Below, piece after piece: positions 1 through 63,300 of a DNA stretch of 63,300 bases. Both the position numbers and the translations under genes were made by a program. The DNA comes from Thermovorax subterraneus (GTDB taxonomy: Bacteria; Bacillota; Thermosediminibacteria; Thermosediminibacterales; Thermosediminibacteraceae). The notes under the pieces are model-generated. The model was given only the letters and a program-made list of their open reading frames with translations. It was not told the DNA's origin and did not search any database. The first letter of the stretch is position 1, and each line of letters starts with the position of its first letter. Where the stretch lies: contig JAKIHM010000013.1 in the NCBI GenBank assembly GCA_021608145.1, positions 1-63,300 of the forward strand. Reading direction: 5' to 3'.

Positions 1-79
<79 letters not shown>

Positions 80-89
80 TCCTATTCCT

Positions 90-116
90 TTAAAGTAAGC
101 TCTCCGCTTACTTTAA
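90..116 (-). other. rRNA leader hairpin (processing stalk candidate)
   Basis: A perfect 11-base inverted repeat, TTAAAGTAAGC at 90-100 and its complement at 106-116, with a five-base loop. It lies just before the 16S 5' end in the transcribed leader. No U-run follows, so it is not a terminator. A role in folding or RNase III processing of the precursor is inferred. Confidence 0.55.
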
Positions 117-191
117 TTACACACCTTTTGGTCGAAACTCTCAGGCGTGGCACTGTTCAGTTCTCAAGGTTCATCTCCTCGGCGGAATTTT

Positions 192-220
192 ATTGTATCA
201 TCTTTTGCTCTTCTTGTCAA
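192..220 (-). promoter_or_regulatory. rRNA operon promoter, proximal (P2)
   Basis: On the minus strand TTGACA (215-220) and TACAAT (192-197) are separated by exactly 17 bases. Transcription would enter the 16S leader at about 185. It is one of two tandem sigma-A promoters, as expected for an rRNA operon. Confidence 0.85.
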
Positions 221-257
221 CTATCTTATCTTCAGCTTTTTCCGCCGACAGTTCTTT

Positions 258-286
258 ATTATATCTTTCTTGCTGTTTTTTGTCAA
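258..286 (-). promoter_or_regulatory. rRNA operon promoter, distal (P1)
   Basis: A perfect consensus pair on the minus strand: TTGACA (281-286), a 17-base spacer, TATAAT (258-263). With P2 it forms a tandem pair about 66 bases apart. The rest of the stretch from 287 to 450 is AT-rich, and I see no gene in it; a much weaker hexamer pair lies at 339-367. Confidence 0.9.
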
Positions 287-450
287 CCCTGTTTGTTCTT
301 AAGACATTGAATTTACCATTTTACTGTCAGTGCTTTATACTATACCATAAACATAATTCATCTGCAATTTGGAAAGATATTAATAAAAAAGCGCATTTAT
401 TAAAAAAAATTGACATCCCTCAATTCTTCTTTGTTTTTCACAGGTTTGGC

Positions 451-1104
451 TCACCGTTTAAAGTCTAATATAGTTTGAGGCACAGTACCTATGATAATTG
501 TTTCAGCTATAGGGACGCTAGTTTTTATCTCTACTTTTGAACTCAAAAGTGGCTGAACTATCTTTACCTGAGCCGTGATGTCCAGCAATATTTTATGTCT
601 CGTTTGATTAATGCCAGCTTCTTCAAATGCTTCAGAAGTATCTACGTAAGCTGTTCCAACAGGATATAAAGATACGCTAATCAAGGGTCCCATATTCGAT
701 AATATTTTACTTCCAGTAATTAAACCTAATGGTATTTTTATGTTTTCCATGCTTATTTCTTTTAAAGTTTTTACTACCTCTAAAGATGTTTCGGTTTCTA
801 TCCGGTTTATTTCTATCGTATTTATTTGGATTAACGTTACCTGGCCGTTGACGTCTTTATGTATAGCAATGAGGTCAGTGTACTTAATGTTTTTAGTAAT
901 TCTTTCTTTTACTGCCTTGTTTATAGCTTCCGTCGCTATAATTCTGGCTCTGGCTTCCGCTATTGCCAGAAGACTAGGTGCTATTTGCCTTTCAATAAAT
1001 GCAAATATAATAAAATTAAGTATTACAATTAAGATAATGAGCATATAAACATTTAGCTTTATCGGATGTCTCCTATTTCTTAGTGTTTTCAACCGTATAA
1101 ACAT
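451..1104 (-). CDS. yunB: Sporulation protein YunB
   Basis: A 217-residue protein resembling YunB, a protein needed for normal sporulation whose biochemical role is unknown. There is a basic N-terminus, one membrane segment at about residues 19-37 (LIILIVILNFIIFAFIE), then a soluble domain containing an NMGPLISVSLYPVGTAYVD block. In Bacillus, yunB is expressed in the mother cell under sigma-E. Here it lies 51 bases downstream of tyrS, and its ribosome binding site is the distal arm of the tyrS terminator. Initiation may therefore be limited on read-through transcripts, and a dedicated promoter would have to sit inside the 3' end of tyrS. I could not identify one. Identification rests on length, topology and this motif pattern. 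Confidence 0.85.
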   Translation of the reverse strand: MFIRLKTLRNRRHPIKLNVYMLIILIVILNFIIFAFIERQIAPSLLAIAEARARIIATEAINKAVKERITKNIKYTDLIAIHKDVNGQVTLIQINTIEINRIETETSLEVVKTLKEISMENIKIPLGLITGSKILSNMGPLISVSLYPVGTAYVDTSEAFEEAGINQTRHKILLDITAQVKIVQPLLSSKVEIKTSVPIAETIIIGTVPQTILDFKR

Positions 1105-1141
1105 AAAAAACCCCTCCTAATCAAAATATGCAGGAGGGGTT
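1105..1141 (-). terminator. tyrS intrinsic terminator containing the yunB RBS
   Basis: A perfect 10-base stem (arms 1132-1141 and 1109-1118) with a 13-base loop, followed on the minus strand by six T (1110-1105, two of which can pair in the stem). The second arm reads AGGAGGGGTT and lies six bases before the yunB ATG. It thus serves both as half of the terminator and as the yunB Shine-Dalgarno sequence. Confidence 0.85.
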
Positions 1142-1155
1142 GAATTGGTTCATAA

Positions 1156-2364
1156 TTATTTTTTGGCGTTGATAACTTTTACAAATTTTCGCTTTCCAAC
1201 TTGTAAGATAAAGGGAGATCTTATCTCGATGTCTGTGGCGTCGATAATTTTTTCACCATTTATCTTTACAGCTCCTTGTTTCAACATCCTTAAAGCCTCA
1301 CTATTGGATGATGAGAATCCTACAAGTGTTATTAATTTAGGGAGCCATATTTTTTCATCATTTACCTCGAATATTGGAATTTCATCCGGTAGATCTTTCT
1401 TTTGAAATATCCTTATAAATTTTTCCTCTGCTTTCAAAGCTTCATCACTACCGTGATAAAGTTTTACAATTTCCCTGGCCAGTCTCATTTTTAAATCTCT
1501 AGGATTTACTCTTCCTTCCTTTAAGTTTTCTGCTATTTTTTCTAATTCACGATGTTCTAAGTCCGTAGCCAGCTTATAATACTCAAGCATTATTTCATCG
1601 GGAATAGACATTACTTTCCCGTACATTTCATCGGGCGGGTCATTCACTCCTATGTAATTTCCAAGACTTTTGCTCATTTTTCGCTTGCCATCGATTCCGA
1701 CGAGAATGGGCATGAGCACTGCTACTTGAGGCTCCTGTCCATATTCCTTCTGCAGTATTCTCCCCATTAAAATGTTAAATTTTTGTTCTGTTGCTCCTAA
1801 TTCAACATCAGCATTAAGGGCTACCGAATCATAACCCTGCATAAGCGGATAGAAAAATTCATGTATAGAGATTGGCCTTCCCTCGGTAAACCTCTTGCTA
1901 AAATCTTCTCTTTCTAGCATGCGGGCTACGGTGTACTTTGAGGCTAGTTTTAATACATCTTCAAAAGTCATTCGGCTCAGCCATTCACTATTGAAAACAA
2001 TTTTTGTTTTGTCTGGATCTAAAATTTTAAACACCTGCTCTTTATAAGTTTTTGCATTCTCCATAATTTCTTCTCTTGAAAGTTGTTTTCTCGTTTCTGA
2101 TTTTCCTGTTGGATCTCCAATCATCCCAGTAAAATCTCCGATTATCAAGACTACTTCATGCCCCAACTTTTGAAACTGCCTCATTTTCTTCAATACTACA
2201 GCATGTCCGAGGTGAACATCCGGAGCAGTAGGATCCAAACCCAATTTCACTTTTAAAGGTCTTTTTTCTTCGTAAGATTTTCTCAGCTTATTTAATAACT
2301 CTTCCTCCGAAATTATTTCGGCTACATTTTGTCTTAAAAGTTCAAATTGTTCTTCAGGCCTCAA
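1156..2364 (-). CDS. tyrS: Tyrosyl-tRNA synthetase (TyrZ type)
   Basis: This class I synthetase charges tRNA-Tyr in the cytoplasm. The HIGH motif appears as HLGH at residues 51-54, and the KMSKS signature is at 229-233. A C-terminal S4-like RNA-binding region at about 340-402 ([20 protein letters not shown]) is present. At 402 residues it is normal for the KMSKS-containing TyrZ-like branch. The start is TTG at 2364, with AGAGGG six bases upstream; a nearby ATG is out of frame. No T-box fits in the 134-base gap to the divergent pbp gene, unlike many Firmicute tyrS genes, so tRNA-dependent attenuation is not evident. A strong terminator follows it. Confidence 0.97.
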
Positions 2365-2397
2365 CTTTATCCCTCTTCCATGAAGATGTTTTTATTA

Positions 2398-2426
2398 ATT
2401 ATAACACACTGATGCATTTTCTTCAA
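2398..2426 (-). promoter_or_regulatory. tyrS promoter, sharing its -35 with the divergent pbp promoter
   Basis: On the minus strand TTGAAG (2421-2426), a 17-base spacer and TATAAT (2398-2403), preceded by TG one base upstream, form an extended -10 promoter. The -35 hexamer overlaps that of the divergent pbp promoter by five bases. Confidence 0.75.
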
Positions 2427-2450
2427 AGTTTATATTATGTATGGTATAAT
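2422..2450 (+). promoter_or_regulatory. Promoter of the class A PBP gene
   Basis: TTCAAA (2422-2427), a 17-base spacer and an extended -10, TGGTATAAT, with the hexamer at 2445-2450. Transcription would start near 2457, leaving a short leader before a strong AGGAGG site (2487-2492). Confidence 0.75.
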
Positions 2451-2498
2451 AATCTCGACATACTGTTTAATTGTTTAAGATGACCGAGGAGGTTAATT

Positions 2499-4949
2499 AT
2501 GAAAAATCCGAGAAAAAGAAAGCTCTTTCTTGCAAAGAGCTTAATACCTTTTTTGATATTTGTTTTTCTTTTATCTTGTGGCTCAGCCCTTGGACTGTTT
2601 TTATACTACGTAAAGGATACACCTCCGTTTGATCCTCAGAAATTAAAACCTAGCGAGACTTCTATAGTTTACGACTCAAAAGGCAATGTAATTGCCGAAC
2701 TTCACGGAGGCCAAAATCGAATTCCAGTACCTCTAGATGAAATTCCAGAGCATCTCAAAGAAGCATTTATTGCCATTGAAGACAAAAATTTTTACAAGCA
2801 TAAAGGTATCAATTTTAAATCCCTCATAGGCGCTGTGTGGACAGATATAGTCACTGGAGGATATCGCAGGGGTGCAAGTACTATAACTCAGCAATTGGTT
2901 AAAAATGTCTTTCTAACTCATGAAAAAACTCTAAAACGAAAAGCCCAAGAGGCATGGCTTGCAATTCAAGTTGAGCGTCATTTTACAAAAGACCAAATTC
3001 TGGAATTTTACCTGAACCATATATACTTTGGTCACTCAGCTTATGGCGTTGAAGCTGCGGCTCAAACCTTTTTTGGTAAAAGCGTAAAAGACCTAACCCT
3101 TGCAGAAAGCGCCATGCTAGCAGGTATAACCAAGGGTCCTTCAATTTACTCGCCTTATATAAATTTCGAAAGGGCAAAGGAAAGGCAAGCCATAGTTTTG
3201 AATGAAATGGTCGATATGGGATTTATAACAAAGGAAGAAGCTGAGAAAGCAAAAAAAGAAGAGATAAAACTGGTAGGCCTTGAAAACGCAAAGGCAGACT
3301 ACAAAGCTCCATACTTTACTGATTTTGTAATAACGCAGTTGGCAGAAGATCTTCAAAAAGAGCTAGGACTTACCGAATCCGAAGCTTATGAAAAAATCTA
3401 TAACGGAGGATTAAGAATTTATACCACAGTCGACCTAGAAATCCAAGAAGCAGCCGAAAAAGCTTTAGCGGACCCGAAAAATTACCCATATACAAAAAAA
3501 GACAATAACGGCATTCCCCAACCTCAAGCTGCAGTAGTAGTTATTGACCCTCATACAGGGTATATAAAAGCACTTGTAGGAGGTCGCGAACATTATAAAA
3601 AGTTAGGTCTAAACAGGGCTTCTCAATCTTACAGGCAACCTGGTTCTGCCTTTAAGCCAATTGTTGTTTATACAGCAGCAATAGATATGGGCTATACAGC
3701 CGCAAGCGTAATAGATGATTCGCCTGTCTCTTACGGCAATTGGTCACCACAAAACTACACAAGAGACTTCAAAGGGCTCACAACCATACGGAAAGCCATT
3801 GCCGATTCAGTCAATGTGGTTGCAGTAAAAGTCCTAGAAAAGATTGGCGTAGACAGAGGAATTGAATATGCACAGAAATTAGGCATAAAAAGTCTCGTTT
3901 TAGAAGGCCGAAAAAATGACAGGCAGCTATCAATAGCACTAGGAGGATTGACTAAGGGAGTTTCCCCTCTAGAGCTTGCATCGGCCTACGGAACATTAGC
4001 CAATCAGGGGATACACGTGGAGCCCATAGCTATATTAAAGGTTGTTGACAAAAACGGAAGAACACTTCTTGAGCACACACCTACAAAGTGGACAGCCGTA
4101 AGTCCTCAGGTTGCCTTTATTATGACCGATATGATGAGAAGCGTTATAACAGAAGGAACTGCAAAAAGGCTTGCTGATTTTCCGTTCCCTGTAGCAGGAA
4201 AAACGGGAACAACTTCGGATAACAAAGATGTATGGTTTGTGGGTTATACGCCGCATTTAGTCGCAGCTGTATGGATGGGACATGACGAACCAACCCCCAT
4301 GAAAGGAGTCGCAGGTGGATATCAGCCTGCTTTGATATGGAAGCAAATCATGACCATAGCTCATAAAAAATTACCTAAAGTAGGCTTTCCTAAGCCAGCA
4401 GGAATTGAAGGGCCCATCGCAGTCTGCCAGGATTCGGGAAAAATTCCTACGGAGCTCTGCAATAACGACCCACGTGGTTCTCGTATTAGATATGAATACT
4501 TTATTAAGGGAACAGAACCTTCTGAATTCTGCGATGTCCATGTGCAAAAGTTAATAGATATAACCTCAGGATTGCTGGCGACACCGTATTGTCCTCCTGA
4601 ACAAGTAAAACAAAAAGTTTTCTTAAACAGGCCACCTTACAAAACATCTCCAGATGGTAAAATACCTTTAGATGCAAAGTATATGCCGCCGACAGAATAT
4701 TGCAATTTACACACCCAGGGATCATCGGGAAGCAATTTCGAAGAAAATGTTTTGCAACCGCCCCTTGACAGCGGTAATCAAAACAATTCCTCGGGTAACA
4801 GCAGTGAAAACCAAATTAACGGTAGCGCAAGTAACACGGGAAATCAAGTACCTTCACAAAATCCCAATCAGCCTGAGGACAACGAAAATGGGTCAAGGGG
4901 CTCAGAGAATGTTCAGGAAAAAGGTAGCGCAAAAAAGGGGGGTGTATAG
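2499..4949 (+). CDS. Class A penicillin-binding protein (PBP1A family)
   Basis: A bifunctional peptidoglycan synthase of 816 residues anchored in the cell membrane. After a basic N-terminus comes one membrane segment (about 14-38). The glycosyltransferase family 51 domain follows, with its catalytic Glu in EDKNFY (E94) and the RGASTITQQLVKN block. The transpeptidase domain has SxxK as SAFK (383-386), SVN (437-439) and KTGTT (568-572), so both activities look intact. The last 80 or so residues are rich in Asn, Ser, Gly and Gln and are probably an unstructured outer tail. The start is fixed by GAGGAGG six bases upstream. It is the only plus-strand gene in the first 22 kb, with no cell-wall neighbours, and is probably monocistronic. 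It polymerises lipid II into glycan strands and cross-links them. Confidence 0.95.
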   Translation: MKNPRKRKLFLAKSLIPFLIFVFLLSCGSALGLFLYYVKDTPPFDPQKLKPSETSIVYDSKGNVIAELHGGQNRIPVPLDEIPEHLKEAFIAIEDKNFYKHKGINFKSLIGAVWTDIVTGGYRRGASTITQQLVKNVFLTHEKTLKRKAQEAWLAIQVERHFTKDQILEFYLNHIYFGHSAYGVEAAAQTFFGKSVKDLTLAESAMLAGITKGPSIYSPYINFERAKERQAIVLNEMVDMGFITKEEAEKAKKEEIKLVGLENAKADYKAPYFTDFVITQLAEDLQKELGLTESEAYEKIYNGGLRIYTTVDLEIQEAAEKALADPKNYPYTKKDNNGIPQPQAAVVVIDPHTGYIKALVGGREHYKKLGLNRASQSYRQPGSAFKPIVVYTAAIDMGYTAASVIDDSPVSYGNWSPQNYTRDFKGLTTIRKAIADSVNVVAVKVLEKIGVDRGIEYAQKLGIKSLVLEGRKNDRQLSIALGGLTKGVSPLELASAYGTLANQGIHVEPIAILKVVDKNGRTLLEHTPTKWTAVSPQVAFIMTDMMRSVITEGTAKRLADFPFPVAGKTGTTSDNKDVWFVGYTPHLVAAVWMGHDEPTPMKGVAGGYQPALIWKQIMTIAHKKLPKVGFPKPAGIEGPIAVCQDSGKIPTELCNNDPRGSRIRYEYFIKGTEPSEFCDVHVQKLIDITSGLLATPYCPPEQVKQKVFLNRPPYKTSPDGKIPLDAKYMPPTEYCNLHTQGSSGSNFEENVLQPPLDSGNQNNSSGNSSENQINGSASNTGNQVPSQNPNQPEDNENGSRGSENVQEKGSAKKGGV

Positions 4950-4962
4950 CTTCCTTTTTTTT
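4931..4962. terminator. Possible bidirectional terminator between convergent genes
   Basis: AAAAAAGG at 4931-4938 can pair with CCTTTTTT at 4953-4960, giving an A/T-rich stem that overlaps the pbp stop codon and ends in a run of T. The complementary A-run would provide a U-tract for the convergent DUF523 transcript. The GC content of the stem is low, so strength is doubtful. Confidence 0.4.
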
Positions 4963-4979
4963 TGCCGCGCAAATCTATG

Positions 4980-5438
4980 TTAATACAAACCACGTAAATA
5001 TTCGTCCGAATCAATCACTTTTAATCCGAATGCCGTTAAATAAGCGGCTGTTACCCCCATACCTTCTTTTAATGTTCCGTTAAATTTCCCGTCGTATATA
5101 AACCTGCATCCGCAGGAGGGACTTTTCGATTTTAAGATTGCAGTATCGGCACCTATAAGCTCTGCCAATTTTAACATTTCTTTTGCGCCTCTGATAAAAT
5201 ATTCCGTCACATCCCTTCCGTCTCTGGTGAGGACTACCGCTTTCCCTTTAATCACTTCAAAACCGTCTTTACCAATTATTTCAGCTGGCGTACGAGGTGT
5301 AGGCAACCCCCCGGCTTGTTCTGGACAGAAAGGTATGGCTTTTTTGGTTCTTACCACATCCTCAAAAACCGCATGGCAACTATTTTTCCCATCGTATCTC
5401 GTATTAAAACCTGCAAGGCATGCGCTAATTATAATCAA
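4980..5438 (-). CDS. DUF523 family protein
   Basis: A 152-residue protein matching DUF523. It begins with the family motif SACLAGFNTRYDG and has a CPEQAGGLPTPR segment and a KSPSCGC motif with two close cysteines (about 107-109). No biochemical function is firmly established for the family; the conserved cysteines suggest metal or redox chemistry, which is inference. The start is TTG, with GGTGGAG five bases upstream, and it overlaps the mutS2 stop codon (TTGA). Translation is therefore probably coupled to mutS2. It is the last gene of the pheST-zapA-polX-mutS2 run. Confidence 0.85.
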   Translation of the reverse strand: MIIISACLAGFNTRYDGKNSCHAVFEDVVRTKKAIPFCPEQAGGLPTPRTPAEIIGKDGFEVIKGKAVVLTRDGRDVTEYFIRGAKEMLKLAELIGADTAILKSKSPSCGCRFIYDGKFNGTLKEGMGVTAAYLTAFGLKVIDSDEYLRGLY

Positions 5439-7804
5439 AGGAACTCCACCACCGTAACCCCTAGTCCACCTTCATTCATATTGCCGGGTCTAAAAGATTT
5501 AATGTCTTTTCGCGTTCTCAACATATCATGGATGCCTTTCCGTAGCACTCCCGTACCCTTGCCGTGAATAATAACTGCATTGGGCAAACCAGCAAGGCTC
5601 GCATCGTCCAAATATTTTTCGACCTTCAGCAACGCCTCCTCCAATGTGAGACCTCTGATGTCTATTTCTTTCGAAATTTCTTTTGTTTTTTCCATCGCCA
5701 ACAGCGAATACGTCACCTCTTTTTTGTCATTTTTCTCTTCTTCTATTTTTACAAGACTTTCAACTGGTAAATTAATTCTCATGGCGCCTATTTGTACCTG
5801 AGCGATTTTCCCTTTTTCGTCCAGTGATACTACATATCCTTCCTGATTTAAACTTTCCACCATCACCCTATCGCCTGGATGTAAAGGGCCAGATATAATT
5901 TTTCTCTTTGCAGTTTTTATCAACGGAACTTCTTCCGTCCCATAATCTTCTCTCGCTTTTTTTAGCGTCTTCCTAACCTCTTCAGCTATTTTATCCCTAA
6001 TTTGCTTCGTATCTTGAGCTTCCAATTCCTTTAACTTTTCAAATACCTTTTCGGCTTCTTTTCTTGCTTTTTCGATAATGTCCTTTGCTTTTTCCCTCGC
6101 TTTTTCTATCATTTTTTCTTCATTTTTCCTAAGCTTTTCTCTTTCTTTTTCAAGTTCTGTTAGTTTATTAAAAAGACCCTCTTTTAATTTCTCAAGTTCT
6201 TCTCTTTCTTGCCTTATCCGCTTTCTCTCCAATTCGATTTCCTGCAGCAGATCTTCCATTTTTATATCTTCTACTTTTAAGAAGTTTCTCCCAGCGTCTA
6301 TAATCTCTCTCTTTAATCCCAGTCGTCTTGCAATTTCAAAAGCATTGCTCTTTCCTGGAACGCCAATGGATAACCTGTAAGTCGGACTTAGAGTTTCCAG
6401 GTCAAATTCCACGCTAGCATTTTCCATCCCATCCTTGGAATAAGCAAAAGCTTTTAGTTCGCTATAGTGAGTTGTCGCTATCACTCTAGCTCCTATTTTC
6501 AAAAAGTAATCCAATATAGCCATTGCCAGTGCTGCACCTTCTGTGGGGTCCGTCCCGGCCCCTAGTTCATCCAGCAATACCAAGCTTTTCGAATCCGCTC
6601 TATCTACTATCTCTTTTATATTTTTCATGTGCGCTGAAAAGGTGCTGAGTGACTGCTCAATGCTTTGCTCATCGCCAATGTCGGCAAAAATATTGGTAAA
6701 CACAGACATTTCAGTTCCTTCTTCGCATGGAAGGTGAAAACCGGATTGCGCCATCAGAGCAAACAAACCTACTGTTTTTAACGAAACGGTTTTTCCGCCA
6801 GTATTAGGCCCGGTTATAACCAATATCGTAAATTTGTTGCCCAGATAAATATCGATTGGAACAACTTTTCCTTTCAACAAAGGATGCCTGCCTTTTTTAA
6901 TGCTAATATATCCTCTCGTATTAAATTCGGGTTCGACACCTTTTATTTCAATGCTGAACTTGGCTTTAGCAAAAATGAAATCCAATTGTATTAAAGCTTC
7001 AAAAGTCTCTTCAAGGTATTCGCTGCTTTGTGCTATTTTAGCCGTAAGCTCTCTTAATATTCGCTCTATCTCCTTGTTCTCTTCAATCTCCAACCTCCTT
7101 ATTTCGTTGTTAATCTGAAGAACGGGCATGGGTTCTACATAAATAGTCAACCCGCTTGCTGATTGATCGTGTACTACTCCAGGAATGCTGTTTTTAAACT
7201 CTTGCTTTACAGGAATCACGTACCTACCATTTCGCACTGTGATAATAGGCTCTTGAAGGAATTTTTGATAGTGGGGCGAATTTACGTAAAACTCCAGCTT
7301 TTCTTTTGCCCTTTGTAAAAGTATTCTTTTTTCTTTTCTCAGGCTGAGTAATCTGGGACTTGCATCATCTGATATTTCTTCCTCATTCAAAATAACTTTA
7401 TTAATCTTTTCCTCAAGGGAAGTGAAGATATGGAGTTTTTCCATGATACTTCCAATAACCTTGCACTCAGTTAGCGCTTTATCACACCAGGCCTTTTTCA
7501 CGAGGCGCGAGGCTCTTATAATCGCAGCAATTGAAAGGAGTTCACCGGGCGAAAGTATCCCACCAATAGAAGCCCTTTTTATCGATTTTCGAATATCGGG
7601 CAATTCGTCAACGGGTAAGTTCATCCCCGCTTTTAGCAAAATTACGCCCTCTGTGGTCTCCCGCTGCATTTTTTTCACAATTTGCTCATCAGAATCCGGT
7701 TTTAAATCAATCAATAATTTTTTTGCCCCCTCAGAAACTGCGTATTTGCTTGCTATCTCTTTTACTTTGTCGAACTCCAACAATTTCTGCACCCGTTCGT
7801 CCAT
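5435..7804 (-). CDS. mutS2: MutS2, endonuclease/ATPase with Smr domain
   Basis: A 789-residue MutS2. It lacks the mismatch-recognition domain of MutS. It has a MutS-type core and clamp, an ATPase with Walker A GPNTGGKT (about 332-339), the STFSAHM signature and Walker B LVLLDELGAGTDP, then a long charged coiled coil (about 510-620) and a KOW-like segment. A C-terminal Smr nuclease domain follows (DIRGLTLEEA, with IHGKGTGVLR). The family suppresses recombination, and in Bacillus it also acts on collided ribosomes. All motifs are intact. Gene order polX-mutS2 is common in Firmicutes. It overlaps the DUF523 start, and a GGGTGA-like site precedes the ATG. Confidence 0.96.
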   Translation of the reverse strand: MDERVQKLLEFDKVKEIASKYAVSEGAKKLLIDLKPDSDEQIVKKMQRETTEGVILLKAGMNLPVDELPDIRKSIKRASIGGILSPGELLSIAAIIRASRLVKKAWCDKALTECKVIGSIMEKLHIFTSLEEKINKVILNEEEISDDASPRLLSLRKEKRILLQRAKEKLEFYVNSPHYQKFLQEPIITVRNGRYVIPVKQEFKNSIPGVVHDQSASGLTIYVEPMPVLQINNEIRRLEIEENKEIERILRELTAKIAQSSEYLEETFEALIQLDFIFAKAKFSIEIKGVEPEFNTRGYISIKKGRHPLLKGKVVPIDIYLGNKFTILVITGPNTGGKTVSLKTVGLFALMAQSGFHLPCEEGTEMSVFTNIFADIGDEQSIEQSLSTFSAHMKNIKEIVDRADSKSLVLLDELGAGTDPTEGAALAMAILDYFLKIGARVIATTHYSELKAFAYSKDGMENASVEFDLETLSPTYRLSIGVPGKSNAFEIARRLGLKREIIDAGRNFLKVEDIKMEDLLQEIELERKRIRQEREELEKLKEGLFNKLTELEKEREKLRKNEEKMIEKAREKAKDIIEKARKEAEKVFEKLKELEAQDTKQIRDKIAEEVRKTLKKAREDYGTEEVPLIKTAKRKIISGPLHPGDRVMVESLNQEGYVVSLDEKGKIAQVQIGAMRINLPVESLVKIEEEKNDKKEVTYSLLAMEKTKEISKEIDIRGLTLEEALLKVEKYLDDASLAGLPNAVIIHGKGTGVLRKGIHDMLRTRKDIKSFRPGNMNEGGLGVTVVEFL

Positions 7805-7829
7805 AAAATCAAATCACCCTTTTATTAGT

Positions 7830-9551
7830 TCATTTTTTTTTGCTCAGTATTTCCATCAAACGAGGAAGCCTAAAGGTGTTTATCACATCTTCTTTCTCTA
7901 ACCAAGCCCTTCTTGCCACCCATACCCCGTACTTTATGTCGTTTAATCCTTCCAGCTCATGAGTATCGGTGTTGATTACGACTTTTACCCCCATTTCCTT
8001 CGCCTTTCTCGCAAGTTCATCGTTCAAGTCAAGCCTATCTGGAGATGAATTAATTTCTAGCACGGTATTCGTTTCGGCCGCAGCTTTCATTATAGCATCG
8101 ACATCTATTTCATAAGGATCCCTTTTTGTTAACATTCTCCCCGTTGGATGGGCGATTATATTAACATAGGGGTTATAGATGGCTTTTAAGACTCGCCGAG
8201 TTAACTTTTCTTTATCTTGACTGAAGCCGCTGTGAATAGAAGCAATTACGATGTCCAATTCTTTTAATATATCGTCGTCAAAGTCCAAAAGGTTATTGCT
8301 CAAAATATCAACTTCTATTCCGGACAAAATCCTTAAATCTTTTATTTCGTTATTCAGCTTCTTTATCTGTTCCAACTGCCTAAATAAACGCTCTTCATCT
8401 AACCCGTGAGCAATCTTCAAAGATTTTGAATGATCGGTAATGGCTATGTATTCATAACCCTTTTCCCTAGCTTTCATCGCGATTTCTTCTATAGAATTTA
8501 ATCCGTCGCTCCAATTGCTATGGATGTGAAGGTCGCCCTTTATATCACCAATTTCTAAAGATTGAGGCAACTTCCTCTTTTGAGCCGCTTCTATTTCTCC
8601 CCGGTTTTCCCTGAGCTCTGGAATTATATAGGGCATGTCGAGCAATCCGTAAATTTTCTCTTCGCCTTCAGGGTACAATAATTCGCCACTTTTTATCCGG
8701 ACAACATGGTTCTTTTGAATATCATAACCCTTTTCCCTGGCTATTTCTCTCAACCTGCCAACGTGTTCCTCACTACCTGTAAAATAATGCAAACAGGACC
8801 AAAACGAAACGGGCTCTACAACATGAAAATTAACCATAATCCCTAAATCCAACAACACTTTCAACGTTTCTTTGCTTCTTTCTTTGACCTCTTTTATCCT
8901 GTGGTAAGTTAACAATCCATCTATTACTTCATCTGACTTATTAGAAGAAATGACAATCTCGAGTTCGCTTATTAACTCTTGTTTTCTCCTCAGGTCTCCT
9001 GCCGCATCGACTTTTTCAACTGCAGGATGCGACCGTAGCATTGCTATTATTTCTTCCGCTAGAAAAAGGGCGGTGGGCAAAAGTACTTTACCCATCGTCC
9101 CCTTTAGCATTTCTATTCCCTTTAATATGCCTTGTTCCGTCTTCACTCCAATCCCTGGTAGTCCTCTTAATTTACGCTGCTTTGCTGCCTGCTGTAGCTC
9201 TTCAATTGTGGTTATATTCAACTTTTCATAAATAGTCCTTATTTTTTTTGCCCCCAGGCCAGGAATCTTAAGCATTTCCACTAGTCCCTTAGGTACTTCA
9301 TCTTTTAGTTTCTCGTAATACTCGCACGTTCCGCTATTTATAATTTCCTTTATCTTTTCTTTGAGAGCCTTTCCAATTCCTTCTATACCGGCAAGGGAAG
9401 AGGTTTTTACTAAATATTCAACATCCTCAGTAAGATTTGCGATTGCACGGGCGGCTTTTCGGTAGGCCCTGATTTTAAAAATATTTTCCCCCTTTATTTC
9501 CAGCATATCGGCAATTTCAGAAAAGATAAAGGATACGAGATAATTTTTCAT
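7830..9551 (-). CDS. polX: PolX-family protein with PHP nuclease; polymerase site degenerate
   Basis: A 573-residue protein with the layout of bacterial PolX: an N-terminal helix-hairpin-helix 8-kDa region (GIEGIGKALKEKI; IPGLGAKKI; LPGIGVKT), a nucleotidyltransferase palm and a C-terminal PHP domain. The PHP metal ligands are intact: DLHIH (340-344), ITDHS, GIEVDI, ASIHSGF, IAHPTGR and NTDTH. That predicts a 3'-5' exonuclease or AP-endonuclease-like activity. The polymerase site is not intact. The usual DxD after GSxRR is ELE here (E196, E198), and the third aspartate is N241 (in VNFHVVEP). Polymerase activity is probably lost or altered. It lies between zapA and mutS2, as in other Firmicutes. 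Confidence 0.93.
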   Translation of the reverse strand: MKNYLVSFIFSEIADMLEIKGENIFKIRAYRKAARAIANLTEDVEYLVKTSSLAGIEGIGKALKEKIKEIINSGTCEYYEKLKDEVPKGLVEMLKIPGLGAKKIRTIYEKLNITTIEELQQAAKQRKLRGLPGIGVKTEQGILKGIEMLKGTMGKVLLPTALFLAEEIIAMLRSHPAVEKVDAAGDLRRKQELISELEIVISSNKSDEVIDGLLTYHRIKEVKERSKETLKVLLDLGIMVNFHVVEPVSFWSCLHYFTGSEEHVGRLREIAREKGYDIQKNHVVRIKSGELLYPEGEEKIYGLLDMPYIIPELRENRGEIEAAQKRKLPQSLEIGDIKGDLHIHSNWSDGLNSIEEIAMKAREKGYEYIAITDHSKSLKIAHGLDEERLFRQLEQIKKLNNEIKDLRILSGIEVDILSNNLLDFDDDILKELDIVIASIHSGFSQDKEKLTRRVLKAIYNPYVNIIAHPTGRMLTKRDPYEIDVDAIMKAAAETNTVLEINSSPDRLDLNDELARKAKEMGVKVVINTDTHELEGLNDIKYGVWVARRAWLEKEDVINTFRLPRLMEILSKKK

Positions 9552-9568
9552 GTCCTTCCAACTCCGTT

Positions 9569-9838
9569 TTACCTGTTTTTTTCTTCATCGAACAGCTCTA
9601 AAAATTCTTCGTATTCGGCTTTTAACTTGAAATATTCGTCGGCTATATTTAATGCCGTCAGTACCGCTAAGTTAATGCGGCTAAGTCTGGGGTTGAGTTT
9701 TAAAAGTAATTTCATTTTTTGGTCAACGTACTTTGCTAGCTGCTTAATATATTCTTCTGACGCTGCACCCTTTATATAGTAATCTTCTCCGCAAATATCC
9801 ACCTTTACTCTTGTTACATCCGGCTCTTTTTCCATCAT
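9569..9838 (-). CDS. zapA: Cell division protein ZapA
   Basis: An 89-residue protein of the ZapA family, which binds and bundles FtsZ at the division ring. It has the typical short N-terminal beta region (TRVKVDICGEDYYIKG), then a helix ending in NLAVLTALNIADEYFKLKAE that forms the coiled-coil dimer. The sequence starts with two successive ATG codons. GGAGG lies four bases before the first and seven before the second, so the second (9835) may be the one used. The order pheT-zapA-polX-mutS2 is conserved in Firmicutes, and the short spacing suggests cotranscription. Confidence 0.9.
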   Translation of the reverse strand: MMEKEPDVTRVKVDICGEDYYIKGAASEEYIKQLAKYVDQKMKLLLKLNPRLSRINLAVLTALNIADEYFKLKAEYEEFLELFDEEKNR

Positions 9839-9853
9839 TTATCCTCCCACTCT

Positions 9854-12256
9854 TTACTCCCTCAGGCGCCCATCAAACCTTTCAATTATGCTTCTAATTA
9901 TCTTGGCGTGCAGCTCATTTATTTCTTCATCCTTCAGCGTTCTGTCTTTAGCCCTATACCTCAATGAAAAAGCAATACTTTTGTATCCTTCCGGTATTTG
10001 TTCACCTCTGTAGATATCAAAAAGTTCTAGGTTCTCCAATAGCTCCCCACCCACTTCCCTTATAGCATCCATCAAATCGCCAACAGCAATATCTTCTTTT
10101 ACAACTATAGCCATATCTCTCTCTGCGGCCGGGAATTTAGGAAGTGGCTGGTACTTTATTTCAGTTAATGCATTATCCAACAAGATTTCCATATCAAGTT
10201 CAGCAACATATACCCTTTTATCTTCCATGTCATAATTTTCCATCACGTCTGGATGAATTTCTCCTAGATAGCCAGCAATTTTACCCCCTACTAAAATACT
10301 AGCAGTTCTTCCGGGATGTAAGGCAAAATGCTGGTCCTGATTAAATTTATGATTATCTATCTTTAACATTGAAAGAATCGCCTCTACTATTCCTTTCAGG
10401 TAATAAAAATCTACATTTTCTTCATAAACTGCAAGGCCTATCATTTTTCTTTCTCTAGGTAGTTCTTTCAAAGGCAACTCATTGGGTAGGAAAATCTTCC
10501 CCACCTCGAAAATGCGTATCCTCTTCTGATTTTGATTTAAATTAAACTTAACCACTTGGAGAATCCCATCGAGCAGCGTGGTCCTCATTACACTATGTTC
10601 TTCACCTAGAGGGTTCATTAACTTTATAGCTTTGCGAATTTCATGATTAAGCGGCACTTTTAGTTTATCAAAGGCACCAGGACTGATAAATGAATAAGTG
10701 TATATTTCCGAAAATCCCAAATCCGAAAGGGTCTTTTTTATATTATCTTCTAATTTTTGCCTCTTACTTAGTACACCACATGCAGCAATACTTCCCGGTA
10801 AAGTTGATGGAAGATTGTCGTACCCGTAAATCCTGGCAATCTCTTCGGCTATATCAGCCAGTTGAGCTATATCTGTCCTATAAGTTGGAACTATGACGAA
10901 TGTCTTTCCATCTTTGTCTTGAACATCCATCCCGAGTCTTTTTAAGATGCTAACCATGCATTCTTTTGAAATTGAAGTACCTAACAATGCATTTATTTTT
11001 TCCACCCTGAGTTGCAACTCTCTTGGCCGGACTATTTCAGGATATACATCTGCGTATTCTTTAATGACTTTTCCTGCTCCCAACTTTTCAATGAGCTCGC
11101 AGGCCCTATCTGCGGCTATTTCGGCAAGATTCGGGTCAATTCCTTTTTCATAGCGCAAAGACGCCTCAGTCCTAATACCTAGTCTTTTTGCAGTGCGGCG
11201 GATGTTAGAGCCCAGGAAATTTGCCGATTCTAAAAGTACTGTCCTTGTTTTATCAGTAACTTCAGTGTTTTCTCCCCCCATTACTCCTGCCAAAGCTATA
11301 GGTCCTTTTTTGTCTGCGATCACCAGAGTATCTTCTGTTATCTCCCTTTCCTGTCCATCTAATGTAATAAGCTTTTCCCCAGCCTTACCTCTGCGAACTA
11401 TAATTGAACCGTCACTCAATTTATCATAATCAAATGCATGTAACGGCTGACCTAATTCCAGCATAACATAATTTGTAATGTCGACAATATTGTTTATAGG
11501 GCGAATTCCGCAAAGCTGCAATCTTCTTTGCATCCAGAGGGGAGAGGGTTCAATTTTTACATCTTCTATTATCCTTGCGATGTACCTTTTACAAAGGTCA
11601 GGAGCCTCTACTGTCACTTTCACTCTTCCAAAAATCTCGTCGATTTGCCTTATTTCCCCAGAGGTCGAAAAAGACACCTTCAAAGGAACGTTGAAGGTGG
11701 CTGCAGTTTCCCTTGCAATGCCTACGATGCTAAAACAATCAGCTCTATTAGGGGTAAGTTCAAATTCCACCACTGCATCTTCAAGTTCTATGTACTCTTT
11801 AATATCTTTTCCCACCGGAGCATCTTTCGGCAAAATCAAAAGCCCTTTTTTCATATCTTCCGGCAGGCCGTGGTCATCCAATCCCAATTCTTTTGCCGAA
11901 CAAAGCATCCCCTCCGATTCCATTCCTTTTATATTCTGGACTCCTATCTTTTTACCACCCTCTATTGTGGCTCCGGGCAGGGCCACAGCTACCTTATCGC
12001 CTTTTTTGATATTATAGGCTCCCGTTATTATTTGTAAGACCCTTTCTTTTGTATCTACTTTTACTAACAAAAGCTTATCCGCATGCGGGTGCCTTTGTAT
12101 CTGCAAAATTTCGCCTATAACCACATTTTTTATGTCTCGTCCCACACATTCTATAGTCTCTACACTTGATCCCGACATGGTCATTTTCTCAGCAAATTCT
12201 TTCACACTGCCTTTATAATCAACAAACTCTCTTAGCCATTTCATCGGTACCCTCAT
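9854..12256 (-). CDS. pheT: Phenylalanyl-tRNA synthetase beta subunit
   Basis: An 800-residue beta chain of the (alpha-beta)2 PheRS, of normal bacterial length. The order is an EMAP-type tRNA-binding domain (about 40-150), the B3/B4 editing domain that hydrolyses Tyr-tRNA-Phe, a B5 DNA-binding-like domain (about 400-475), the inactive synthetase-like core, and a C-terminal anticodon-binding FDX-ACB domain (about 705-800; KFPAAERDMAIVV). The start ATG has AAGGAGG nine bases upstream. It lies 18 bases after pheS and 16 before zapA, so a single transcript is likely. Confidence 0.98.
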   Translation of the reverse strand: MRVPMKWLREFVDYKGSVKEFAEKMTMSGSSVETIECVGRDIKNVVIGEILQIQRHPHADKLLLVKVDTKERVLQIITGAYNIKKGDKVAVALPGATIEGGKKIGVQNIKGMESEGMLCSAKELGLDDHGLPEDMKKGLLILPKDAPVGKDIKEYIELEDAVVEFELTPNRADCFSIVGIARETAATFNVPLKVSFSTSGEIRQIDEIFGRVKVTVEAPDLCKRYIARIIEDVKIEPSPLWMQRRLQLCGIRPINNIVDITNYVMLELGQPLHAFDYDKLSDGSIIVRRGKAGEKLITLDGQEREITEDTLVIADKKGPIALAGVMGGENTEVTDKTRTVLLESANFLGSNIRRTAKRLGIRTEASLRYEKGIDPNLAEIAADRACELIEKLGAGKVIKEYADVYPEIVRPRELQLRVEKINALLGTSISKECMVSILKRLGMDVQDKDGKTFVIVPTYRTDIAQLADIAEEIARIYGYDNLPSTLPGSIAACGVLSKRQKLEDNIKKTLSDLGFSEIYTYSFISPGAFDKLKVPLNHEIRKAIKLMNPLGEEHSVMRTTLLDGILQVVKFNLNQNQKRIRIFEVGKIFLPNELPLKELPRERKMIGLAVYEENVDFYYLKGIVEAILSMLKIDNHKFNQDQHFALHPGRTASILVGGKIAGYLGEIHPDVMENYDMEDKRVYVAELDMEILLDNALTEIKYQPLPKFPAAERDMAIVVKEDIAVGDLMDAIREVGGELLENLELFDIYRGEQIPEGYKSIAFSLRYRAKDRTLKDEEINELHAKIIRSIIERFDGRLRE

Positions 12257-12274
12257 TATTGTTTTCCTCCTTAA

Positions 12275-13291
12275 CTAAAACTGTTCCAAGAATCTTAAGT
12301 CGTTTTCGAAAAACAGCCTCATGTCGTTAATACCGTATTTTAACATAGCTATCCTTTCTATTCCCATGCCAAAAGCAAAACCCGTAACTTCTTCAGGGTC
12401 GTATCCACAATTTTTAAGCACGTTCGGATGAACCATGCCACAGCCTAGAATTTCCAGCCACCCCGTATAAGAGCAAACCCTGCATCCCTTTCCATCGCAC
12501 GCAATACAAGATATATCCATTTCAGCACTCGGCTCGGTAAACGGAAAGTAGCTGGGCCTGAACCTCACCCTTCGTTCCTTGCCGTAAAACATCTTTGCAA
12601 AAGTTATAAGAGTGCCCTTCAAATCGGCCATTGTCACCTTTTCCCCAACCACAAGTCCTTCAACTTGGTGGAATACAGGAGAATGAGTCGCATCCACTTC
12701 ATCGGAACGATAAACTCTTCCCGGAACAATCACTTTGATAGGAGGCTTCTTTTTTTCCATTGTCCTTATTTGTACAGGAGAGGTATGAGTTCGCAAAAGA
12801 ATCTCTTCAGTTATATAGAACGTATCCTGCATATCTCTCGCCGGATGATCTTTCGGTATGTTTAGAGCTTCAAAATTGTAATAATCAAGCTCAACCTCCG
12901 GGCCTTCAACAACTTCATATCCAAGACCGAGAAAGATTTCTTTTATCTCGTCTAAAACCAATGTCAGCGGATGTTTGTGTCCCAAGATAACTTTTGATGG
13001 GACCGTAACATCTATTTTTTCCTTCTGCAGCCTTATTTTTTTTGCGATTTCTTTTAGTTCCAAGCCTTTTTGAAAAAACTTTTGTTCTAATTCTTCTTTT
13101 ACCTCGTTCGCTAATTTCCCTATGGCAGGCCTTTCTTCCGGTGAAAGATTTGCCATTCCCCTCAATATTGTAGTGAGTTTGCCCTTCTTCCCTAAATATT
13201 TTATCCTAATATTATTCAGTTCCCTTAGGTCTTTTGATTTCTCAATTTCATGCAAAGCTTCTTCTTTCAGATATAACAAGTCTTCCTTCAC
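12275..13291 (-). CDS. pheS: Phenylalanyl-tRNA synthetase alpha subunit
   Basis: This 338-residue catalytic subunit activates Phe and transfers it to tRNA-Phe. After an N-terminal coiled coil come the class II motifs: motif 1 around [20 protein letters not shown], motif 2 ([14 protein letters not shown]) and motif 3 ([15 protein letters not shown]). The start is GTG at 13291, preceded by GAGGAGG at a nine-base distance. Upstream lies an attenuator-like leader (13292-13540) with a strong terminator but no recognisable T-box, so the control of this operon may differ from the usual Firmicute scheme. Confidence 0.98.
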
Positions 13292-13490
13292 TTACTTGCT
13301 ACCTCCTCAAAATTAAATTACAAAAAAGCTTTCGTCCCGGAAAACAGACGAAAGCTTGTCTTCTTCGCTACCTCCTTAAAAATTAATATTTTACGTTCAA
13401 AACCTTATTGTATGAAATAAATCTTGCTTGCAATCAATTTCCTGTATATCAAATAAGCTGTTATCGAACCCGTGGCTTCAAAAATATTCC
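13292..13490 (-). promoter_or_regulatory. pheST leader with duplicated SD-like element
   Basis: The segment holds two copies of AGGAGGTAGC on the minus strand. One is the pheS ribosome binding site; the other lies just ahead of the attenuator stem. I searched for the T-box core (GGGTGG followed by ACC) and did not find it. A possible promoter inside the leader is TTGATT (13432-13437) with TACAAT (13407-13412), but its 19-base spacer is long. A better extended -10 promoter lies further upstream (13544-13572), but a terminator-like hairpin at 13491-13521 stands between it and this leader. What controls read-through is not clear. Confidence 0.5.
13322..13357 (-). terminator. Attenuator-type terminator in the pheST leader
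   Basis: A perfect 11-base stem (arms 13347-13357 and 13326-13336) with a ten-base loop, followed by a T-run on the minus strand. It ends only about 30 bases before the pheS start codon, so pheST transcription must read through it. That is the hallmark of transcription attenuation. Confidence 0.85.
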
Positions 13491-13521
13491 AAAAAAAGTC
13501 AGCGGTCAGCAAAAGACCACT
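13491..13521 (-). terminator. Terminator downstream of the rRNA methyltransferase gene
   Basis: A seven-base stem with one G-U pair (arms 13515-13521 and 13501-13507) and a seven-base loop, followed after three bases by seven T on the minus strand. It most simply ends the ktrB-ktrA-methyltransferase transcript. Confidence 0.65.
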
Positions 13522-13543
13522 CCCTTTCCCCGCGTTTAAGTCT

Positions 13544-13572
13544 ATTATAGCACAGAAGGCCATGTTTTACAA
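13544..13572 (-). promoter_or_regulatory. Candidate pheST promoter overlapping the preceding gene's stop
   Basis: TTGTAA (13567-13572), a 17-base spacer and an extended -10, TGCTATAAT, with the hexamer at 13544-13549 on the minus strand. A transcript from here would meet the hairpin at 13491-13521 almost at once, so it may be regulated or weak. Confidence 0.45.
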
Positions 13573-14364
13573 GGGAAAGAGAGTCCTTCTTTGTCTTGCG
13601 GCTTCATAAAGTAAAATTCCACAAGCCACCGCTACATTCAGAGACTCAGCTCTACCAGGAATCGGAATCTTTACTTGTTCCGAGGGCATATCCAGTATCT
13701 CTTTTGAAACGCCTTCGGCCTCACTGCCGAAAACAATAACCACAGGTATTTTGTAGTCCGTATCCAAGTAACTTTTCTTTGCATCAAGGCTTGTTATTAT
13801 TATTTTGGCTCCTTTTTTCGATAATTCCTTCAGCGCCCACCTAAGGTCAATTTCCTCCATTACTGGAAGGTGAAAAATGGAGCCCATCGTAGACCTTATA
13901 ACTTTAGGGTTATATAAGTCCACACATCCTTTGCCTGCCAAAATCCCAGTGGCTCCGGCTGCATCCGCTGTTCTTATAATAGTCCCCATATTGCCCGGGT
14001 CTTTTATCCCATCAAGAGCAACGACTAAAAAGTTACCCTCGCATAAATTTGCGATTTCAAACTTCTTCATTCTAACAACTGCCATTATACCCTGCGGGGT
14101 CTTAGTATCCGACAGAGTTCTGAATAGTTTTTGCGGTACTTCGTATACTTTCACATCCCTGAATCCATGGAATTTTTCCCCGTACCTCTTTACAAAATCG
14201 TCCGACAATACGACGAATTCAACCGCATAATCTGAATTAATTGCTTCCTGCGTAGCCCGTAAACCTTCGATAATAAAAAGCCCTTTTCTCTTCCTATAAT
14301 TTTTCTGATTTATCAATGCCTTAATAAGATTTATTTGCCCTTTCGAAAGCTCTTTAAAAGTCAT
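13567..14364 (-). CDS. TrmH/SpoU-family rRNA 2'-O-methyltransferase
   Basis: A 265-residue SPOUT-class enzyme that uses S-adenosylmethionine to methylate a ribose 2'-OH in RNA, most likely rRNA. An N-terminal substrate-binding domain (about 1-100; LFIIEGLRATQEAI) precedes the trefoil-knot domain. Its three motifs are all present: GNMGTIIRTADAAG, VFGSEAEGVS and IPIPGRAESLNVAVA. Homologues often sit just upstream of pheST in Firmicutes, as here, and many are annotated YsgA-like or RlmB-like. The exact nucleotide target cannot be told from sequence. It follows ktrA by 15 bases and is probably in the same transcript. Confidence 0.9.
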   Translation of the reverse strand: MTFKELSKGQINLIKALINQKNYRKRKGLFIIEGLRATQEAINSDYAVEFVVLSDDFVKRYGEKFHGFRDVKVYEVPQKLFRTLSDTKTPQGIMAVVRMKKFEIANLCEGNFLVVALDGIKDPGNMGTIIRTADAAGATGILAGKGCVDLYNPKVIRSTMGSIFHLPVMEEIDLRWALKELSKKGAKIIITSLDAKKSYLDTDYKIPVVIVFGSEAEGVSKEILDMPSEQVKIPIPGRAESLNVAVACGILLYEAARQRRTLFPL

Positions 14365-14379
14365 TTTACCTCCTAATAA

Positions 14380-15030
14380 TCAGACAAGCTTCTCAAGTTT
14401 TTCTATATCTTTATTCTGTCCTACCACTACAAGGATATCTCCCTTTGTTATAAAATCTTCTGCCCCCGGAGAAACTATCACTTCTTCGCCGCGTTTTATA
14501 GCCATGACATTCAATCCATAGTTTTTCCGCATCTTCAATTCACCTAAAGTTTTGTTGTACCACTCCGGAAAAGCCTCTAGCTCAACTATCGAAAATTCGG
14601 GCGAGAGCTCGATATAGTCGAGAATATTCGATGCTACCAAATTATGTGCAACACGAACTCCCATATCCCTTTCCGGAAAAACCACCCTGTCAGCCCCGAT
14701 TTTGTATAAAACTTTTCCGTGGAGGTCGTTTTGTGCCTTTGCTATTACGTATTTTATCCCTATCTCTTTAAGAATCAAAGTTACTAAAATGCTCGCCTGG
14801 ATATCATCGCCGATGCTCACTATACCGACGTCGAAATTCCTAACTCCCAGAGCCTTCAAGGTATTTTCATCCGTGGCATCTGCCTGAACAGCATGGGTAA
14901 TGCTGTCAGCCAGTGATTGAACTATTTCTTCATTTATGTCAATTCCCAACACATCGTAACCCAGTTTATATAACGTCTTCGCAACACTCGAGCCGAATCT
15001 CCCTAAACCTATTACTACAAATTGCTTCAC
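14380..15030 (-). CDS. ktrA: Potassium uptake regulatory subunit KtrA
   Basis: A 216-residue cytoplasmic RCK protein that gates the KtrB potassium channel. The N-terminal Rossmann domain has GLGRFG (8-13), with an acidic residue at the end of the second strand (GIDINEE) that favours adenine nucleotides. The C-terminal RCK_C domain (about 135-216) is where c-di-AMP binds in Firmicute homologues. ATP or NAD(H) occupancy controls opening of the octameric ring. It lies 19 bases after ktrB, the usual two-gene arrangement. Confidence 0.94.
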   Translation of the reverse strand: MKQFVVIGLGRFGSSVAKTLYKLGYDVLGIDINEEIVQSLADSITHAVQADATDENTLKALGVRNFDVGIVSIGDDIQASILVTLILKEIGIKYVIAKAQNDLHGKVLYKIGADRVVFPERDMGVRVAHNLVASNILDYIELSPEFSIVELEAFPEWYNKTLGELKMRKNYGLNVMAIKRGEEVIVSPGAEDFITKGDILVVVGQNKDIEKLEKLV

Positions 15031-15049
15031 CTAACACCGCCTCCGAGTA

Positions 15050-16369
15050 TTAACCTACAAGTACTCTCTCCTCGGGATATTTTATAGAAGCAATTTTCTT
15101 TCTAGTAGCCAGGGCTAAAGCTACTGTAAGTGGTCCCACCCTCCCGCAAAACATCGTTATTATAATGAGCACCTTTCCAACATCGCTCAAATGCGGGGTA
15201 ATCCCTAATGACAAACCTACGGTTCCGAAGGCAGATACGGTTTCAAACAATATGACTATGAAATCTGCCTTTTCGGTCAGCGTTAGCAAGAATGAAACCG
15301 TAAATATGAGCAGCAGAGCTACCACAACAATAACGCAGGCTTTAAATACATTATCCCAAGGGATTCGCCTGTTGTATATTTCTACATATTCCCTAGAAGT
15401 TATGACAGTATAGACCATCAACAATAGCAAGAAAAACGTCGATGTTTTCACACCTCCGCCCGTAGAGCCCGGCGAAGCTCCAATAAACATCAACAGAATA
15501 GTAAAGTATTTAGCAGGAAGTGTCATATCCGGTTGGTTTATTGTGTTAAACCCTGCTGTCCTAGCAGTTACTGATTGAAAAGCTGCAGCCATAATTTTCC
15601 CGAAAGGCGAAAGATTGCCTAGTGTTTTCGGGTTTTCACGCTCTAAAGAATAAATCACAATAAAACCAAATATCAGTAAAATTGCAGTCATTGTGAGCAC
15701 TATTTTTGAATGGAGGCTGAGTTTATGGAAGCTCCTAGTGTTGAAAACATCGAATAATACTGAAAATCCCAAACCCCCAAAAATTATCAGTGCCATTACC
15801 ACTATATTTATTATGGGATCTTCTACAAAGGGAGTAAAACTTTTAAAATCTCCTATGACGTCAAACCCTGCATTATTAAATGCTGACACTGCGTGAAAAA
15901 TTCCAGCATAAATTCCTCTCGAAAATCCGTAAATTTTAATGAAGCGCAATGAAAGTAAAAAAGCACCTATTCCTTCAAAAACTAGCGTTGTAAAAATGAC
16001 GTACCTGGCAAGCTTTACCACGCCGGCGATGGTTAATTGATTTAAAGCTTCTTGCATAACAAGCCGCTCTCGCAAAGTTATCCTTTTTCCCAATATCAAA
16101 AATATTAACGTGGCCATCGTCATAAATCCGAGGCCACCAATTTGGATTAAAAGTAAAATGACAAGTTGTCCAAAAATCGAATACTGGGTGTAAGTGTCAA
16201 CTACCACGAGTCCCGTTACGCACGTGGCAGAAGTAGCAGTAAAAAGCGCGTTTAAAAATCCCACGCTCTTTCCCGTTTTTGATGCTACTGGCAAAGCAAG
16301 GAGCAAAGTACCACTTAAGATTACTACAGCAAACCCTAAAACCAAAATCTGTGCCGGCTTTAATCTCAA
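15050..16369 (-). CDS. ktrB: Potassium transporter KtrB (TrkH family)
   Basis: A 439-residue membrane protein with the four repeated M1-P-M2 units of the Trk/Ktr/HKT superfamily. Filter loops are visible as ATSATCVTGLVV, HAVSAFNNAGF, SVTARTAGFNT and ETVSAFGTVGLSLG, each with the expected glycine. It moves K+ driven by the membrane potential and Na+ together with KtrA. The TTG at 16369 has no ribosome binding site. In the same frame an ATC at 16396 lies eight bases after AGGGGG, with no stop between. The protein may therefore start nine codons earlier at a non-canonical codon. It follows rplT by 76 bases. Confidence 0.94.
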   Translation of the reverse strand: MRLKPAQILVLGFAVVILSGTLLLALPVASKTGKSVGFLNALFTATSATCVTGLVVVDTYTQYSIFGQLVILLLIQIGGLGFMTMATLIFLILGKRITLRERLVMQEALNQLTIAGVVKLARYVIFTTLVFEGIGAFLLSLRFIKIYGFSRGIYAGIFHAVSAFNNAGFDVIGDFKSFTPFVEDPIINIVVMALIIFGGLGFSVLFDVFNTRSFHKLSLHSKIVLTMTAILLIFGFIVIYSLERENPKTLGNLSPFGKIMAAAFQSVTARTAGFNTINQPDMTLPAKYFTILLMFIGASPGSTGGGVKTSTFFLLLLMVYTVITSREYVEIYNRRIPWDNVFKACVIVVVALLLIFTVSFLLTLTEKADFIVILFETVSAFGTVGLSLGITPHLSDVGKVLIIITMFCGRVGPLTVALALATRKKIASIKYPEERVLVG

Positions 16370-16445
16370 ATTATGACTGAAAGCAACTACTTTGATTTTG
16401 ATCGCCCCCTAATATCAGACAAAGCGATCGCCAGTTAACTTAAAT

Positions 16446-16802
16446 TTATTTTGCATTTGCTTTAGCTATCTCTACCAATTGATTAAATCCTTCTTTATCG
16501 TGTATAGCCATCTCTGCTAGCATTTTGCGGTTTATCTTTATACCCGCTTTCTTAAGGCCGTTAATAAATTTGCTGTATGAAATTCCATTGGCTCTCGCTG
16601 CTGCATTAATTCTTGTGATCCAAAGTCTCCTGAAATCACGCTTCTTCAGTTTTCTCCCGATGTATGAATACATCAAGGATTTTAAAACCGCCTGATTGGC
16701 CATTCTAAAACGCTTACTCTTTGCCCCGTAATATCCTTTCGCTAATTTTAAAATCTTTTTATGCCTTCTTCGAGCTGTAACTCCTTTTTTAACTCTTGGC
16801 AT
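16446..16802 (-). CDS. rplT: Ribosomal protein L20
   Basis: A 118-residue L20 starting [13 protein letters not shown], with the basic N-terminal extension that binds 23S rRNA and the conserved [12 protein letters not shown] block. It is essential for early assembly of the large subunit. In Bacillus it represses its own operon by binding the infC leader. The ATG at 16802 has GGAGGG seven bases upstream and is preferred over the TTG one codon earlier. It is the third gene of infC-rpmI-rplT. Confidence 0.98.
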
Positions 16803-16817
16803 CAAACATCCCTCCGT

Positions 16818-17015
16818 TTACTTATATGGTATCAGCTGTAAAATTCGCTTGTAATCCGCCTTGCTCACGAAGGCCGGCTTTCTCAAGCGCCTTTTCCTCT
16901 TTTGAGATTTGTGAGAAAGAAGATGGCTTTTAAACGCTTTTGCCCTCTTTATTTTTCCCCTTTTCGTCAGATTGAATCTTTTAGCAGCACCTCTGTGAGT
17001 CTTCATTTTAGGCAT
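16818..17015 (-). CDS. rpmI: Ribosomal protein L35
   Basis: A 65-residue, highly basic L35 starting [14 protein letters not shown] and containing the family block [18 protein letters not shown]. It is a structural component of the 50S subunit. An extra ATG lies directly in front (17018). AAGGAG is six bases from that first ATG and nine from the second; the family's usual N-terminus favours the second. The gene begins within seven bases of the infC stop codon. Confidence 0.97.
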
Positions 17016-17021
17016 CATAGT

Positions 17022-17552
17022 TCACTCCTTAGTTGTATTTTGTTTTGGCGAAAGTATCATCACCATATTCCTTCCCTCTATCACTGGGGGTTTTTCTATT
17101 ACCGCCTTTTCTTTTACACTTTCCGCTAATCTTTTCAATACATCCTCCCCCAGTTGGGTATGGGTTATCTCCCTTCCCCTAAACCTCACAGTAACTTTTA
17201 CCTTATTGCCGTCGTCCAAAAATCTAAGAGCACTTTTAACCCTTACTTGAAAATCGTGCTCCTCTATGTTCGGGCTCATCCTTATTTCTTTCACACTTAT
17301 TACTTTTTGATTTTTACGGGCCTCTTTTTCCCTTTTACTTTGCTCGTATTTGTACTTTCCATAGTCCATTATTTTGCACACCGGCGGTTTTGCTTGAGGA
17401 GCAACCTTGACTAAGTCTAATTGCCTTTCTTGCGCGAGCTTTAGAGCTTCTTTTAACGGCATTATCCCCAGTTGTCTTCCGTCAACATCTATTACTCTAA
17501 CCTCTCGCGCTTTAATCTCATAATTTACTTCCAGTTCTTTTTCTTTTGTAAT
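17022..17552 (-). CDS. infC: Translation initiation factor IF-3 (ATT start)
   Basis: IF-3 binds the 30S subunit, prevents premature subunit joining and rejects wrong start codons. The N-terminal domain (NYEIKAREVRVID) and C-terminal domain (KEIRMSPNIEEHDFQVR) are complete, giving 176 residues. The only start with a properly placed ribosome binding site (GGAGG, eight bases) is ATT at 17552, encoding Met-TKEKELEV. The nearby GTG overlaps that site. AUU starts are a known feature of infC, through which IF-3 limits its own synthesis. An attenuator-like leader precedes it. Confidence 0.95.
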   Translation of the reverse strand: MTKEKELEVNYEIKAREVRVIDVDGRQLGIMPLKEALKLAQERQLDLVKVAPQAKPPVCKIMDYGKYKYEQSKREKEARKNQKVISVKEIRMSPNIEEHDFQVRVKSALRFLDDGNKVKVTVRFRGREITHTQLGEDVLKRLAESVKEKAVIEKPPVIEGRNMVMILSPKQNTTKE

Positions 17553-17702
17553 ACCGTTCACCTCCAAAAAAATTAAATAAAATAAAGGGCAGGAAGAATC
17601 CACCTGCCCCCTTTTTCTTGTCGGACCTTATAGGCTTTCGCCATAAGGTGAGAAGATGAATTCTTCTACTTTTTTAGCTAAAATATTTTGTTTTTGATTA
17701 CC
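17553..17702 (-). promoter_or_regulatory. infC-rpmI-rplT leader (L20-type attenuator candidate)
   Basis: The leader, about 150 bases long, has three hairpins on the minus strand: a small stem at 17650-17666, a strong ten-pair stem (arms 17640-17649 and 17625-17635) with a tight loop, and a terminator stem (arms 17603-17609 and 17587-17593) followed by a U-rich tail. In Bacillus the equivalent leader is bound by L20, which triggers termination. Position and layout agree, but the L20-binding fold was not tested. Confidence 0.65.
17580..17609 (-). terminator. Leader terminator ahead of infC
   Basis: GGGCAGG and CCTGCCC (17603-17609 and 17587-17593) pair across a nine-base loop and are followed on the minus strand by TTTATTTTATTT. 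It precedes the infC ribosome binding site, so read-through must be regulated. Confidence 0.75.
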
Positions 17703-17708
17703 TAGACT

Positions 17709-17738
17709 AATATATCATACGGCGTTTTATGATGTCAA
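17709..17738 (-). promoter_or_regulatory. infC operon promoter
   Basis: TTGACA (17733-17738), an 18-base spacer and TATATT (17709-17714) with an upstream TG, on the minus strand. It sits between the thrS stop codon and the infC leader. Confidence 0.8.
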
Positions 17739-17752
17739 TCACTTTATCCGCT

Positions 17753-19666
17753 TTAATCTTTGTTTTTTATCCTTTCTTTTATCTCTTGCACAAACTCCTC
17801 TAAACTTTTCGTTCCCACGTCGCCTTTTCCCCTTATTCTTACCGACACGGAACCTTCAGCCTCTTCTTTTTCCCCTACGATAAGCATATATGGGATTTTT
17901 TGCATTTGTGCTTCCCTAATTTTATAACCTACTTTTTCGTTTCTTTCATCTAATTCTACTCTAATATCGTGAGCTTCTAGCTTTCTTTTTACCTGCCTTC
18001 CGTACTCCAAAAATTTTTGACTTACAGGTATTACCTTTACTTGCACCGGGGCCAGCCAAACCGGAAATGCTCCTGCATAGTGTTCTATAAGGATCCCTAT
18101 AAAACGTTCAAGACTCCCAAATATGGTCCTGTGAATCATTACAGGACGGTGCCTTTCTCCATCCGGACCGATGTACGTGAGGTCGAACCTTTCCGGCATC
18201 ATGAAATCCAACTGAATTGTACCGCACTGCCAGGTTCGACCTATGCTGTCTTTCAGATGAAAATCTATCTTCGGACCATAGAAGGCTCCATCGCCTTCAT
18301 TTACTTTGTAAGCGAACCCTTTTTTCTCCAAGGCATTTTGCAAAGCCGATGTGGCTTTTTCCCAAAGTTCATCAGGTCCCATAGAATTTTCAGGCCGGGT
18401 TGACAGCTCCACGTGGTAATCAAAGCCAAAAATCTTGTAAATGTAATCTGCCAGTTCAATTACGTCCAGAATTTCCTCCTCAATCTGCGATGGCATGACG
18501 TAAATATGGGCATCGTCTTGAGTAAAGCTTCTCACCCTCATCAGGCCATGTAGAACCCCCGAAAGCTCATGTCTGTGGACGAGTCCTAATTCAGCCAATT
18601 TCAATGGAAACTCTCTATAACTATGGACTTGGCTTTTATATATCAATATTCCACCAGGGCAATTCATAGGTTTTATAGCGTACCCTTCTCCGTCTATCTG
18701 AGTAAAATACATGTTTGCTTTATAGTGATCCCAATGACCCGATCGTTTCCACAGTTCTTCGTTTAATATGATGGGAGTTTTTATCTCCTGATATCCTCTT
18801 TTCTGGTGTTCTTTTCTCCAAAAATCCACTAATGTATTCCAGAGTATCATTCCTTTTGGATGGAAAAACGGGAAACCTGGACCTTCCTCGTGCATGCTAA
18901 AAAGATCGAGTTCCCTCCCCAGTTTTCTATGGTCCCTCTTTTTAGCCTCCTCCAGATTCTTTAAGTATTCTTCCAGCATCGATTTTTTCGGAAAAGATGT
19001 ACCGTAAATCCTCTGCAGCATCTTATTGCGTGAATCGCCCTTCCAGTAAGCACCCGCAAGGGTCGTCAGCTTAAAGGCCTTTATCCTGCCTGTAGAGGGT
19101 ATGTGGGGGCCTGCACATAAATCAAGAAATTCGCCGTTTTTATAAAAACTTATCTTGGCATCTTCCGGCAGGTTTTGAACTAGTTCCACTTTGTAATGTT
19201 CTCCCATTTCCTTTAACCTCTTTATCGCCTCTTCCCTTGTCACTTCCATGCGTATGAACGGCTGATCTTCAGCTACAATTTTTTCCATTTCCTTCTCAAT
19301 CTTTTCGAGGTCTTCAGGAGTAAAGCTCTCCTCCCTGTCAAAGTCGTAGTAAAAACCTTCTTCTATGGCAGGCCCAATGCCCAATTTAACATTAGGAAAA
19401 AGCCTTTTTACAGCCTGAGCCATTACGTGAGAAGTGCTATGTCTGAACGCATTCCTTCCTTCCTCGTCCTCAAATGTCAGAATTTCCACTTTAGAATCCT
19501 TATCCACTCTATAACTCAAATCCACAAGTTCCCCATTGACTTTAGCTATCAAAGCTTCATTCGCCAATTTAGGACTTATGTCCTTCGCTATGTCCATAAC
19601 GGTAACGCCTTTGGGATAAATTCTTTCCTCATCTCCCTTTAAGAATATCTTTACCTGTTCTTGCAT
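17753..19666 (-). CDS. thrS: Threonyl-tRNA synthetase
   Basis: A 637-residue class II synthetase. The order is an N-terminal TGS domain (about 1-60), the second additional editing domain with its HSTSHVMAQA and CAGPHIPSTG blocks (about 70-220), the catalytic core with PMNCPGG, RHELSG and HRTIFGSLERFIG, and a C-terminal anticodon-binding domain (about 535-637). Zinc ligands (the Cys of NCPGG and two His) look present. The ATG at 19666 has GGTGG six bases before it; an ATG five codons earlier overlaps that site. Expression is controlled by a T-box leader responding to uncharged tRNA-Thr. Confidence 0.98.
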   Translation of the reverse strand: MQEQVKIFLKGDEERIYPKGVTVMDIAKDISPKLANEALIAKVNGELVDLSYRVDKDSKVEILTFEDEEGRNAFRHSTSHVMAQAVKRLFPNVKLGIGPAIEEGFYYDFDREESFTPEDLEKIEKEMEKIVAEDQPFIRMEVTREEAIKRLKEMGEHYKVELVQNLPEDAKISFYKNGEFLDLCAGPHIPSTGRIKAFKLTTLAGAYWKGDSRNKMLQRIYGTSFPKKSMLEEYLKNLEEAKKRDHRKLGRELDLFSMHEEGPGFPFFHPKGMILWNTLVDFWRKEHQKRGYQEIKTPIILNEELWKRSGHWDHYKANMYFTQIDGEGYAIKPMNCPGGILIYKSQVHSYREFPLKLAELGLVHRHELSGVLHGLMRVRSFTQDDAHIYVMPSQIEEEILDVIELADYIYKIFGFDYHVELSTRPENSMGPDELWEKATSALQNALEKKGFAYKVNEGDGAFYGPKIDFHLKDSIGRTWQCGTIQLDFMMPERFDLTYIGPDGERHRPVMIHRTIFGSLERFIGILIEHYAGAFPVWLAPVQVKVIPVSQKFLEYGRQVKRKLEAHDIRVELDERNEKVGYKIREAQMQKIPYMLIVGEKEEAEGSVSVRIRGKGDVGTKSLEEFVQEIKERIKNKD

Positions 19667-19682
19667 TGCCAACCACCTCATT

Positions 19683-19912
19683 TCATGTCGTTTTTCCTAA
19701 TAAATTGAAAAACCTCCCATCCCGCAAGGGACGGGAGGTTGCTCCCGTGGTTCCACCCTTATTCTTAGACTCTTAAGGCTTTAAAGGCACCACCTGAGGA
19801 CTCCGAGGCGGTTTTCGGCTTACTATTCTCAGGACCTTTCCAGCTCCCGGCCCCTCTCTGGGAGAAATCGTAAGCCTACTCTTCTCTTCATAGCCCTTGA
19901 TATTATTTAGTT
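19683..19912 (-). promoter_or_regulatory. T-box riboswitch controlling thrS
   Basis: A classical T-box leader of about 230 bases. The T-box core AAGGGTGGAACCACGGGAG is at 19742-19760. Its TGGA would pair with a tRNA acceptor end UCCA. Stem I is visible as GGCTTAC pairing with GTAAGCC, with an AGTA motif on its 5' side and an AGAGAGGGG block in the distal part. After the second arm, GAAAACC offers ACC, a Thr codon, as the specifier (19810-19812), which agrees with the downstream gene. The terminator that competes with the antiterminator is at 19711-19740. Confidence 0.93.
19705..19740 (-). terminator. T-box terminator hairpin of thrS
   Basis: A 13-pair stem with one G-U pair (arms 19728-19740 and 19711-19723) and a four-base loop, followed by a short T-run. 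It is mutually exclusive with the antiterminator formed by the T-box core. Confidence 0.92.
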
Positions 19913-19919
19913 TTAGTTA

Positions 19920-19948
19920 ATTATATTCCCCTTAAATCATAATGTCAA
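19920..19948 (-). promoter_or_regulatory. thrS promoter
   Basis: A perfect consensus on the minus strand: TTGACA (19943-19948), 17 bases, TATAAT (19920-19925). The predicted start near 19912 sets the 5' end of the T-box leader. Confidence 0.92.
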
Positions 19949-19973
19949 GTTTTACAAGGCAATTTTCAATGTA

Positions 19974-20582
19974 TTATTTGGTGAAATGTAAAAAGATAGC
20001 TTGTACGAAGCCTATAAAAAATCCTATGACTCCGCCAAGCAACTCTATTTGTCTTAACTCTTTCTTCGAGAGCTTTACTATAAGTTCTTCAAGCTGATTT
20101 AAGTCGAGAGAGTTCAATTTCTCTTCAACCATTGAGCCTAATTTGAATTTTTCTTTTACCTTTGCTGTCAAGTCTTTTTTTAATTCCTCATAAACCATTT
20201 CGCCATTTCTGTCCACTGCATCTAGTAAAAAATTTGCTATTGCCGTCTTAAACGTGGTAGGCAAATAAAGCAGCTTTTCATTGATTTTCTGCTCTAATAT
20301 ATCTTTAATCCGCGACAGTATTTGAAACTTCATTTCTTCCGCCGTCAACCGGTTTATTATATCATCTGAAGAGATAATTTCCCTTTCTAAAACTTCACCT
20401 ACATTTTTTGCCAATTCCTTTCTCCTTTTTGGTATAAGTCCTTGAAATTCCATCCCCAAAATTTTCACTGGCTTCAAAGGGCGGAATATCAACCTTATTG
20501 CTAAAACGTTAGTCTGCCAGCCTATGAAAGCCCCTACTAAAGGCGTAAAAACCAATTGTAAAATTGGTAAAATTTCTTTCAT
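19974..20582 (-). CDS. DUF445 family membrane protein
   Basis: A 202-residue DUF445-type protein. It has an N-terminal membrane segment (about 5-28, containing GAFIGWQTNVLAIRLIFRP), the conserved LIPKRRKELAKNVGEVLE block, a long helical middle, and a C-terminal membrane segment (LLGGVIGFFIGFVQAIFL). Family members are about this size or larger, and their function is unknown. The start ATG has GTGAGG eight bases upstream. It stands alone between the thrS leader and the tRNA cluster terminator. Confidence 0.85.
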   Translation of the reverse strand: MKEILPILQLVFTPLVGAFIGWQTNVLAIRLIFRPLKPVKILGMEFQGLIPKRRKELAKNVGEVLEREIISSDDIINRLTAEEMKFQILSRIKDILEQKINEKLLYLPTTFKTAIANFLLDAVDRNGEMVYEELKKDLTAKVKEKFKLGSMVEEKLNSLDLNQLEELIVKLSKKELRQIELLGGVIGFFIGFVQAIFLHFTK

Positions 20583-20636
20583 TGTCAAAACCTCACATTA
20601 TCTTATAATGACTTCCCTTAAAAGCAACAAATCAGC

Positions 20637-20663
20637 TATAAAAAAAGCCCTTAATAGGGCTTT
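20637..20663 (-). terminator. Terminator of the tRNA cluster
   Basis: AAAGCCCT and AGGGCTTT (20644-20651 and 20656-20663) form an eight-pair stem with a four-base loop. On the minus strand it is followed by more T, just downstream of the last tRNA. It separates the tRNA transcript from the DUF445 gene. Confidence 0.85.
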
Positions 20664-20690
20664 CTCTCACTCTACAACTTGGCATAAAAA

Positions 20691-20765
20691 TGGTGGGCGC
20701 TGTAAGGATCGAACTTACGACCTCTTCCGCGTCAAGGAAGCGCTCTCCCACTGAGCTAAGCGCCC
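20691..20765 (-). tRNA. tRNA-Val (GAC anticodon)
   Basis: A full cloverleaf with acceptor GGGCGCT pairing AGCGCCC, TTCGATC in the T-loop and an anticodon loop TTGACGC giving GAC. CCA is encoded. It is the last tRNA in the cluster and the second valine tRNA. Confidence 0.95.
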
Positions 20766-20773
20766 ACTTTATG

Positions 20774-20862
20774 TGGTGCCGGGAACCGGAATCGAACCGG
20801 TATGGGTATTGCTACCCCCAGGATTTTAAGTCCTGTGCGTCTGCCAGTTCCGCCACCCCGGC
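20774..20862 (-). tRNA. tRNA-Leu (TAA anticodon)
   Basis: A type II tRNA with a long variable arm (GGGGGTAGCAATACCC). Acceptor GCCGGGG, anticodon loop CTTAAAA giving TAA, T-loop TTCGATT. CCA is encoded. Confidence 0.96.
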
Positions 20863-20877
20863 CTATTTTCTTTTTTT

Positions 20878-20951
<74 letters not shown>

Positions 20952-20965
20952 ATTTAAATAAAAAA

Positions 20966-21040
20966 TGGAGCGGAAGACGGGACTTGAACCCGCGACCCTC
21001 GCCTTGGCAAGGCGATGCTCTACCTCTGAGCCACTTCCGC
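20966..21040 (-). tRNA. tRNA-Gly (GCC anticodon)
   Basis: Acceptor GCGGAAG pairs with CTTCCGC. Anticodon stem TCGCC and loop TTGCCAA give GCC. T-loop TTCAAGT. CCA is encoded. Confidence 0.96.
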
Positions 21041-21046
21041 ACAAAC

Positions 21047-21122
<76 letters not shown>

Positions 21123-21132
21123 AAGATTGATA

Positions 21133-21210
21133 TGGCGACCCAGAAGGGACTCGAACCCTCGACCTCCAGCGTGACAGGCTGGCGTTCTAAACCAACTGAA
21201 CTACTGGGCC
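21133..21210 (-). tRNA. tRNA-Asp (GTC anticodon)
   Basis: Acceptor GGCCCAG pairs with CTGGGTC, including one G-U pair, with G as discriminator. Anticodon loop CTGTCAC gives GTC. The D-loop is slightly enlarged. CCA is encoded. Confidence 0.95.
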
Positions 21211-21222
21211 GCATACCATTTT

Positions 21223-21298
21223 TGGTGGGCGAAACAGGGCTCGAACCTGTGACCCCGTGCTTGTAAGGCACGTGCTCTCCCACCTGAGCTATCCGCCC
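21223..21298 (-). tRNA. tRNA-Val (TAC anticodon)
   Basis: Acceptor GGGCGGA pairs with TTCGCCC, including one G-U pair. Anticodon loop CTTACAA gives TAC. CCA is encoded. It is the first tRNA of the cluster, closest to the promoter. Confidence 0.96.
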
Positions 21299-21312
21299 TC
21301 GCGACAATTTTA

Positions 21313-21341
21313 AGTATACCCGATAATTAATTCGCTGTCAA
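21313..21341 (-). promoter_or_regulatory. tRNA cluster promoter
   Basis: TTGACA (21336-21341), a 17-base spacer and TATACT (21313-21318) on the minus strand, placed a few bases before the first tRNA. It should drive all seven tRNAs as one precursor. Confidence 0.88.
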
Positions 21342-21427
21342 AAACAATGAAATTTCTTTATAACCATTTATTTGGTTTATCCATAAATTATCGCGTTCTT
21401 TCATTGAATATCTAGTCAATATATCTG

Positions 21428-21637
21428 TCAACTTCCTTTTTTATGCCCATCTTCTCTAGCCTTTTGCATTAATTTCTTTACCATATGTCCCCCTATTTTT
21501 CCCGTTTCTCTGGCAGTTAAGTTTTCCCAGCCTCTTTTTTTAATGTAATCCTCCAGATTTAGTTCTCTCGCAACTTCAGCTTTTAATTTTTCAAGTTCTT
21601 TTTCTGATTTTGCTGCGGTCTTTTTATTTTTAGACAT
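21428..21637 (-). CDS. Small acid-soluble spore protein, alpha/beta type
   Basis: A 69-residue protein with the alpha/beta SASP signature WENLTARETGKIGGHMVKKL. These proteins coat DNA in the dormant spore and protect it from UV and heat; the GPR protease degrades them on germination. The lysine-rich N-terminus and the AEVARELN segment fit the region that holds the GPR cleavage site, though the site itself is not the textbook TEFA. An AGAGGGAG site precedes the ATG. I found no clear sigma-G promoter. It shows the host forms, or descends from formers of, endospores. Confidence 0.88.
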   Translation of the reverse strand: MSKNKKTAAKSEKELEKLKAEVARELNLEDYIKKRGWENLTARETGKIGGHMVKKLMQKAREDGHKKGS

Positions 21638-21703
21638 AGTTTCTCCCTCTTCTTTCCTTTCGTTTTTTTATAAGTTTGCGCTAACGTTTTTATTTTTATG
21701 TAT

Positions 21704-22789
21704 TTATTTCACACTCTCTTTCAAGATATCCTCGAGGGACTTTAGTAAAAATTCATTCTGTTCAGGTGTGCCAACGCTAAAACGCAACATATTTTCCACT
21801 TCTTTCCCTTCCGGCTTTCTTACAAGAATACCTTTTTCCAAGAGCTTTTGGTATACAAGGTCTCTTGGAACTTTGAATTTGCACAAGAGGAAGTTGGTAC
21901 TGCTGGGGTATACCGTTATTCCAGGCAGTTCTTTTAATTTGTTTTTTAATTCTTCCCTTGCATTTATTATTTTCTCTTTTACCTCTTTTACCCAATCCAT
22001 ATGCTTTAAAACTTCAACCGCCGCTATCTGGGAAAAGAGATTTACGTTGTAAGGCGGCTTCACTTTATATAATTCTTCGATTATATTTTCATCCGCCACC
22101 GCATAGCCGATTCGAAGCCCTGCTAGTGAAAACACTTTAGAAAAGGTTCTAATTATGACCAAATTAGGAAACTGAGAAATCATCTTTATAAACGTCTTTC
22201 CACCAAATTCAAAATAAGCTTCATCTATCGCTATTATCCCGTTAAAATCTTCCATTAATTCAAGTATATCACGGTCCCCGAAATAATCACCTGTAGGATT
22301 ATTTGGGTTACAAATAAACATCACCTGAGGTACATCTTTTTTGAAATGACTTTTTATTTTTGGTACATCCAGCTTCCAACTGCAATGTACGGAATCTTCT
22401 TCTAGTAACAAAGGAACGCGAATTACTTTGGCACCAGAAATGACCGAAAAAATTTCATAACTTGGAAAGGAAGGAACGGGTATTATTACCTCCCTGCCTG
22501 GGCCTGCAAAGGCCAGAACAATGTCGTATATAATCTCGTCCCCTCCACTGCCTACAAATATCTTTTCCGGCCCTATCCCAAGGTACCCCGAGAGAGCTTC
22601 TCTAAGTTCATCACAGCTCGGGTCGTAATAATAATTAAAGTTTTCTTCCCTAACTCGCTCGAAAATAGACTCCTTCAAAGATTGAGGCAGATCGTATGGA
22701 CTCTCGTTTGCATGAAGCCTTATCACTTCTTTTACTTTAGCGGGTTTATATGGAAGAAGGTTTACAAGGTCTTCCCTTTTATATTTCAC
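21704..22789 (-). CDS. hisC: Histidinol-phosphate aminotransferase
   Basis: A 361-residue fold-type I PLP aminotransferase that converts imidazole acetol phosphate and glutamate to histidinol phosphate in histidine synthesis. It shows the N-terminal HANESPYDLP, CNPNNPTG, the IDEAYFEF aspartate, and the PLP lysine in TFSKVFSLAGLRIGY. The C-terminal arginine motif LRFSVGTPEQNE is present. No other his gene is nearby, so it may also act on aromatic amino acids, as some HisC do. GTG at 22789 has GGGGGT seven bases upstream; an ATG five codons earlier has no ribosome binding site. Confidence 0.92.
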   Translation of the reverse strand: MKYKREDLVNLLPYKPAKVKEVIRLHANESPYDLPQSLKESIFERVREENFNYYYDPSCDELREALSGYLGIGPEKIFVGSGGDEIIYDIVLAFAGPGREVIIPVPSFPSYEIFSVISGAKVIRVPLLLEEDSVHCSWKLDVPKIKSHFKKDVPQVMFICNPNNPTGDYFGDRDILELMEDFNGIIAIDEAYFEFGGKTFIKMISQFPNLVIIRTFSKVFSLAGLRIGYAVADENIIEELYKVKPPYNVNLFSQIAAVEVLKHMDWVKEVKEKIINAREELKNKLKELPGITVYPSSTNFLLCKFKVPRDLVYQKLLEKGILVRKPEGKEVENMLRFSVGTPEQNEFLLKSLEDILKESVK

Positions 22790-22825
22790 GTTATATACCC
22801 CCATTCATGCTTTAAATTATTAAAA

Positions 22826-22855
22826 ACTATAACACGAATTACGGAAAAAAGTCAA
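22826..22855 (-). promoter_or_regulatory. hisC promoter
   Basis: TTGACT (22850-22855), an 18-base spacer and TGTTATAGT with the hexamer at 22826-22831 on the minus strand. It is divergent from the nfu promoter. Confidence 0.7.
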
Positions 22856-22873
22856 CGAAAGGAAGTAAAATAA

Positions 22874-22902
22874 TTGATAGCAATAGAGAGTTTTGATATA
22901 AT
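22874..22902 (+). promoter_or_regulatory. nfu promoter
   Basis: TTGATA (22874-22879), 17 bases, TATAAT (22897-22902) with TG one base upstream. Its position rules out any nfu start codon at or before 22902 and supports TTG at 22947. Confidence 0.82.
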
Positions 22903-22946
22903 TGAGTTTACCAAAAAACATTTTCCACGAAAGGAAGTGCTTTATC

Positions 22947-23171
22947 TTGAAGGAAAAAATTGAAGAAGTTCTAAATAAGATACGCCCCTCCCTGCAGGCA
23001 GACGGAGGCGATGTGGAATTAGTTGAAGTAGACGAAGAAAATGGCATTGTTAAAGTTAGGTTAACAGGAAGCTGCTTTGGCTGTCCATTTTCAACCATGA
23101 CCCTTAAAAACGGTATTGAACAGGTTTTAAAAGAGGAAGTGCCCGGAGTAAAAGAGGTACAAGCAGTTTAA
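22947..23171 (+). CDS. Nfu-type iron-sulfur scaffold protein
   Basis: A 74-residue stand-alone NifU C-terminal domain. It begins [25 protein letters not shown] and has the cluster-binding CxxC as CFGC (C43, C46). Such proteins bind a cluster between two subunits and hand it to target apoproteins. The start is TTG, with AAAGGAAG nine bases upstream. It is monocistronic, with its own promoter and terminator, just ahead of the isc genes, which suggests a shared role in cluster delivery. Confidence 0.92.
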
Positions 23172-23190
23172 AAAATAATTCATAATACCG

Positions 23191-23233
23191 CACCGCTTTT
23201 TAAGTTTGAACTTAAAAAGCGGTGTTTTATTTT
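23191..23233 (+). terminator. nfu terminator
   Basis: A 14-pair perfect stem (23191-23204 with 23211-23224) and a six-base loop, followed by TTTTATTTTT. It separates nfu from the iscR promoter. Confidence 0.92.
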
Positions 23234-23241
23234 TAATTAGC

Positions 23242-23270
23242 TTGACATTCTAGTTAATATGGAGTATATT
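23242..23270 (+). promoter_or_regulatory. iscR operon promoter
   Basis: TTGACA (23242-23247), 17 bases, TATATT (23265-23270). A longer reading frame beginning at 23259 would start inside this promoter, so the iscR start must lie downstream. Autoregulation by IscR at this promoter is likely but no operator could be assigned. Confidence 0.82.
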
Positions 23271-23318
23271 ATTTACAGAAAACCAACTAAAACGATAGGA
23301 ATTAAGGGGCGAATCAAA

Positions 23319-23771
23319 TTGAAACTCACGACTAAAGGCCGTTATGGTCTTACTGCCATGTTTGATTTAGCCGTCAATTACGGGAAAGGGCCTATTCCTT
23401 TGAAAAGCATCGCCGACAGGCAGAATATTTCAGAACATTATTTAGAGCAGCTCATAATGATTTTGAGAAAGGCGGGACTGGTAAAAAGCATCCGCGGCGC
23501 TCAAGGCGGCTATATGCTGGCCAAAAAACCTTCAGAAATAACGGTAGGCGATGTTTTAAGGGCCCTTGAAGGGCCGATTGGGCTTGTTGATTGCGTTCTG
23601 GAACAGGACCCGGTAGAATGTGACAAAGCAGAAACCTGCATAATGCGGCTAGTGTGGGAAAAAATAAGGGACAGCATAATTCAGGCGGTTGATTCGATAA
23701 CGCTTCAGGACATGTGCGACGAAGCCGAAAAACGCAAGACCTCATCGGAAAGCTATATGTATTATATTTAG
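23319..23771 (+). CDS. iscR: Rrf2-family regulator IscR
   Basis: A 150-residue Rrf2-family repressor starting [11 protein letters not shown], with a winged helix-turn-helix (about 25-60) and three cysteines, C92, C101 and C107. The C-x8-C-x5-C spacing differs from the x5/x5 spacing of E. coli IscR but is of the sort seen in Firmicute homologues. It probably senses iron-sulfur status through a [2Fe-2S] cluster and controls the downstream iscS-iscU-mnmA genes. The start is TTG with AAGGGG nine bases upstream. A 47-base gap leads to iscS. Confidence 0.9.
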
Positions 23772-23818
23772 TTTACAAGAATAAAATTTCATTTTATCAA
23801 AAAAAGGAGATGAACTTT

Positions 23819-25018
23819 ATGAAAAGAGTTTATATGGACCATGCCGGTACTACTCCGGTAAGGCTAGAAGTGTTAGAAGCAATGCTACCTTATTTTACGG
23901 AAAGATTCGGTAATGCCTCGAGCATATATTCTTACGGCCGCGAAGCAAAGTCAGCCATAGAAGAGGCCCGCGAAAAAGTAGCCCATCTAATAGGAGCCGA
24001 CCCGCGGGAGGTATTTTTCACCGCAGGAGGCACCGAATCGGACAACTGGGCAATAAGGGGCATCGCCCATGCAAATAAGGAAAATGGAAAACACATCATC
24101 ACAAGCTCCATAGAGCACCATGCAGTACTTCACACTTGCGAGGATTTGGAAAAAGAAGGATTCAAGGTGACATATCTCCCCGTAGACAAATACGGTCTGG
24201 TAAAAGTCGAAGACGTACTAAACGCTATCACCGACGAAACAATTCTAGTCACCATAATGCACGCCAACAACGAAATAGGGACTATAGAGCCTATTGCAGA
24301 GATTGGGAAAGCACTTAAAAAGCTCGACAGAAAAATATACTTTCACACCGATGCCGTGCAGACCGTGGGGAAAATCCCGGTCAACGTCGATGAACTAGGG
24401 GTAGATCTTTTAAGTATTTCAGCTCATAAAATTTACGGACCCAAAGGTGTGGGCGCTTTATACATCAGAAAAGGCACCAAAATTAAACCTTTCATGACCG
24501 GAGGCGCGCAGGAAAATAAAAGACGCGCGGGAACGGAAAACGTCCCCGGTATCGTCGGATTTGGAAAGGCCGCAGAACTGGCTGAAAAAGAACTCAAGGA
24601 GCAATACGAAAGGTTAACCTTTCTCAGAGATAAATTGATTAAAGGTATTACGGAAAGAATACCGCACGTAATTTTAAACGGTCATCCCACTCAGAGGCTG
24701 CCTCACAATGTAAACGTATGTTTCAAATATATAGAAGGTGAGTCCCTGCTCCTTAATCTGGATATGAAGGGTATTTGTGCGTCTAGCGGCTCTGCATGCA
24801 CTTCAGGCTCTCTAGAGCCATCACACGTGCTCTTATCAATAGGTCTACCTCACGAGGTCGCCCATGGTTCTTTAAGACTCACTTTGGGAAGGGATAATAC
24901 GGAAGAAGACGTAGACTACGTACTTGAAGTTCTTCCGGGAATTGTGGAAAAGCTCCGCAACATGTCTCCGCTTTTCCCGTCAAAAGGAGGTAACTTAAAA
25001 TGTACAGCGAAAAAGTGA
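23819..25018 (+). CDS. iscS: Cysteine desulfurase (IscS/NifS)
   Basis: A 399-residue PLP enzyme that removes sulfur from cysteine and holds it as a persulfide. Key features are MDHAGTTPV at the start, the PLP lysine in [10 protein letters not shown] (K204), the HTDAVQ aspartate and the catalytic cysteine in SSGSACTSG (C327). AAGGAG lies nine bases before the ATG at 23819. The C-terminus overlaps the iscU start by 19 bases, so translation is coupled. It feeds sulfur to the IscU scaffold and, by context, to MnmA for tRNA 2-thiolation. Confidence 0.96.
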
Positions 25019-25392
25019 TGGAACATTTCACTAATCCCAGAAACGTAGGAGAAATCCCGGATGCGGATGGAATCGGAGAAGTTGGAAACCCGGTGTGCGG
25101 GGATCTAATGAAGATATATATAAAAGTTAAAGACAACGTGATCGAAGACATTAAATTTAAGACTTTCGGATGCGGAGCCGCCATAGCCACCAGCAGCATG
25201 GTTACAGAAATGGTAAAGGGAAAGACTATAGATGAAGCATTAAAGGTAACAAACAAAGCTGTCGCCGAGGCTTTGGGCGGATTACCCCCAGTGAAAATGC
25301 ATTGTTCAAATCTCGCTGCCGATGCCCTGCACGCTGCCATTGAAGATTACAAGAGAAAAAAGGAGAGGAAAGATGTCGCTGAACAAAAATAG
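25000..25392 (+). CDS. iscU: Iron-sulfur cluster scaffold IscU/NifU N-domain
   Basis: A 130-residue scaffold with the three cluster cysteines C33 (VCGD), C58 (FGCGAA) and C102 (MHCS), plus the conserved D35 that makes clusters labile. Clusters are built here from IscS sulfur and iron. GGAGG precedes the ATG at a suitable distance. The last residues are highly charged ([14 protein letters not shown]) and overlap the mnmA start by 20 bases. No HscA/HscB or ferredoxin gene is present, which is usual for this Firmicute type of isc cluster. Confidence 0.95.
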
Positions 25393-26464
25393 AGTGGTGG
25401 TTGCCATGAGCGGTGGAGTTGACAGCTCCATCTGCGCTTATTTATTGAAGGAACAAGGCTACGAAGTTATAGGTATCACGATGCAAATCTGGCAGGACCC
25501 TTCCGAAGAATACATATACCGGGAAGGGGGCTGTTGTTCCATCGGTGCCGTATATGATGCGCGTAAAGTGGCTGAAAAGCTAAAAATTCCTTATTACGTG
25601 CTGAATTTCAAGGAGTTATTCAACGAAAAGGTAATTGACTACTTTGTGGACGAATACCTGGTAGGAAGGACTCCAAATCCCTGCATAGCTTGCAATAAAT
25701 ACATTAAGTTCGAAGCCCTTTTAAAAAAAGCGATGGAAATCGATGCTTATTATTTGGCCACAGGCCATTACGCCAGAATAGAATACGACGGCGAATCCGG
25801 GAGGTACCTTTTAAAGAAGGGAAGGGATAAAACCAAGGATCAATCTTACGCCCTCTACAACCTGACTCAGGAACAGCTTGAACATCTGCTGCTACCTTTA
25901 GGAGAATTCACAAAGAGTCAGATTAGAGAAATCGCCCGTAAAGCCGGTTTGCCCGTGGCGGAAAAGCCAGACAGCCAGGAAATCTGCTTCGTCAATACGA
26001 ATTACAAAGACTTTCTCAAAGAAAGGGCGGTTGAGCGGATAAAGCCGGGACCAATTTTGGATATGAGCGGAAGAGTTTTAGGCCAGCACGATGGAATTGC
26101 CTTTTATACCATCGGTCAGAGGCGAGGCTTGGGTATTTCGGCTGGAAAACCGCTCTACGTAGTCGACATTGACCCAGAAAAAAATGCAATAATAGTGGGT
26201 GAAGAAAAGGACCTCTTTTCGAAAGTATTTCAAGCGGAAGAAATCAATTGGATAGCTTTCGATTCACTAACTCAAAAAATTAGGGCTTACGCAAAAATAC
26301 GTTACAACTTTGAAGAAAAACCAGCTGAAATTTATCCATTAGACTCTGGCAACGTAAAGGTCATTTTTGAAGAACCTCAAAAATCAGTAACCCCTGGACA
26401 GTCGGTGGTTTTTTATGACGGCGATTTGGTCTTAGGCGGTGGCATAATAGCTAAAAAGGGATAA
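25373..26464 (+). CDS. mnmA: tRNA-specific 2-thiouridylase MnmA
   Basis: A 363-residue enzyme that adenylates and thiolates U34 of tRNA-Lys, -Glu and -Gln. The PP-loop SGGVDSS is at 13-19, the catalytic cysteines are C104 (NPCIACNK) and C205 (QEICFV), and C-terminal beta-barrel domains follow. It starts at ATG 25373 with AGGAGAGG just upstream; an in-frame ATG 17 codons earlier lies inside iscU and lacks a site. Joined to iscS, as in many Firmicutes, it takes persulfide sulfur from the desulfurase. It ends 12 bases from the convergent end of the flagellar operon. Confidence 0.97.
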   Translation: MSLNKNRVVVAMSGGVDSSICAYLLKEQGYEVIGITMQIWQDPSEEYIYREGGCCSIGAVYDARKVAEKLKIPYYVLNFKELFNEKVIDYFVDEYLVGRTPNPCIACNKYIKFEALLKKAMEIDAYYLATGHYARIEYDGESGRYLLKKGRDKTKDQSYALYNLTQEQLEHLLLPLGEFTKSQIREIARKAGLPVAEKPDSQEICFVNTNYKDFLKERAVERIKPGPILDMSGRVLGQHDGIAFYTIGQRRGLGISAGKPLYVVDIDPEKNAIIVGEEKDLFSKVFQAEEINWIAFDSLTQKIRAYAKIRYNFEEKPAEIYPLDSGNVKVIFEEPQKSVTPGQSVVFYDGDLVLGGGIIAKKG

Positions 26465-26476
26465 TAACGGCAAAAG

Positions 26477-26758
26477 CTAAATTTTTACGTCAATATGATC
26501 GCTGCTTTTTTTAAAGGGGTTTTCCCTTTTTTTATTTTTTTCTTCTTTTCTCCTTTCTTTTTCTGAAGTCACCTCAATTTTCTCCGATTTAGTGGGCGAA
26601 TTTACTTTTCGCTTTTCTATTTCCTGCTGTTTTTGAAACTGCACGCCCAGCATAGTTTGTACCGCTTTGCCGGATTCCTGCAGATTCTGATGTTCTTTTG
26701 CCACTTCCAAAGTCTTCGGAATAATTACCCGCATGTCAACAGGCCGCAAGACCTTCAC
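26477..26758 (-). CDS. Small charged protein at the end of the fla/che operon
   Basis: A 93-residue protein of unknown function. The N-terminal half (VLRPVDMRVIIPKTLEVAKE) looks ordered. The C-terminal half is almost entirely Lys, Glu, Arg, Asn and Ser, and ends NPFKKSSDHIDVKI. Short proteins of this build follow DUF342 genes at the end of fla/che operons in clostridia, as far as I recall. It overlaps the DUF342 stop codon by four bases, so it is probably translated by coupling. No membrane segment or signal peptide. I assign no function. Confidence 0.7.
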   Translation of the reverse strand: MKVLRPVDMRVIIPKTLEVAKEHQNLQESGKAVQTMLGVQFQKQQEIEKRKVNSPTKSEKIEVTSEKERRKEEKNKKRENPFKKSSDHIDVKI

Positions 26759-28188
26759 CTTCTTTCATACGGTCGAGACTTTATCTGACCTTCGTGATTG
26801 TAAAAAGTTACGTGTTCGTATTTGTCTTTTAGCCTGATGCTTGCATTACCTATAGTAATGTTTACTCCAGGAAAAACCATATCACTAGCAGAAACTTTAG
26901 CAAATGACACGGCTTCAATGAGTATCGACAGTCTCTCCTTTTCTTCCTCCAATTCTTTCTTTTTTTCTAAAAGTTCAGTTTCTGATTCCTTCAACCTTTT
27001 AGCCATTTCGATTCTTTCGGGTATTTCTATCCCTCTATTTACCTGTTTTATTATAATTTCTAGGGCAGTTTTGATTTTAGCCAAATTGTTTTCCACGGTT
27101 TCAAGTTCATGATTTATTTCATACATTCTTCTTTTATATTCGGGATTCACCCCTACCTCCAATACAGTCACTGTTGCCATCGGCGACCCTATAACTTTTG
27201 CATTTATCTCTTTCCCAGCCCTTGCGCTGCCTCCTACCAAAAGACCTTTTTTCCCTTTTACTTCTATTTTGTTTCCCGCTGAAACTAAGCTGTGCATTAT
27301 TGCTTCATTCACGATCACATCTTTTCCGGCTTCTAAAGTGCAGTTTTCCGCAAATTTTGCCACAATGTCGCCGGCAGCTTTTACCATCGCTTTACCCATG
27401 CCTCGTATACCTCTTTTTAACAAAATCTTCCCTCCTGCAATGAGCTCGGCTGCTTCCACATAACCTTCTACTTCTATATCTCCTTCTGCTTTAACTTTAT
27501 ACCCGCTCTTTATATTTCCGTAGACTTTTACGCTTCCAACAAAATCTATATCTCCTGTCGCCGGCCCCACATCTCCCTTTATTTCCATTACCGGTAGCAC
27601 GCTAATTCTTTCTCTGTCAACCACCGGATGTCCATCGATGGCTGAATAGAAAAAATTCCCATCATCCGATAATGTAACATTTTTCCCCTGCCGAAGCCTA
27701 ACTTGTTTACCATCTTTTGCGGGTAATACCTTGCCGGTTACTGTCTTCCCTGGAGAACCCTTTTCCGGAGGAATTATCTCGGCCAGCAATTGCCCCTTTT
27801 TAACGTTGGTAATAAACCCAAGGTCGTGAAAATCTACCCTTCCATCTTCAGTGATCTTAGGTTTTAATTCCTTGTTAATCTCTACGTGATATACAATTTT
27901 CCCATCTTTACCTTCCTTTGGCTCTATTCCCCTCGCTATTTCGACAGGAGTATCGTAAATGCCCTTTTCTAGCATTTCACTTATTTTGTCTACATCTATC
28001 CCGAATACAACTCCCTTTTCGTTCAGTTCTTTTAAAATATCGTCTATACTTATGTTTATTTTATCCTTAAAAGATGAAATCAAAGTCAGTGTTGCACTCA
28101 TTTCGTCTCTTGAAATTTCAACACGAACAAAACAGTCTTTTCCCTCACCATTCTTATCTACCGGATAGTTTAAGTTTGTTTTTTCCAT
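26755..28188 (-). CDS. DUF342 (FapA-like) polymer-type protein
   Basis: A 477-residue DUF342 protein. It has an N-terminal mixed region with GKTVTGKVLPAKDGK, then a repetitive beta-helix-like central part made of short Gly/Val/Lys repeats (about 200-330; EIKGDVGPATGDIDFVGSVK, GNIKSGYKVKAEG), then a coiled coil (about 345-420). Related proteins are called FapA and often neighbour flagellar or chemotaxis genes, but their role is not settled; bactofilin-like assembly is a structural guess. ATG at 28188 has AGGGGG nine bases before it. It follows fliA by six bases. Confidence 0.85.
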   Translation of the reverse strand: MEKTNLNYPVDKNGEGKDCFVRVEISRDEMSATLTLISSFKDKINISIDDILKELNEKGVVFGIDVDKISEMLEKGIYDTPVEIARGIEPKEGKDGKIVYHVEINKELKPKITEDGRVDFHDLGFITNVKKGQLLAEIIPPEKGSPGKTVTGKVLPAKDGKQVRLRQGKNVTLSDDGNFFYSAIDGHPVVDRERISVLPVMEIKGDVGPATGDIDFVGSVKVYGNIKSGYKVKAEGDIEVEGYVEAAELIAGGKILLKRGIRGMGKAMVKAAGDIVAKFAENCTLEAGKDVIVNEAIMHSLVSAGNKIEVKGKKGLLVGGSARAGKEINAKVIGSPMATVTVLEVGVNPEYKRRMYEINHELETVENNLAKIKTALEIIIKQVNRGIEIPERIEMAKRLKESETELLEKKKELEEEKERLSILIEAVSFAKVSASDMVFPGVNITIGNASIRLKDKYEHVTFYNHEGQIKSRPYERR

Positions 28189-28194
28189 CAATTT

Positions 28195-28935
28195 TCACCC
28201 CCTAAAATAGGCTCTCTTTCTGCTCAGGCTACCTCTCAGTCTCATTATCGCTTTCGTATGGAGTTGAGAGACCCGCGCCGGCGAAAGATTTAAAACCATA
28301 GAGATTTCTTTCAAATTCAATCCCTCGTAGTAATAAAGGGCAACAACAAGTTTTTCTTTGCTTGGAAGTCTATCTATCGCATCCCCCAACAATTTTTTCA
28401 ATTCCTCTTTCTCCACATAACGTTCCGGTCTTTCATCTTCCTCTGCCACTACTGACAATACCTCTTCAAGAGACACCACGCTGGTTGCAGCCAATTCTCT
28501 GTAAGTTCGTTGCAGTTCGTCCATGGTAATATTTAACTTTCTGCATATGTCTTCATCCCTTACATTTCCTTCTAACTCTTGTTCTAACTCTGAAAAAGCC
28601 TGTTGCAGAATCTTCGCTTTCTCTAAAGCCTTTTGGGGTATCCAGTTCAACCTTCTCAGTTCATCGAGCATTGCTCCTTTGATTCTCATATAGGCAAACG
28701 TTTCGAACTTTACTCCCTTTTCTACATCGAATCTGTCAATGGCCTGCAAAAGACCTATGATCCCAGCACTTACAAGGTCATCATAGTCCACAGATGGCGG
28801 CAAATTGATGGCCAGCCGGGCTGCTATATGTTTTACTAAAGGAATGTACATTTTTACAATTTTTTCTTTTATTGTAGAATCACCTTTTTTCCTATATTCG
28901 ACCAATAGATTTTCCGCCCTGACTGCCTCCTGCAC
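28195..28935 (-). CDS. fliA: Flagellar sigma factor FliA (SigD)
   Basis: A 246-residue sigma-28 of the FliA/WhiG type. Region 2 (VDYDDLVSAGIIGLLQAIDRFD; FETFAYMRIKGAMLDELRR), region 3 and the region 4 helix-turn-helix (LNLKEISMVLNLSPARVSQLH) are complete. It directs RNA polymerase to late flagellar and motility genes once the hook-basal body is finished. The start is GTG, with GAGGTGG five bases upstream. As in Bacillus sigD, it sits near the 3' end of the fla/che operon, so its level depends on how much transcription reaches this far. No flgM is in the window. Confidence 0.95.
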   Translation of the reverse strand: MQEAVRAENLLVEYRKKGDSTIKEKIVKMYIPLVKHIAARLAINLPPSVDYDDLVSAGIIGLLQAIDRFDVEKGVKFETFAYMRIKGAMLDELRRLNWIPQKALEKAKILQQAFSELEQELEGNVRDEDICRKLNITMDELQRTYRELAATSVVSLEEVLSVVAEEDERPERYVEKEELKKLLGDAIDRLPSKEKLVVALYYYEGLNLKEISMVLNLSPARVSQLHTKAIMRLRGSLSRKRAYFRG

Positions 28936-28952
28936 CCGACCACCTCAAATCG

Positions 28953-29438
28953 TCATAGTATTTTTATTCCGTGCCCTATGGTTTTTACGGTTAATTTCCC
29001 CGTTTCGCAGCAAAATTCAATAGTTCTTCCGTAATTGCCTTCTACATCTTCGGCAATTAAATCTATATTTAGCTGATTTAATTTCCTTCTTACTGCCTCC
29101 ACATTTCTCTTTCCTATCATCATTACGCTGTTTTCTGACTTCAACTGAAACATCTGAGCTCCTCCTGCTATTTTTGCGACTAGATTTTTGGTGCTTGCCC
29201 CTTCATCTTTCAACTCAGCAATCAAATGATCTATCGCAGTATCAGCAAACTTACCAGGATTAAAGTCTTTTTTACCAGCCAAGCTGCTATCAGGAAGCAT
29301 GATATGAGCCAAACCACCTATTTTCCTAACTCCGTCATATAGCGTAACTCCTACGCACGAACCTAGGCCAAAAGACACGAGCAATGCCGGTGCTTTGGCT
29401 GTCTTATATTCTCCCATCCCCACTCGAATTATTTCCAT
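28953..29438 (-). CDS. cheD: Chemoreceptor glutamine deamidase CheD
   Basis: A 161-residue CheD, which deamidates specific glutamines of chemoreceptors and also binds CheC. The catalytic Cys (GLGSCVGVTLYD, C28) and His (GGLAHIMLPDS, H45) are present. The start has GAGG seven bases upstream, inside the 3' end of cheC, and the two genes overlap by 35 bases. Together with cheC it forms the adaptation branch found in Bacillus and Thermotoga. Confidence 0.95.
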   Translation of the reverse strand: MEIIRVGMGEYKTAKAPALLVSFGLGSCVGVTLYDGVRKIGGLAHIMLPDSSLAGKKDFNPGKFADTAIDHLIAELKDEGASTKNLVAKIAGGAQMFQLKSENSVMMIGKRNVEAVRRKLNQLNIDLIAEDVEGNYGRTIEFCCETGKLTVKTIGHGIKIL

Positions 29439-30042
29439 CAGAAGTCCTCACTCCAATAGTGTTTAAAAGTACTTTAAATGCACTGTCATCATCGGGTATG
29501 AGGAAAAAGTGAACCTTTATATCGTCCAAACCTTCTTCGAATTCAGTTTCCAACAAAAATGCAGTATCTCCTATATAGCCATAAAGGCTCAATGGAACAC
29601 TGAGTATGGCACCTGCCATGTCAATGGCAAGGCACGGCACTGAAATTCTTAAAGATAACCGCGTAAAATCCGCAAGTGCCGCTACGAAGGCACTAGCAAT
29701 TATATTTCCCATCTCTTTTAATGCAGACTCTTCTAAAGCCGTCAAATTCAATTCTAACTTTTCTTGCCCCAGCATTATCTTTAACAGATTTAATGTGCCT
29801 GCGGGCTGGATTATAAATAAAATATTAAACTCAAGCTCACCTTCAATTCTAAAGAAAATTCCCGTGACCATATTCTCTGGTCCGCCGACCAACTTTGAAA
29901 CTTCATCGAAAGGTAATGCTTTGACTTCCGGAATTTTCATCTTTACCTTTTTTGCTAAAAGCATCGACAAAGCCGTCGCAGCATTTCCCGCCCCAATGTT
30001 GCCTATCTCTTTAAGAGCATCCAATTCTATCTCTTTGAACAT
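29404..30042 (-). CDS. cheC: CheY-P phosphatase CheC
   Basis: A 212-residue CheC. It carries two phosphatase helices of the ExxN type: LKEIGNIGAGNAATALS near the N-terminus and LKEMGNIIASAFVAAL in the middle. It dephosphorylates CheY-P, and CheD binding stimulates it. The length is normal, and both active-site pairs look intact. It lies between cheW and cheD in the operon and overlaps cheD. Confidence 0.95.
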   Translation of the reverse strand: MFKEIELDALKEIGNIGAGNAATALSMLLAKKVKMKIPEVKALPFDEVSKLVGGPENMVTGIFFRIEGELEFNILFIIQPAGTLNLLKIMLGQEKLELNLTALEESALKEMGNIIASAFVAALADFTRLSLRISVPCLAIDMAGAILSVPLSLYGYIGDTAFLLETEFEEGLDDIKVHFFLIPDDDSAFKVLLNTIGVRTSDGNNSSGDGRI

Positions 30043-30052
30043 ACCTTTAACC

Positions 30053-30505
30053 TCACATTGCAGCCCGCGCCTCTACCTCGCCGGGCTTTAAAATTTTTTC
30101 AAGATTAAGTATTATGAGCAGCCTGTCACCTATTTTCCCTATTCCTTCCAAAAAATCGGAACTTATGTTTCCTGCCACCGATGGAGGCGGTTCGATGGAA
30201 TCCTGTGTCAATTGAACAACTTCGGTTGCAGAATCCACTATCATCCCCACAGTCAAATCATCAAGCATCACAATAATAATTCTCGTGTCAGGCGTAATTT
30301 CACCAGAAGCAAGGCCGAATCTCTTTTTCAGGTCTATTACCGGAATTATTTCGCCCCTGAGGTTTATAACTCCCTCCACAAAGTCCGGTGCTTTCGGGAC
30401 TCTGGTTATCGGCATCATTCGCTCAATCGTATTTACTTGCATGATGTCCACGCCGTATTCTTCCTGTCCCAATTTGAAAACGACGAATTGGCGAATTTCT
30501 TCCAT
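30053..30505 (-). CDS. cheW: Chemotaxis adaptor CheW
   Basis: A 150-residue single CheW domain (FVVFKLGQEEYGVDIMQVN; VINLRGEIIPVIDLKKRFGL). It couples chemoreceptors to CheA in the membrane-associated array. A stretch resembling the P5 domain of the neighbouring CheA is expected. GGGGGAA lies before the ATG. It sits 20 bases after cheA. Confidence 0.95.
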   Translation of the reverse strand: MEEIRQFVVFKLGQEEYGVDIMQVNTIERMMPITRVPKAPDFVEGVINLRGEIIPVIDLKKRFGLASGEITPDTRIIIVMLDDLTVGMIVDSATEVVQLTQDSIEPPPSVAGNISSDFLEGIGKIGDRLLIILNLEKILKPGEVEARAAM

Positions 30506-30525
30506 CCATAATTCCCCCTTGTCTT

Positions 30526-32502
30526 TTATATCAATGCATTTATATCCAAGATCAGAGCAACCTGTCCGTTCCCTAAAATGGTAGCTCCAGCGATGAATTT
30601 TATGTTTTTTAAGAAATTCCCTAGAGATTTGATCACTATCTCTTGTTCTCCCAATAGGTTATCAACGATCAACCCCACTTCTTTATCGCCTTTTTTAACT
30701 ATCACCACCGTAAGGGTTTCCTCGTCAGATTCACCGGCTGAAATGTCCAGTATTTGGTGAAGCCTCAGTATCGGAATTACGTTTCCTCTCAGCAAAATCA
30801 CTTCGTTGTTCTGAACCTTCCTCAATTCTTCTTTTTGAAGAATCACTATTTCTTTAATCGAGCTTAATGGAATTGCGTATTTTTCCTTGCCCAACTCTAC
30901 CATTAATGCCTGTATTATGGCCAAAGTCAGCGGCAGCCTTATCAAAAATGTAGTACCTTCATCCTTTTTTGTCTTTACCTCTACTGAACCACCCAGAGAT
31001 TCGATCTTCGTTTTAACAACGTCCAAACCTACTCCTCTTCCAGAGATATCGGTAACTTTCTCTTTTGTACTGAATCCCGGTTCAAAAAGGAAATTTAATA
31101 TTTCATTTTCTTTCAATTTTTTCCCTTGGACTTTATCCACCAGATTTAAATTTTGAGCTTTTTCTAAAACTTTTTCTAAATCTACGCCACGTCCGTCGTC
31201 GGACACTTCTATTACCACATTATTGCCGTCGTGATATGCCTTGAGCTTCAATGTACCTTCTTGGGGCTTTCCTTTTTTTATCCTTTCCTCCGGAGTCTCT
31301 ATGCCATGGTCCATCGCATTTCTTATAAGGTGTACCAGCGGGTCTCCAATCTCATCGATTATCGTCCTGTCGAGTTCGGTTTCGGCTCCTTCAATTATCA
31401 GATTAACCTGCTTTTTCAACTCCTTTGAAAGGTCCCTGACTACCCTAGGAAAGCGGTTGAATACGTTCTCTATGGGTATCATTCTCACCTTCATGACTGC
31501 ATCGTGGAGACTTGAAGTAATCCTCGCTAGGTATTCTAGGGCCTCTCGCCTTTTCTGCACATGTTCAGGAGTCCTATCCTGTTCTTCCAGACGGGTTTTT
31601 ATTATAATAAGCTCGCTAACTAAATTCATAAGGTTATCCAATCGCTCTATATCAACCCTAAGCGTCTTTGTAGTGTTTTTTATTTTGGTTTTATCACCGG
31701 TTTTATCGGATGTAAATGTAATTTGACTTGAAACAGATAATTCGCTTTCGCCCGTTTTATTCATTTCGGCATTCATTTTTATTTCTTTTACAGTGACACT
31801 TTTTATCTCCGACACGGAATTTACGGCATCCAAAATTTCTTTTTCCGATTTCGGCGATACCAAATATATATAAAATTCATTTTCGAATTTTTCATCTTCT
31901 ATATCCTGAACATGAGGTCTAGTTTTAATAATGTCACCTAAATTTTCCAGAGCCTTGAATACCAAAAAAGCCCTGGCTGACTTCAAGAGACAGTCGTCAC
32001 TTAATCTTATCAGCACCTCCCATATTTTCAAATTCTTTCTCGAAGCTTCTTCCATAATCCGAATTTCGAATTCATTGAAAGGAGCTTCGTCTTCTTCAGA
32101 AGGTTCCTTTAAAATCAATTCACTTTCCCCTGCGAGAAACTTTCTTAATTTGTCGACACTAGAAGTAATTTCTATCTGGCCTTCACTTCCTTCTAAAGAA
32201 ATATTTTCTAGCATCTTTTGAATTAAATCCACACATTCTAACAGTATATCCACAATAGAACTCGTCACTAAAAATCTGCCGTTTCTTATCTCGTGCAGCA
32301 AGTTTTCCATCTCATGGGTTAATTCTGATATTTTGTTGAACCCCATAGTCCCAGCCATGCCCTTCAGCGTATGGGCAGACCTGAAAATCTCTTCTACCAC
32401 TTCTTGAGTAGGGTTCTTTTCAAGATTTAACAGATTGCTATTTAAGTTTTCTACGTGTTCCGTTGCTTCCTCTAAAAAGACGTTTAAATAACGGCTATCC
32501 AT
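30526..32502 (-). CDS. cheA: Chemotaxis histidine kinase CheA
   Basis: A 658-residue kinase. The order is a P1 Hpt domain with the phosphorylated His in SAHTLKGMAGTMGF (about residue 44), a P2-like CheY-binding region (about 165-240), the P3 dimerisation helices, and the P4 ATPase with HLIRNAMDHGIETPEER and DISGRGVGLDVV. The C-terminal P5 CheW-like domain (VELGKEKYAIPLSSIKEIV; LRGNVIPILRL) follows. It passes phosphate to CheY. ATG at 32502 is nine bases from AGGAGG; an ATG two codons earlier is only three bases from it. Confidence 0.96.
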   Translation of the reverse strand: MDSRYLNVFLEEATEHVENLNSNLLNLEKNPTQEVVEEIFRSAHTLKGMAGTMGFNKISELTHEMENLLHEIRNGRFLVTSSIVDILLECVDLIQKMLENISLEGSEGQIEITSSVDKLRKFLAGESELILKEPSEEDEAPFNEFEIRIMEEASRKNLKIWEVLIRLSDDCLLKSARAFLVFKALENLGDIIKTRPHVQDIEDEKFENEFYIYLVSPKSEKEILDAVNSVSEIKSVTVKEIKMNAEMNKTGESELSVSSQITFTSDKTGDKTKIKNTTKTLRVDIERLDNLMNLVSELIIIKTRLEEQDRTPEHVQKRREALEYLARITSSLHDAVMKVRMIPIENVFNRFPRVVRDLSKELKKQVNLIIEGAETELDRTIIDEIGDPLVHLIRNAMDHGIETPEERIKKGKPQEGTLKLKAYHDGNNVVIEVSDDGRGVDLEKVLEKAQNLNLVDKVQGKKLKENEILNFLFEPGFSTKEKVTDISGRGVGLDVVKTKIESLGGSVEVKTKKDEGTTFLIRLPLTLAIIQALMVELGKEKYAIPLSSIKEIVILQKEELRKVQNNEVILLRGNVIPILRLHQILDISAGESDEETLTVVIVKKGDKEVGLIVDNLLGEQEIVIKSLGNFLKNIKFIAGATILGNGQVALILDINALI

Positions 32503-32538
32503 TCTCATTAACCTCCTATGATGAAAACTTCTTTCATT

Positions 32539-33177
32539 TTATATATAACCCTTCTGGCGCAGCTTTCTTTGCTCCGCTAAAACGAACTTTATGATGTCGT
32601 CCCTTTGCTGTTCGCTTATATCTATAAATTGCACTCCTACATTATACTGCTGGACACGCCTCAATTGGTCCTTTTCTATCCTTACGACTCTTGCCTTCAA
32701 CTCTAGTTCTTTAAAATCTAGTGGCAACTTTAATTCAACAAAATCTCCTTTCTCTAACTGCCTGCCAAAATAAATCAAGGCGCCGCTTGCACTTAGGTCA
32801 ACCAAAAAAGCTTTCATCCAACTATCCGAATCAATAGGCCTTAATTTTATCCTTCTCATCACCTGAACCCTGAAGTAGTTCCTGCGCTGATTTTTTTCCG
32901 GCTTTCCATCCAACACCACACCTATGACAGGAATGGGAGCGTATTTTTTTTCCACCACTTTCCCTTGGATGTAATAAAAACTGTTGTTTTTTGCAAAATA
33001 TATTTTGATGGTCTCTTCGGATTCAAGGAAAAAGATCTTCCCCTCGAAAAAAGGCATTCCCAAAAAATATCTTTCGTTTTCAATATCTTCCACTTTACTC
33101 GGCAATAATATCTTTTGTTTGTCTCTTTCCACCTCAATTTCCACTCTCATTCCAATTTCCAAAATCGAGTTCTTCAT
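32539..33177 (-). CDS. PilZ-domain c-di-GMP receptor (YcgR/MotI type)
   Basis: A 212-residue protein with an N-terminal YcgR-like domain and a C-terminal PilZ domain. The c-di-GMP-binding residues are visible: QRRNYFR (R98, R99, R103) and DLSASG (127-132). Homologues in Bacillus (MotI, formerly YpfB/DgrA) bind MotA when loaded with c-di-GMP and disengage the stator. Placement between flhG and cheA supports a motility role. It links second-messenger level to swimming, which is inferred from family and context. Confidence 0.9.
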   Translation of the reverse strand: MKNSILEIGMRVEIEVERDKQKILLPSKVEDIENERYFLGMPFFEGKIFFLESEETIKIYFAKNNSFYYIQGKVVEKKYAPIPVIGVVLDGKPEKNQRRNYFRVQVMRRIKLRPIDSDSWMKAFLVDLSASGALIYFGRQLEKGDFVELKLPLDFKELELKARVVRIEKDQLRRVQQYNVGVQFIDISEQQRDDIIKFVLAEQRKLRQKGYI

Positions 33178-33192
33178 GAGCTTCCCCCATCC

Positions 33193-34059
33193 TTACTTCA
33201 TCATAAAGGATAGCAATCTTTTTATCCAACCGCCGACAGTTTGAATATTCGATTCAAGGGAGGTTTCTTCTACCAGAAGTTTACTTGCTATATTGATCAT
33301 GCATTTAGACGGCAGGCTGTCAGGGTATTTGAGAAAAAACGGAACCTGTTCCATATTGGCTCTAAATACGGCTTTATCCTCCAGTATGAATCCAAGATAA
33401 TTCAAGGTAATATTCAAAAACTTTTCCGATGCATTTATCAATTTTTGAGCGGTCGTTTCGGCAACCTTGTAGTTATCTACTTTGTTTACTACGATGTGGA
33501 TTCTTCTAACATCCTCATGAACCAACTTTATGACCGCATACGCATCGGCCAAAGCGGTATGTTCTGGAGTAGTAATTACGATTACCTCTTCCGATGCTCT
33601 AACGAAATTTATTACGTTTTTCGATATCCCAGCACCGGTATCTATTACCATAAAATCTACAGGCACATCGATGCTGCTGAAGGCGTTAATCAAAATACCG
33701 ATTTCGCTCTCGGATAAATTCGCCAAACTGTAAAGTCCCGACGCCCCCGGTATAATCCTTATTCCCGCCGGGCCGTGTATTATAATGTCACTTATTGATT
33801 TTTGTCCATTCAATACGTGAAGCAGGTTGAATTCCGGCGCCATGCCAACTAGAATGTCTACATTGGCCAGTCCCAAATCGGCATCCACTAGGAGAACATT
33901 CTTTCCCATATTTTGCAAGGCTATCGACACGTTAACTGCAAAATTGGTTTTTCCCACCCCTCCCTTTCCGCTAGTAACCGCAATAACCCGAACAGAATCG
34001 GCCATTTTCAGAGAATTCTTTTTTGCCAAAGTTCGCAATTTACTGGCCTGGTCGTTCAT
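33193..34059 (-). CDS. flhG: Flagellar number regulator FlhG (MinD/ParA family)
   Basis: A 288-residue P-loop ATPase with deviant Walker A GKGGVGKT (31-38), switch motif VDADLGLANVD, and DFMVIDTGAG. A C-terminal amphipathic helix (VGGWIKRLLSFMMK) would tether it to the membrane. An N-terminal DQASKLR segment fits the part that activates FlhF GTPase. It controls number and placement of flagella. ATG at 34059 overlaps the flhF stop by one base and has AGGGGG nine bases upstream. Sequence upstream in frame belongs to flhF. Confidence 0.94.
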   Translation of the reverse strand: MNDQASKLRTLAKKNSLKMADSVRVIAVTSGKGGVGKTNFAVNVSIALQNMGKNVLLVDADLGLANVDILVGMAPEFNLLHVLNGQKSISDIIIHGPAGIRIIPGASGLYSLANLSESEIGILINAFSSIDVPVDFMVIDTGAGISKNVINFVRASEEVIVITTPEHTALADAYAVIKLVHEDVRRIHIVVNKVDNYKVAETTAQKLINASEKFLNITLNYLGFILEDKAVFRANMEQVPFFLKYPDSLPSKCMINIASKLLVEETSLESNIQTVGGWIKRLLSFMMK

Positions 34060-35174
34060 CAACTGCATCCCCCTAAGATAAGGTCTGCAATCTTCGAGCC
34101 GGATGCTACTTCTATGTCGTCCGGTACGTTTTGCCCCGCAGTGAGGTATGAGGGACTGCAATTGCTAAAAATTATTGCGTTTAACATCAATCCATAGCTG
34201 TTAGTCTCGTCTAGTTTAGTAAAAACAAGCTTTTGATAGTTGAGTTCCTTGTAACTTTCGAGAATTTCATATACATCCTTTGCTTTCGTGGTAACACTTA
34301 TCACCATATGGATTTCTGTAGGCTTTACCATCTCGATTAAACTTTTAATTCTCTTAATTTGCATCTTATTCCGAGGGCTTGTACCCATAGTATCTACCAA
34401 AACAAGATCGCAGTCGGAAAGTTTTTTCATAACCCTAGAGGCATCTGCAGGCTCAAACACTACTTCTACAGGAATTTCTAGCAAGTCACCGTAGGTCTTA
34501 AGTTGTTCTACAGCGCCCACTCTATAGGTATCGGCTGCCACAAGCCCAACTTTTTTCCCCATATTTAAACTGTACATCGCCGCCAATTTTGCTATAGTCG
34601 TGGTCTTACCCACCCCTGTGGGACCTATAAAGACAACTTTGCATGGTTTTTCTACAGTGAAATTTATCGGCTCGGCCGCATTAATCATCGTCGAAATTTG
34701 ATTTTTTAGGTAAGTTATCACCGCACTTTTATCCAATCCATCTTTTTCAGCTTGTGATTTCAGACCATAAATCATTTTATCTATCAGGCTTTTCTCTATT
34801 TCAGCAGAAGAAAGTTCATTATATACCACATCTAAAGGGGGGGGTAAATCTTCCGAAGGTTTCCTGTAAATTTCCCTTGCCGAGAGGTTTTTAATCAAAT
34901 CCTTTACCTCGCTAATTTCGTTTTTTATTTCTTCTATTTCTCTGCTACTTTCGCGAACAGGTATTTCGTAACTAATGGGTTTCACCTGGGGTTTTGGAGT
35001 TTGGACAATTTCGCTTGCCGCTATAACCTCTACCTTCGGTCTTGAAAAAAAACCAAATATACCGCCTTTTTTAATTTGCCTGGTCTGCAAAATTATTGCA
35101 TCCTTTCCAAGTTCGCTTTTTATCTTGTAAAGAGCCTCCTGCATATTGTCCGCTACGTAAGTCTTTATTCTCAT
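34059..35174 (-). CDS. flhF: Flagellar SRP-type GTPase FlhF
   Basis: A 371-residue protein with a basic N-terminal B domain, an N domain and a G domain. G1 is [10 protein letters not shown] (184-193), the insertion box ADTYRVGAVEQL is intact, and G4 is TKLDET. The G3 motif, usually DTAGRS or DTAGRN, reads DTMGTS here (261-266), which loses a conserved arginine. FlhF dimerises with GTP and marks where flagella assemble, with FlhG as its activator. It begins directly after the flhA stop. Confidence 0.94.
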   Translation of the reverse strand: MRIKTYVADNMQEALYKIKSELGKDAIILQTRQIKKGGIFGFFSRPKVEVIAASEIVQTPKPQVKPISYEIPVRESSREIEEIKNEISEVKDLIKNLSAREIYRKPSEDLPPPLDVVYNELSSAEIEKSLIDKMIYGLKSQAEKDGLDKSAVITYLKNQISTMINAAEPINFTVEKPCKVVFIGPTGVGKTTTIAKLAAMYSLNMGKKVGLVAADTYRVGAVEQLKTYGDLLEIPVEVVFEPADASRVMKKLSDCDLVLVDTMGTSPRNKMQIKRIKSLIEMVKPTEIHMVISVTTKAKDVYEILESYKELNYQKLVFTKLDETNSYGLMLNAIIFSNCSPSYLTAGQNVPDDIEVASGSKIADLILGGCS

Positions 35175-37205
35175 CTATAACTTCACCGTCCCCAAAGACC
35201 TTATCTCAATATTCGGGTCGATTTCCCCGTAAGACAGAACAGGAATATTGGGCAAGCTGTTTTCAATAATTCTCTTAAAGTGCCTTCTTACAAGAGGACT
35301 GGTCAAAATTACCGGTTGAATCCCGAGTCTTGCCGCTTGATTTATTTTTTCAACCAAAGAACTTAATACCTTTTGAACCACTTCGGGTTCGATAGAAAGG
35401 TAAGTTCCGTTTTCAGTCTGTGATATTGAATTCGATATGTATTCCTCCAGGTCACTGTCCAAAGTTATCACATTGGCTTTTTTGTCCGGGAAAAAGCGAG
35501 AAGTTATCAGTCTTTTTAATCTTTGTCTTACATATTCCGTTAGAAGTTCGGTATCTTTCGTAAGGCTTGAATAGTCGCCTAAAGCTTCAAGTATCGTGAC
35601 CATGTCCCTTATCGGAACATTTTCCCTCAATAGATTGGAAAGTACCTTTTGAATTTCCCCCAAAGTCAAAACCTTCGGCACCAGTTCCTCTATAAGGGAG
35701 GGATACTGTTCTTTTAAGTTATCGAGAATATTTTTGACGTCCTGTCTTCCTATCAGCTCGTGAGCATAAGCTTTTATCACCTCGGTCAAATGGGTTGCCA
35801 ATACCGAAGCGGAATCAACCACAGTGTACCCCAACATCTGCGCTTTCTCTTTTTTTTCGGGAGTTATCCATTTAGCCGGCAAACCAAAAGCAGGTTCCCG
35901 TGTTTCAATACCCTCAACCTCTATTTCCCCCCCTGAAGGGTTCATTACAAGGTAGTGATCGACCTTAAGTTCACCCCTTGCCGCTTCTACTCCCTTGATT
36001 TTTATCACATATTCGTTGGGTTTCAACTGGATGTTGTCTCTCAGCCTCACCATCGGTACTATAATACCTAGATCTAAGGCGCATTGGCGCCTTATCATGA
36101 TGACCCTATCCAGCAAGTCTCCTCCCTGATTCACATCGGCCAATGGAATTATATTGTAGCCGAATTCTACTTCTATTGGGTCAACCTGCATGAGCGAGAG
36201 CAGGTTTTCAGGTTTCCTCATCTCTTCTAATTCTTTTTCATGCTTAATTTCCTGTTCTTTTATCCTCTCTTTTTCAGAAATTCTTTGCATGGAAAAGCCT
36301 ATATAACCGATTACACCCGCCAGAATCAAGAAAGGCAGGTGAGGGAGACCCGGCACCAATGCAAAAAAAGCGAGTAAACCCGAAGCCATAAAAAGGACTC
36401 TTGGATAGTAAAGAAGCTGTTTTACAAGCCCTTCACCCAGATTGCCTTCACTCGCCGCTTTTGTAACAACGATGCCGGTGGCAGTGGATACAAGAAGTGC
36501 CGGGATTTGACTGACGAGTCCGTCTCCTACGGTCAAGAGGGCATATCGGTTCAGCGCCGTAATGGCGTCGAGCCCTTGGAATACTATACCTGTTATCAAA
36601 CCACCGATGATGTTTATAATTGTAATTATGATGCCCGCTATTGCATCACCTTTGACAAACTTGCTGGCACCGTCCATGGCACCGTAAAAATCAGCTTCTT
36701 TCTGAATATTCATTCTTCGTTCCCTAGCTTCAGTTTCTGTTATCAAACCTGAATTAAGGTCAGCATCAATACTCATCTGTTTGCCGGGCATCGCATCAAG
36801 TGTAAACCTTGCGGCCACTTCCGCGACCCTTTCAGCACCTCGCGTAATCACTATGAATTGAATTACAACAATTATTAGGAAAATGATAAAACCTACCAAG
36901 ACGTTTCCCCTGATTACGAAATTGCCGAATGACTCTATGACCCTCCCCGCATACCCGTTCAAAAGGATCAACCTCGTCGAAGATACGTTAAGGGCTAGCC
37001 GGAAAAGTGTCGCGATCAGCAATAGCGTCGGGAACGTCGAAAAATTGAGGGGCTTTTCGACATTCATGGCCACCAAGAGAATTACGAGTGAAAAGGTTAT
37101 GTTAAAAGAAAGTAAAATATCGAGTAAACTCGAGGGAAGTGGTATGACCATCATAACAACTACAACTACGGCCAAAATAGCAACAGCTATATCATAGGAC
37201 TTCAA
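35175..37205 (-). CDS. flhA: Flagellar export gate protein FlhA
   Basis: A 676-residue export-gate component of normal size. About eight membrane segments in the first 310 residues include the FHIPEP-family region between (FTLDAMPGKQMSIDADLNSG; RRMNIQKEADFYGAMDGASKFVKG). The C-terminal cytoplasmic domain (about 340-676) binds export chaperones. A nonamer of FlhA forms the ring under the gate and uses the proton gradient. The start is TTG overlapping the flhB stop (TTGA). Confidence 0.97.
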   Translation of the reverse strand: MKSYDIAVAILAVVVVVMMVIPLPSSLLDILLSFNITFSLVILLVAMNVEKPLNFSTFPTLLLIATLFRLALNVSSTRLILLNGYAGRVIESFGNFVIRGNVLVGFIIFLIIVVIQFIVITRGAERVAEVAARFTLDAMPGKQMSIDADLNSGLITETEARERRMNIQKEADFYGAMDGASKFVKGDAIAGIIITIINIIGGLITGIVFQGLDAITALNRYALLTVGDGLVSQIPALLVSTATGIVVTKAASEGNLGEGLVKQLLYYPRVLFMASGLLAFFALVPGLPHLPFLILAGVIGYIGFSMQRISEKERIKEQEIKHEKELEEMRKPENLLSLMQVDPIEVEFGYNIIPLADVNQGGDLLDRVIMIRRQCALDLGIIVPMVRLRDNIQLKPNEYVIKIKGVEAARGELKVDHYLVMNPSGGEIEVEGIETREPAFGLPAKWITPEKKEKAQMLGYTVVDSASVLATHLTEVIKAYAHELIGRQDVKNILDNLKEQYPSLIEELVPKVLTLGEIQKVLSNLLRENVPIRDMVTILEALGDYSSLTKDTELLTEYVRQRLKRLITSRFFPDKKANVITLDSDLEEYISNSISQTENGTYLSIEPEVVQKVLSSLVEKINQAARLGIQPVILTSPLVRRHFKRIIENSLPNIPVLSYGEIDPNIEIRSLGTVKL

Positions 37206-38281
37206 CCGCTCACCCTCTTTCCTTTCAAACTGTATACGTAAGCCAGTATTTCTGCAACGGCATTGTATAATTCTTCAGGAATTGCTTCTCCTACTTCCAC
37301 CGATTTATACAATGTTTGGGCAAGGGGCTTGTTTTCCACAATCGGAATGTCTTCCTCTTCTGCCACTTCTTTTATCTTTTCAGCAATTAATCCCGTTCCC
37401 TTCGCAAGTACTACAGGTGCATCGTGAATCGTCGCATCGTAGCCTAAGGCGACTGCTATGTGGGTAGGATTTGTGATTACTACGTCCGCCTTTTTTACGT
37501 CCAGCATCATTCTCCGCCGTAATATCTGCCGCTGGGCCTGACGTATCCTGGATTTAATTTGAGGATTACCTTCTACCTCCTTAAATTCTTCTTTGATATC
37601 TTCTTTTGACATCATAAGGCTTTTTTCATATTCATACCACTGGTAAGCATAATCGAAAACCGAAAGAATAAGGAGTGCTGCACTTGCCTTTAGCCCTACC
37701 TTAAAAATCAAATTTAAAAAGTAACCTATCGATTCTCCTAAGCTCATATCCAGCATAAAAGGTGCAGTATCTTTTAATTCATTAAAGGCACCATAGAAAA
37801 GATAGATAATAAGGGTTAACTTCATTACCGACTTTACAAATTCAATCAGACCTTTTTTGGAAAAAACCCTTTTAAAGCCTTCCACAGGGTTTATTCTTTC
37901 GATTTTCGGAGAGAGTGGTTCCAAGCTAAATACAAAACCAACCTGAGCCAAGTTGGCTATTATTCCCGTCAAAACCATGCCCATGCCAATCGGAATGATT
38001 AGTTTGATAAGAAGAACCGTTGAAGAATATAATACATCATAAAAGTCATCGAAGGAAAAGTCCTTCTTTAAAAAATTTTCTCCGATAACATGTTCCAAAT
38101 AGTAAGCTATATTTTCAAGAAGGTAGCTACCGTAAACTTTAATTGTAATTAGCCCTATTAAAAGCACTAGTGTTGAAATGAGCTCCCGGCTCGAAAAAAC
38201 CTGGCCCCGCTCTCTGGCTTTTTGCCTTCTCCGGGGAGTTGCCCTTTCTGTCTTTTCTTGAGCAAAAAGTTGCAAATTCAT
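37202..38281 (-). CDS. flhB: Flagellar export switch protein FlhB
   Basis: A 359-residue protein with four membrane segments and a cytoplasmic domain that cleaves itself at NPTH (271-274, in VVITNPTHIAVALGYD). Cleavage lets the export machine change from rod/hook to filament substrates once FliK reports hook length. The N-terminus EKTERATPRRRQKARERGQV is typical. ATGA overlaps join it to fliR on one side and TTGA to flhA on the other, so translation is coupled. Confidence 0.97.
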   Translation of the reverse strand: MNLQLFAQEKTERATPRRRQKARERGQVFSSRELISTLVLLIGLITIKVYGSYLLENIAYYLEHVIGENFLKKDFSFDDFYDVLYSSTVLLIKLIIPIGMGMVLTGIIANLAQVGFVFSLEPLSPKIERINPVEGFKRVFSKKGLIEFVKSVMKLTLIIYLFYGAFNELKDTAPFMLDMSLGESIGYFLNLIFKVGLKASAALLILSVFDYAYQWYEYEKSLMMSKEDIKEEFKEVEGNPQIKSRIRQAQRQILRRRMMLDVKKADVVITNPTHIAVALGYDATIHDAPVVLAKGTGLIAEKIKEVAEEEDIPIVENKPLAQTLYKSVEVGEAIPEELYNAVAEILAYVYSLKGKRVSG

Positions 38282-39042
38282 GGCTTTTTCGCCATTCCCT
38301 GAATTATTAATTCCAACATTTCGTAACTGCCGTTGAATAAAATTTCCAACGACGTCAATAACGTGGGAAGAATTATTATTAAGAATAATACCCCGATTAC
38401 AATCTTAAACGGCAGTCCTACTATGAACACGTTCATTTGAGGCACGGTCCTTGCCATTATGCCCAGAGCAAAATCCGCAAGAAATGTAGCGAAAATTAGA
38501 GGAATGCTCATTCTAACCCCTGCTTCAAACATAGCATAAAAGCTCTCTAAAATACTGTAAAGCAGATCCTGCATTAAAACCGGCTCCCCAGCAGGCAAAA
38601 CTTCAAAGCTCCTCATCAACATATCCAGCAATATGTGATGGCCGTTGATGTTAAGAAATATAAGAATAGTAAGTATGTAAAAGAAATTTCCCAGAATCGG
38701 CACCTGAGTATTAATTTGTGGGTCTAGAACGCTGACTATGCCAAATCCCATTTCGAAATCTACAATTTCACCCAAAACATATACCGCAGAAAACATTATA
38801 AATACTATGAATCCCATCAAAAAGCCCACAGCAGCTTCCTTTACAAAAAGAGCCACTGTTTCCCAAACAGAACCTTGAATTACATTTTTGCTTACAACAG
38901 GATAGATTATTGAAGTTACAAGAGCTGCCAATCCCGCCCGAGCCTGAAACGGAAATTCTCGCCGGCCGAAAAAAGGTGCTACGGCGAAAAATCCAAAAAT
39001 TCTTGTGAATACCATCAAAAAATTTGTTATTTGTACTTCCAT
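38278..39042 (-). CDS. fliR: Flagellar export gate protein FliR
   Basis: A 254-residue membrane protein with about six hydrophobic segments and the family blocks RIFGFFAVAPFFGRREFP and LADFALGIMARTVPQMNVFIVGLPFKI. One copy joins five FliP and four FliQ to form the export gate core. It lies 15 bases after fliQ and overlaps flhB by four bases. Confidence 0.96.
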   Translation of the reverse strand: MEVQITNFLMVFTRIFGFFAVAPFFGRREFPFQARAGLAALVTSIIYPVVSKNVIQGSVWETVALFVKEAAVGFLMGFIVFIMFSAVYVLGEIVDFEMGFGIVSVLDPQINTQVPILGNFFYILTILIFLNINGHHILLDMLMRSFEVLPAGEPVLMQDLLYSILESFYAMFEAGVRMSIPLIFATFLADFALGIMARTVPQMNVFIVGLPFKIVIGVLFLIIILPTLLTSLEILFNGSYEMLELIIQGMAKKP

Positions 39043-39057
39043 TTTACTCCCGCCGTT

Positions 39058-39327
39058 TTAATAGATGAAGTGAGGAATATCTCGAATTAATGTTTCGGTA
39101 AAGTTCACCATTATACCGAGCATCCAAGGGCCACATAAGAGAAGGGCTGCAACAATTGCCAATATCTTAGGTATAAAGGTAAGCGACTGTTCCTGTATTT
39201 GCGTGGTCGCCTGAAAAATACTAATCAAAAGCCCAACTGCCATCCCGATACCCAAAATAGGTGCTGAAACCAGCAGCAATACGCTCAAAGCTTCTCTCGC
39301 CAGGTAAATCACCGTTTCCTGCGTCAT
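39058..39327 (-). CDS. fliQ: Flagellar export gate protein FliQ
   Basis: An 89-residue protein with two membrane helices separated by a short loop (SIFQATTQIQEQSLTFIPKI is the family block). It is a component of the helical FliPQR gate complex in the basal-body export apparatus. It lies between fliP and fliR, the usual order. Confidence 0.96.
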   Translation of the reverse strand: MTQETVIYLAREALSVLLLVSAPILGIGMAVGLLISIFQATTQIQEQSLTFIPKILAIVAALLLCGPWMLGIMVNFTETLIRDIPHFIY

Positions 39328-39341
39328 TGCTATTTCTCACC

Positions 39342-40115
39342 TCAATTGAAACTCGACAAAAGCGAGCCTATTACGAGATTCCAGCCATCCACCATCACAA
39401 AAAGCAAAATTTTAAACGGAAGAGAAATCATTACAGGTGGTAACATCAACATGCCCATTGACATAAGTGTACTTGCCACAACCATATCTATCACGAGAAA
39501 AGGGATGAAAATCATGAAACCCATTTGAAATGCAGTTTTCAATTCGCTGATAATAAAAGCAGGAATCAAAACATAAGTTGGGACATCATCCAAAGTCTTT
39601 ACCTGATCTTGCATCCTGGCGTAGTGCAAAAAAAGCGCCAAATCCTTTTCCCTGGTCTGCCTGAACATAAAATCCCTCAAAGGTTTTTGTGCTCTCTCAA
39701 AGGCCTCCTGAAAACTTATTTCTTCCCTCAGATAAGGTTGAAGAGCATTTTTGTTTATATCTGAAAAGACAGGAGCCATTACAAAATAAGTTATAAAAAG
39801 CGCAAGTCCTATGAGAACCTGGCTTGGCGGAACTTGCTGAAGACCTAAGCTGTTTCGTACAAAAGATAGAACTACTATAATCCTTATGAATGAAGTCATC
39901 ATTATTAGAATGGAGGGAGCGAGGGAAAGCACGGTAAGAGCCGCAATTATTTGTAGAGTCAGTGACACTTCTCCAGGTGTATTGGTTGTCCGAATGAAAT
40001 CAAGAAATGGTAATGGCGCTCCAGGCGCAGCGTATGCTTTCACAGGATTTGAAAACATAATCACCAATAATATAGCTAGGCTCCAAAAATTTCTAATTTT
40101 TTTAATCTCATTCAT
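39342..40115 (-). CDS. fliP: Flagellar export gate protein FliP
   Basis: A 257-residue protein with an N-terminal signal-like segment (about 11-30) and four membrane helices. Family blocks include FIRIIVVLSFVRNSLGLQQVPPSQ and DMVVASTLMSMGMLMLPPVMISLPFKI. Five copies form the main body of the export gate. The ORF overlaps fliO by four bases. Confidence 0.97.
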   Translation of the reverse strand: MNEIKKIRNFWSLAILLVIMFSNPVKAYAAPGAPLPFLDFIRTTNTPGEVSLTLQIIAALTVLSLAPSILIMMTSFIRIIVVLSFVRNSLGLQQVPPSQVLIGLALFITYFVMAPVFSDINKNALQPYLREEISFQEAFERAQKPLRDFMFRQTREKDLALFLHYARMQDQVKTLDDVPTYVLIPAFIISELKTAFQMGFMIFIPFLVIDMVVASTLMSMGMLMLPPVMISLPFKILLFVMVDGWNLVIGSLLSSFN

Positions 40116-40684
40116 GATTTATCATCACCGTCTTTAGCAGCAGAAAGACTTTTAAATTTCTTGAGGAAATATTCTAGTTGCATACCAAAAGTCCTGCTTT
40201 GGATGCCTGATTTTTCAGCTTCCTCTATTAATTCGGCTGTTTTTTTATCAAGCTCTCCTATTATGTTTATTCCTTTATCCGATATCCCCAGGAGTTTCAC
40301 GCCTGCCGGAGATTTTATTATCAATAAGCGGTTTTTTGAATCTAGATATAACGCATCTAATACTTCCATATACTTGCTCTTCCAATTAGAAGGTTTAGCA
40401 TACCTTGCCATCCATCGCAAGGCCAATATTGCAAGCAAACATACCAGGACTAGCGAGCCTATATAGATAGCAAAACCGACAAATCCTCTTTGAATTAAGC
40501 CCGCTCGATTGCCCGTGCCAGGCTCTTCGAAATTGTAACTTTTGAGATTTTTCACGTCAACCGGCGACTCTTTAGTGTCATCGGCAAACATAATTGAACT
40601 GTCAATCAGGGAATAAAGAACGATAAAAATGATTAAAATCCAATAGAAAATTTTTGGCTTCATAGAGATCTTTACCTTCTTCAC
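40112..40684 (-). CDS. fliO: Flagellar assembly protein FliO
   Basis: A 190-residue FliO/FliZ-type protein. A signal-anchor segment (about 12-33) is followed by a short periplasmic-side stretch, a second membrane segment (about 70-92) and a cytoplasmic domain (MEVLDALYLDSKNRLLIIKSPAGVKLLGIS). FliO helps FliP oligomerise. Overlap with cheY (four bases) and fliP (four bases) implies coupled translation. Family sequence conservation is low, so position carries much of the call. Confidence 0.88.
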   Translation of the reverse strand: MKKVKISMKPKIFYWILIIFIVLYSLIDSSIMFADDTKESPVDVKNLKSYNFEEPGTGNRAGLIQRGFVGFAIYIGSLVLVCLLAILALRWMARYAKPSNWKSKYMEVLDALYLDSKNRLLIIKSPAGVKLLGISDKGINIIGELDKKTAELIEEAEKSGIQSRTFGMQLEYFLKKFKSLSAAKDGDDKS

Positions 40685-41040
40685 GAAAGTGCTTTTTTAA
40701 CAGCCTCTACCACCCTATCGGGCTGGAAAGGTTTCACGATGAAATCCCTTGCTCCCGCCTGTATGGCATCTATGACCATAGCCTGTTGCCCCATTGCCGA
40801 ACACATTATTATCTTTGCGTCAGGGTCTATCGCTTTTATTCTCCTTACTGCCTCAATTCCATCCATTTCCGGCATCGTTATGTCCATCACCACGAGGCTG
40901 GGTTTTAACGCTTTGTACTTCTCCACGGCCACGGCACCGTTTTCGGCCTCCCCCACCACTTCAAACCCATTTTTGGTGAGAATGTCTTTTATCATCATCC
41001 TCATGAAGGCTGCATCGTCTACGATCAAAATTCCCGCCAT
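40681..41040 (-). CDS. cheY: Chemotaxis response regulator CheY
   Basis: A 119-residue single receiver domain: acidic pair DD at 8-9, phospho-acceptor D53 in VVMDITMPEMDG, Ser in CSAMGQQ and Lys in IVKPFQ. CheY-P from CheA binds FliM and FliY at the motor. It is cleared by CheC and FliY. It lies between fliY and fliO, as in the Bacillus fla/che operon. Confidence 0.95.
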   Translation of the reverse strand: MAGILIVDDAAFMRMMIKDILTKNGFEVVGEAENGAVAVEKYKALKPSLVVMDITMPEMDGIEAVRRIKAIDPDAKIIMCSAMGQQAMVIDAIQAGARDFIVKPFQPDRVVEAVKKALS

Positions 41041-41059
41041 TTTGACTCCTCCTTAATCT

Positions 41060-42169
41060 TTACTGTAAATAGTCAATTTTCTCACTAGAATTTATGATTT
41101 CTGTAATTCTCACTCCGAAATTTTCGTCAATAACCACGACCTCTCCTTTTGCTATACGTTTACCGTTTACCAGGATATCTACTGGCTCTCCAGCCATTTT
41201 CTCCAGTTCGATTATGGAACCTGGCCCTATTTCCAGGATTTCTTTTATCTTTTTGACTGTCCGCCCGAGTTCGACAGAGATTTCCAAAGGAACATCCATA
41301 ATTAGGTCCAATGAAGATTTCTTGCTTGAAGTCAACCCATCATCGAAGTCTTCAAGTTCAATTGGCTTTACTTCAATTTTGTCCTTCTGCTTTTCGGGAA
41401 ACTGTTTTTGCTTTGCTACCTTCTCTTCCGAGAGCTGTTTTTCTTTATGTTTTTCTTCTTTCTCCAGTTCTACATTTTCTATATTTTCTGCAGCATTTGC
41501 CGACGATACTTCATATAATTCCCTTACCATTTTTTTTGCAAACGGAATCGACATTAAAAGCATTATTTGGCTTTTTATTAATTCTCCCACCTCCATTTGG
41601 AAAGAAACTACTACGATTTTTTCTTCTTTTTTGAAATAATTCTTAAGGGAGTCATCGTCAAAGCTAATCCGCTTAAGCTTGGGAGGTGAAATGTTAATAT
41701 TCCTTTTTAACAGTGTAGATAATGATGTCGCAGAAGAACCCATCATCTGATTCATGGCTTCGCCTACAGCGCTGAGTCTTAAATCATCCAATTCTACATC
41801 GGTGTTAGTACCATCTCCTCCCATCATCAAATCAGCTATAACTTTAGCATCTTCTTCCTTTATAATAAGTATTGTGCTCCCTTCAATACCTTCCGTATAA
41901 TCTACTATTACAGCTATAAAAGGAATCGTAAATTTCTTTTGCAATTCTTTGATAGTAGTAACAGTCACATTTGGAGTTGTGATTATGACCTTGTTCCTCA
42001 ATAACGTATAAAGCGTAGTAGCCGATGTGCCTATGGATATATTCCCTATCTCTCCTAAAGCATCTTTTTCCTCCTGAGTGAGTACTTCTTCCTCACTTTT
42101 TTTTGAAAGCGTTTTGGCCAGGAGTTCATTTATTTCCTCTTGTGATAAGATTCGGTTTTCATCCATCAT
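41060..42169 (-). CDS. fliY: Flagellar switch phosphatase FliY
   Basis: A 369-residue protein in three parts: an N-terminal CheY-P-binding peptide (ILSQEEINELL), a CheC-like phosphatase domain with two ExxN motifs (ALGEIGNISIGTSATTL; AVGEAMNQMMGSSATSL), and a C-terminal FliN/SpoA domain (DVPLEISVELGRTVKKIKEIL). A Lys/Glu-rich linker (about 230-285) joins the last two. It is part of the switch ring and also removes phosphate from CheY at the motor. ATG at 42169 is nine bases from AAAGGG and overlaps the fliM end by 11 bases. Confidence 0.95.
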   Translation of the reverse strand: MMDENRILSQEEINELLAKTLSKKSEEEVLTQEEKDALGEIGNISIGTSATTLYTLLRNKVIITTPNVTVTTIKELQKKFTIPFIAVIVDYTEGIEGSTILIIKEEDAKVIADLMMGGDGTNTDVELDDLRLSAVGEAMNQMMGSSATSLSTLLKRNINISPPKLKRISFDDDSLKNYFKKEEKIVVVSFQMEVGELIKSQIMLLMSIPFAKKMVRELYEVSSANAAENIENVELEKEEKHKEKQLSEEKVAKQKQFPEKQKDKIEVKPIELEDFDDGLTSSKKSSLDLIMDVPLEISVELGRTVKKIKEILEIGPGSIIELEKMAGEPVDILVNGKRIAKGEVVVIDENFGVRITEIINSSEKIDYLQ

Positions 42170-43157
42170 TTGCTTCATCCCTTTCTCTCGCAACTTTTGT
42201 AACCCTAAGCGCAAGACGTCCGTTTCGCTTGCCCATTATTCCTTTATACTTGAGGACATCGTGCACAAAAATATCAATTTCGCTGTTTACCCGCTTATCC
42301 AATTGTATGACATCTCCCACCTCTAGGTTTAGAAAATCTCTAACCGAAATCTTTGCTCTTCCAATTTCTGCCCTTATTTCCGTACTGACTTTTTCTAGCT
42401 TCCCTGCAATTGTCTTTGTAAAACTTACACCGCCATCCCTTTTGCTGGTGGAAAGCCATACTTTTGCTGACAACTTAGGTAAAACAGGTTCTATAACTAT
42501 GTATGGTAGGCATATATTTATCATTCCCTCAGTCTGTCCAACCTTTATGCTTATAGTAATCAGAGCCACTGCTTCATTCGGAGAAACCAGCTGAACGAAC
42601 TGGGGATTGGTCTCAAGTTTGTCAAAGGCGGGGTCAAGTTCCTGTATATCCTGCCAAGCTTCTTTTATAAGTTTTGCAAGTTTTGAATATAGCCTCTGCA
42701 GGATGTTCGCCTCTATCTCGGTCGGCTCTCTCGGCTTGTCTTTATATTCACCGCTTCCTCCCAGCAGCCTTTCAACAATTGAAAAAGCTAAATATGTGTC
42801 TATTGTCAGTATTATAGCACCTCTCAACGGTTTAAAATCAAGTATACCGATAATCGAGGGATTTGGAATTGAGGAGATAAATTCCGAATAGGGCATTTGA
42901 TCTACGCTAGATGCGTTCACGTGGACAAGAGCCCTAAGCTGTGCCGAAAAGTAAGTTATTAGTTGCCGGGCAAAGTTTTCATGGATAAGGTGCAGAGTGC
43001 TGAGCTGTTCTTTAGAGAATTTGTTCGGCTTCCTAAAATCGTAAACTTTTATTCTCTTTTCATAAGCCTCTTTTTTTATCTCTTCGGCCTTTATTTCTCC
43101 TGCTGTTAGTGCGTTAATAAGAGCGTCTATCTCGCTTTGCGAAAGTATTTCGGCCAA
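42159..43157 (-). CDS. fliM: Flagellar motor switch protein FliM
   Basis: A 332-residue switch protein with the N-terminal CheY-P-binding motif LSQSEIDALINAL, a middle domain that contacts FliG, and a C-terminal SpoA domain (KISVRDFLNLEVGDVIQLDK). Binding of CheY-P here biases rotation direction. It lies in the usual order fliL-fliM-fliY and overlaps fliY. Confidence 0.96.
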   Translation of the reverse strand: MAEILSQSEIDALINALTAGEIKAEEIKKEAYEKRIKVYDFRKPNKFSKEQLSTLHLIHENFARQLITYFSAQLRALVHVNASSVDQMPYSEFISSIPNPSIIGILDFKPLRGAIILTIDTYLAFSIVERLLGGSGEYKDKPREPTEIEANILQRLYSKLAKLIKEAWQDIQELDPAFDKLETNPQFVQLVSPNEAVALITISIKVGQTEGMINICLPYIVIEPVLPKLSAKVWLSTSKRDGGVSFTKTIAGKLEKVSTEIRAEIGRAKISVRDFLNLEVGDVIQLDKRVNSEIDIFVHDVLKYKGIMGKRNGRLALRVTKVARERDEANDG

Positions 43158-43186
43158 GCTCTTGACCCCCTCATCAGTTTACTATT

Positions 43187-43612
43187 TCAGTTTACTATTA
43201 TATTCGTAAAATACACCTCTTGTATTTTCCCGTTTTCAATCAATTTGTTTACCGTATCTTTTATTTCTTTTTTCAATGCTTCCATCCCTTTTGAATCTTT
43301 TAAGGAGTCGTAAGTCTTAGAGCGAAGAACACTATAGACCCTATCCTTTATCTGATATTCTTTTTTTTTCAATTCCTTTTCAGCTTCCTTGCCGTCAATA
43401 AGGCATACAATAGAAACCTTCACATAACCTCTGTCCGCTAAATTTGTAAGGTAATCTCCCAATGAATAAGTAATCGATTGGTTTTCCTGCTGCTTTTTAG
43501 AATTATCTGCCAGTATGTTTTTGGCAATAAAGTAAGTAACAGTGGTACTGACTAATAACACCAAAATCACAACTACCAAGAGTTTTAACGTCGAGCGCAA
43601 TTTATTGGCCAT
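43187..43612 (-). CDS. fliL: Flagellar stator-associated protein FliL
   Basis: A 141-residue single-pass membrane protein: one helix at about 9-29, then an extracytoplasmic domain (SLGDYLTNLADRGYVKVSIV). FliL surrounds and stabilises the stator complex. The family is poorly conserved, but topology, size and position between motB and fliM agree. Confidence 0.9.
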   Translation of the reverse strand: MANKLRSTLKLLVVVILVLLVSTTVTYFIAKNILADNSKKQQENQSITYSLGDYLTNLADRGYVKVSIVCLIDGKEAEKELKKKEYQIKDRVYSVLRSKTYDSLKDSKGMEALKKEIKDTVNKLIENGKIQEVYFTNIIVN

Positions 43613-43626
43613 GTATTAACCTCCAT

Positions 43627-44382
43627 TCACTTAGGTTCCTGTGCCATTGATGAAGAACTCAGTATAATGATTTCAACCCTTCTATTTCGCGAACGATTTT
43701 GAGCCGTATCGTTTGGCACAATAGGATGGTATTCACCGTAGCCCGCGGCTGAAATTATCTGAGGGGGAATTTCGTGCTTTTCTACGAGATACCTCAAAAC
43801 GTTGACCGCCCTTGCCGTAGAAAGCTCCCAGTTTGAAGGAAACTCTTTAGTATGTATCGGCACATTATCAGTATGGCCTTCTACCCTTATGGGGCGCTGG
43901 CTCTGCTTTAATACCGGCGCTATTTTGTCTAATAAACGTATTGCTTCACTTTTCAAATCTGCCTTCCCCGAATCAAAAAGAGCCCCCTCCATGAACCTCA
44001 CCGCAAGTCCTCTTTCGTCTATGCTAACCGTTACCCCCTTGTAACCGCTAGCCTTAATAATTTCTAATATTGTATAACCCAATTCTCTCAGTTCTCTTTC
44101 CTCCTGCTGCTCCCCAGTAAATAAATTTTCACCGGCAAAGCCCTCTTCCACAAACTCCCCCCTAATGAGCGATTTTCCACTTTCCAATATTCCAAGTGAA
44201 CCCTGCACTGATGTTATGGCAAGGTCAAACTTCTTCGCATCAATATTTGAAAGGGCAAAGAGCAAGACGAAAAATATCAATATCTGTGTGACAAGGTCTC
44301 CATAAGTCGTCATCCATTGTGGAGCTCCAGGAGGCGGTGCATCTTCGGATCTTCTTTTTTTAGCGCCAGGCAAGGTTCTCAC
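43627..44382 (-). CDS. motB: Flagellar stator protein MotB
   Basis: A 251-residue protein with one membrane helix carrying the proton-binding Asp (TTYGDLVTQILIFFVLLFAL, D29), a plug/linker, and a C-terminal OmpA-like peptidoglycan-binding domain (VEGHTDNVPI; NWELSTARAVNVLRYL; GYGEYHPIVPN). It anchors the MotA-MotB stator to the wall. The predicted GTG start overlaps the motA end by 23 bases; a TTG three codons later (44373) with GGTGAG upstream is an alternative. MotB itself is intact. Confidence 0.95.
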   Translation of the reverse strand: MRTLPGAKKRRSEDAPPPGAPQWMTTYGDLVTQILIFFVLLFALSNIDAKKFDLAITSVQGSLGILESGKSLIRGEFVEEGFAGENLFTGEQQEERELRELGYTILEIIKASGYKGVTVSIDERGLAVRFMEGALFDSGKADLKSEAIRLLDKIAPVLKQSQRPIRVEGHTDNVPIHTKEFPSNWELSTARAVNVLRYLVEKHEIPPQIISAAGYGEYHPIVPNDTAQNRSRNRRVEIIILSSSSMAQEPK

Positions 44383-44836
44383 CGCTTTCTGCGCTTTCTT
44401 TATCCTTTTCCTTAAAGGATTTTCTAAGCTCTGGCGACAGGAATGCCTTCAGTTTTTCCTCTATTATTCGCGGATTTTCACCAGCCTGTATCGAAAGGAT
44501 TCCTTCTATCATAATTTCCTTTAAGAGTATTTCCTGCCGGCTCCTGACTTTTAGTTTTCCAGCTATTGGGTTAAAAATAAAATACGCGAGGAAAGCGCCG
44601 TAAAATGTTGTAATAAGTGCAACCGCCATCCCCGGCCCTACGGAACTCGGGTCGTTTAACTTGCCGAGCATCTGAATAAGGCCGATTATGGTGCCCAACA
44701 ACCCATAAGATGGCGCGAGCGAACCCATCGTTTCGAAAATGCTTTGCCCTTCTTTGTGCCTCTCTTCGAGAAAAGCAAGTTCCGTTTCCAAAATGTTCTT
44801 GACAAGGTCTGGGTCCGTGCCGTCTACAACCAGCAT
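44360..44836 (-). CDS. motA: MotA, C-terminal part (reading frame split)
   Basis: A 158-residue frame matching the second half of MotA: VVDGTDPDLVKNILETELAFLEERH, then membrane helices 3 and 4 with the conserved prolines (MGSLAPSYGLLGTIIGLI; VGPGMAVALITTFYGAFLAYFIF) and the cytoplasmic tail. It lacks helices 1 and 2, which are in the adjacent upstream frame. It begins at an ATG overlapping the stop codon of that frame by 13 bases. There is no well-spaced ribosome binding site, only a run of five G two bases away. Both halves together equal one normal MotA. Confidence 0.85.
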   Translation of the reverse strand: MLVVDGTDPDLVKNILETELAFLEERHKEGQSIFETMGSLAPSYGLLGTIIGLIQMLGKLNDPSSVGPGMAVALITTFYGAFLAYFIFNPIAGKLKVRSRQEILLKEIMIEGILSIQAGENPRIIEEKLKAFLSPELRKSFKEKDKESAESGENLAWR

Positions 44837-45168
44837 AACCCCCGTTTCATGAAATCGTCTTCCAATTGTTCTGCAGTTTCTTCCAGTGCCAGTAGACCTT
44901 CTCTCCTCGCTATGTCGGCGAGTCTTACAACGGTCTTTATTATTTCTTCAGCGCTTACACTCTTTTCAACAAAAACATTTTTCAATATCTTCAATACTCC
45001 GATGAACTTCGAGAGGGGGAAATTGATCAAAGTAGAAGCAATAACGCCCCCAAGCACTATCATCAAAGAAGGAACATTTATGAAAGCCTTAAGGTCTCCA
45101 CCCATGTATATAGCCCATAAGAAAAGCCCGAGTCCTCCTACAATGCCTATCAACGTTGCCCTATCCAT
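44824..45168 (-). CDS. motA: MotA, N-terminal part (reading frame split)
   Basis: A 114-residue frame matching the first half of MotA: helix 1 (IGIVGGLGLFLWAIYMGG), helix 2 (SLMIVLGGVIASTLINFP) and the start of the cytoplasmic domain (EGLLALEETAEQLEDDFMKRGL). It then reads into a stop after three aberrant codons. A -1 shift at CGG-GGG-TTA would restore KRGVMLVVDGTD and a stator protein of about 270 residues. The cause could be a sequencing error in the five-G run, a real mutation, or programmed frameshifting. ATG at 45168 follows an AAGGGG site; a GTG lies three codons earlier. Confidence 0.85.
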   Translation of the reverse strand: MDRATLIGIVGGLGLFLWAIYMGGDLKAFINVPSLMIVLGGVIASTLINFPLSKFIGVLKILKNVFVEKSVSAEEIIKTVVRLADIARREGLLALEETAEQLEDDFMKRGLCWL

Positions 45169-45361
45169 TAACTTCACATCCCCTTACAATCCTTCTTTTG
45201 TAAGCTACGATTTTATCCACAACTTCGAGTGGTGATTCTTTTACAATATAAGTCTTTTCATTGGTAAGTTTTATCACTGTATCCGGTGTCGGCTCTATTG
45301 TTTCGATTAAGTCTACATTAAGGAAGAATTTTTTTCCGTTGAGCCTTGTGAGTTCTATCAA
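45161..45361 (-). CDS. flbD: Flagellar protein FlbD
   Basis: A 66-residue FlbD-family protein (MIELTRLNGKKFFLNVDLIETIE, then TPDTVIKLTNEKTYIVKES). It lies between flgE and motA in many Firmicutes. In Bacillus the homologue is called SwrD and raises motor power. TTG at 45361 has AGAGGTG five bases upstream; a TTG six codons earlier would overlap that site. It overlaps the motA start by eight bases. Confidence 0.92.
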   Translation of the reverse strand: MIELTRLNGKKFFLNVDLIETIEPTPDTVIKLTNEKTYIVKESPLEVVDKIVAYKRRIVRGCEVNG

Positions 45362-45392
45362 GGCTTCACCTCTTTTCAAAAAGCTTTATCTG

Positions 45393-45414
45393 GGCCCGGG
45401 ATTTACCCCGGGCC
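45393..45414 (-). other. GC-rich hairpin between flgE and flbD
   Basis: A perfect eight-base inverted repeat (45393-45400 and 45407-45414) made only of G and C, with a six-base loop. On the minus strand it lies about 20 bases after the flgE stop. No U-tract follows directly, so it may be a processing or stabilising stem, or a leaky terminator, rather than a full stop. Confidence 0.6.
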
Positions 45415-45432
45415 TAATTATAAATTTAGAGA

Positions 45433-46656
45433 TTACCTTTTTATGTTTACAAGCTCCTGCAGCATTTCATCCGACGCAGAAATTATCCTAGAATTGGCCT
45501 GAAAACCCCTTTGAGTAACTATCATGCGGGTAAACTCTTCCGCCAGATCCACATTGGACATCTCAAGGGAACCGGGACTAATTGTGCCACGCCCTCCAGT
45601 TCCCGCCATTCCAATCTGGACTTCCCCCGAGTTGTTGGAAGCCATGTAGGTATTGCCTACTGCCTTTATAAGCCCCGCCGGGTTATCAAAAACCGCTAAA
45701 GCCACCTGAGCAAGTTCCATGTTCTGCCCGTTGTCAAAGACCCCCGTTATAACACCTTTAGAATCCACCGAAATTCCGAGCAGCGTTCCCGCAGCGTAGC
45801 CATCCTGATAGGAAAGATCCACGGTTGTTTCTTTCGCATACTGGGTCACCGCTGAAAAATCCAGTGAAAGGGAGATTGGATCGGCACCATTAATCGTGAG
45901 TTCGACCTGATTTATTGTACTTTGATCGGTATCAAGGCTACCGACTTGATCGAACACTAGGCTTCCTTGATTATTGGCTATGTTAGATATTGTTGTATCC
46001 GATGAATTTATTGCATAATCCCATCTGTTTAAATCTGCCTTAGTAAAAGTAATGGTAATATTATGGGCATTGCCTTTCGAATCGTAAACTCTAAACGGGA
46101 TATTGTATTGGGTACCGATGGTATCTGCGTCATTTAAATTTTTCGCAAATCTCACTTCACTTGTAGCCTTAGCCGGCATCATCATGCCTTTTTGTATTCT
46201 TATGGATGTTATGTTCTGTGGAGTCTTATCCACAGTGCCCTGCCAACCCATGACTTTGAGGCCATTAGAGGTACTCACGAGATTGCCCTCTTCGTCGAAT
46301 CCAAAATTGCCCGCCCTTGTGTAGTAATAGTTCTGACCGTCGGAAAGTATGAAAAACCCGTCCCCTTCTATGGCGAGGTCCGTCATGTTCCCCGTGGCCT
46401 CAAGGCTTGAAGGGGTGTGTAGTGTATCAATAGAGGCTACCGTCATCCCAAGCCCCACCTGCATAGGATTTGTTCCACCCCTACTTCCCTGTGCAGAAGA
46501 CGCACCTTTTATCGTTTGGTATAAGGCATCTTGAAATGTAACGCGGCTCTTTTTAAAGCCCACCGTATTGACATTGGCTATGTTATTTCCGATAACATCC
46601 ATCATGGTCTGGTGATTTCTCAGGCCCGTCACGGCCGAGAACATCGATCTCATCAT
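45433..46656 (-). CDS. flgE: Flagellar hook protein FlgE
   Basis: A 407-residue hook subunit. The N-terminal rod-type motif [28 protein letters not shown] and the C-terminal SNVDLAEEFTRMIVTQRGFQANSR form the coiled-coil D0 core. Between them lies the FlgE D1/D2 region (GDGFFILSDG; GNAHNITITF). It is exported and polymerises under the FlgD cap. A GGAGGAGG site precedes two ATG codons. It is flanked by an 86-base structured gap upstream and a GC-rich stem downstream. Confidence 0.96.
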   Translation of the reverse strand: MMRSMFSAVTGLRNHQTMMDVIGNNIANVNTVGFKKSRVTFQDALYQTIKGASSAQGSRGGTNPMQVGLGMTVASIDTLHTPSSLEATGNMTDLAIEGDGFFILSDGQNYYYTRAGNFGFDEEGNLVSTSNGLKVMGWQGTVDKTPQNITSIRIQKGMMMPAKATSEVRFAKNLNDADTIGTQYNIPFRVYDSKGNAHNITITFTKADLNRWDYAINSSDTTISNIANNQGSLVFDQVGSLDTDQSTINQVELTINGADPISLSLDFSAVTQYAKETTVDLSYQDGYAAGTLLGISVDSKGVITGVFDNGQNMELAQVALAVFDNPAGLIKAVGNTYMASNNSGEVQIGMAGTGGRGTISPGSLEMSNVDLAEEFTRMIVTQRGFQANSRIISASDEMLQELVNIKR

Positions 46657-46742
46657 GTTATATTCCTCCTCCTAGATTTATAACTCGGTGCCTTTACTCC
46701 CTCGGTCGTTCAGGAGTCCTGAGCCCCCTTAAAAGGTCCGGC
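46657..46742 (-). other. Structured intergenic leader of flgE
   Basis: An unusually long, GC-rich gap for this operon. On the minus strand TGAGCC pairs with GGCTCA around an inner CCT/AGG stem; the outer stem begins at the stop codon of the preceding gene. A second possible stem is ACTCC with GGAGT. The end holds the GGAGGAGG site of flgE. No known riboswitch class matched by eye. Confidence 0.5.
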
Positions 46743-47129
46743 TCACATTATCACGGCACCGTCAATATTTGTAAATACATTCTCCTTTAAGTTTGGTCCA
46801 TCCACCGCAGTTATGATGGTCCTGTTTTTGATACTGACCACGAAGGCTACATCGTTTATCAGGATTAGCGACTCCCTTACCCCTTTTTTCTCCGCTTTTT
46901 CCACCGCTGCGTTTAGCTTTTCCAGCTGCTCGGACGTCAGATTTATATTCCGGGATGCCATCCTAAGCATGGCGTGTTTGGAAACCTTAAGTTCCCTTCC
47001 CAGCTTTTCTTCCAGGATCTTTTGGAAATCTCCGGTCGTTTTCCCTGCTTCCTGCTTGGGCTTTCCTTGTCCTGCAGGTTCTATTTTAGTTACTGGCAAA
47101 TTCAAGGACAATTTCACGTACTCGTTCAT
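46743..47129 (-). CDS. TIGR02530-type flagellar operon protein
   Basis: A 128-residue protein of the small family found in Firmicute fla/che operons between flgD and flgE (TIGR02530). The middle reads FQKILEEKLGRELKVSKHAMLRMASRNINLT, and the end LILINDVAFVVSIKNRTIITAVDG. The histidine-containing SKHAMLRMASRNI block is the family hallmark. It has no established biochemical role; a part in hook assembly is guessed from position. ATG at 47129 is supported by GGTGG five bases upstream; GTG codons further on overlap that site. Confidence 0.85.
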   Translation of the reverse strand: MNEYVKLSLNLPVTKIEPAGQGKPKQEAGKTTGDFQKILEEKLGRELKVSKHAMLRMASRNINLTSEQLEKLNAAVEKAEKKGVRESLILINDVAFVVSIKNRTIITAVDGPNLKENVFTNIDGAVIM

Positions 47130-47156
47130 TTTCACCACCGCCTAATATAGCCGCCT

Positions 47157-47564
47157 TTAGCTCATCTCAAACACATCTCCTACCGAAACCAGTCTTTCTT
47201 CATCGCCTACGATAAGCTTTAACTCTTCCTGCACAAATGAAATTCCTTTTACTACTCCAGCCACAAAGCCATTTTCATCGGCGGCTTTCACATTTTTTCC
47301 AATAAGGCTTATGGCAGAAACTATAGAAATCTGCTTATTAAGGTTCTGAAGCTGTTCTAATGTCGAAAAAGTAGCAAGCTGGGCTATATATTCTTTACTC
47401 TCTAGAGGTTCAAGGGGATTTTGAAACTTCAGCTCGGTTATCAGCAGCTTTAAGAAGTCATCCTTAGAAAGGGCGGATTTCTTCGTCGTGTAATCGCCGC
47501 TATTTCCCGCTGTTCCTAAAATCCCACCGTTTTCAATAGTATTCAAGGCCTCACTCCCTTTCAC
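47157..47564 (-). CDS. flgD: Hook capping protein FlgD
   Basis: A 135-residue short FlgD with the family core SKDDFLKLLITELKFQNPLEPLESKEYIAQLATFSTLEQLQNL. Many FlgD have an extra C-terminal Ig/tudor domain; here the sequence ends after a brief beta segment (GKNVKAADENGFVAGVV), as in other Firmicutes. It caps the growing hook. It overlaps the fliK end by four bases. Confidence 0.94.
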   Translation of the reverse strand: MKGSEALNTIENGGILGTAGNSGDYTTKKSALSKDDFLKLLITELKFQNPLEPLESKEYIAQLATFSTLEQLQNLNKQISIVSAISLIGKNVKAADENGFVAGVVKGISFVQEELKLIVGDEERLVSVGDVFEMS

Positions 47565-48811
47565 ACTATATAATTTATCACACTTAAACCCTCTGAAATC
47601 CCGTAAAGAGCCTTAGCTTGAGCTACTTCTCCAATGGGTTTTGCTATCTTCCCTTCTACTCCTTCACTAGTTTTAAGGACCTTTCGGTAATGGCTGTTAT
47701 TATACCGCTCATTTTCGTATTTTTCGCCTTGTTGCTGCATATCAAATTGCATCGGAAAATCGTAAATTTTTATATCGCTTAACTCGTAACCCTGTTTTGC
47801 TATTTGACCTTTTATTTCTTGAACGCTTGACTGCAGGAGTTCTTTCATTATTGCATTTTTAACGAAAAACTCCGCCTTTACTTCACCCTTATCCTGCGTG
47901 ATCCTCACCATCATTTCGCCTAGATGTTCCGGCTTTATTTTTATTTTTATTTCTCTCATCGATCCTTTTACGGCGACTTGGACTTTTTCGACCAGTTCAT
48001 CGAATATCGCATCTTTTATAAACTGGATTTTTTCTTTGTAGCTTTCCGGGATTAACACTTCATTTTTTTCGGAAACGGCATTAATTGTATTTGTTTTTTC
48101 CGCTGAAGGAATCTGAAAAATGATTTCAAAAGTTTCTACTGTATTCTCAGGCATTTTCGATACTCCTGGAGATGCTCTTTGTCCAACTTTTTCCGTTACT
48201 ACTTTCTCAAAATCTAAAACTTCCCCTTTTTTTTCATTCATAAGTTCGATCCCTTTCGGCACCTCTTGTTGTTCTCCTGCCTTGTCTTTCATCGCATTTG
48301 ATACCCTTGTGCTTTCGTAAGGTGTTGAATTATTCATTAAAGTAGATTTGGCATTTACAATTATTACCTCGCTTTTTCCTTTAGATGTGTTCGCTGTATT
48401 ATCTTCTGGAATTTCTATAGGTGAAGAAAAAGACTTTTTTTCGGAATTTAACAATTGATCAACTTCTCTTGCTTTCTCGCCGCTTATTTCAGCAATTTTC
48501 AATTCTGTTGCAGCCTCGTTATTAATGGTGTCCGGTTCGCTTGACTCTAACTTGATTGCATTTAGTTTCTCTCGGCAGGGTAATATGTTTATGTTTAATA
48601 ACTGCATTAGTAGGACAAAATTATCAGGCGTCACATCATCCTTCCCAGAACCTTCAACATTTTTGGCCTCTTCCAGAAGAAGTTCAAGCACCTGGTCGAA
48701 ATTTGAATAATATTCCATACAGGCAAATTTTGCTTTCTGCAATTGTGAAAGAGCATAAAATTTCTTCTCACTTACTGGAGCGCTAATAGCGGCAACTATC
48801 TGGCCTGTCAC
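47561..48811 (-). CDS. fliK: Hook-length control protein FliK
   Basis: A 416-residue protein: a poorly conserved, Ser/Glu/Lys-rich first two thirds that acts as a molecular ruler, and a conserved C-terminal domain (about 290-365; REIKIKIKPEHLGEMMVRI; ELLQSSVQEIKGQIAKQGYEL) that contacts FlhB. It triggers the export switch once the hook is complete. The sequence beyond the C-domain (about 370-416) has no obvious homologous motif. Call rests on the C-domain and position before flgD. Confidence 0.9.
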   Translation of the reverse strand: MTGQIVAAISAPVSEKKFYALSQLQKAKFACMEYYSNFDQVLELLLEEAKNVEGSGKDDVTPDNFVLLMQLLNINILPCREKLNAIKLESSEPDTINNEAATELKIAEISGEKAREVDQLLNSEKKSFSSPIEIPEDNTANTSKGKSEVIIVNAKSTLMNNSTPYESTRVSNAMKDKAGEQQEVPKGIELMNEKKGEVLDFEKVVTEKVGQRASPGVSKMPENTVETFEIIFQIPSAEKTNTINAVSEKNEVLIPESYKEKIQFIKDAIFDELVEKVQVAVKGSMREIKIKIKPEHLGEMMVRITQDKGEVKAEFFVKNAIMKELLQSSVQEIKGQIAKQGYELSDIKIYDFPMQFDMQQQGEKYENERYNNSHYRKVLKTSEGVEGKIAKPIGEVAQAKALYGISEGLSVINYIV

Positions 48812-48850
48812 CTTTTTTCACCTCCTTTCTATAGTTTTTAAATTCTAAAA

Positions 48851-49414
48851 TTACTGTTCGCCCGACAGTTTTCTGGTTAATGCGGCTGCTCTTTTTGGGT
48901 CCATATTTGCTAAAATTTCAGCTACAGCTTCTTTTTTCATATTCTTGAAAATCCTTATCACCACTTCATCCTCCAATGTTTCCATGATAGTTGCAGCCTT
49001 ATTGGGAGCCATTAACTCATAATACTGGGCGATATTTTTAATGTCATCCAACGTTTGTTCAACTCTTGCTTTTTCCTGATTTATCTTCGCCTCTCTTTCA
49101 TCAAGTTCCAATTCCTTTTTTTCCAATTCCTTTTGCTTTTTATTTATCTCGCTAGCCTGCCTGTTTAATTTTTGCCATTCGGCATCGAGTAAGCTTTTTT
49201 CTTCTTCTAATTGCTCTAAAAGACTCTGTTCGTTTGACGAACTTTTAGCAAAAAGGGCACCTACAAAAGGAATTTTTGTCATCATATTGCTTAAAGGAAG
49301 ACTTTTCGACCTGGATATTAAAAACCACCCGGCAAAAATTATCGCCAAAAGTAGCAACACGATTAAAACAACTATTGCTATTTTGGACTGCGAACTTTTG
49401 TTTTCAGCACCCAC
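48851..49414 (-). CDS. MotE/YlxF-type protein with MgtE N-terminal-like domain
   Basis: A 187-residue protein: one membrane helix (about 12-33), a long coiled coil (about 60-120; QKELEKKELELDEREAKINQEK), and a C-terminal domain like the intracellular N-domain of MgtE (APNKAATIMETLEDEVVIRIFKNM; AEILANMDPKRAAALTRKL). Called YlxF in Bacillus or MotE elsewhere, it lies between fliJ and fliK. MotE in some bacteria aids motor function; whether that holds here is not shown. Confidence 0.85.
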   Translation of the reverse strand: MGAENKSSQSKIAIVVLIVLLLLAIIFAGWFLISRSKSLPLSNMMTKIPFVGALFAKSSSNEQSLLEQLEEEKSLLDAEWQKLNRQASEINKKQKELEKKELELDEREAKINQEKARVEQTLDDIKNIAQYYELMAPNKAATIMETLEDEVVIRIFKNMKKEAVAEILANMDPKRAAALTRKLSGEQ

Positions 49415-49419
49415 TATTA

Positions 49420-49872
49420 CTACTCCTCCCCTCCTCGCCTGATGTAAGCGAGTGAGGCAATATCGTCCAAAATTTTTTGTTCCTCCCGATTCAGCTCTAT
49501 AAGATAATTAGCATACTTTTTCTCTTTTAATTTTTCCATTACCTGTCTCTCTCGCCTTGCCGCCAAATACAACTCTGTTATTTCTTTCGATTTTTCAATA
49601 GCGCATTTAACCTTTGATTCTTGATTTTTCACCCTCTCATTTAAGGCGTTCATAATCGACTCGTAAAGCATTAACTCAGCTGCTTTCAGCGGTCGCTGCA
49701 ATTCTCTTTCCATCACCTGCTTTATATCGTTCTTTTTCTCTTTTAAAGCTAATAGCTCCTGTTTTTCTCTTTCAAGAACCATGCGAGCCTCTATCAGCTG
49801 GTGTTCCCTAATTTGTTCAATTTTTTGCTTTACTCTCAATGCAGTATTCAAATTAAATTTAAACCGCCTCAT
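49420..49872 (-). CDS. fliJ: Flagellar export chaperone FliJ
   Basis: A 150-residue, almost all-helical coiled-coil protein (RFKFNLNTALRVKQKIEQI; LEREKQELLALKEKKNDI). FliJ is the stalk within the FliI hexamer, similar to the gamma subunit of F1-ATPase, and helps escort substrates to FlhA. It lies six bases from fliI in the standard order. Confidence 0.9.
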   Translation of the reverse strand: MRRFKFNLNTALRVKQKIEQIREHQLIEARMVLEREKQELLALKEKKNDIKQVMERELQRPLKAAELMLYESIMNALNERVKNQESKVKCAIEKSKEITELYLAARRERQVMEKLKEKKYANYLIELNREEQKILDDIASLAYIRRGGEE

Positions 49873-49878
49873 TACGAT

Positions 49879-51204
49879 TTATTGCTCTCCTTCAAAAATC
49901 CTCTTTAATTGCCTCAGAGTTTCCTCAAAATCCACCTTTTCGTCCACATCCTGGATTAGAAACTTTCTAATTTCGTCGATATATATCAATGCTTCATCGA
50001 TTCTTGGATTACTCCCCTTAACATAAGCACCAAGGTTAATAAGGTCTTCCGCTTCGCTGTAAACAGAAATCAGGCTCTTTACTTTAGCGGCAAGTTCCTT
50101 ATGGCTTTCGGAAATAACGTCATTCATAAGCCTGCTTATACTCGATAAAACGTCAATAGCCGGATAGTGGTTTTTATTCGCAAGAGCCCGCGAAAGCACG
50201 ATGTGTCCGTCTAGAATACCCCGCACAGCATCTGATATGGGTTCGTTTAAGTCATCGCCATCTACCAAGACCGTGTAAATTCCCGTAATAGAGCCTTTGC
50301 TCGATGTACCTGCTCTTTCCAGCAACTTAGGTAAAATGGCAAAAACCGAAGGAGTATAACCTCTCGTCACGGGCGGTTCACCTGATGCCAAACCCACTTC
50401 TCGCTGCGCCATGGCAAACCTAGTAACAGAATCCATCATCAAAAGCACATCGAGCCCCTTGTCCCTAAAATACTCGGCAATAGCCGTAGCTGTAAAAGCC
50501 GCCTTAGTCCTTAAAAGCGGAGGTTTATCCGACGTAGCAACGACCACAACGGACCGCTTTAATCCGTCTTCTCTCAAATCCTTTTTTATAAAACTGTTTA
50601 GTTCCCTTCCCCTCTCGCCTACCAGGGCTATGACATTTACATCTGCCCTCGTGTTTCTTGCAATCATACCTAGCAGGGTGCTTTTCCCAACTCCACTTCC
50701 TGCAAAGATGCCTATCCTTTGCCCCCGTCCACAAGTTATTAGAGCATCTATTGCCTTTATTCCCAGTGGCAATGGGGAATCAATCGGTGCTCGCTCTACG
50801 GGATTTGGGGGAGAATTGTGAAGCGGATAATAATCCGTGCTTTTTATAGGTCCCCTCCCATCAATCGGATTTCCCAAACCATCCAAGATCCTGCCCAGCA
50901 GCTCGTCTCCAACCGGAACCATTAATTTTTTACCTGTAGCCTCCACTTCTTCACCTGGTGCAATGCCATCCATATCTCCAAGTGGCATCAATATTATCTT
51001 GTCGTCGTGAAAACCTACCACTTCAGCTAAAAGCTTCTTCCCTGGCGTGCGGGAAAGTCTTATCTTGCAAATCTCTCCAATTTCTGCAGGAGGGCCCTGG
51101 GACTCTATTGTGAGGCCCACAATTTTCGATATTTTCCCTTTTATCTTCAAAGTATCTATGCCATTTACAATTGACTTGTAGTTTTCAAAGAAACTCTTAT
51201 TCAT
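49879..51204 (-). CDS. fliI: Flagellar export ATPase FliI
   Basis: A 441-residue F1-beta-like ATPase. Walker A is GSGVGKST (about 168-175), Walker B is VLLMMDSVTRFA, and the family segments GERGRELNSFI and SGEPPVTRGYTPSVF are present. It energises substrate unloading at the export gate with FliH and FliJ. Overlap of eight bases with fliH indicates coupled translation. Confidence 0.97.
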   Translation of the reverse strand: MNKSFFENYKSIVNGIDTLKIKGKISKIVGLTIESQGPPAEIGEICKIRLSRTPGKKLLAEVVGFHDDKIILMPLGDMDGIAPGEEVEATGKKLMVPVGDELLGRILDGLGNPIDGRGPIKSTDYYPLHNSPPNPVERAPIDSPLPLGIKAIDALITCGRGQRIGIFAGSGVGKSTLLGMIARNTRADVNVIALVGERGRELNSFIKKDLREDGLKRSVVVVATSDKPPLLRTKAAFTATAIAEYFRDKGLDVLLMMDSVTRFAMAQREVGLASGEPPVTRGYTPSVFAILPKLLERAGTSSKGSITGIYTVLVDGDDLNEPISDAVRGILDGHIVLSRALANKNHYPAIDVLSSISRLMNDVISESHKELAAKVKSLISVYSEAEDLINLGAYVKGSNPRIDEALIYIDEIRKFLIQDVDEKVDFEETLRQLKRIFEGEQ

Positions 51205-51961
51205 ATAGAACTTCCATTTCTATCAATTCTGACCTCAGGTTTTCAAGCTGGGTGCGCAAACTGGCATCGATTTCAAAACAGTTCCCTAGTATTATGCACT
51301 CACCTTCAGAAAGCGTCGGGTCCATAACAAAATTGACTTTTCTGTGCTTCGCCTTTTGGCTGATGTCTTTTATTTCTCCTTCAAGTCTTTGAAAATCCTT
51401 TTCGCTTATCCTAACTAACACGTCCTTCTCCTGCCCTATTTTCTCAAAGGCAGACTCAACTATTCCAAGTATATATCTGCTATCTACCTTGGCATGCTCC
51501 ATTAATATCTTTTCAGCTATGTAAAATGCAAGTTTCAGGCATTCCTTTTCTACATCATTCAAATACTCTCTGTTTTGATTAAGAAGGTTCTCCCTCAATA
51601 AGTTAAACTGTTCCAAATATTTTTCAAAAACGCGCCTTATCTCCTTTTCAGCATCTTCCTTCCCTTTCTTAAAGCCATCTTTATAACCTTTCTCGAAAGC
51701 TTCTTTTTCCATTTCTTCTCGTTTTTCCATAGCTTTTTTGATAATAGCTTTACTTTCTTCCTTTGCTTTTTCGATTATTTCCGATGCTTTCTGAGCAGCA
51801 TCGTCAAAAAGTTTGCTAGCCTTGCTCTTGTAAAACGCTTCAAGCGAAAAGCAAGCCCTATCTTTTATGGTATTCTCGATTTTTAAGTTTCGAAAATGTA
51901 AATCCTTTATCTTATATGGAGTTTCCCTTGAAACCTCGACGCCTTTCAAAACTTTAGACAA
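51197..51961 (-). CDS. fliH: Flagellar assembly protein FliH
   Basis: A 254-residue protein: a charged, helical N-terminal half (IIEKAKEESKAIIKKAMEKREEMEKEAFEKGY) including a GYKDGFKKGKEDAEKEI segment with small-residue spacing, and a C-terminal domain (ILMEHAKVDSRYILGIVESAFEKI; MDPTLSEGECIIL) like FliH/HrpE. It dimerises, binds FliI and regulates its ATPase. Overlaps with both fliG and fliI. Confidence 0.93.
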   Translation of the reverse strand: MSKVLKGVEVSRETPYKIKDLHFRNLKIENTIKDRACFSLEAFYKSKASKLFDDAAQKASEIIEKAKEESKAIIKKAMEKREEMEKEAFEKGYKDGFKKGKEDAEKEIRRVFEKYLEQFNLLRENLLNQNREYLNDVEKECLKLAFYIAEKILMEHAKVDSRYILGIVESAFEKIGQEKDVLVRISEKDFQRLEGEIKDISQKAKHRKVNFVMDPTLSEGECIILGNCFEIDASLRTQLENLRSELIEMEVLYE

Positions 51962-52961
51962 TTATGTCGTCGCCTCCTCCGCGGGAAATAATTATCTCGC
52001 CCGCATCCTCTAGCTTTCTTATGACGTTCACAATCTTTTGCTGGGCTTCTTCCACATCTCTGAGCCTTACGGGACCTAAATACTCCATATCCTCCTTTAT
52101 CATTTCGGCCTGGCGTTTTGACATATTGCTGAATATCTTGTTTTTTACCTCTTCACTCGCTCCTTTGAGCGCCAGCACCAGGTCTTGGTTATCTACTTCC
52201 CGCAATATTCTCTGGACCGACCTGTTGTCTAGTGTCAGTATGTCTTCAAATACAAACATCCTCTTCCTTATCTCTTCGGCCAACTCCGGATTTTCCATCT
52301 CAAGGGCTTCTATTATGTTCTTTTCTGTGCTGCGGTCTACGCCGTTTAAAATGTTCACTATAGCCTGTATTCCGCCAACATTGGTGTAATCCTCAATTAC
52401 TACCGTAGAAAGTTGCCTTTCCAAGACCTTCTCCACTTCCATGATGACTTCAGGTGAAACCCTCTCCATTGTAGCAATTCGTTTTGCTATATCCACCTGT
52501 TTTTCCGGCGGCAGCGACGAAAGAAGCAGCGCGGCTTTTTCAGGTTGAAGGTACGCCATTATCAGGGCTATGGTCTGCGAATTTTCATTTTGTATAAAAT
52601 TCAAAAGCTGGGAGGGGTCGGCCTTTCGAACAAAATCGAAGGGCCTGACCTGTAATGTTGAAGTTAACTTATTGATGATTTCAAAAGCCTTTTGGGTACC
52701 CAATGCTTTCTCTAATATCTCTTTTGCGTACTCTATTCCCCCTTGAGCTATGTAGTCATTGGCAACCACCATTTGGTAAAACTCTTCGAAAACGGCTCTC
52801 CTTTCTTCCTCTTTCACTTTTCTTAAACTTGCGATGTCTATAGTCAACTGCTCTATCTCTTCTTCTTTTAAATAGCGAAATACATTAGACGCAACTTCAG
52901 GACCTAATGCGACCATCAGAATTGCCGCTTTTTGCCTCCCGCTCATTTTTGACGACGGCAC
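51954..52961 (-). CDS. fliG: Flagellar motor switch protein FliG
   Basis: A 335-residue torque-ring protein with N-terminal (GRQKAAILMVALGPEVASNVFRYL), middle (EHPQT-like ENSQTIALIMAYLQPEKAALLLSSLP) and C-terminal domains. The C-domain carries the charged ridge that contacts MotA (LRKVDNQD-like VDNQDLVLALKG and MSKRQAEMIKEDMEYLGPVRLRDVE). GTG at 52961 has AAGAGG eight bases upstream; GTG and TTG codons nearer the site are too close. It overlaps fliH by eight bases. Confidence 0.96.
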   Translation of the reverse strand: MPSSKMSGRQKAAILMVALGPEVASNVFRYLKEEEIEQLTIDIASLRKVKEEERRAVFEEFYQMVVANDYIAQGGIEYAKEILEKALGTQKAFEIINKLTSTLQVRPFDFVRKADPSQLLNFIQNENSQTIALIMAYLQPEKAALLLSSLPPEKQVDIAKRIATMERVSPEVIMEVEKVLERQLSTVVIEDYTNVGGIQAIVNILNGVDRSTEKNIIEALEMENPELAEEIRKRMFVFEDILTLDNRSVQRILREVDNQDLVLALKGASEEVKNKIFSNMSKRQAEMIKEDMEYLGPVRLRDVEEAQQKIVNVIRKLEDAGEIIISRGGGDDIIV

Positions 52962-52973
52962 CTTCAACACCTC

Positions 52974-54518
52974 TTATTCTTCATTTAACCAGGTTCTAAG
53001 AATTTTGGCAACCTCTTCAGGCCTCTGCCTGGCAAGCCGCTCAATGTTTTTAAATAATTCCTTATTTTCATCGATCTCCACCGATGCAGCCTGCTGAGCT
53101 TCAGCAAGTTTCTGCGAAAGTTCTGCCGCTTCTTCTATCTGTAATTTTCTTCGCCTCAATGTTCTATACAAGAAAACCATTGCCGCAGCAAGAACTAAAA
53201 CCGTTATGATTACTAATATCCTCTGCCTCTGCCGGCTTTTGGCTTCTTCGCTTAGCTGTCTTGAAAGCATGTCAGTAAGCTGCGTGTCAAATGTCATTCC
53301 TTCAACCGTTATCTGATCCCGCTGTATGTCATAACCAACTGCGTTTCCGACGAGAGCAACTATTTTTTCTTTTTCACCATCAGTCAGCTCCCTGTTTATG
53401 ACAACCGAAACAGTAAGCTTTCTAACAGCTCCAGGTGCAACCGCAATATTTTCCTTCGATTCGTTCAATTCATAGTTGCGGATTATTTCGCTCTTTTGAT
53501 AATCAGAAGTCCCTCCCTGGTTCTGCTGCTGATATGTCCCTATGTTACTTCCCACTCCTGGTTCTCCCTGAGGAACGTTACCTTGCCCTGAAAAATATTC
53601 CCTCAATTCCTGGACACTTCTGAGCAATCCTTCGTTAAACTCCGGATTCGGCGGGGAAAACGTTCGGTTTTCAACCGTTTTTTTGTCGAAGTCTAGCTGG
53701 GCGTTCACCCGTACAGCCACATTGCCCGGACCGAATATCTGCTCAAGAAGCGACTGCACGCTGGATTGCAGCCGTTTCTGGAAATTTTCCTGGATGGCAA
53801 GCTGAGCGTTAACTAATTCCTTAGTATTCTCCTCTTCTGAAAGAGGTATATTCGACAATATCCTCCCGTGCTCATCTACAATGGTAATATTTTCCGGTTT
53901 AAGTCCCTCAACAGAGTGGGCAATTAAATTTATGATACCCCTTGTTTCCTCTTCAGTGAGTTCTTTTCCCGGTTTAATCTTCAGAAAAACCGCTGCCGAC
54001 GGTTCTCGCTGGGCATTTGGCTCTATGAAAAGGCTCTTCTGAGGTTGAACGATGTGTACGCGAGCTGTCTCTACTTGCTCCATTTCCTCTATAGTCCTTG
54101 CCAGCTCACCCTGCAGAGCCTGGGTATATTGAATCTGTTTTTCCCATTCTGTGGTCCCTAGCCTGGTTTTGCCAAAAATATCGCTGAAGCCTATCTGTCC
54201 GCCTTTCGGTAGTCCTTCTCTTGCAAGTTCCAGCCTTACTTTGTAGACATCTTTAGCATCGGTGAGAATCGTTCTTCCGCCATCGGTAAGCTGGTAAGGA
54301 ATTTTCATATCATCCAGCTTTTTTACAATTTCTCCAGCATCTTTTTCGTCTAAGTTGGAATAAAGTGTAACGTAATTCGGCCTTGTCATAAAATAACCTA
54401 ATATGGATACCATCAAAATTACAAGAGCTACACTTAATCCGATCCTTATCTTTTGAGCCTTGCTCTTTGATTCCCAAAATTCCTTCAATTTCTGCCTTAG
54501 ATTATTAATAAATTCCAT
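52974..54518 (-). CDS. fliF: Flagellar MS-ring protein FliF
   Basis: A 514-residue MS-ring subunit. Membrane helices lie at about 26-45 and 432-452. Between them are the ring-building motifs (YVTLYSNLDEKDAGEIVKKLD; LAREGLPKGGQIGF) and a variable loop (NVPQGEPGVGSN). The C-terminal tail (FKNIERLARQRPEEVAKILRTWL) binds FliG. It is the platform on which the basal body is built. AGGTGG precedes the ATG. Confidence 0.96.
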   Translation of the reverse strand: MEFINNLRQKLKEFWESKSKAQKIRIGLSVALVILMVSILGYFMTRPNYVTLYSNLDEKDAGEIVKKLDDMKIPYQLTDGGRTILTDAKDVYKVRLELAREGLPKGGQIGFSDIFGKTRLGTTEWEKQIQYTQALQGELARTIEEMEQVETARVHIVQPQKSLFIEPNAQREPSAAVFLKIKPGKELTEEETRGIINLIAHSVEGLKPENITIVDEHGRILSNIPLSEEENTKELVNAQLAIQENFQKRLQSSVQSLLEQIFGPGNVAVRVNAQLDFDKKTVENRTFSPPNPEFNEGLLRSVQELREYFSGQGNVPQGEPGVGSNIGTYQQQNQGGTSDYQKSEIIRNYELNESKENIAVAPGAVRKLTVSVVINRELTDGEKEKIVALVGNAVGYDIQRDQITVEGMTFDTQLTDMLSRQLSEEAKSRQRQRILVIITVLVLAAAMVFLYRTLRRRKLQIEEAAELSQKLAEAQQAASVEIDENKELFKNIERLARQRPEEVAKILRTWLNEE

Positions 54519-54537
54519 TAAATTCCACCTTCGCCTG

Positions 54538-54825
54538 TTATATCTGCATCCTCATGATCTCCTGGTAGGCTTCTATGGCTTTATTTCTCACTTGTATTGC
54601 CAGATCAAGAGAAAGTTTAGCTTTTTCTGCAGCAATCATCACTTCATGGACGCTTATATCTTCTCCGGCAAGCATTTTCTTTAGGATATCATCGTAATTT
54701 TTTTGATAACCGTTAATCGTTTCAAAGGCCTTTTTCAACAATTCACTGAAGGAGTTGCTGCTTTTGTTGTCCGCAGGCTGGACATACAAATTGCCGATTG
54801 ACTCTCCGACCCTGCCAATTTGCAC
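54538..54825 (-). CDS. fliE: Flagellar basal-body protein FliE
   Basis: A 95-residue helical protein that joins the MS ring to the rod. The family C-terminal block is clear: DISVHEVMIAAEKAKLSLDLAIQVRNKAIEAYQEIMRMQI. The start is GTG with AGGGGG eight bases upstream. It is the third gene of the operon. Confidence 0.94.
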   Translation of the reverse strand: MQIGRVGESIGNLYVQPADNKSSNSFSELLKKAFETINGYQKNYDDILKKMLAGEDISVHEVMIAAEKAKLSLDLAIQVRNKAIEAYQEIMRMQI

Positions 54826-54859
54826 TGCGTTTACCCCCTTTTTCCTTCGTCAGCATTCA

Positions 54860-55303
54860 TCACGCCTTTCCTATCTCTAATGCTTTACTAATCATGCTTT
54901 TTACCGAATTTATCGCCGTCACATTAGCTTCATAACTTCTTGTTGCCGATATCATATCGACCATCTCTGTTACGATATTTACATTAGGCATTCTCACATA
55001 TCCGTCTTCGTCGGCATCGGGATGCGACGGGTCGTATACTAGCCTGAAAGGTGCATTATCTTCCTCTATAGCCACTACCCGAACTCCTTCCCCAGTAGCA
55101 TTTAATAGCGTGTTTTGGAGGAGTTCTCTAAAATTAGGCTCGGACCTTTTTTCCTGAAAAATGACCCTTTTTCTCCTGTAAGGACCTCCCTGTTCAGTGC
55201 GGGTGGTATTCACATTAGCTATGTTATTCGAAATCACATCCATCCTAAGCCTTTGAGCGGTTAGACCCGAAGCGCTAATTTCCATTGCCCTGAAGATACT
55301 CAT
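54860..55303 (-). CDS. flgC: Flagellar rod protein FlgC
   Basis: A 147-residue proximal rod subunit with N-terminal [26 protein letters not shown] and C-terminal [33 protein letters not shown], the paired rod-type helices. It lies five bases from flgB, and both are exported before hook assembly. Confidence 0.96.
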
Positions 55304-55308
55304 AACCG

Positions 55309-55716
55309 CTATCTCCTTCCTTCGGTAATTGCCGACCTCAATAAAGAAAACTGCCTTTGGACCTGCTCGGCTATTATGTTGTAAGATAAAGCATTCTCGG
55401 CAAGTTCGACCATTTCTTTATCTATGTCCACGTTATTTCCGTCGTTTCTCAAGGTTCTATCGTTTTGGACAATAATCTTCGGCTTTATATCTATCATCGA
55501 CCATGTATTTTGAATATGCTTTTCGTTGGTAGTGGAAAGGGGAAGCTTAGAACCGTTTTCCTTTAAATAGTTTTTAAGCAAATCTTCAAAAACAATGTCT
55601 GATCTCTTGAAATTTGGCGTATCGACATTGGCGATGTTGTTAGCCAGCACTTCTTGCCTTAACCATTTGGCATCTAGAAAACTTTCTAAAAGGCCCGCCA
55701 TTTTAAAGATATCCAT
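55309..55716 (-). CDS. flgB: Flagellar rod protein FlgB
   Basis: A 135-residue rod subunit, first gene of the fla/che operon. The family motifs are [24 protein letters not shown] at the N-terminus and [32 protein letters not shown] at the C-terminus. ATG at 55716 is preceded by GAAGGTGAAGG; an earlier in-frame start nine codons upstream would extend it with charged residues. The leader to the predicted promoter is about 105 bases. Confidence 0.94.
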
Positions 55717-55827
55717 TTTGCCTTCACCTTCTTTTTTCGACAATACAAAAGTGATTTATTTTCTTAACTTCGCTAAAAATTTATATTTTCCTGCTTTTAC
55801 CTCAAAATTTATGTCTTTTTATGTCAC

Positions 55828-55856
55828 ATTATAACACACATGGATATTTTTGTATA
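55828..55856 (-). promoter_or_regulatory. Main fla/che operon promoter (sigma-A type)
   Basis: On the minus strand TATACA (55851-55856), 17 bases and an extended -10, TGTTATAAT, with the hexamer at 55828-55833. It lies between the codY terminator and flgB. Two imperfect CodY-box-like sequences (55795-55809 and 55767-55781) are in the leader. Confidence 0.7.
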
Positions 55857-55884
55857 TGATACTTTGGGACTACCTAAAAGCACA

Positions 55885-55917
55885 AAAAATGCGTGAAATA
55901 AAATTTCACGCATTTTT
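55885..55917 (-). terminator. codY terminator
   Basis: A 14-base inverted repeat (55885-55898 and 55904-55917) with a five-base loop and T-rich 3' side on the minus strand. Its upstream arm overlaps the codY stop codon. It insulates the fla/che operon from the topA-codY run. Confidence 0.9.
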
Positions 55918-56701
55918 ATGAGCGAACTTTTTTTAGTTCTTCCAGCAGTTTGTCGTTTAAAACTTTTATATATGTTCCTTTCATTCCCAATGACCTGGAT
56001 TCTATCACTCCCGCGCTCTCTAACTTTCTAAGCGCGTTTACTATTACAGAACGTGTTATTCCTACTCTATCTGCAATTTTGCTTGCCACCAACAATCCTT
56101 CATTTCCTTCCAACTCTTCGAAAATGTGCTGCACGGCTTCTAGTTCCGAGAATGACAGGGTACCTATGGCAAGCTGCACCACCGCTTTCTTCCGAGCTTC
56201 CTCTTCTATCTCTTCAGTCTTCGACCTCAGTATTTCCATCCCTACGACCGTTGCGCTGTACTCCGCAAGAACCAGGTCATCATCGGTAAATTTGTCGCCG
56301 AACCTGGCAAGGACAAGAGTGCCTAACCTTTCCCCTCCTCCGTTTATAGGCACGATAGTCACTAATTTCCCCGGATGCGGACATCTCTGAGTGCTGTCAA
56401 ACACGCACTCGAGTTCTTCCTGAGGTATATTCGGCATCGTCTCGTGAATTTCCAGCAACTTGTCATTGTACTCTTTTGGAAACATCTTTTCTTCCAGGAC
56501 TCTATTTTGTATAACGTCGCAATCGTATTCGTTGAGAAGCGCATAGCCCAAAACCTTTCCTTTTCGGCTAGCTACATAAGCGTTGGCATTTAAGACTTCG
56601 CTTAAAATCTTGCAGACTTCGCTGAAATCCACAGGATAACCTGCAGATCTTTGTAGTAATTTGTTGATTCTCCTTGTTTTTTCTAGCAAATCACTGCTCA
56701 T
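55916..56701 (-). CDS. codY: Global regulator CodY
   Basis: A 261-residue repressor. The N-terminal GAF domain senses branched-chain amino acids, and GTP is a co-signal in many species. The C-terminal winged helix-turn-helix ([41 protein letters not shown], given here as two adjoining family blocks) binds DNA. It represses nutrient uptake, amino acid synthesis and, in Bacillus, motility genes during rich growth. ATG at 56701 has AAGGAGG nine bases upstream. It follows hslU by 44 bases and comes just before the fla/che promoter. Confidence 0.96.
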
Positions 56702-56745
56702 TTTATATTTCCTCCTTTTCCGATTTTTTAAATTAATTAATTGTA

Positions 56746-58149
56746 TCACAAAATATACATGCTTAAATCCTTATCTTTGACTATCTCTTTTAGTTTTTCA
56801 TTGACGTAATTTCTGTCGATGATAAATTCGGGGCTTTTTTCCTTGATCTCGGAGGCATTGAAAGATATATCTTCCAATAACTTTTCCATAATTGTGTGAA
56901 GTCTCCTTGCACCAATATTCTCTGTATGTTGATTTACATGTACTGCTATATTTACTATCTCATCAATAGCATCTTCCGTAAAATGGATTTTTATTCCTTC
57001 AGTTTCCAGCAAAGCCTTATATTGTTTTATCAGAGAATTTTTTGGCTCAACTAAAATTCTCTTTAAGTCTTCCTTTGTGAGGCTCTTCAGTTCCACGCGA
57101 ATCGGAAATCTTCCCTGCAGCTCAGGTATGAGGTCTGAGGGCTTCGAAATGTGAAAAGCTCCCGCAGCAATAAACAGAATATGATCAGTTTTTACAGGCC
57201 CGTACTTCGTCACTACCGTGCAACCTTCGACAATCGGAAGAATATCCCTCTGAACGCCTTCTCTTGATACATCCGGGCCTGTTCCATGCTCTCTTCCTGC
57301 TATCTTGTCTATTTCGTCTATAAAGATGATGCCCGTTTCTTCTGCCCTTTTTATTGCCTCCGATATGACTTCATCCATATCTATGAGCTTTTGGGCTTCT
57401 TCCTGGGTCAATATCTTCCTTGCAGTTTCGATAGTGACTCTTTTTTTCTTTTTCCGCTTTGGAATAAGGCCGCCAAACAAATCCTGGAAATTAATTCCCA
57501 TTTCTTCAATTCCGTAATTCGAAAATACTTCCAACACTGGCATAGAATTGTCCTCAATTTCTATTTCTATCATTTCATTATCTAATTTCCCGGACTTAAT
57601 ATCTTCAAGCATCACCTTACGCTTTTCTTTAGCCATCCTCAACTTTCTTTCGTATTCATCGTCGTTTTCTTCAATCCTCGATACATTTCCAAAAAGTACT
57701 TCAAAAGGATTTTTAAAACCGGTGCTCCTTACCGGATCAGGCTGCAGTATTTCCGCAATCCTGAGCTCTGCTAGTTCCCTCGCCCTGTCTTTTACCTGTT
57801 CCATTTTCTCCACTTTGACCATTCTTATGGAGGTTTCCACCAGATCCCTCACCATCGAATCCACATCGCGCCCGACATAACCGACTTCAGTAAATTTAGT
57901 GGCTTCAACCTTGACGAAAGGAGCGTTCACAAGCTTTGCAAGTCTTCTTGCTATTTCCGTTTTACCCACTCCCGTAGGTCCAATCATCAATATATTTTTT
58001 GGCATTATTTCATCTTGAAGCTCCTTGGGTAGCTTTTGCCTCCTGTATCTATTTCGAAGTGCGATAGCCACACACCGTTTGGCTTCCTGCTGACCAACTA
58101 TATATTTATCCAGCTCTTCAACAATCCTTATAGGGGTTAAATCTTCCAA
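56746..58149 (-). CDS. hslU: ATP-dependent protease ATPase subunit HslU (ClpY)
   Basis: A 467-residue AAA+ unfoldase. Walker A is GPTGVGKTE, followed by the pore-loop region [21 protein letters not shown], the inserted I-domain (about 110-245), Walker [12 protein letters not shown], and a C-terminal tail ending LSMYIL that docks into HslV. It feeds proteins to HslV. The start is TTG with GGAGG nine bases upstream. It lies 14 bases after hslV. Confidence 0.97.
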
Positions 58150-58163
58150 AATTCTTTCCCTCC

Positions 58164-58694
58164 TTAGAGAACTTCCACCGATATATAATCGTTAGTATAG
58201 ACGCATATATCCGCTGCAATTTTTAGTGCTTCTTGGACAATTTTTTCGGGAGGTAAATCCGTAAATTGTGAAAGCGCTCTAGCAGCGGCAAGGGCATAAG
58301 GCCCTCCCGACCCTATTGCTGCTATACCGTCGTCAGGTTCTACCACTTCTCCGCTTCCTGATATAATGAAAATGTGCTCCTTGTCAGCCGCTATCAGTAA
58401 AGCCTCCAATTTCCTGAGCATTCTGTCGGTGCGCCATTCTTTCGCCAACTCTACGGCAGCCCTTACGAGATTGCCGTGAAATTCCTCCAATTTTGCCTCG
58501 AATTTCTCAAAAAGGGTCACCGCGTCGGCCACAGAACCGGCAAAGCCTGCAAGCACTTGGCCGTTATATATTTTCCTAACTTTTTTGGCATGATGCTTCA
58601 TTATGGTGTTTTGCCCAAAAGTAACTTGCCCGTCTCCTGCCATTGCGGCTCCCTTTTGATTTACTATAGCTACTATCGTAGTTGCTGAAAACAT
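58164..58694 (-). CDS. hslV: ATP-dependent protease subunit HslV (ClpQ)
   Basis: A 176-residue peptidase of the proteasome beta type. The N-terminus reads [10 protein letters not shown], so a four-residue propeptide would be removed to expose the catalytic Thr (T5). Other family blocks, [23 protein letters not shown]-like segments, [14 protein letters not shown] and ICVYTNDYI, are intact. It forms a double hexamer that degrades proteins unfolded by HslU. The start overlaps the xerC stop by one base. Confidence 0.96.
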
Positions 58695-59608
58695 CAGCTT
58701 TCCTCCTTCTTACTTGTGCGAGGAAACACCTTATCGTATATTTCCTTTAACCTTTCTTTTGTCAGATGAGTATAAAGCTGTGTTGTGGATAGGCTCACAT
58801 GTCCCAATAATTCCTGCACAGTTTTAAGATCAGCCCCATTGTTCAGCATGTGCGTCGCAAATGTATGCCTCAAAGTGTGGGGACTAATATTTTTTTTCAA
58901 AGACAATTCTTTCACATACTTATCTATAATTCTCCTCACGCTTCTATCCGTTAACTTAGTCCCGTTTTTGTTAAGAAAAAGATACTCACAGCTCAAATTT
59001 TTTACAAGATAAGGCCTGCTTTTTTTCAAATATTCTTCCAGGCTTTCTGCCGCCTTTGACCCGAAAAATACTATCCTTTCTCTTGAACCTTTGCCGTATA
59101 CTATTATGAAATTTGCGCCCATGTTTATATCTTTAAGTTTTATTGAAACGAGCTCACTTACTCTCACACCAGTGGCATATAAAAGCTCCATGATAGCCCT
59201 ATCGCGAATCCCCAATATGTCATTTTTAGGTGCCGAAAGCAGTGCCTCCACTTCTGAAGGATATAAAAATTGCGGTAACTTCTTCGGGAGTTTCATTCCC
59301 TGCACCATTTGGGTGGGATCCTCGGATATGATTCCTTCTGTAACAAGATATTTAAAAAAGCTCCTCAACGCCGAAAGTTTTCTTGTTATGCTTTTTTTCG
59401 CAACACCTTTCTCTTTTAAATAAGCCAGAAAACCTCTTATGTCAAGGTGGGTAATGTTCTTTAAACTCTTTGTTTCGGATATTTTATTTTGTTCCAAATA
59501 TTCTATAAACTGTCCTAAGTCGCCGGCATAAGCTTTCAATGTATTCTCCGATTGGTTTTTAGCAGCTTTTATGTAATTTAAGAAGCTGTCTACCACCTCA
59601 TATTCCAT
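58694..59608 (-). CDS. xerC: Tyrosine recombinase XerC (CodV type)
   Basis: A 304-residue tyrosine recombinase. The N-terminal SAM-like core-binding domain (about 1-90) is followed by the catalytic domain with R149 ([11 protein letters not shown]), K173, H244 and R247 ([10 protein letters not shown]), H270 ([11 protein letters not shown]) and the nucleophile Y279. It resolves chromosome dimers at dif, usually with a second recombinase. In Firmicutes this gene is codV, next to hslVU-codY, exactly as here, so it is housekeeping rather than a phage integrase. Confidence 0.94.
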
Positions 59609-59729
59609 AGGTTATCAACCTCGCACAGCGAACAATTAATATACTACCACAACCTTTGATTTTATGCAAGATTAAATTCTAAATTATTTTTAAATTATAT
59701 GTTAAATTTTTTTGAAATTATGACCATAC

Positions 59730-61043
59730 CTAAATTTTTAACTCATGAGCTTCTATAAACTTTCTTAGCACCTCTATGGAACGCTCTGCTAAAAGCTGAT
59801 TTCTCTCCTTTTTTGACTTTATCCTCCCGTCAAGCGGGGGGAGCAAACCGAAATTAGCTTTCATCGGCTGAAAATTCCGGGGGTCGGCAGTGGCCACATA
59901 ATTGCATAGCGACCCTATCACCGTCTCCAATGGGAAAGAAATGGGATTTTGCCCTTTTATACGCCGAACCATGTTAACTCCGGCTACTATCCCGGATGCC
60001 GCCGATTCTATATACCCTTCCACTCCGGTTATTTGGCCTGCAAAAAACAGCCCCTGAGCCGACTTTATTTCAAGCCAGGGATGTAAGAATTTAGGGCTCA
60101 TTATAAACGTATTCCTGTGTATAAAACCGTATCGCACAAACTCAGGGTCTTTTAAGCCCGGAATTTTACTGAAAACCCGTTTTTGTTCCGGCCATTTTAA
60201 GCTAGTCTGAAAACCCACCATGTTGAATAGAGTGCCTTCTTTGTTTTCTTTTCTGAGCTGAACTACAGCGAAAGGCTGCTTGCCGGTTCTCGGGTCTATT
60301 ATTCCTACCGGCTTTAACGGTCCGAAAAGAAGCGTCTTAGGGCCCCTTTTTGCCATAACTTCGATGGGCATGCAGCCTTCGAAAAATACCGGCTTTTCAA
60401 ATTCTTTAAGGGGATGGACTTCGGCATTTATCAGTTCGTTGTAAAACTCCATATACTCCTCTTCTGTCATCGGCAAATTCACATAATCTTCGTCACCCTT
60501 GTTGTACCTCGAACCCCAGAAAGCAACATTCCAATCTATGGAATCCCTAGTAATTATAGGAGCAGCAGCGTCGTAAAAGTAAAGGTATTCCTTCCCCAAA
60601 AATTCGCTTATAGCTTTAGATAATGCATCAGAAGTTAGAGGGCCAGTTGCTATAATTGCAGGAGGTTGGGGAATATCCACCACTTCTTCCCTTTTTATTT
60701 CAATTAGAGGGTGTTCTTCAATTGCAGCAGTTACAGCCGAGGAAAACTTTTCCCGGTCTACGGCAAGAGCTGCACCGGCCGGAACGCTGTTTTCCTCGGC
60801 TTTTTCTATTATCAAAGAGCCCAAAAGCCGCATTTCTTCTTTTAAAAGCCCCGCAGCATTGGTGAGCTCGTTAGACCTTAGCGAATTGCTACATACAAGC
60901 TCGGCCAATTTATCAGTATGATGGGCAGGAGTAGTCTTTAATGGTCTCATTTCGTAAAGCTCTACTTTAAACCCCATATTTGCTATGTGCCATGCAGCTT
61001 CGCATCCAGCCAGTCCGCCTCCAATGACCTTGATTTTTTCCAT
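59730..61043 (-). CDS. trmFO: tRNA m5U54 methyltransferase TrmFO
   Basis: A 437-residue flavoprotein that methylates U54 in the tRNA T-loop using methylene-tetrahydrofolate and FADH2. The FAD-binding GGGLAG is at 8-13. Family segments include ELVCSNSLRSNELTNAAGLLKEEM and the cysteine in FFEGCMPIEVMA. It is the folate-dependent alternative to TrmA and is typical of Firmicutes. It follows topA by three bases. A 121-base AT-rich gap to xerC may contain a promoter, but I could not assign one with confidence. Confidence 0.96.
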   Translation of the reverse strand: MEKIKVIGGGLAGCEAAWHIANMGFKVELYEMRPLKTTPAHHTDKLAELVCSNSLRSNELTNAAGLLKEEMRLLGSLIIEKAEENSVPAGAALAVDREKFSSAVTAAIEEHPLIEIKREEVVDIPQPPAIIATGPLTSDALSKAISEFLGKEYLYFYDAAAPIITRDSIDWNVAFWGSRYNKGDEDYVNLPMTEEEYMEFYNELINAEVHPLKEFEKPVFFEGCMPIEVMAKRGPKTLLFGPLKPVGIIDPRTGKQPFAVVQLRKENKEGTLFNMVGFQTSLKWPEQKRVFSKIPGLKDPEFVRYGFIHRNTFIMSPKFLHPWLEIKSAQGLFFAGQITGVEGYIESAASGIVAGVNMVRRIKGQNPISFPLETVIGSLCNYVATADPRNFQPMKANFGLLPPLDGRIKSKKERNQLLAERSIEVLRKFIEAHELKI

Positions 61044-61046
61044 CTT

Positions 61047-63128
61047 TCATCCCTCCAACTTTTTATAACCGCATTCAGGGTTTGTACATACTGCCATTTT
61101 TTTGTTTCTTGCAGTCTTTTCTACCATCAAGCCGCCGCAACGGGGACAGGGTGATTCGACAGGTGGGTCCCACGACACAAAATCGCATTCGGGATAGTTA
61201 CTGCACCCGTAAAATTTCCGCCCTTTTTTCGATTTTCTTATAACTATATCGCCGCCACATTTAGGACACTTGACGCCAAGTTGCTCAATTAGCGGTTTTG
61301 TGTTGCGGCATTCCGGGAACCCGGAACACGCCATGAATTCACCATATTTTCCTCGTTTTATCACCATATTTCTGCCGCATATCTCGCACTTTTCATTAGT
61401 AACTTCATCTTCAATCTTCACTTCCTCGATTTTCTCCTCCGCCACCCTCAGTTTTTCCTTGAAGGGTCCGTAAAAAGATTCTACGATTTGCCGCCAGTTT
61501 TCTTCTCCCGATTCTATTTTATCCAACTGACTTTCCATTTCTGCGGTAAAATCGAGGTCAACGATATCGCTAAAGTATTCCTTCAAAATTTCGGTCACTA
61601 TTTGCCCCAATTCCGTCGGCTTAAACCTCCCTTTTTCCTTTTTTACGTAACCCCTTTTTTGAATGGTATCTATAATGGGCGCATAAGTACTCGGACGACC
61701 TATACCCCTTTCCTCCAACGCTTTTACCAGCATGGCTTCAGTATATCTGGGTGGCGGCTGGGTAAAATGCTGTTCGGGTTTGATCTGCAAAAGCACGAGA
61801 GTCTGCCCTTCAGTAAGTTCGGGCAGCAAACCTTCTTCTCTTTCTGTTTCTTCGTCGGCTCCTTCGGTATAAACGGCCATGAAACCAGAAAATTTAAGGG
61901 TTGAACCTGAAGCCTTAAAAATATAATCCCCCGCTTTTATTTCCGCCGAAACAGTATCATATACTGCCGGCGCCATTTGGCTTGCCACAAACCTTTCCCA
62001 TATTAATTTATATAGTTTGTACTGGTCGGTAGTCAGCGAGCTTTTAATAGATTCGGGATGCCGGAAGACGGAAGTGGGTCTTATGGCTTCATGGGCATCT
62101 TGAATATTTTTTTTGTTCTTTTGAGCCGACGTACCGCTTCCTATATACTCAGTTCCATAATTTTTCAATATATACTCTCTGGCCTCTTTTTGGGCTTGTT
62201 CTGATATTCTAGTCGAATCGGTCCTTATATAAGTCACAAGCCCTACAGTGCCTTCTCCTTTGATATCCAGCCCTTCGTAAAGCTGCTGGGCTATCATCAT
62301 CGTCTTTTTGGCGGTAAAGCCAAGTTTCCTTGCAGCCTCTTGCTGCATAGTGCTCGTCGTAAAAGGCGGTGAGGGGTTGCGGCGACGCTCGCCTTTTTTG
62401 ACCTCTACAACAGTGAAAATCTCTTTTTGCAAATCGGCTATGATTTTTTCTACCATATCGCGGTTTTTTAAGCTTAGTTTTTCATCTCCCTTAGAATGAA
62501 GCTTGGCAATGAAAGAATTGCTACCTTCCTGACATGCAAGTTCTGCCTCAATCGTCCAGTATTCTTCAGGGACAAATTCAGCTATCTCCTTTTCCCGGTC
62601 GCATATCATCCTCACGGCCGCCGATTGAACCCTGCCGGCACTCAATCCCCACTTGACCTTGCGCCACAAAATCGGGCTTATTTTATAACCCACCAGCCGA
62701 TCCAAAATTCTCCTGGCCTGCTGGGCATCTACCAGATTCATATCGATCTTTCGAGGGCGGCGCAAGGATTCGGAAACGGCATTTTTTGTTATCTCATGGA
62801 ATTCCACTCTGCACGGGGATTCAAGGGGGAGCTCCAAAAGATGTGCAAGATGCCACGATATGGCCTCGCCCTCCCTGTCAGGGTCTGTAGCAAGCAAGAC
62901 ATTTTTCACTTTGGCAGCTTCTTTTTTCAGGTTTTCTATCAACGGCCCTTTCCCTCGGATGGTTATATATTTTGGAATAAAGCCATTTTCAATATCAATG
63001 CCGAGCTGACTTTTCGGCAGGTCTCTGACATGACCCATGGAAGCCACTACTTTGTATTCCTTTCCTAAAAAACGGCTGATTGTTTTTGCTTTAGCTGGAG
63101 ATTCAACGATTATTAGCGACTTTGCCAT
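61047..63128 (-). CDS. topA: DNA topoisomerase I
   Basis: A 693-residue type IA topoisomerase that relaxes negative supercoils. The TOPRIM domain has the catalytic Glu in IVESPAKAK (E9) and DPDRE (82-86). The active-site Tyr is in [11 protein letters not shown] (Y300). The C-terminus has three zinc-binding repeats of the CxxC type: CEICGRNM with [15 protein letters not shown] with CSNYPEC, and CPRCGGLM with CTNPEC. A GAGGTG site is five bases before the ATG. It heads the topA-trmFO-xerC-hslVU-codY run. Confidence 0.97.
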
Positions 63129-63245
63129 ATCATCACCTCAAAATTTCATTACATAACCTCCAGGCAATAATGTTGTAATGTCAAATTAGGGCACCAAATT
63201 CACATACCTATGGCCTCTAAAACATTGAAACTAAAAGTTTTTCGG

Positions 63246-63265
63246 AAAAAAGGAGGATTCCCTCC
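63246..63265 (-). terminator. Terminator upstream of topA
   Basis: On the minus strand GGAGG, a four-base loop, then CCTCC and a run of six T (stem arms 63261-63265 and 63252-63256). It would end the transcript of the gene beyond the right edge. The remaining 63129-63245 stretch holds a TTGACA at 63179-63184 without a matching -10, and no gene. Confidence 0.7.
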
Positions 63266-63300
63266 CCTTGGTGTCGTAGGTAGTAGTTGCCAAAACAAAT

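What the first reader, a model, noticed from the sequence alone, without database searches (positions are those of the whole stretch)
8829..8966. PolX with all three polymerase aspartates replaced
In PolX-family polymerases two aspartates in a DxD after GSxRR and a third aspartate further on hold the catalytic metals. Here they read E196-L-E198 and N241. The glycine-serine of the GSxRR motif is also changed (GDLRR). The N-terminal helix-hairpin-helix region and every metal ligand of the PHP nuclease are kept. This suggests a protein that keeps DNA binding and nuclease activity but not DNA synthesis, so its repair role may differ from that of Bacillus PolX.
Basis: partly seen in the sequence, partly recalled or inferred. 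Interest (0 to 1): 0.6.

Follow-up and report, generated by a model that had tools for sequence, protein, structure and literature searches.

The report
Noncanonical PolX: polymerase lost, nuclease kept
A DNA repair protein in a heat-loving Clostridia bacterium has lost the residues a polymerase needs to copy DNA but keeps an intact DNA-trimming nuclease; it is a new example of the 'noncanonical PolX' class described in 2022, so largely expected.

Summary
The ORF at 9551..7830 (-) encodes a 573-aa PolX. Aligned to Thermus PolX, the catalytic aspartates D198/D200/D243 read E196/E198/N241, and GSxRR reads GDLRR. The other domains, and all nine PHP metal ligands, are intact. The interpretation (polymerase dead, nuclease and DNA binding kept) is well supported but already known. 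Prostova et al. 2022 defined 'noncanonical PolX' (27.5% of prokaryotic PolXs), showed that Deinococcus members lack polymerase activity but keep 3'-5' exonuclease, and noted that altered Firmicutes PolXs almost always occur with nuclease-less NHEJ and, in Clostridia, beside zapA and mutS2. This locus fits each point. What I add is local detail: in this family (relatives of Fervidicola) every PolX read is altered, but by different substitutions (EEN, KEN, DDN, NDD, NYD, KVE), while most of the sister family is DDD, so loss was repeated and stepwise. Palm plus fingers evolve about 1.5 times faster relative to PHP than in the DDD sisters (bootstrap 1.1-2.2). Reservation: two glutamates remain, so loss of polymerase activity is inferred, not measured.

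The parts
7830..9551 (-). PolX-type protein, 573 aa (8 kDa HHH, thumb, palm, fingers, PHP)
   Evidence: NCBIfam PRK08609 PolX 588.6 bits against cut-off 426; Pfam HHH_8, HHH_5, DNA_pol_B_thumb, PHP
8964..8966 (-). E196, at the position of catalytic Asp 1 (Tth D198)
8958..8960 (-). E198, at the position of catalytic Asp 2 (Tth D200)
8829..8831 (-). N241, at the position of catalytic Asp 3 (Tth D243)
8985..8999 (-). GDLRR (185-189), altered GSxRR dNTP-binding motif
   Evidence: Tth GSARR 187-191, D. radiodurans GDVRR
8760..8786 (-). Fingers motif YFTGSEEHV (256-264): GS kept, Lys of canonical PolX replaced by E261, Asn replaced by V264
   Evidence: canonical relatives read mostly GSKEHN
7833..8549 (-). 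PHP nuclease domain (residues 335-573) with complete ligand set HHDHEHHDH
9569..9838 (-). ZapA-like protein just upstream of polX (named from sequence and synteny, not by profile)
   Evidence: ZapA is reported as a usual Clostridia/Bacilli neighbour in PMC9226535
5435..7804 (-). MutS2 just downstream of polX (named from sequence and synteny, not by profile)
   Evidence: MutS2 reported as a usual neighbour in PMC9226535
9854..13291 (-). pheT (9854-12256) and pheS (12275-13291), upstream (named from sequence and synteny)

Best explanation
This is a noncanonical PolX: a PolX-family protein whose palm can no longer assemble the two-metal polymerase site. The N-terminal 8 kDa, thumb and altered palm/fingers domains serve to hold gapped or broken DNA. 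The intact PHP domain acts as a Mn-dependent 3'-5' exonuclease / 3'-end cleaner and AP endonuclease. It most likely prepares 3' ends during base excision repair and Ku-dependent end joining, where a separate LigD-type PrimPol and an ATP ligase supply synthesis and sealing and no LigD phosphoesterase is present. Shown: residue identities, domain integrity, family-wide occurrence, NHEJ gene content. Inferred: absence of polymerase activity, nuclease activity, role in NHEJ/BER.
For: Triad EEN and GD for GS by alignment. Fingers Lys to Glu and Asn to Val, changes that PMC9226535 lists for altered PolXs. PHP ligand set complete in the window protein and in its whole order. A sister species carries Lys at position 196 (KEN), which makes a working metal site in this lineage unlikely. 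Palm plus fingers evolve 1.5 times faster relative to PHP than in DDD sisters (95% bootstrap 1.11-2.24; 1 of 120 replicates at or below 1), while the N-terminal to PHP ratio is unchanged at 0.95. Only one full-length PolX in the genome. Ku, ligase and PrimPol occur side by side in G000:C11 and no LigD_N is found in any of 22 genomes of the order. Homologues with AEE and ARE triads were measured as polymerase-negative and exonuclease-positive (PMC9226535).
Against: Two glutamates remain where two aspartates sat. PMC9226535 counts Asp or, rarely, Glu as acidic triad members, so only N241 places this protein in the altered class. Palm and fingers show no deletion. The GS of the fingers, the YF steric gate and the palm Arg are kept. 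dN/dS of palm plus fingers within the genus is only about 0.15-0.22, so the region is still under purifying selection. polX lies beside mutS2 and zapA, not beside the NHEJ genes, so the NHEJ role rests on co-occurrence only.
Confidence: 0.88

Rival explanations
1. The site still works weakly: E196 and E198 bind a metal with N241, giving slow or Mn-dependent nucleotide addition on a narrow substrate.
For: Two acidic side chains conserved in three of four species of the genus read here; fold, length, GS of fingers and steric gate kept; purifying selection continues. An earlier paper, cited in PMC9226535, reported activity for D. radiodurans PolX (AEE).
Against: Position 3 is the ligand next to the primer 3'-OH (general knowledge of Pol beta D256) and is Asn here; a sister species has Lys at position 1; GS to GD/GG and Lys to Glu, Asn to Val disfavour dNTP binding. 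The reported D. radiodurans activity was not reproduced (PMC9226535).
Confidence: 0.08
2. The palm aspartates are elsewhere, that is, the alignment is wrong or other acidic residues took over.
For: None found beyond several acidic residues nearby in sequence (D182, D186, E192).
Against: Ungapped alignment over the palm with some 30 homologues, flanking GxxRR and strand pattern conserved. The AlphaFold model puts 196-202 and 239-245 on strands, and the best PDB hits are Tth PolX entries. The global model is poor (pTM 0.40), so this is only supportive.
Confidence: 0.02
3. A decaying gene on the way to loss, with no remaining function.
For: Relaxed rate in palm and fingers.
Against: PHP and N-terminal domains conserved, dN/dS about 0.1; ORF intact in every family member in which it was found; PHP ligands invariant in the order.
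Confidence: 0.02

Closest known systems
Noncanonical prokaryotic PolX (Prostova et al. 2022, PMC9226535), e.g. Deinococcus radiodurans PolX (AEE, 2w9m)
   Same: Altered triad, GD in place of GS, changed fingers dNTP residues (Lys to Glu as in D. radiodurans), intact 8 kDa/thumb and PHP; Clostridia neighbours zapA and mutS2; NHEJ without LigD nuclease
   Different: Triad EEN keeps two acids; no palm or fingers deletion; embedded among canonical Thermosediminibacterales PolXs, so probably a separate origin from the main Bacteroidetes/Deinococcus cluster
Canonical bacterial PolX (Thermus thermophilus 3au2; Bacillus subtilis)
   Same: Full five-domain order, PolX equivalog profile, PHP ligands, operon context
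   Different: DDD triad and GS motif of the palm absent here
PolX-like proteins of Actinobacteria (PMC12926913)
   Same: PHP domain without polymerase function
   Different: Those lack the polymerase domain physically; here it is retained but altered

Membership tests
Bacterial PolX (PolX1) | 8 kDa HHH + thumb + palm + fingers + PHP order | tested here: met
Canonical PolX | Three acidic metal ligands in the palm | tested here: not met
   EEN
Noncanonical PolX | At least one triad position not acidic | tested here: met
   N241; definition in PMC9226535
Noncanonical PolX | Changed dNTP-binding residues in palm/fingers | tested here: met
   GS to GD, Lys to E261, Asn to V264; fingers GS and YF gate are retained
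Noncanonical PolX | Deletions in palm or fingers (common, not universal, so not defining) | tested here: not met
Noncanonical PolX | Intact PHP ligands HHDHEH[C/H]DH | tested here: met
Noncanonical PolX | No polymerase activity, 3'-5' exonuclease activity | not testable with these tools
   needs purified protein

The most novel reading that the evidence does not exclude
In this family the polymerase function of PolX was lost several times in parallel and the residual palm took on a selected non-catalytic role (a DNA- or protein-binding platform for end joining), with PrimPol replacing its synthesis.
Probability: 0.25. Interest if true: 0.4.

Novelty: new member of a known kind. Interest (0 to 1): 0.17.

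Why it matters
It adds a thermophilic clostridial lineage to the known polymerase-dead PolXs. The order carries graded intermediates (DDD, DDN, NDD, NDN, EEN, KEN, NYD, KVE) within a short evolutionary distance, which makes it a convenient set for asking in what order a polymerase loses its catalytic residues while keeping its nuclease.

Tried and rejected
Sequencing error or misalignment: rejected, because the change is shared by independent genomes of the genus and the palm is ungapped. A second, canonical PolX in the genome: not found, only PHP-only matches. Co-variation of triad loss with NHEJ: all 9 altered PolXs of the order lie in Ku-positive genomes and all 3 Ku-negative genomes (one genus) are DDD, but 6 Ku-positive genomes are DDD as well; worked by hand Fisher p is about 0.10, with phylogenetic dependence, so it is not evidence. 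Association of GS loss with triad loss on the tree: too few independent pairs (3). AlphaFold model: palm locally confident but pTM 0.40, so used only for strand positions. The literature search for Pol beta D256 substitutions gave nothing directly usable.

Full report
OBSERVATION. The reading frame 9551..7830 on the minus strand encodes 573 residues. NCBIfam calls it PolX (PRK08609, 588.6 bits against a cut-off of 426), and Pfam finds HHH_8, HHH_5, Pol beta thumb and PHP. The best solved relative is Thermus thermophilus PolX (3b0y/3au2, E about 1e-123), followed by Deinococcus radiodurans PolX (2w9m, E 6e-84). In the residue-level alignment E196, E198 and N241 stand at Tth D198, D200 and D243, and D186 at S188 of GSARR. 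The nine PHP ligands are all present (HHDHEHHDH), palm and fingers are full length, and the lysine aligned with the Pol beta dRP-lyase Lys72 (K66 here; this correspondence is my own knowledge) is kept. One qualification: two of the three replacements are Asp to Glu.

RELATIVES. The host's nearest named relative is Fervidicola ferrireducens (93% identical PolX, L036; Clostridia, Thermosediminibacterales). PolX was found in eight of the nine genomes of the family examined (one 83%-complete genome, G001, has none), and none of the eight has a fully acidic triad: EEN (window, L008, L009), KEN (L007), DDN (L010), NDD (L011), NYD (L012), KVE (L023). In the sister family nine of the ten full-length PolXs are DDD and one is NDN (L015), nested with strong support next to a DDD protein. 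Other members of the class read QED, NDE and NNF. Because L010 lost only position 3 and L011 only position 1, at least part of the loss within this family is most simply read as parallel. A tree made without the trait columns needs at least four changes between acidic and altered triads, three of them forced by well-supported branches.

RATES. With topology fixed and trait columns removed, the ratio of evolutionary change in palm plus fingers to that in PHP is 1.51 times higher in the altered family than in its DDD sisters (120 column bootstraps: 1.11-2.24, one replicate at or below 1). The N-terminal to PHP ratio does not differ (0.95, 0.69-1.49). Pairwise dN/dS in palm plus fingers among the three close congeners is 0.15-0.22, against 0.10-0.12 for PHP. 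Constraint on the polymerase half is thus relaxed but not absent, as expected if it still folds and binds DNA.

GENOME CONTEXT. polX sits between zapA and mutS2, downstream of pheS-pheT (neighbours named from sequence and synteny, not by profile). ZapA and MutS2 are reported as the commonest Clostridia/Bacilli operon neighbours of both canonical and noncanonical PolX (PMC9226535). Elsewhere in the genome (G000:C11, about 103.2-106.1 kb) Ku, an ATP-dependent ligase (ligase domains only, 308 aa) and a separate LigD-type PrimPol lie together. The LigD 3'-phosphoesterase domain is absent from all 22 genomes of the order. This corresponds in content to the 'NHEJ-Nuc' type, although the paper defined LigD as ligase and polymerase in one protein whereas here they are split. 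In that paper 11 of 12 Firmicutes genomes with altered PolX were NHEJ-Nuc.

MECHANISM. Steps shown: residue replacement, intact PHP and N-terminal domains, relaxed rate in the polymerase half, presence of Ku/ligase/PrimPol and absence of LigD nuclease. Steps inferred: no polymerase activity (measured only for the AEE and ARE homologues of Deinococcus, PMC9226535), 3'-5' exonuclease and AP-endonuclease activity, and service as the 3'-end cleaner in base excision repair and end joining. The link with end joining rests on co-occurrence; it is not an operon here, and within the order it is not statistically established.

NOVELTY. Prostova et al. 2022 classified 27.5% of prokaryotic PolXs as noncanonical, with 302 triad variants, small independent groups in Firmicutes and conserved PHP. 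A 2026 survey agrees (PMC12926913: polymerase site conserved in 75%, PHP site in 95% of PolX1). The finding is a new member of that known class. What I did not see described is the fine-grained series of triads within one small family, which is an incremental addition.

Noticed in passing
G000:C11:103258-106076 (L046:6259-9077): Compact NHEJ cluster with a split LigD: Ku, stand-alone ATP ligase on the opposite strand and stand-alone PrimPol; Ku and PrimPol found throughout the order except in one genus (G010, G011, G015), which lacks both.
   Followed up: partly
L007, residues 195-199 of its PolX: A sister species has Lys at catalytic position 1 (K196-L-E198 ... N241), a charge reversal in the former metal site.
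   Followed up: partly
L015 (G013): An NDN PolX nested beside a close DDD protein (L013) of the same genus: a recent independent loss of two catalytic aspartates.
   Followed up: partly
window 4980-5438 (-): Small protein (begins MIIISACLAGFNTRYDG, resembling DUF523) directly after mutS2; not tested by profile.
   Followed up: no
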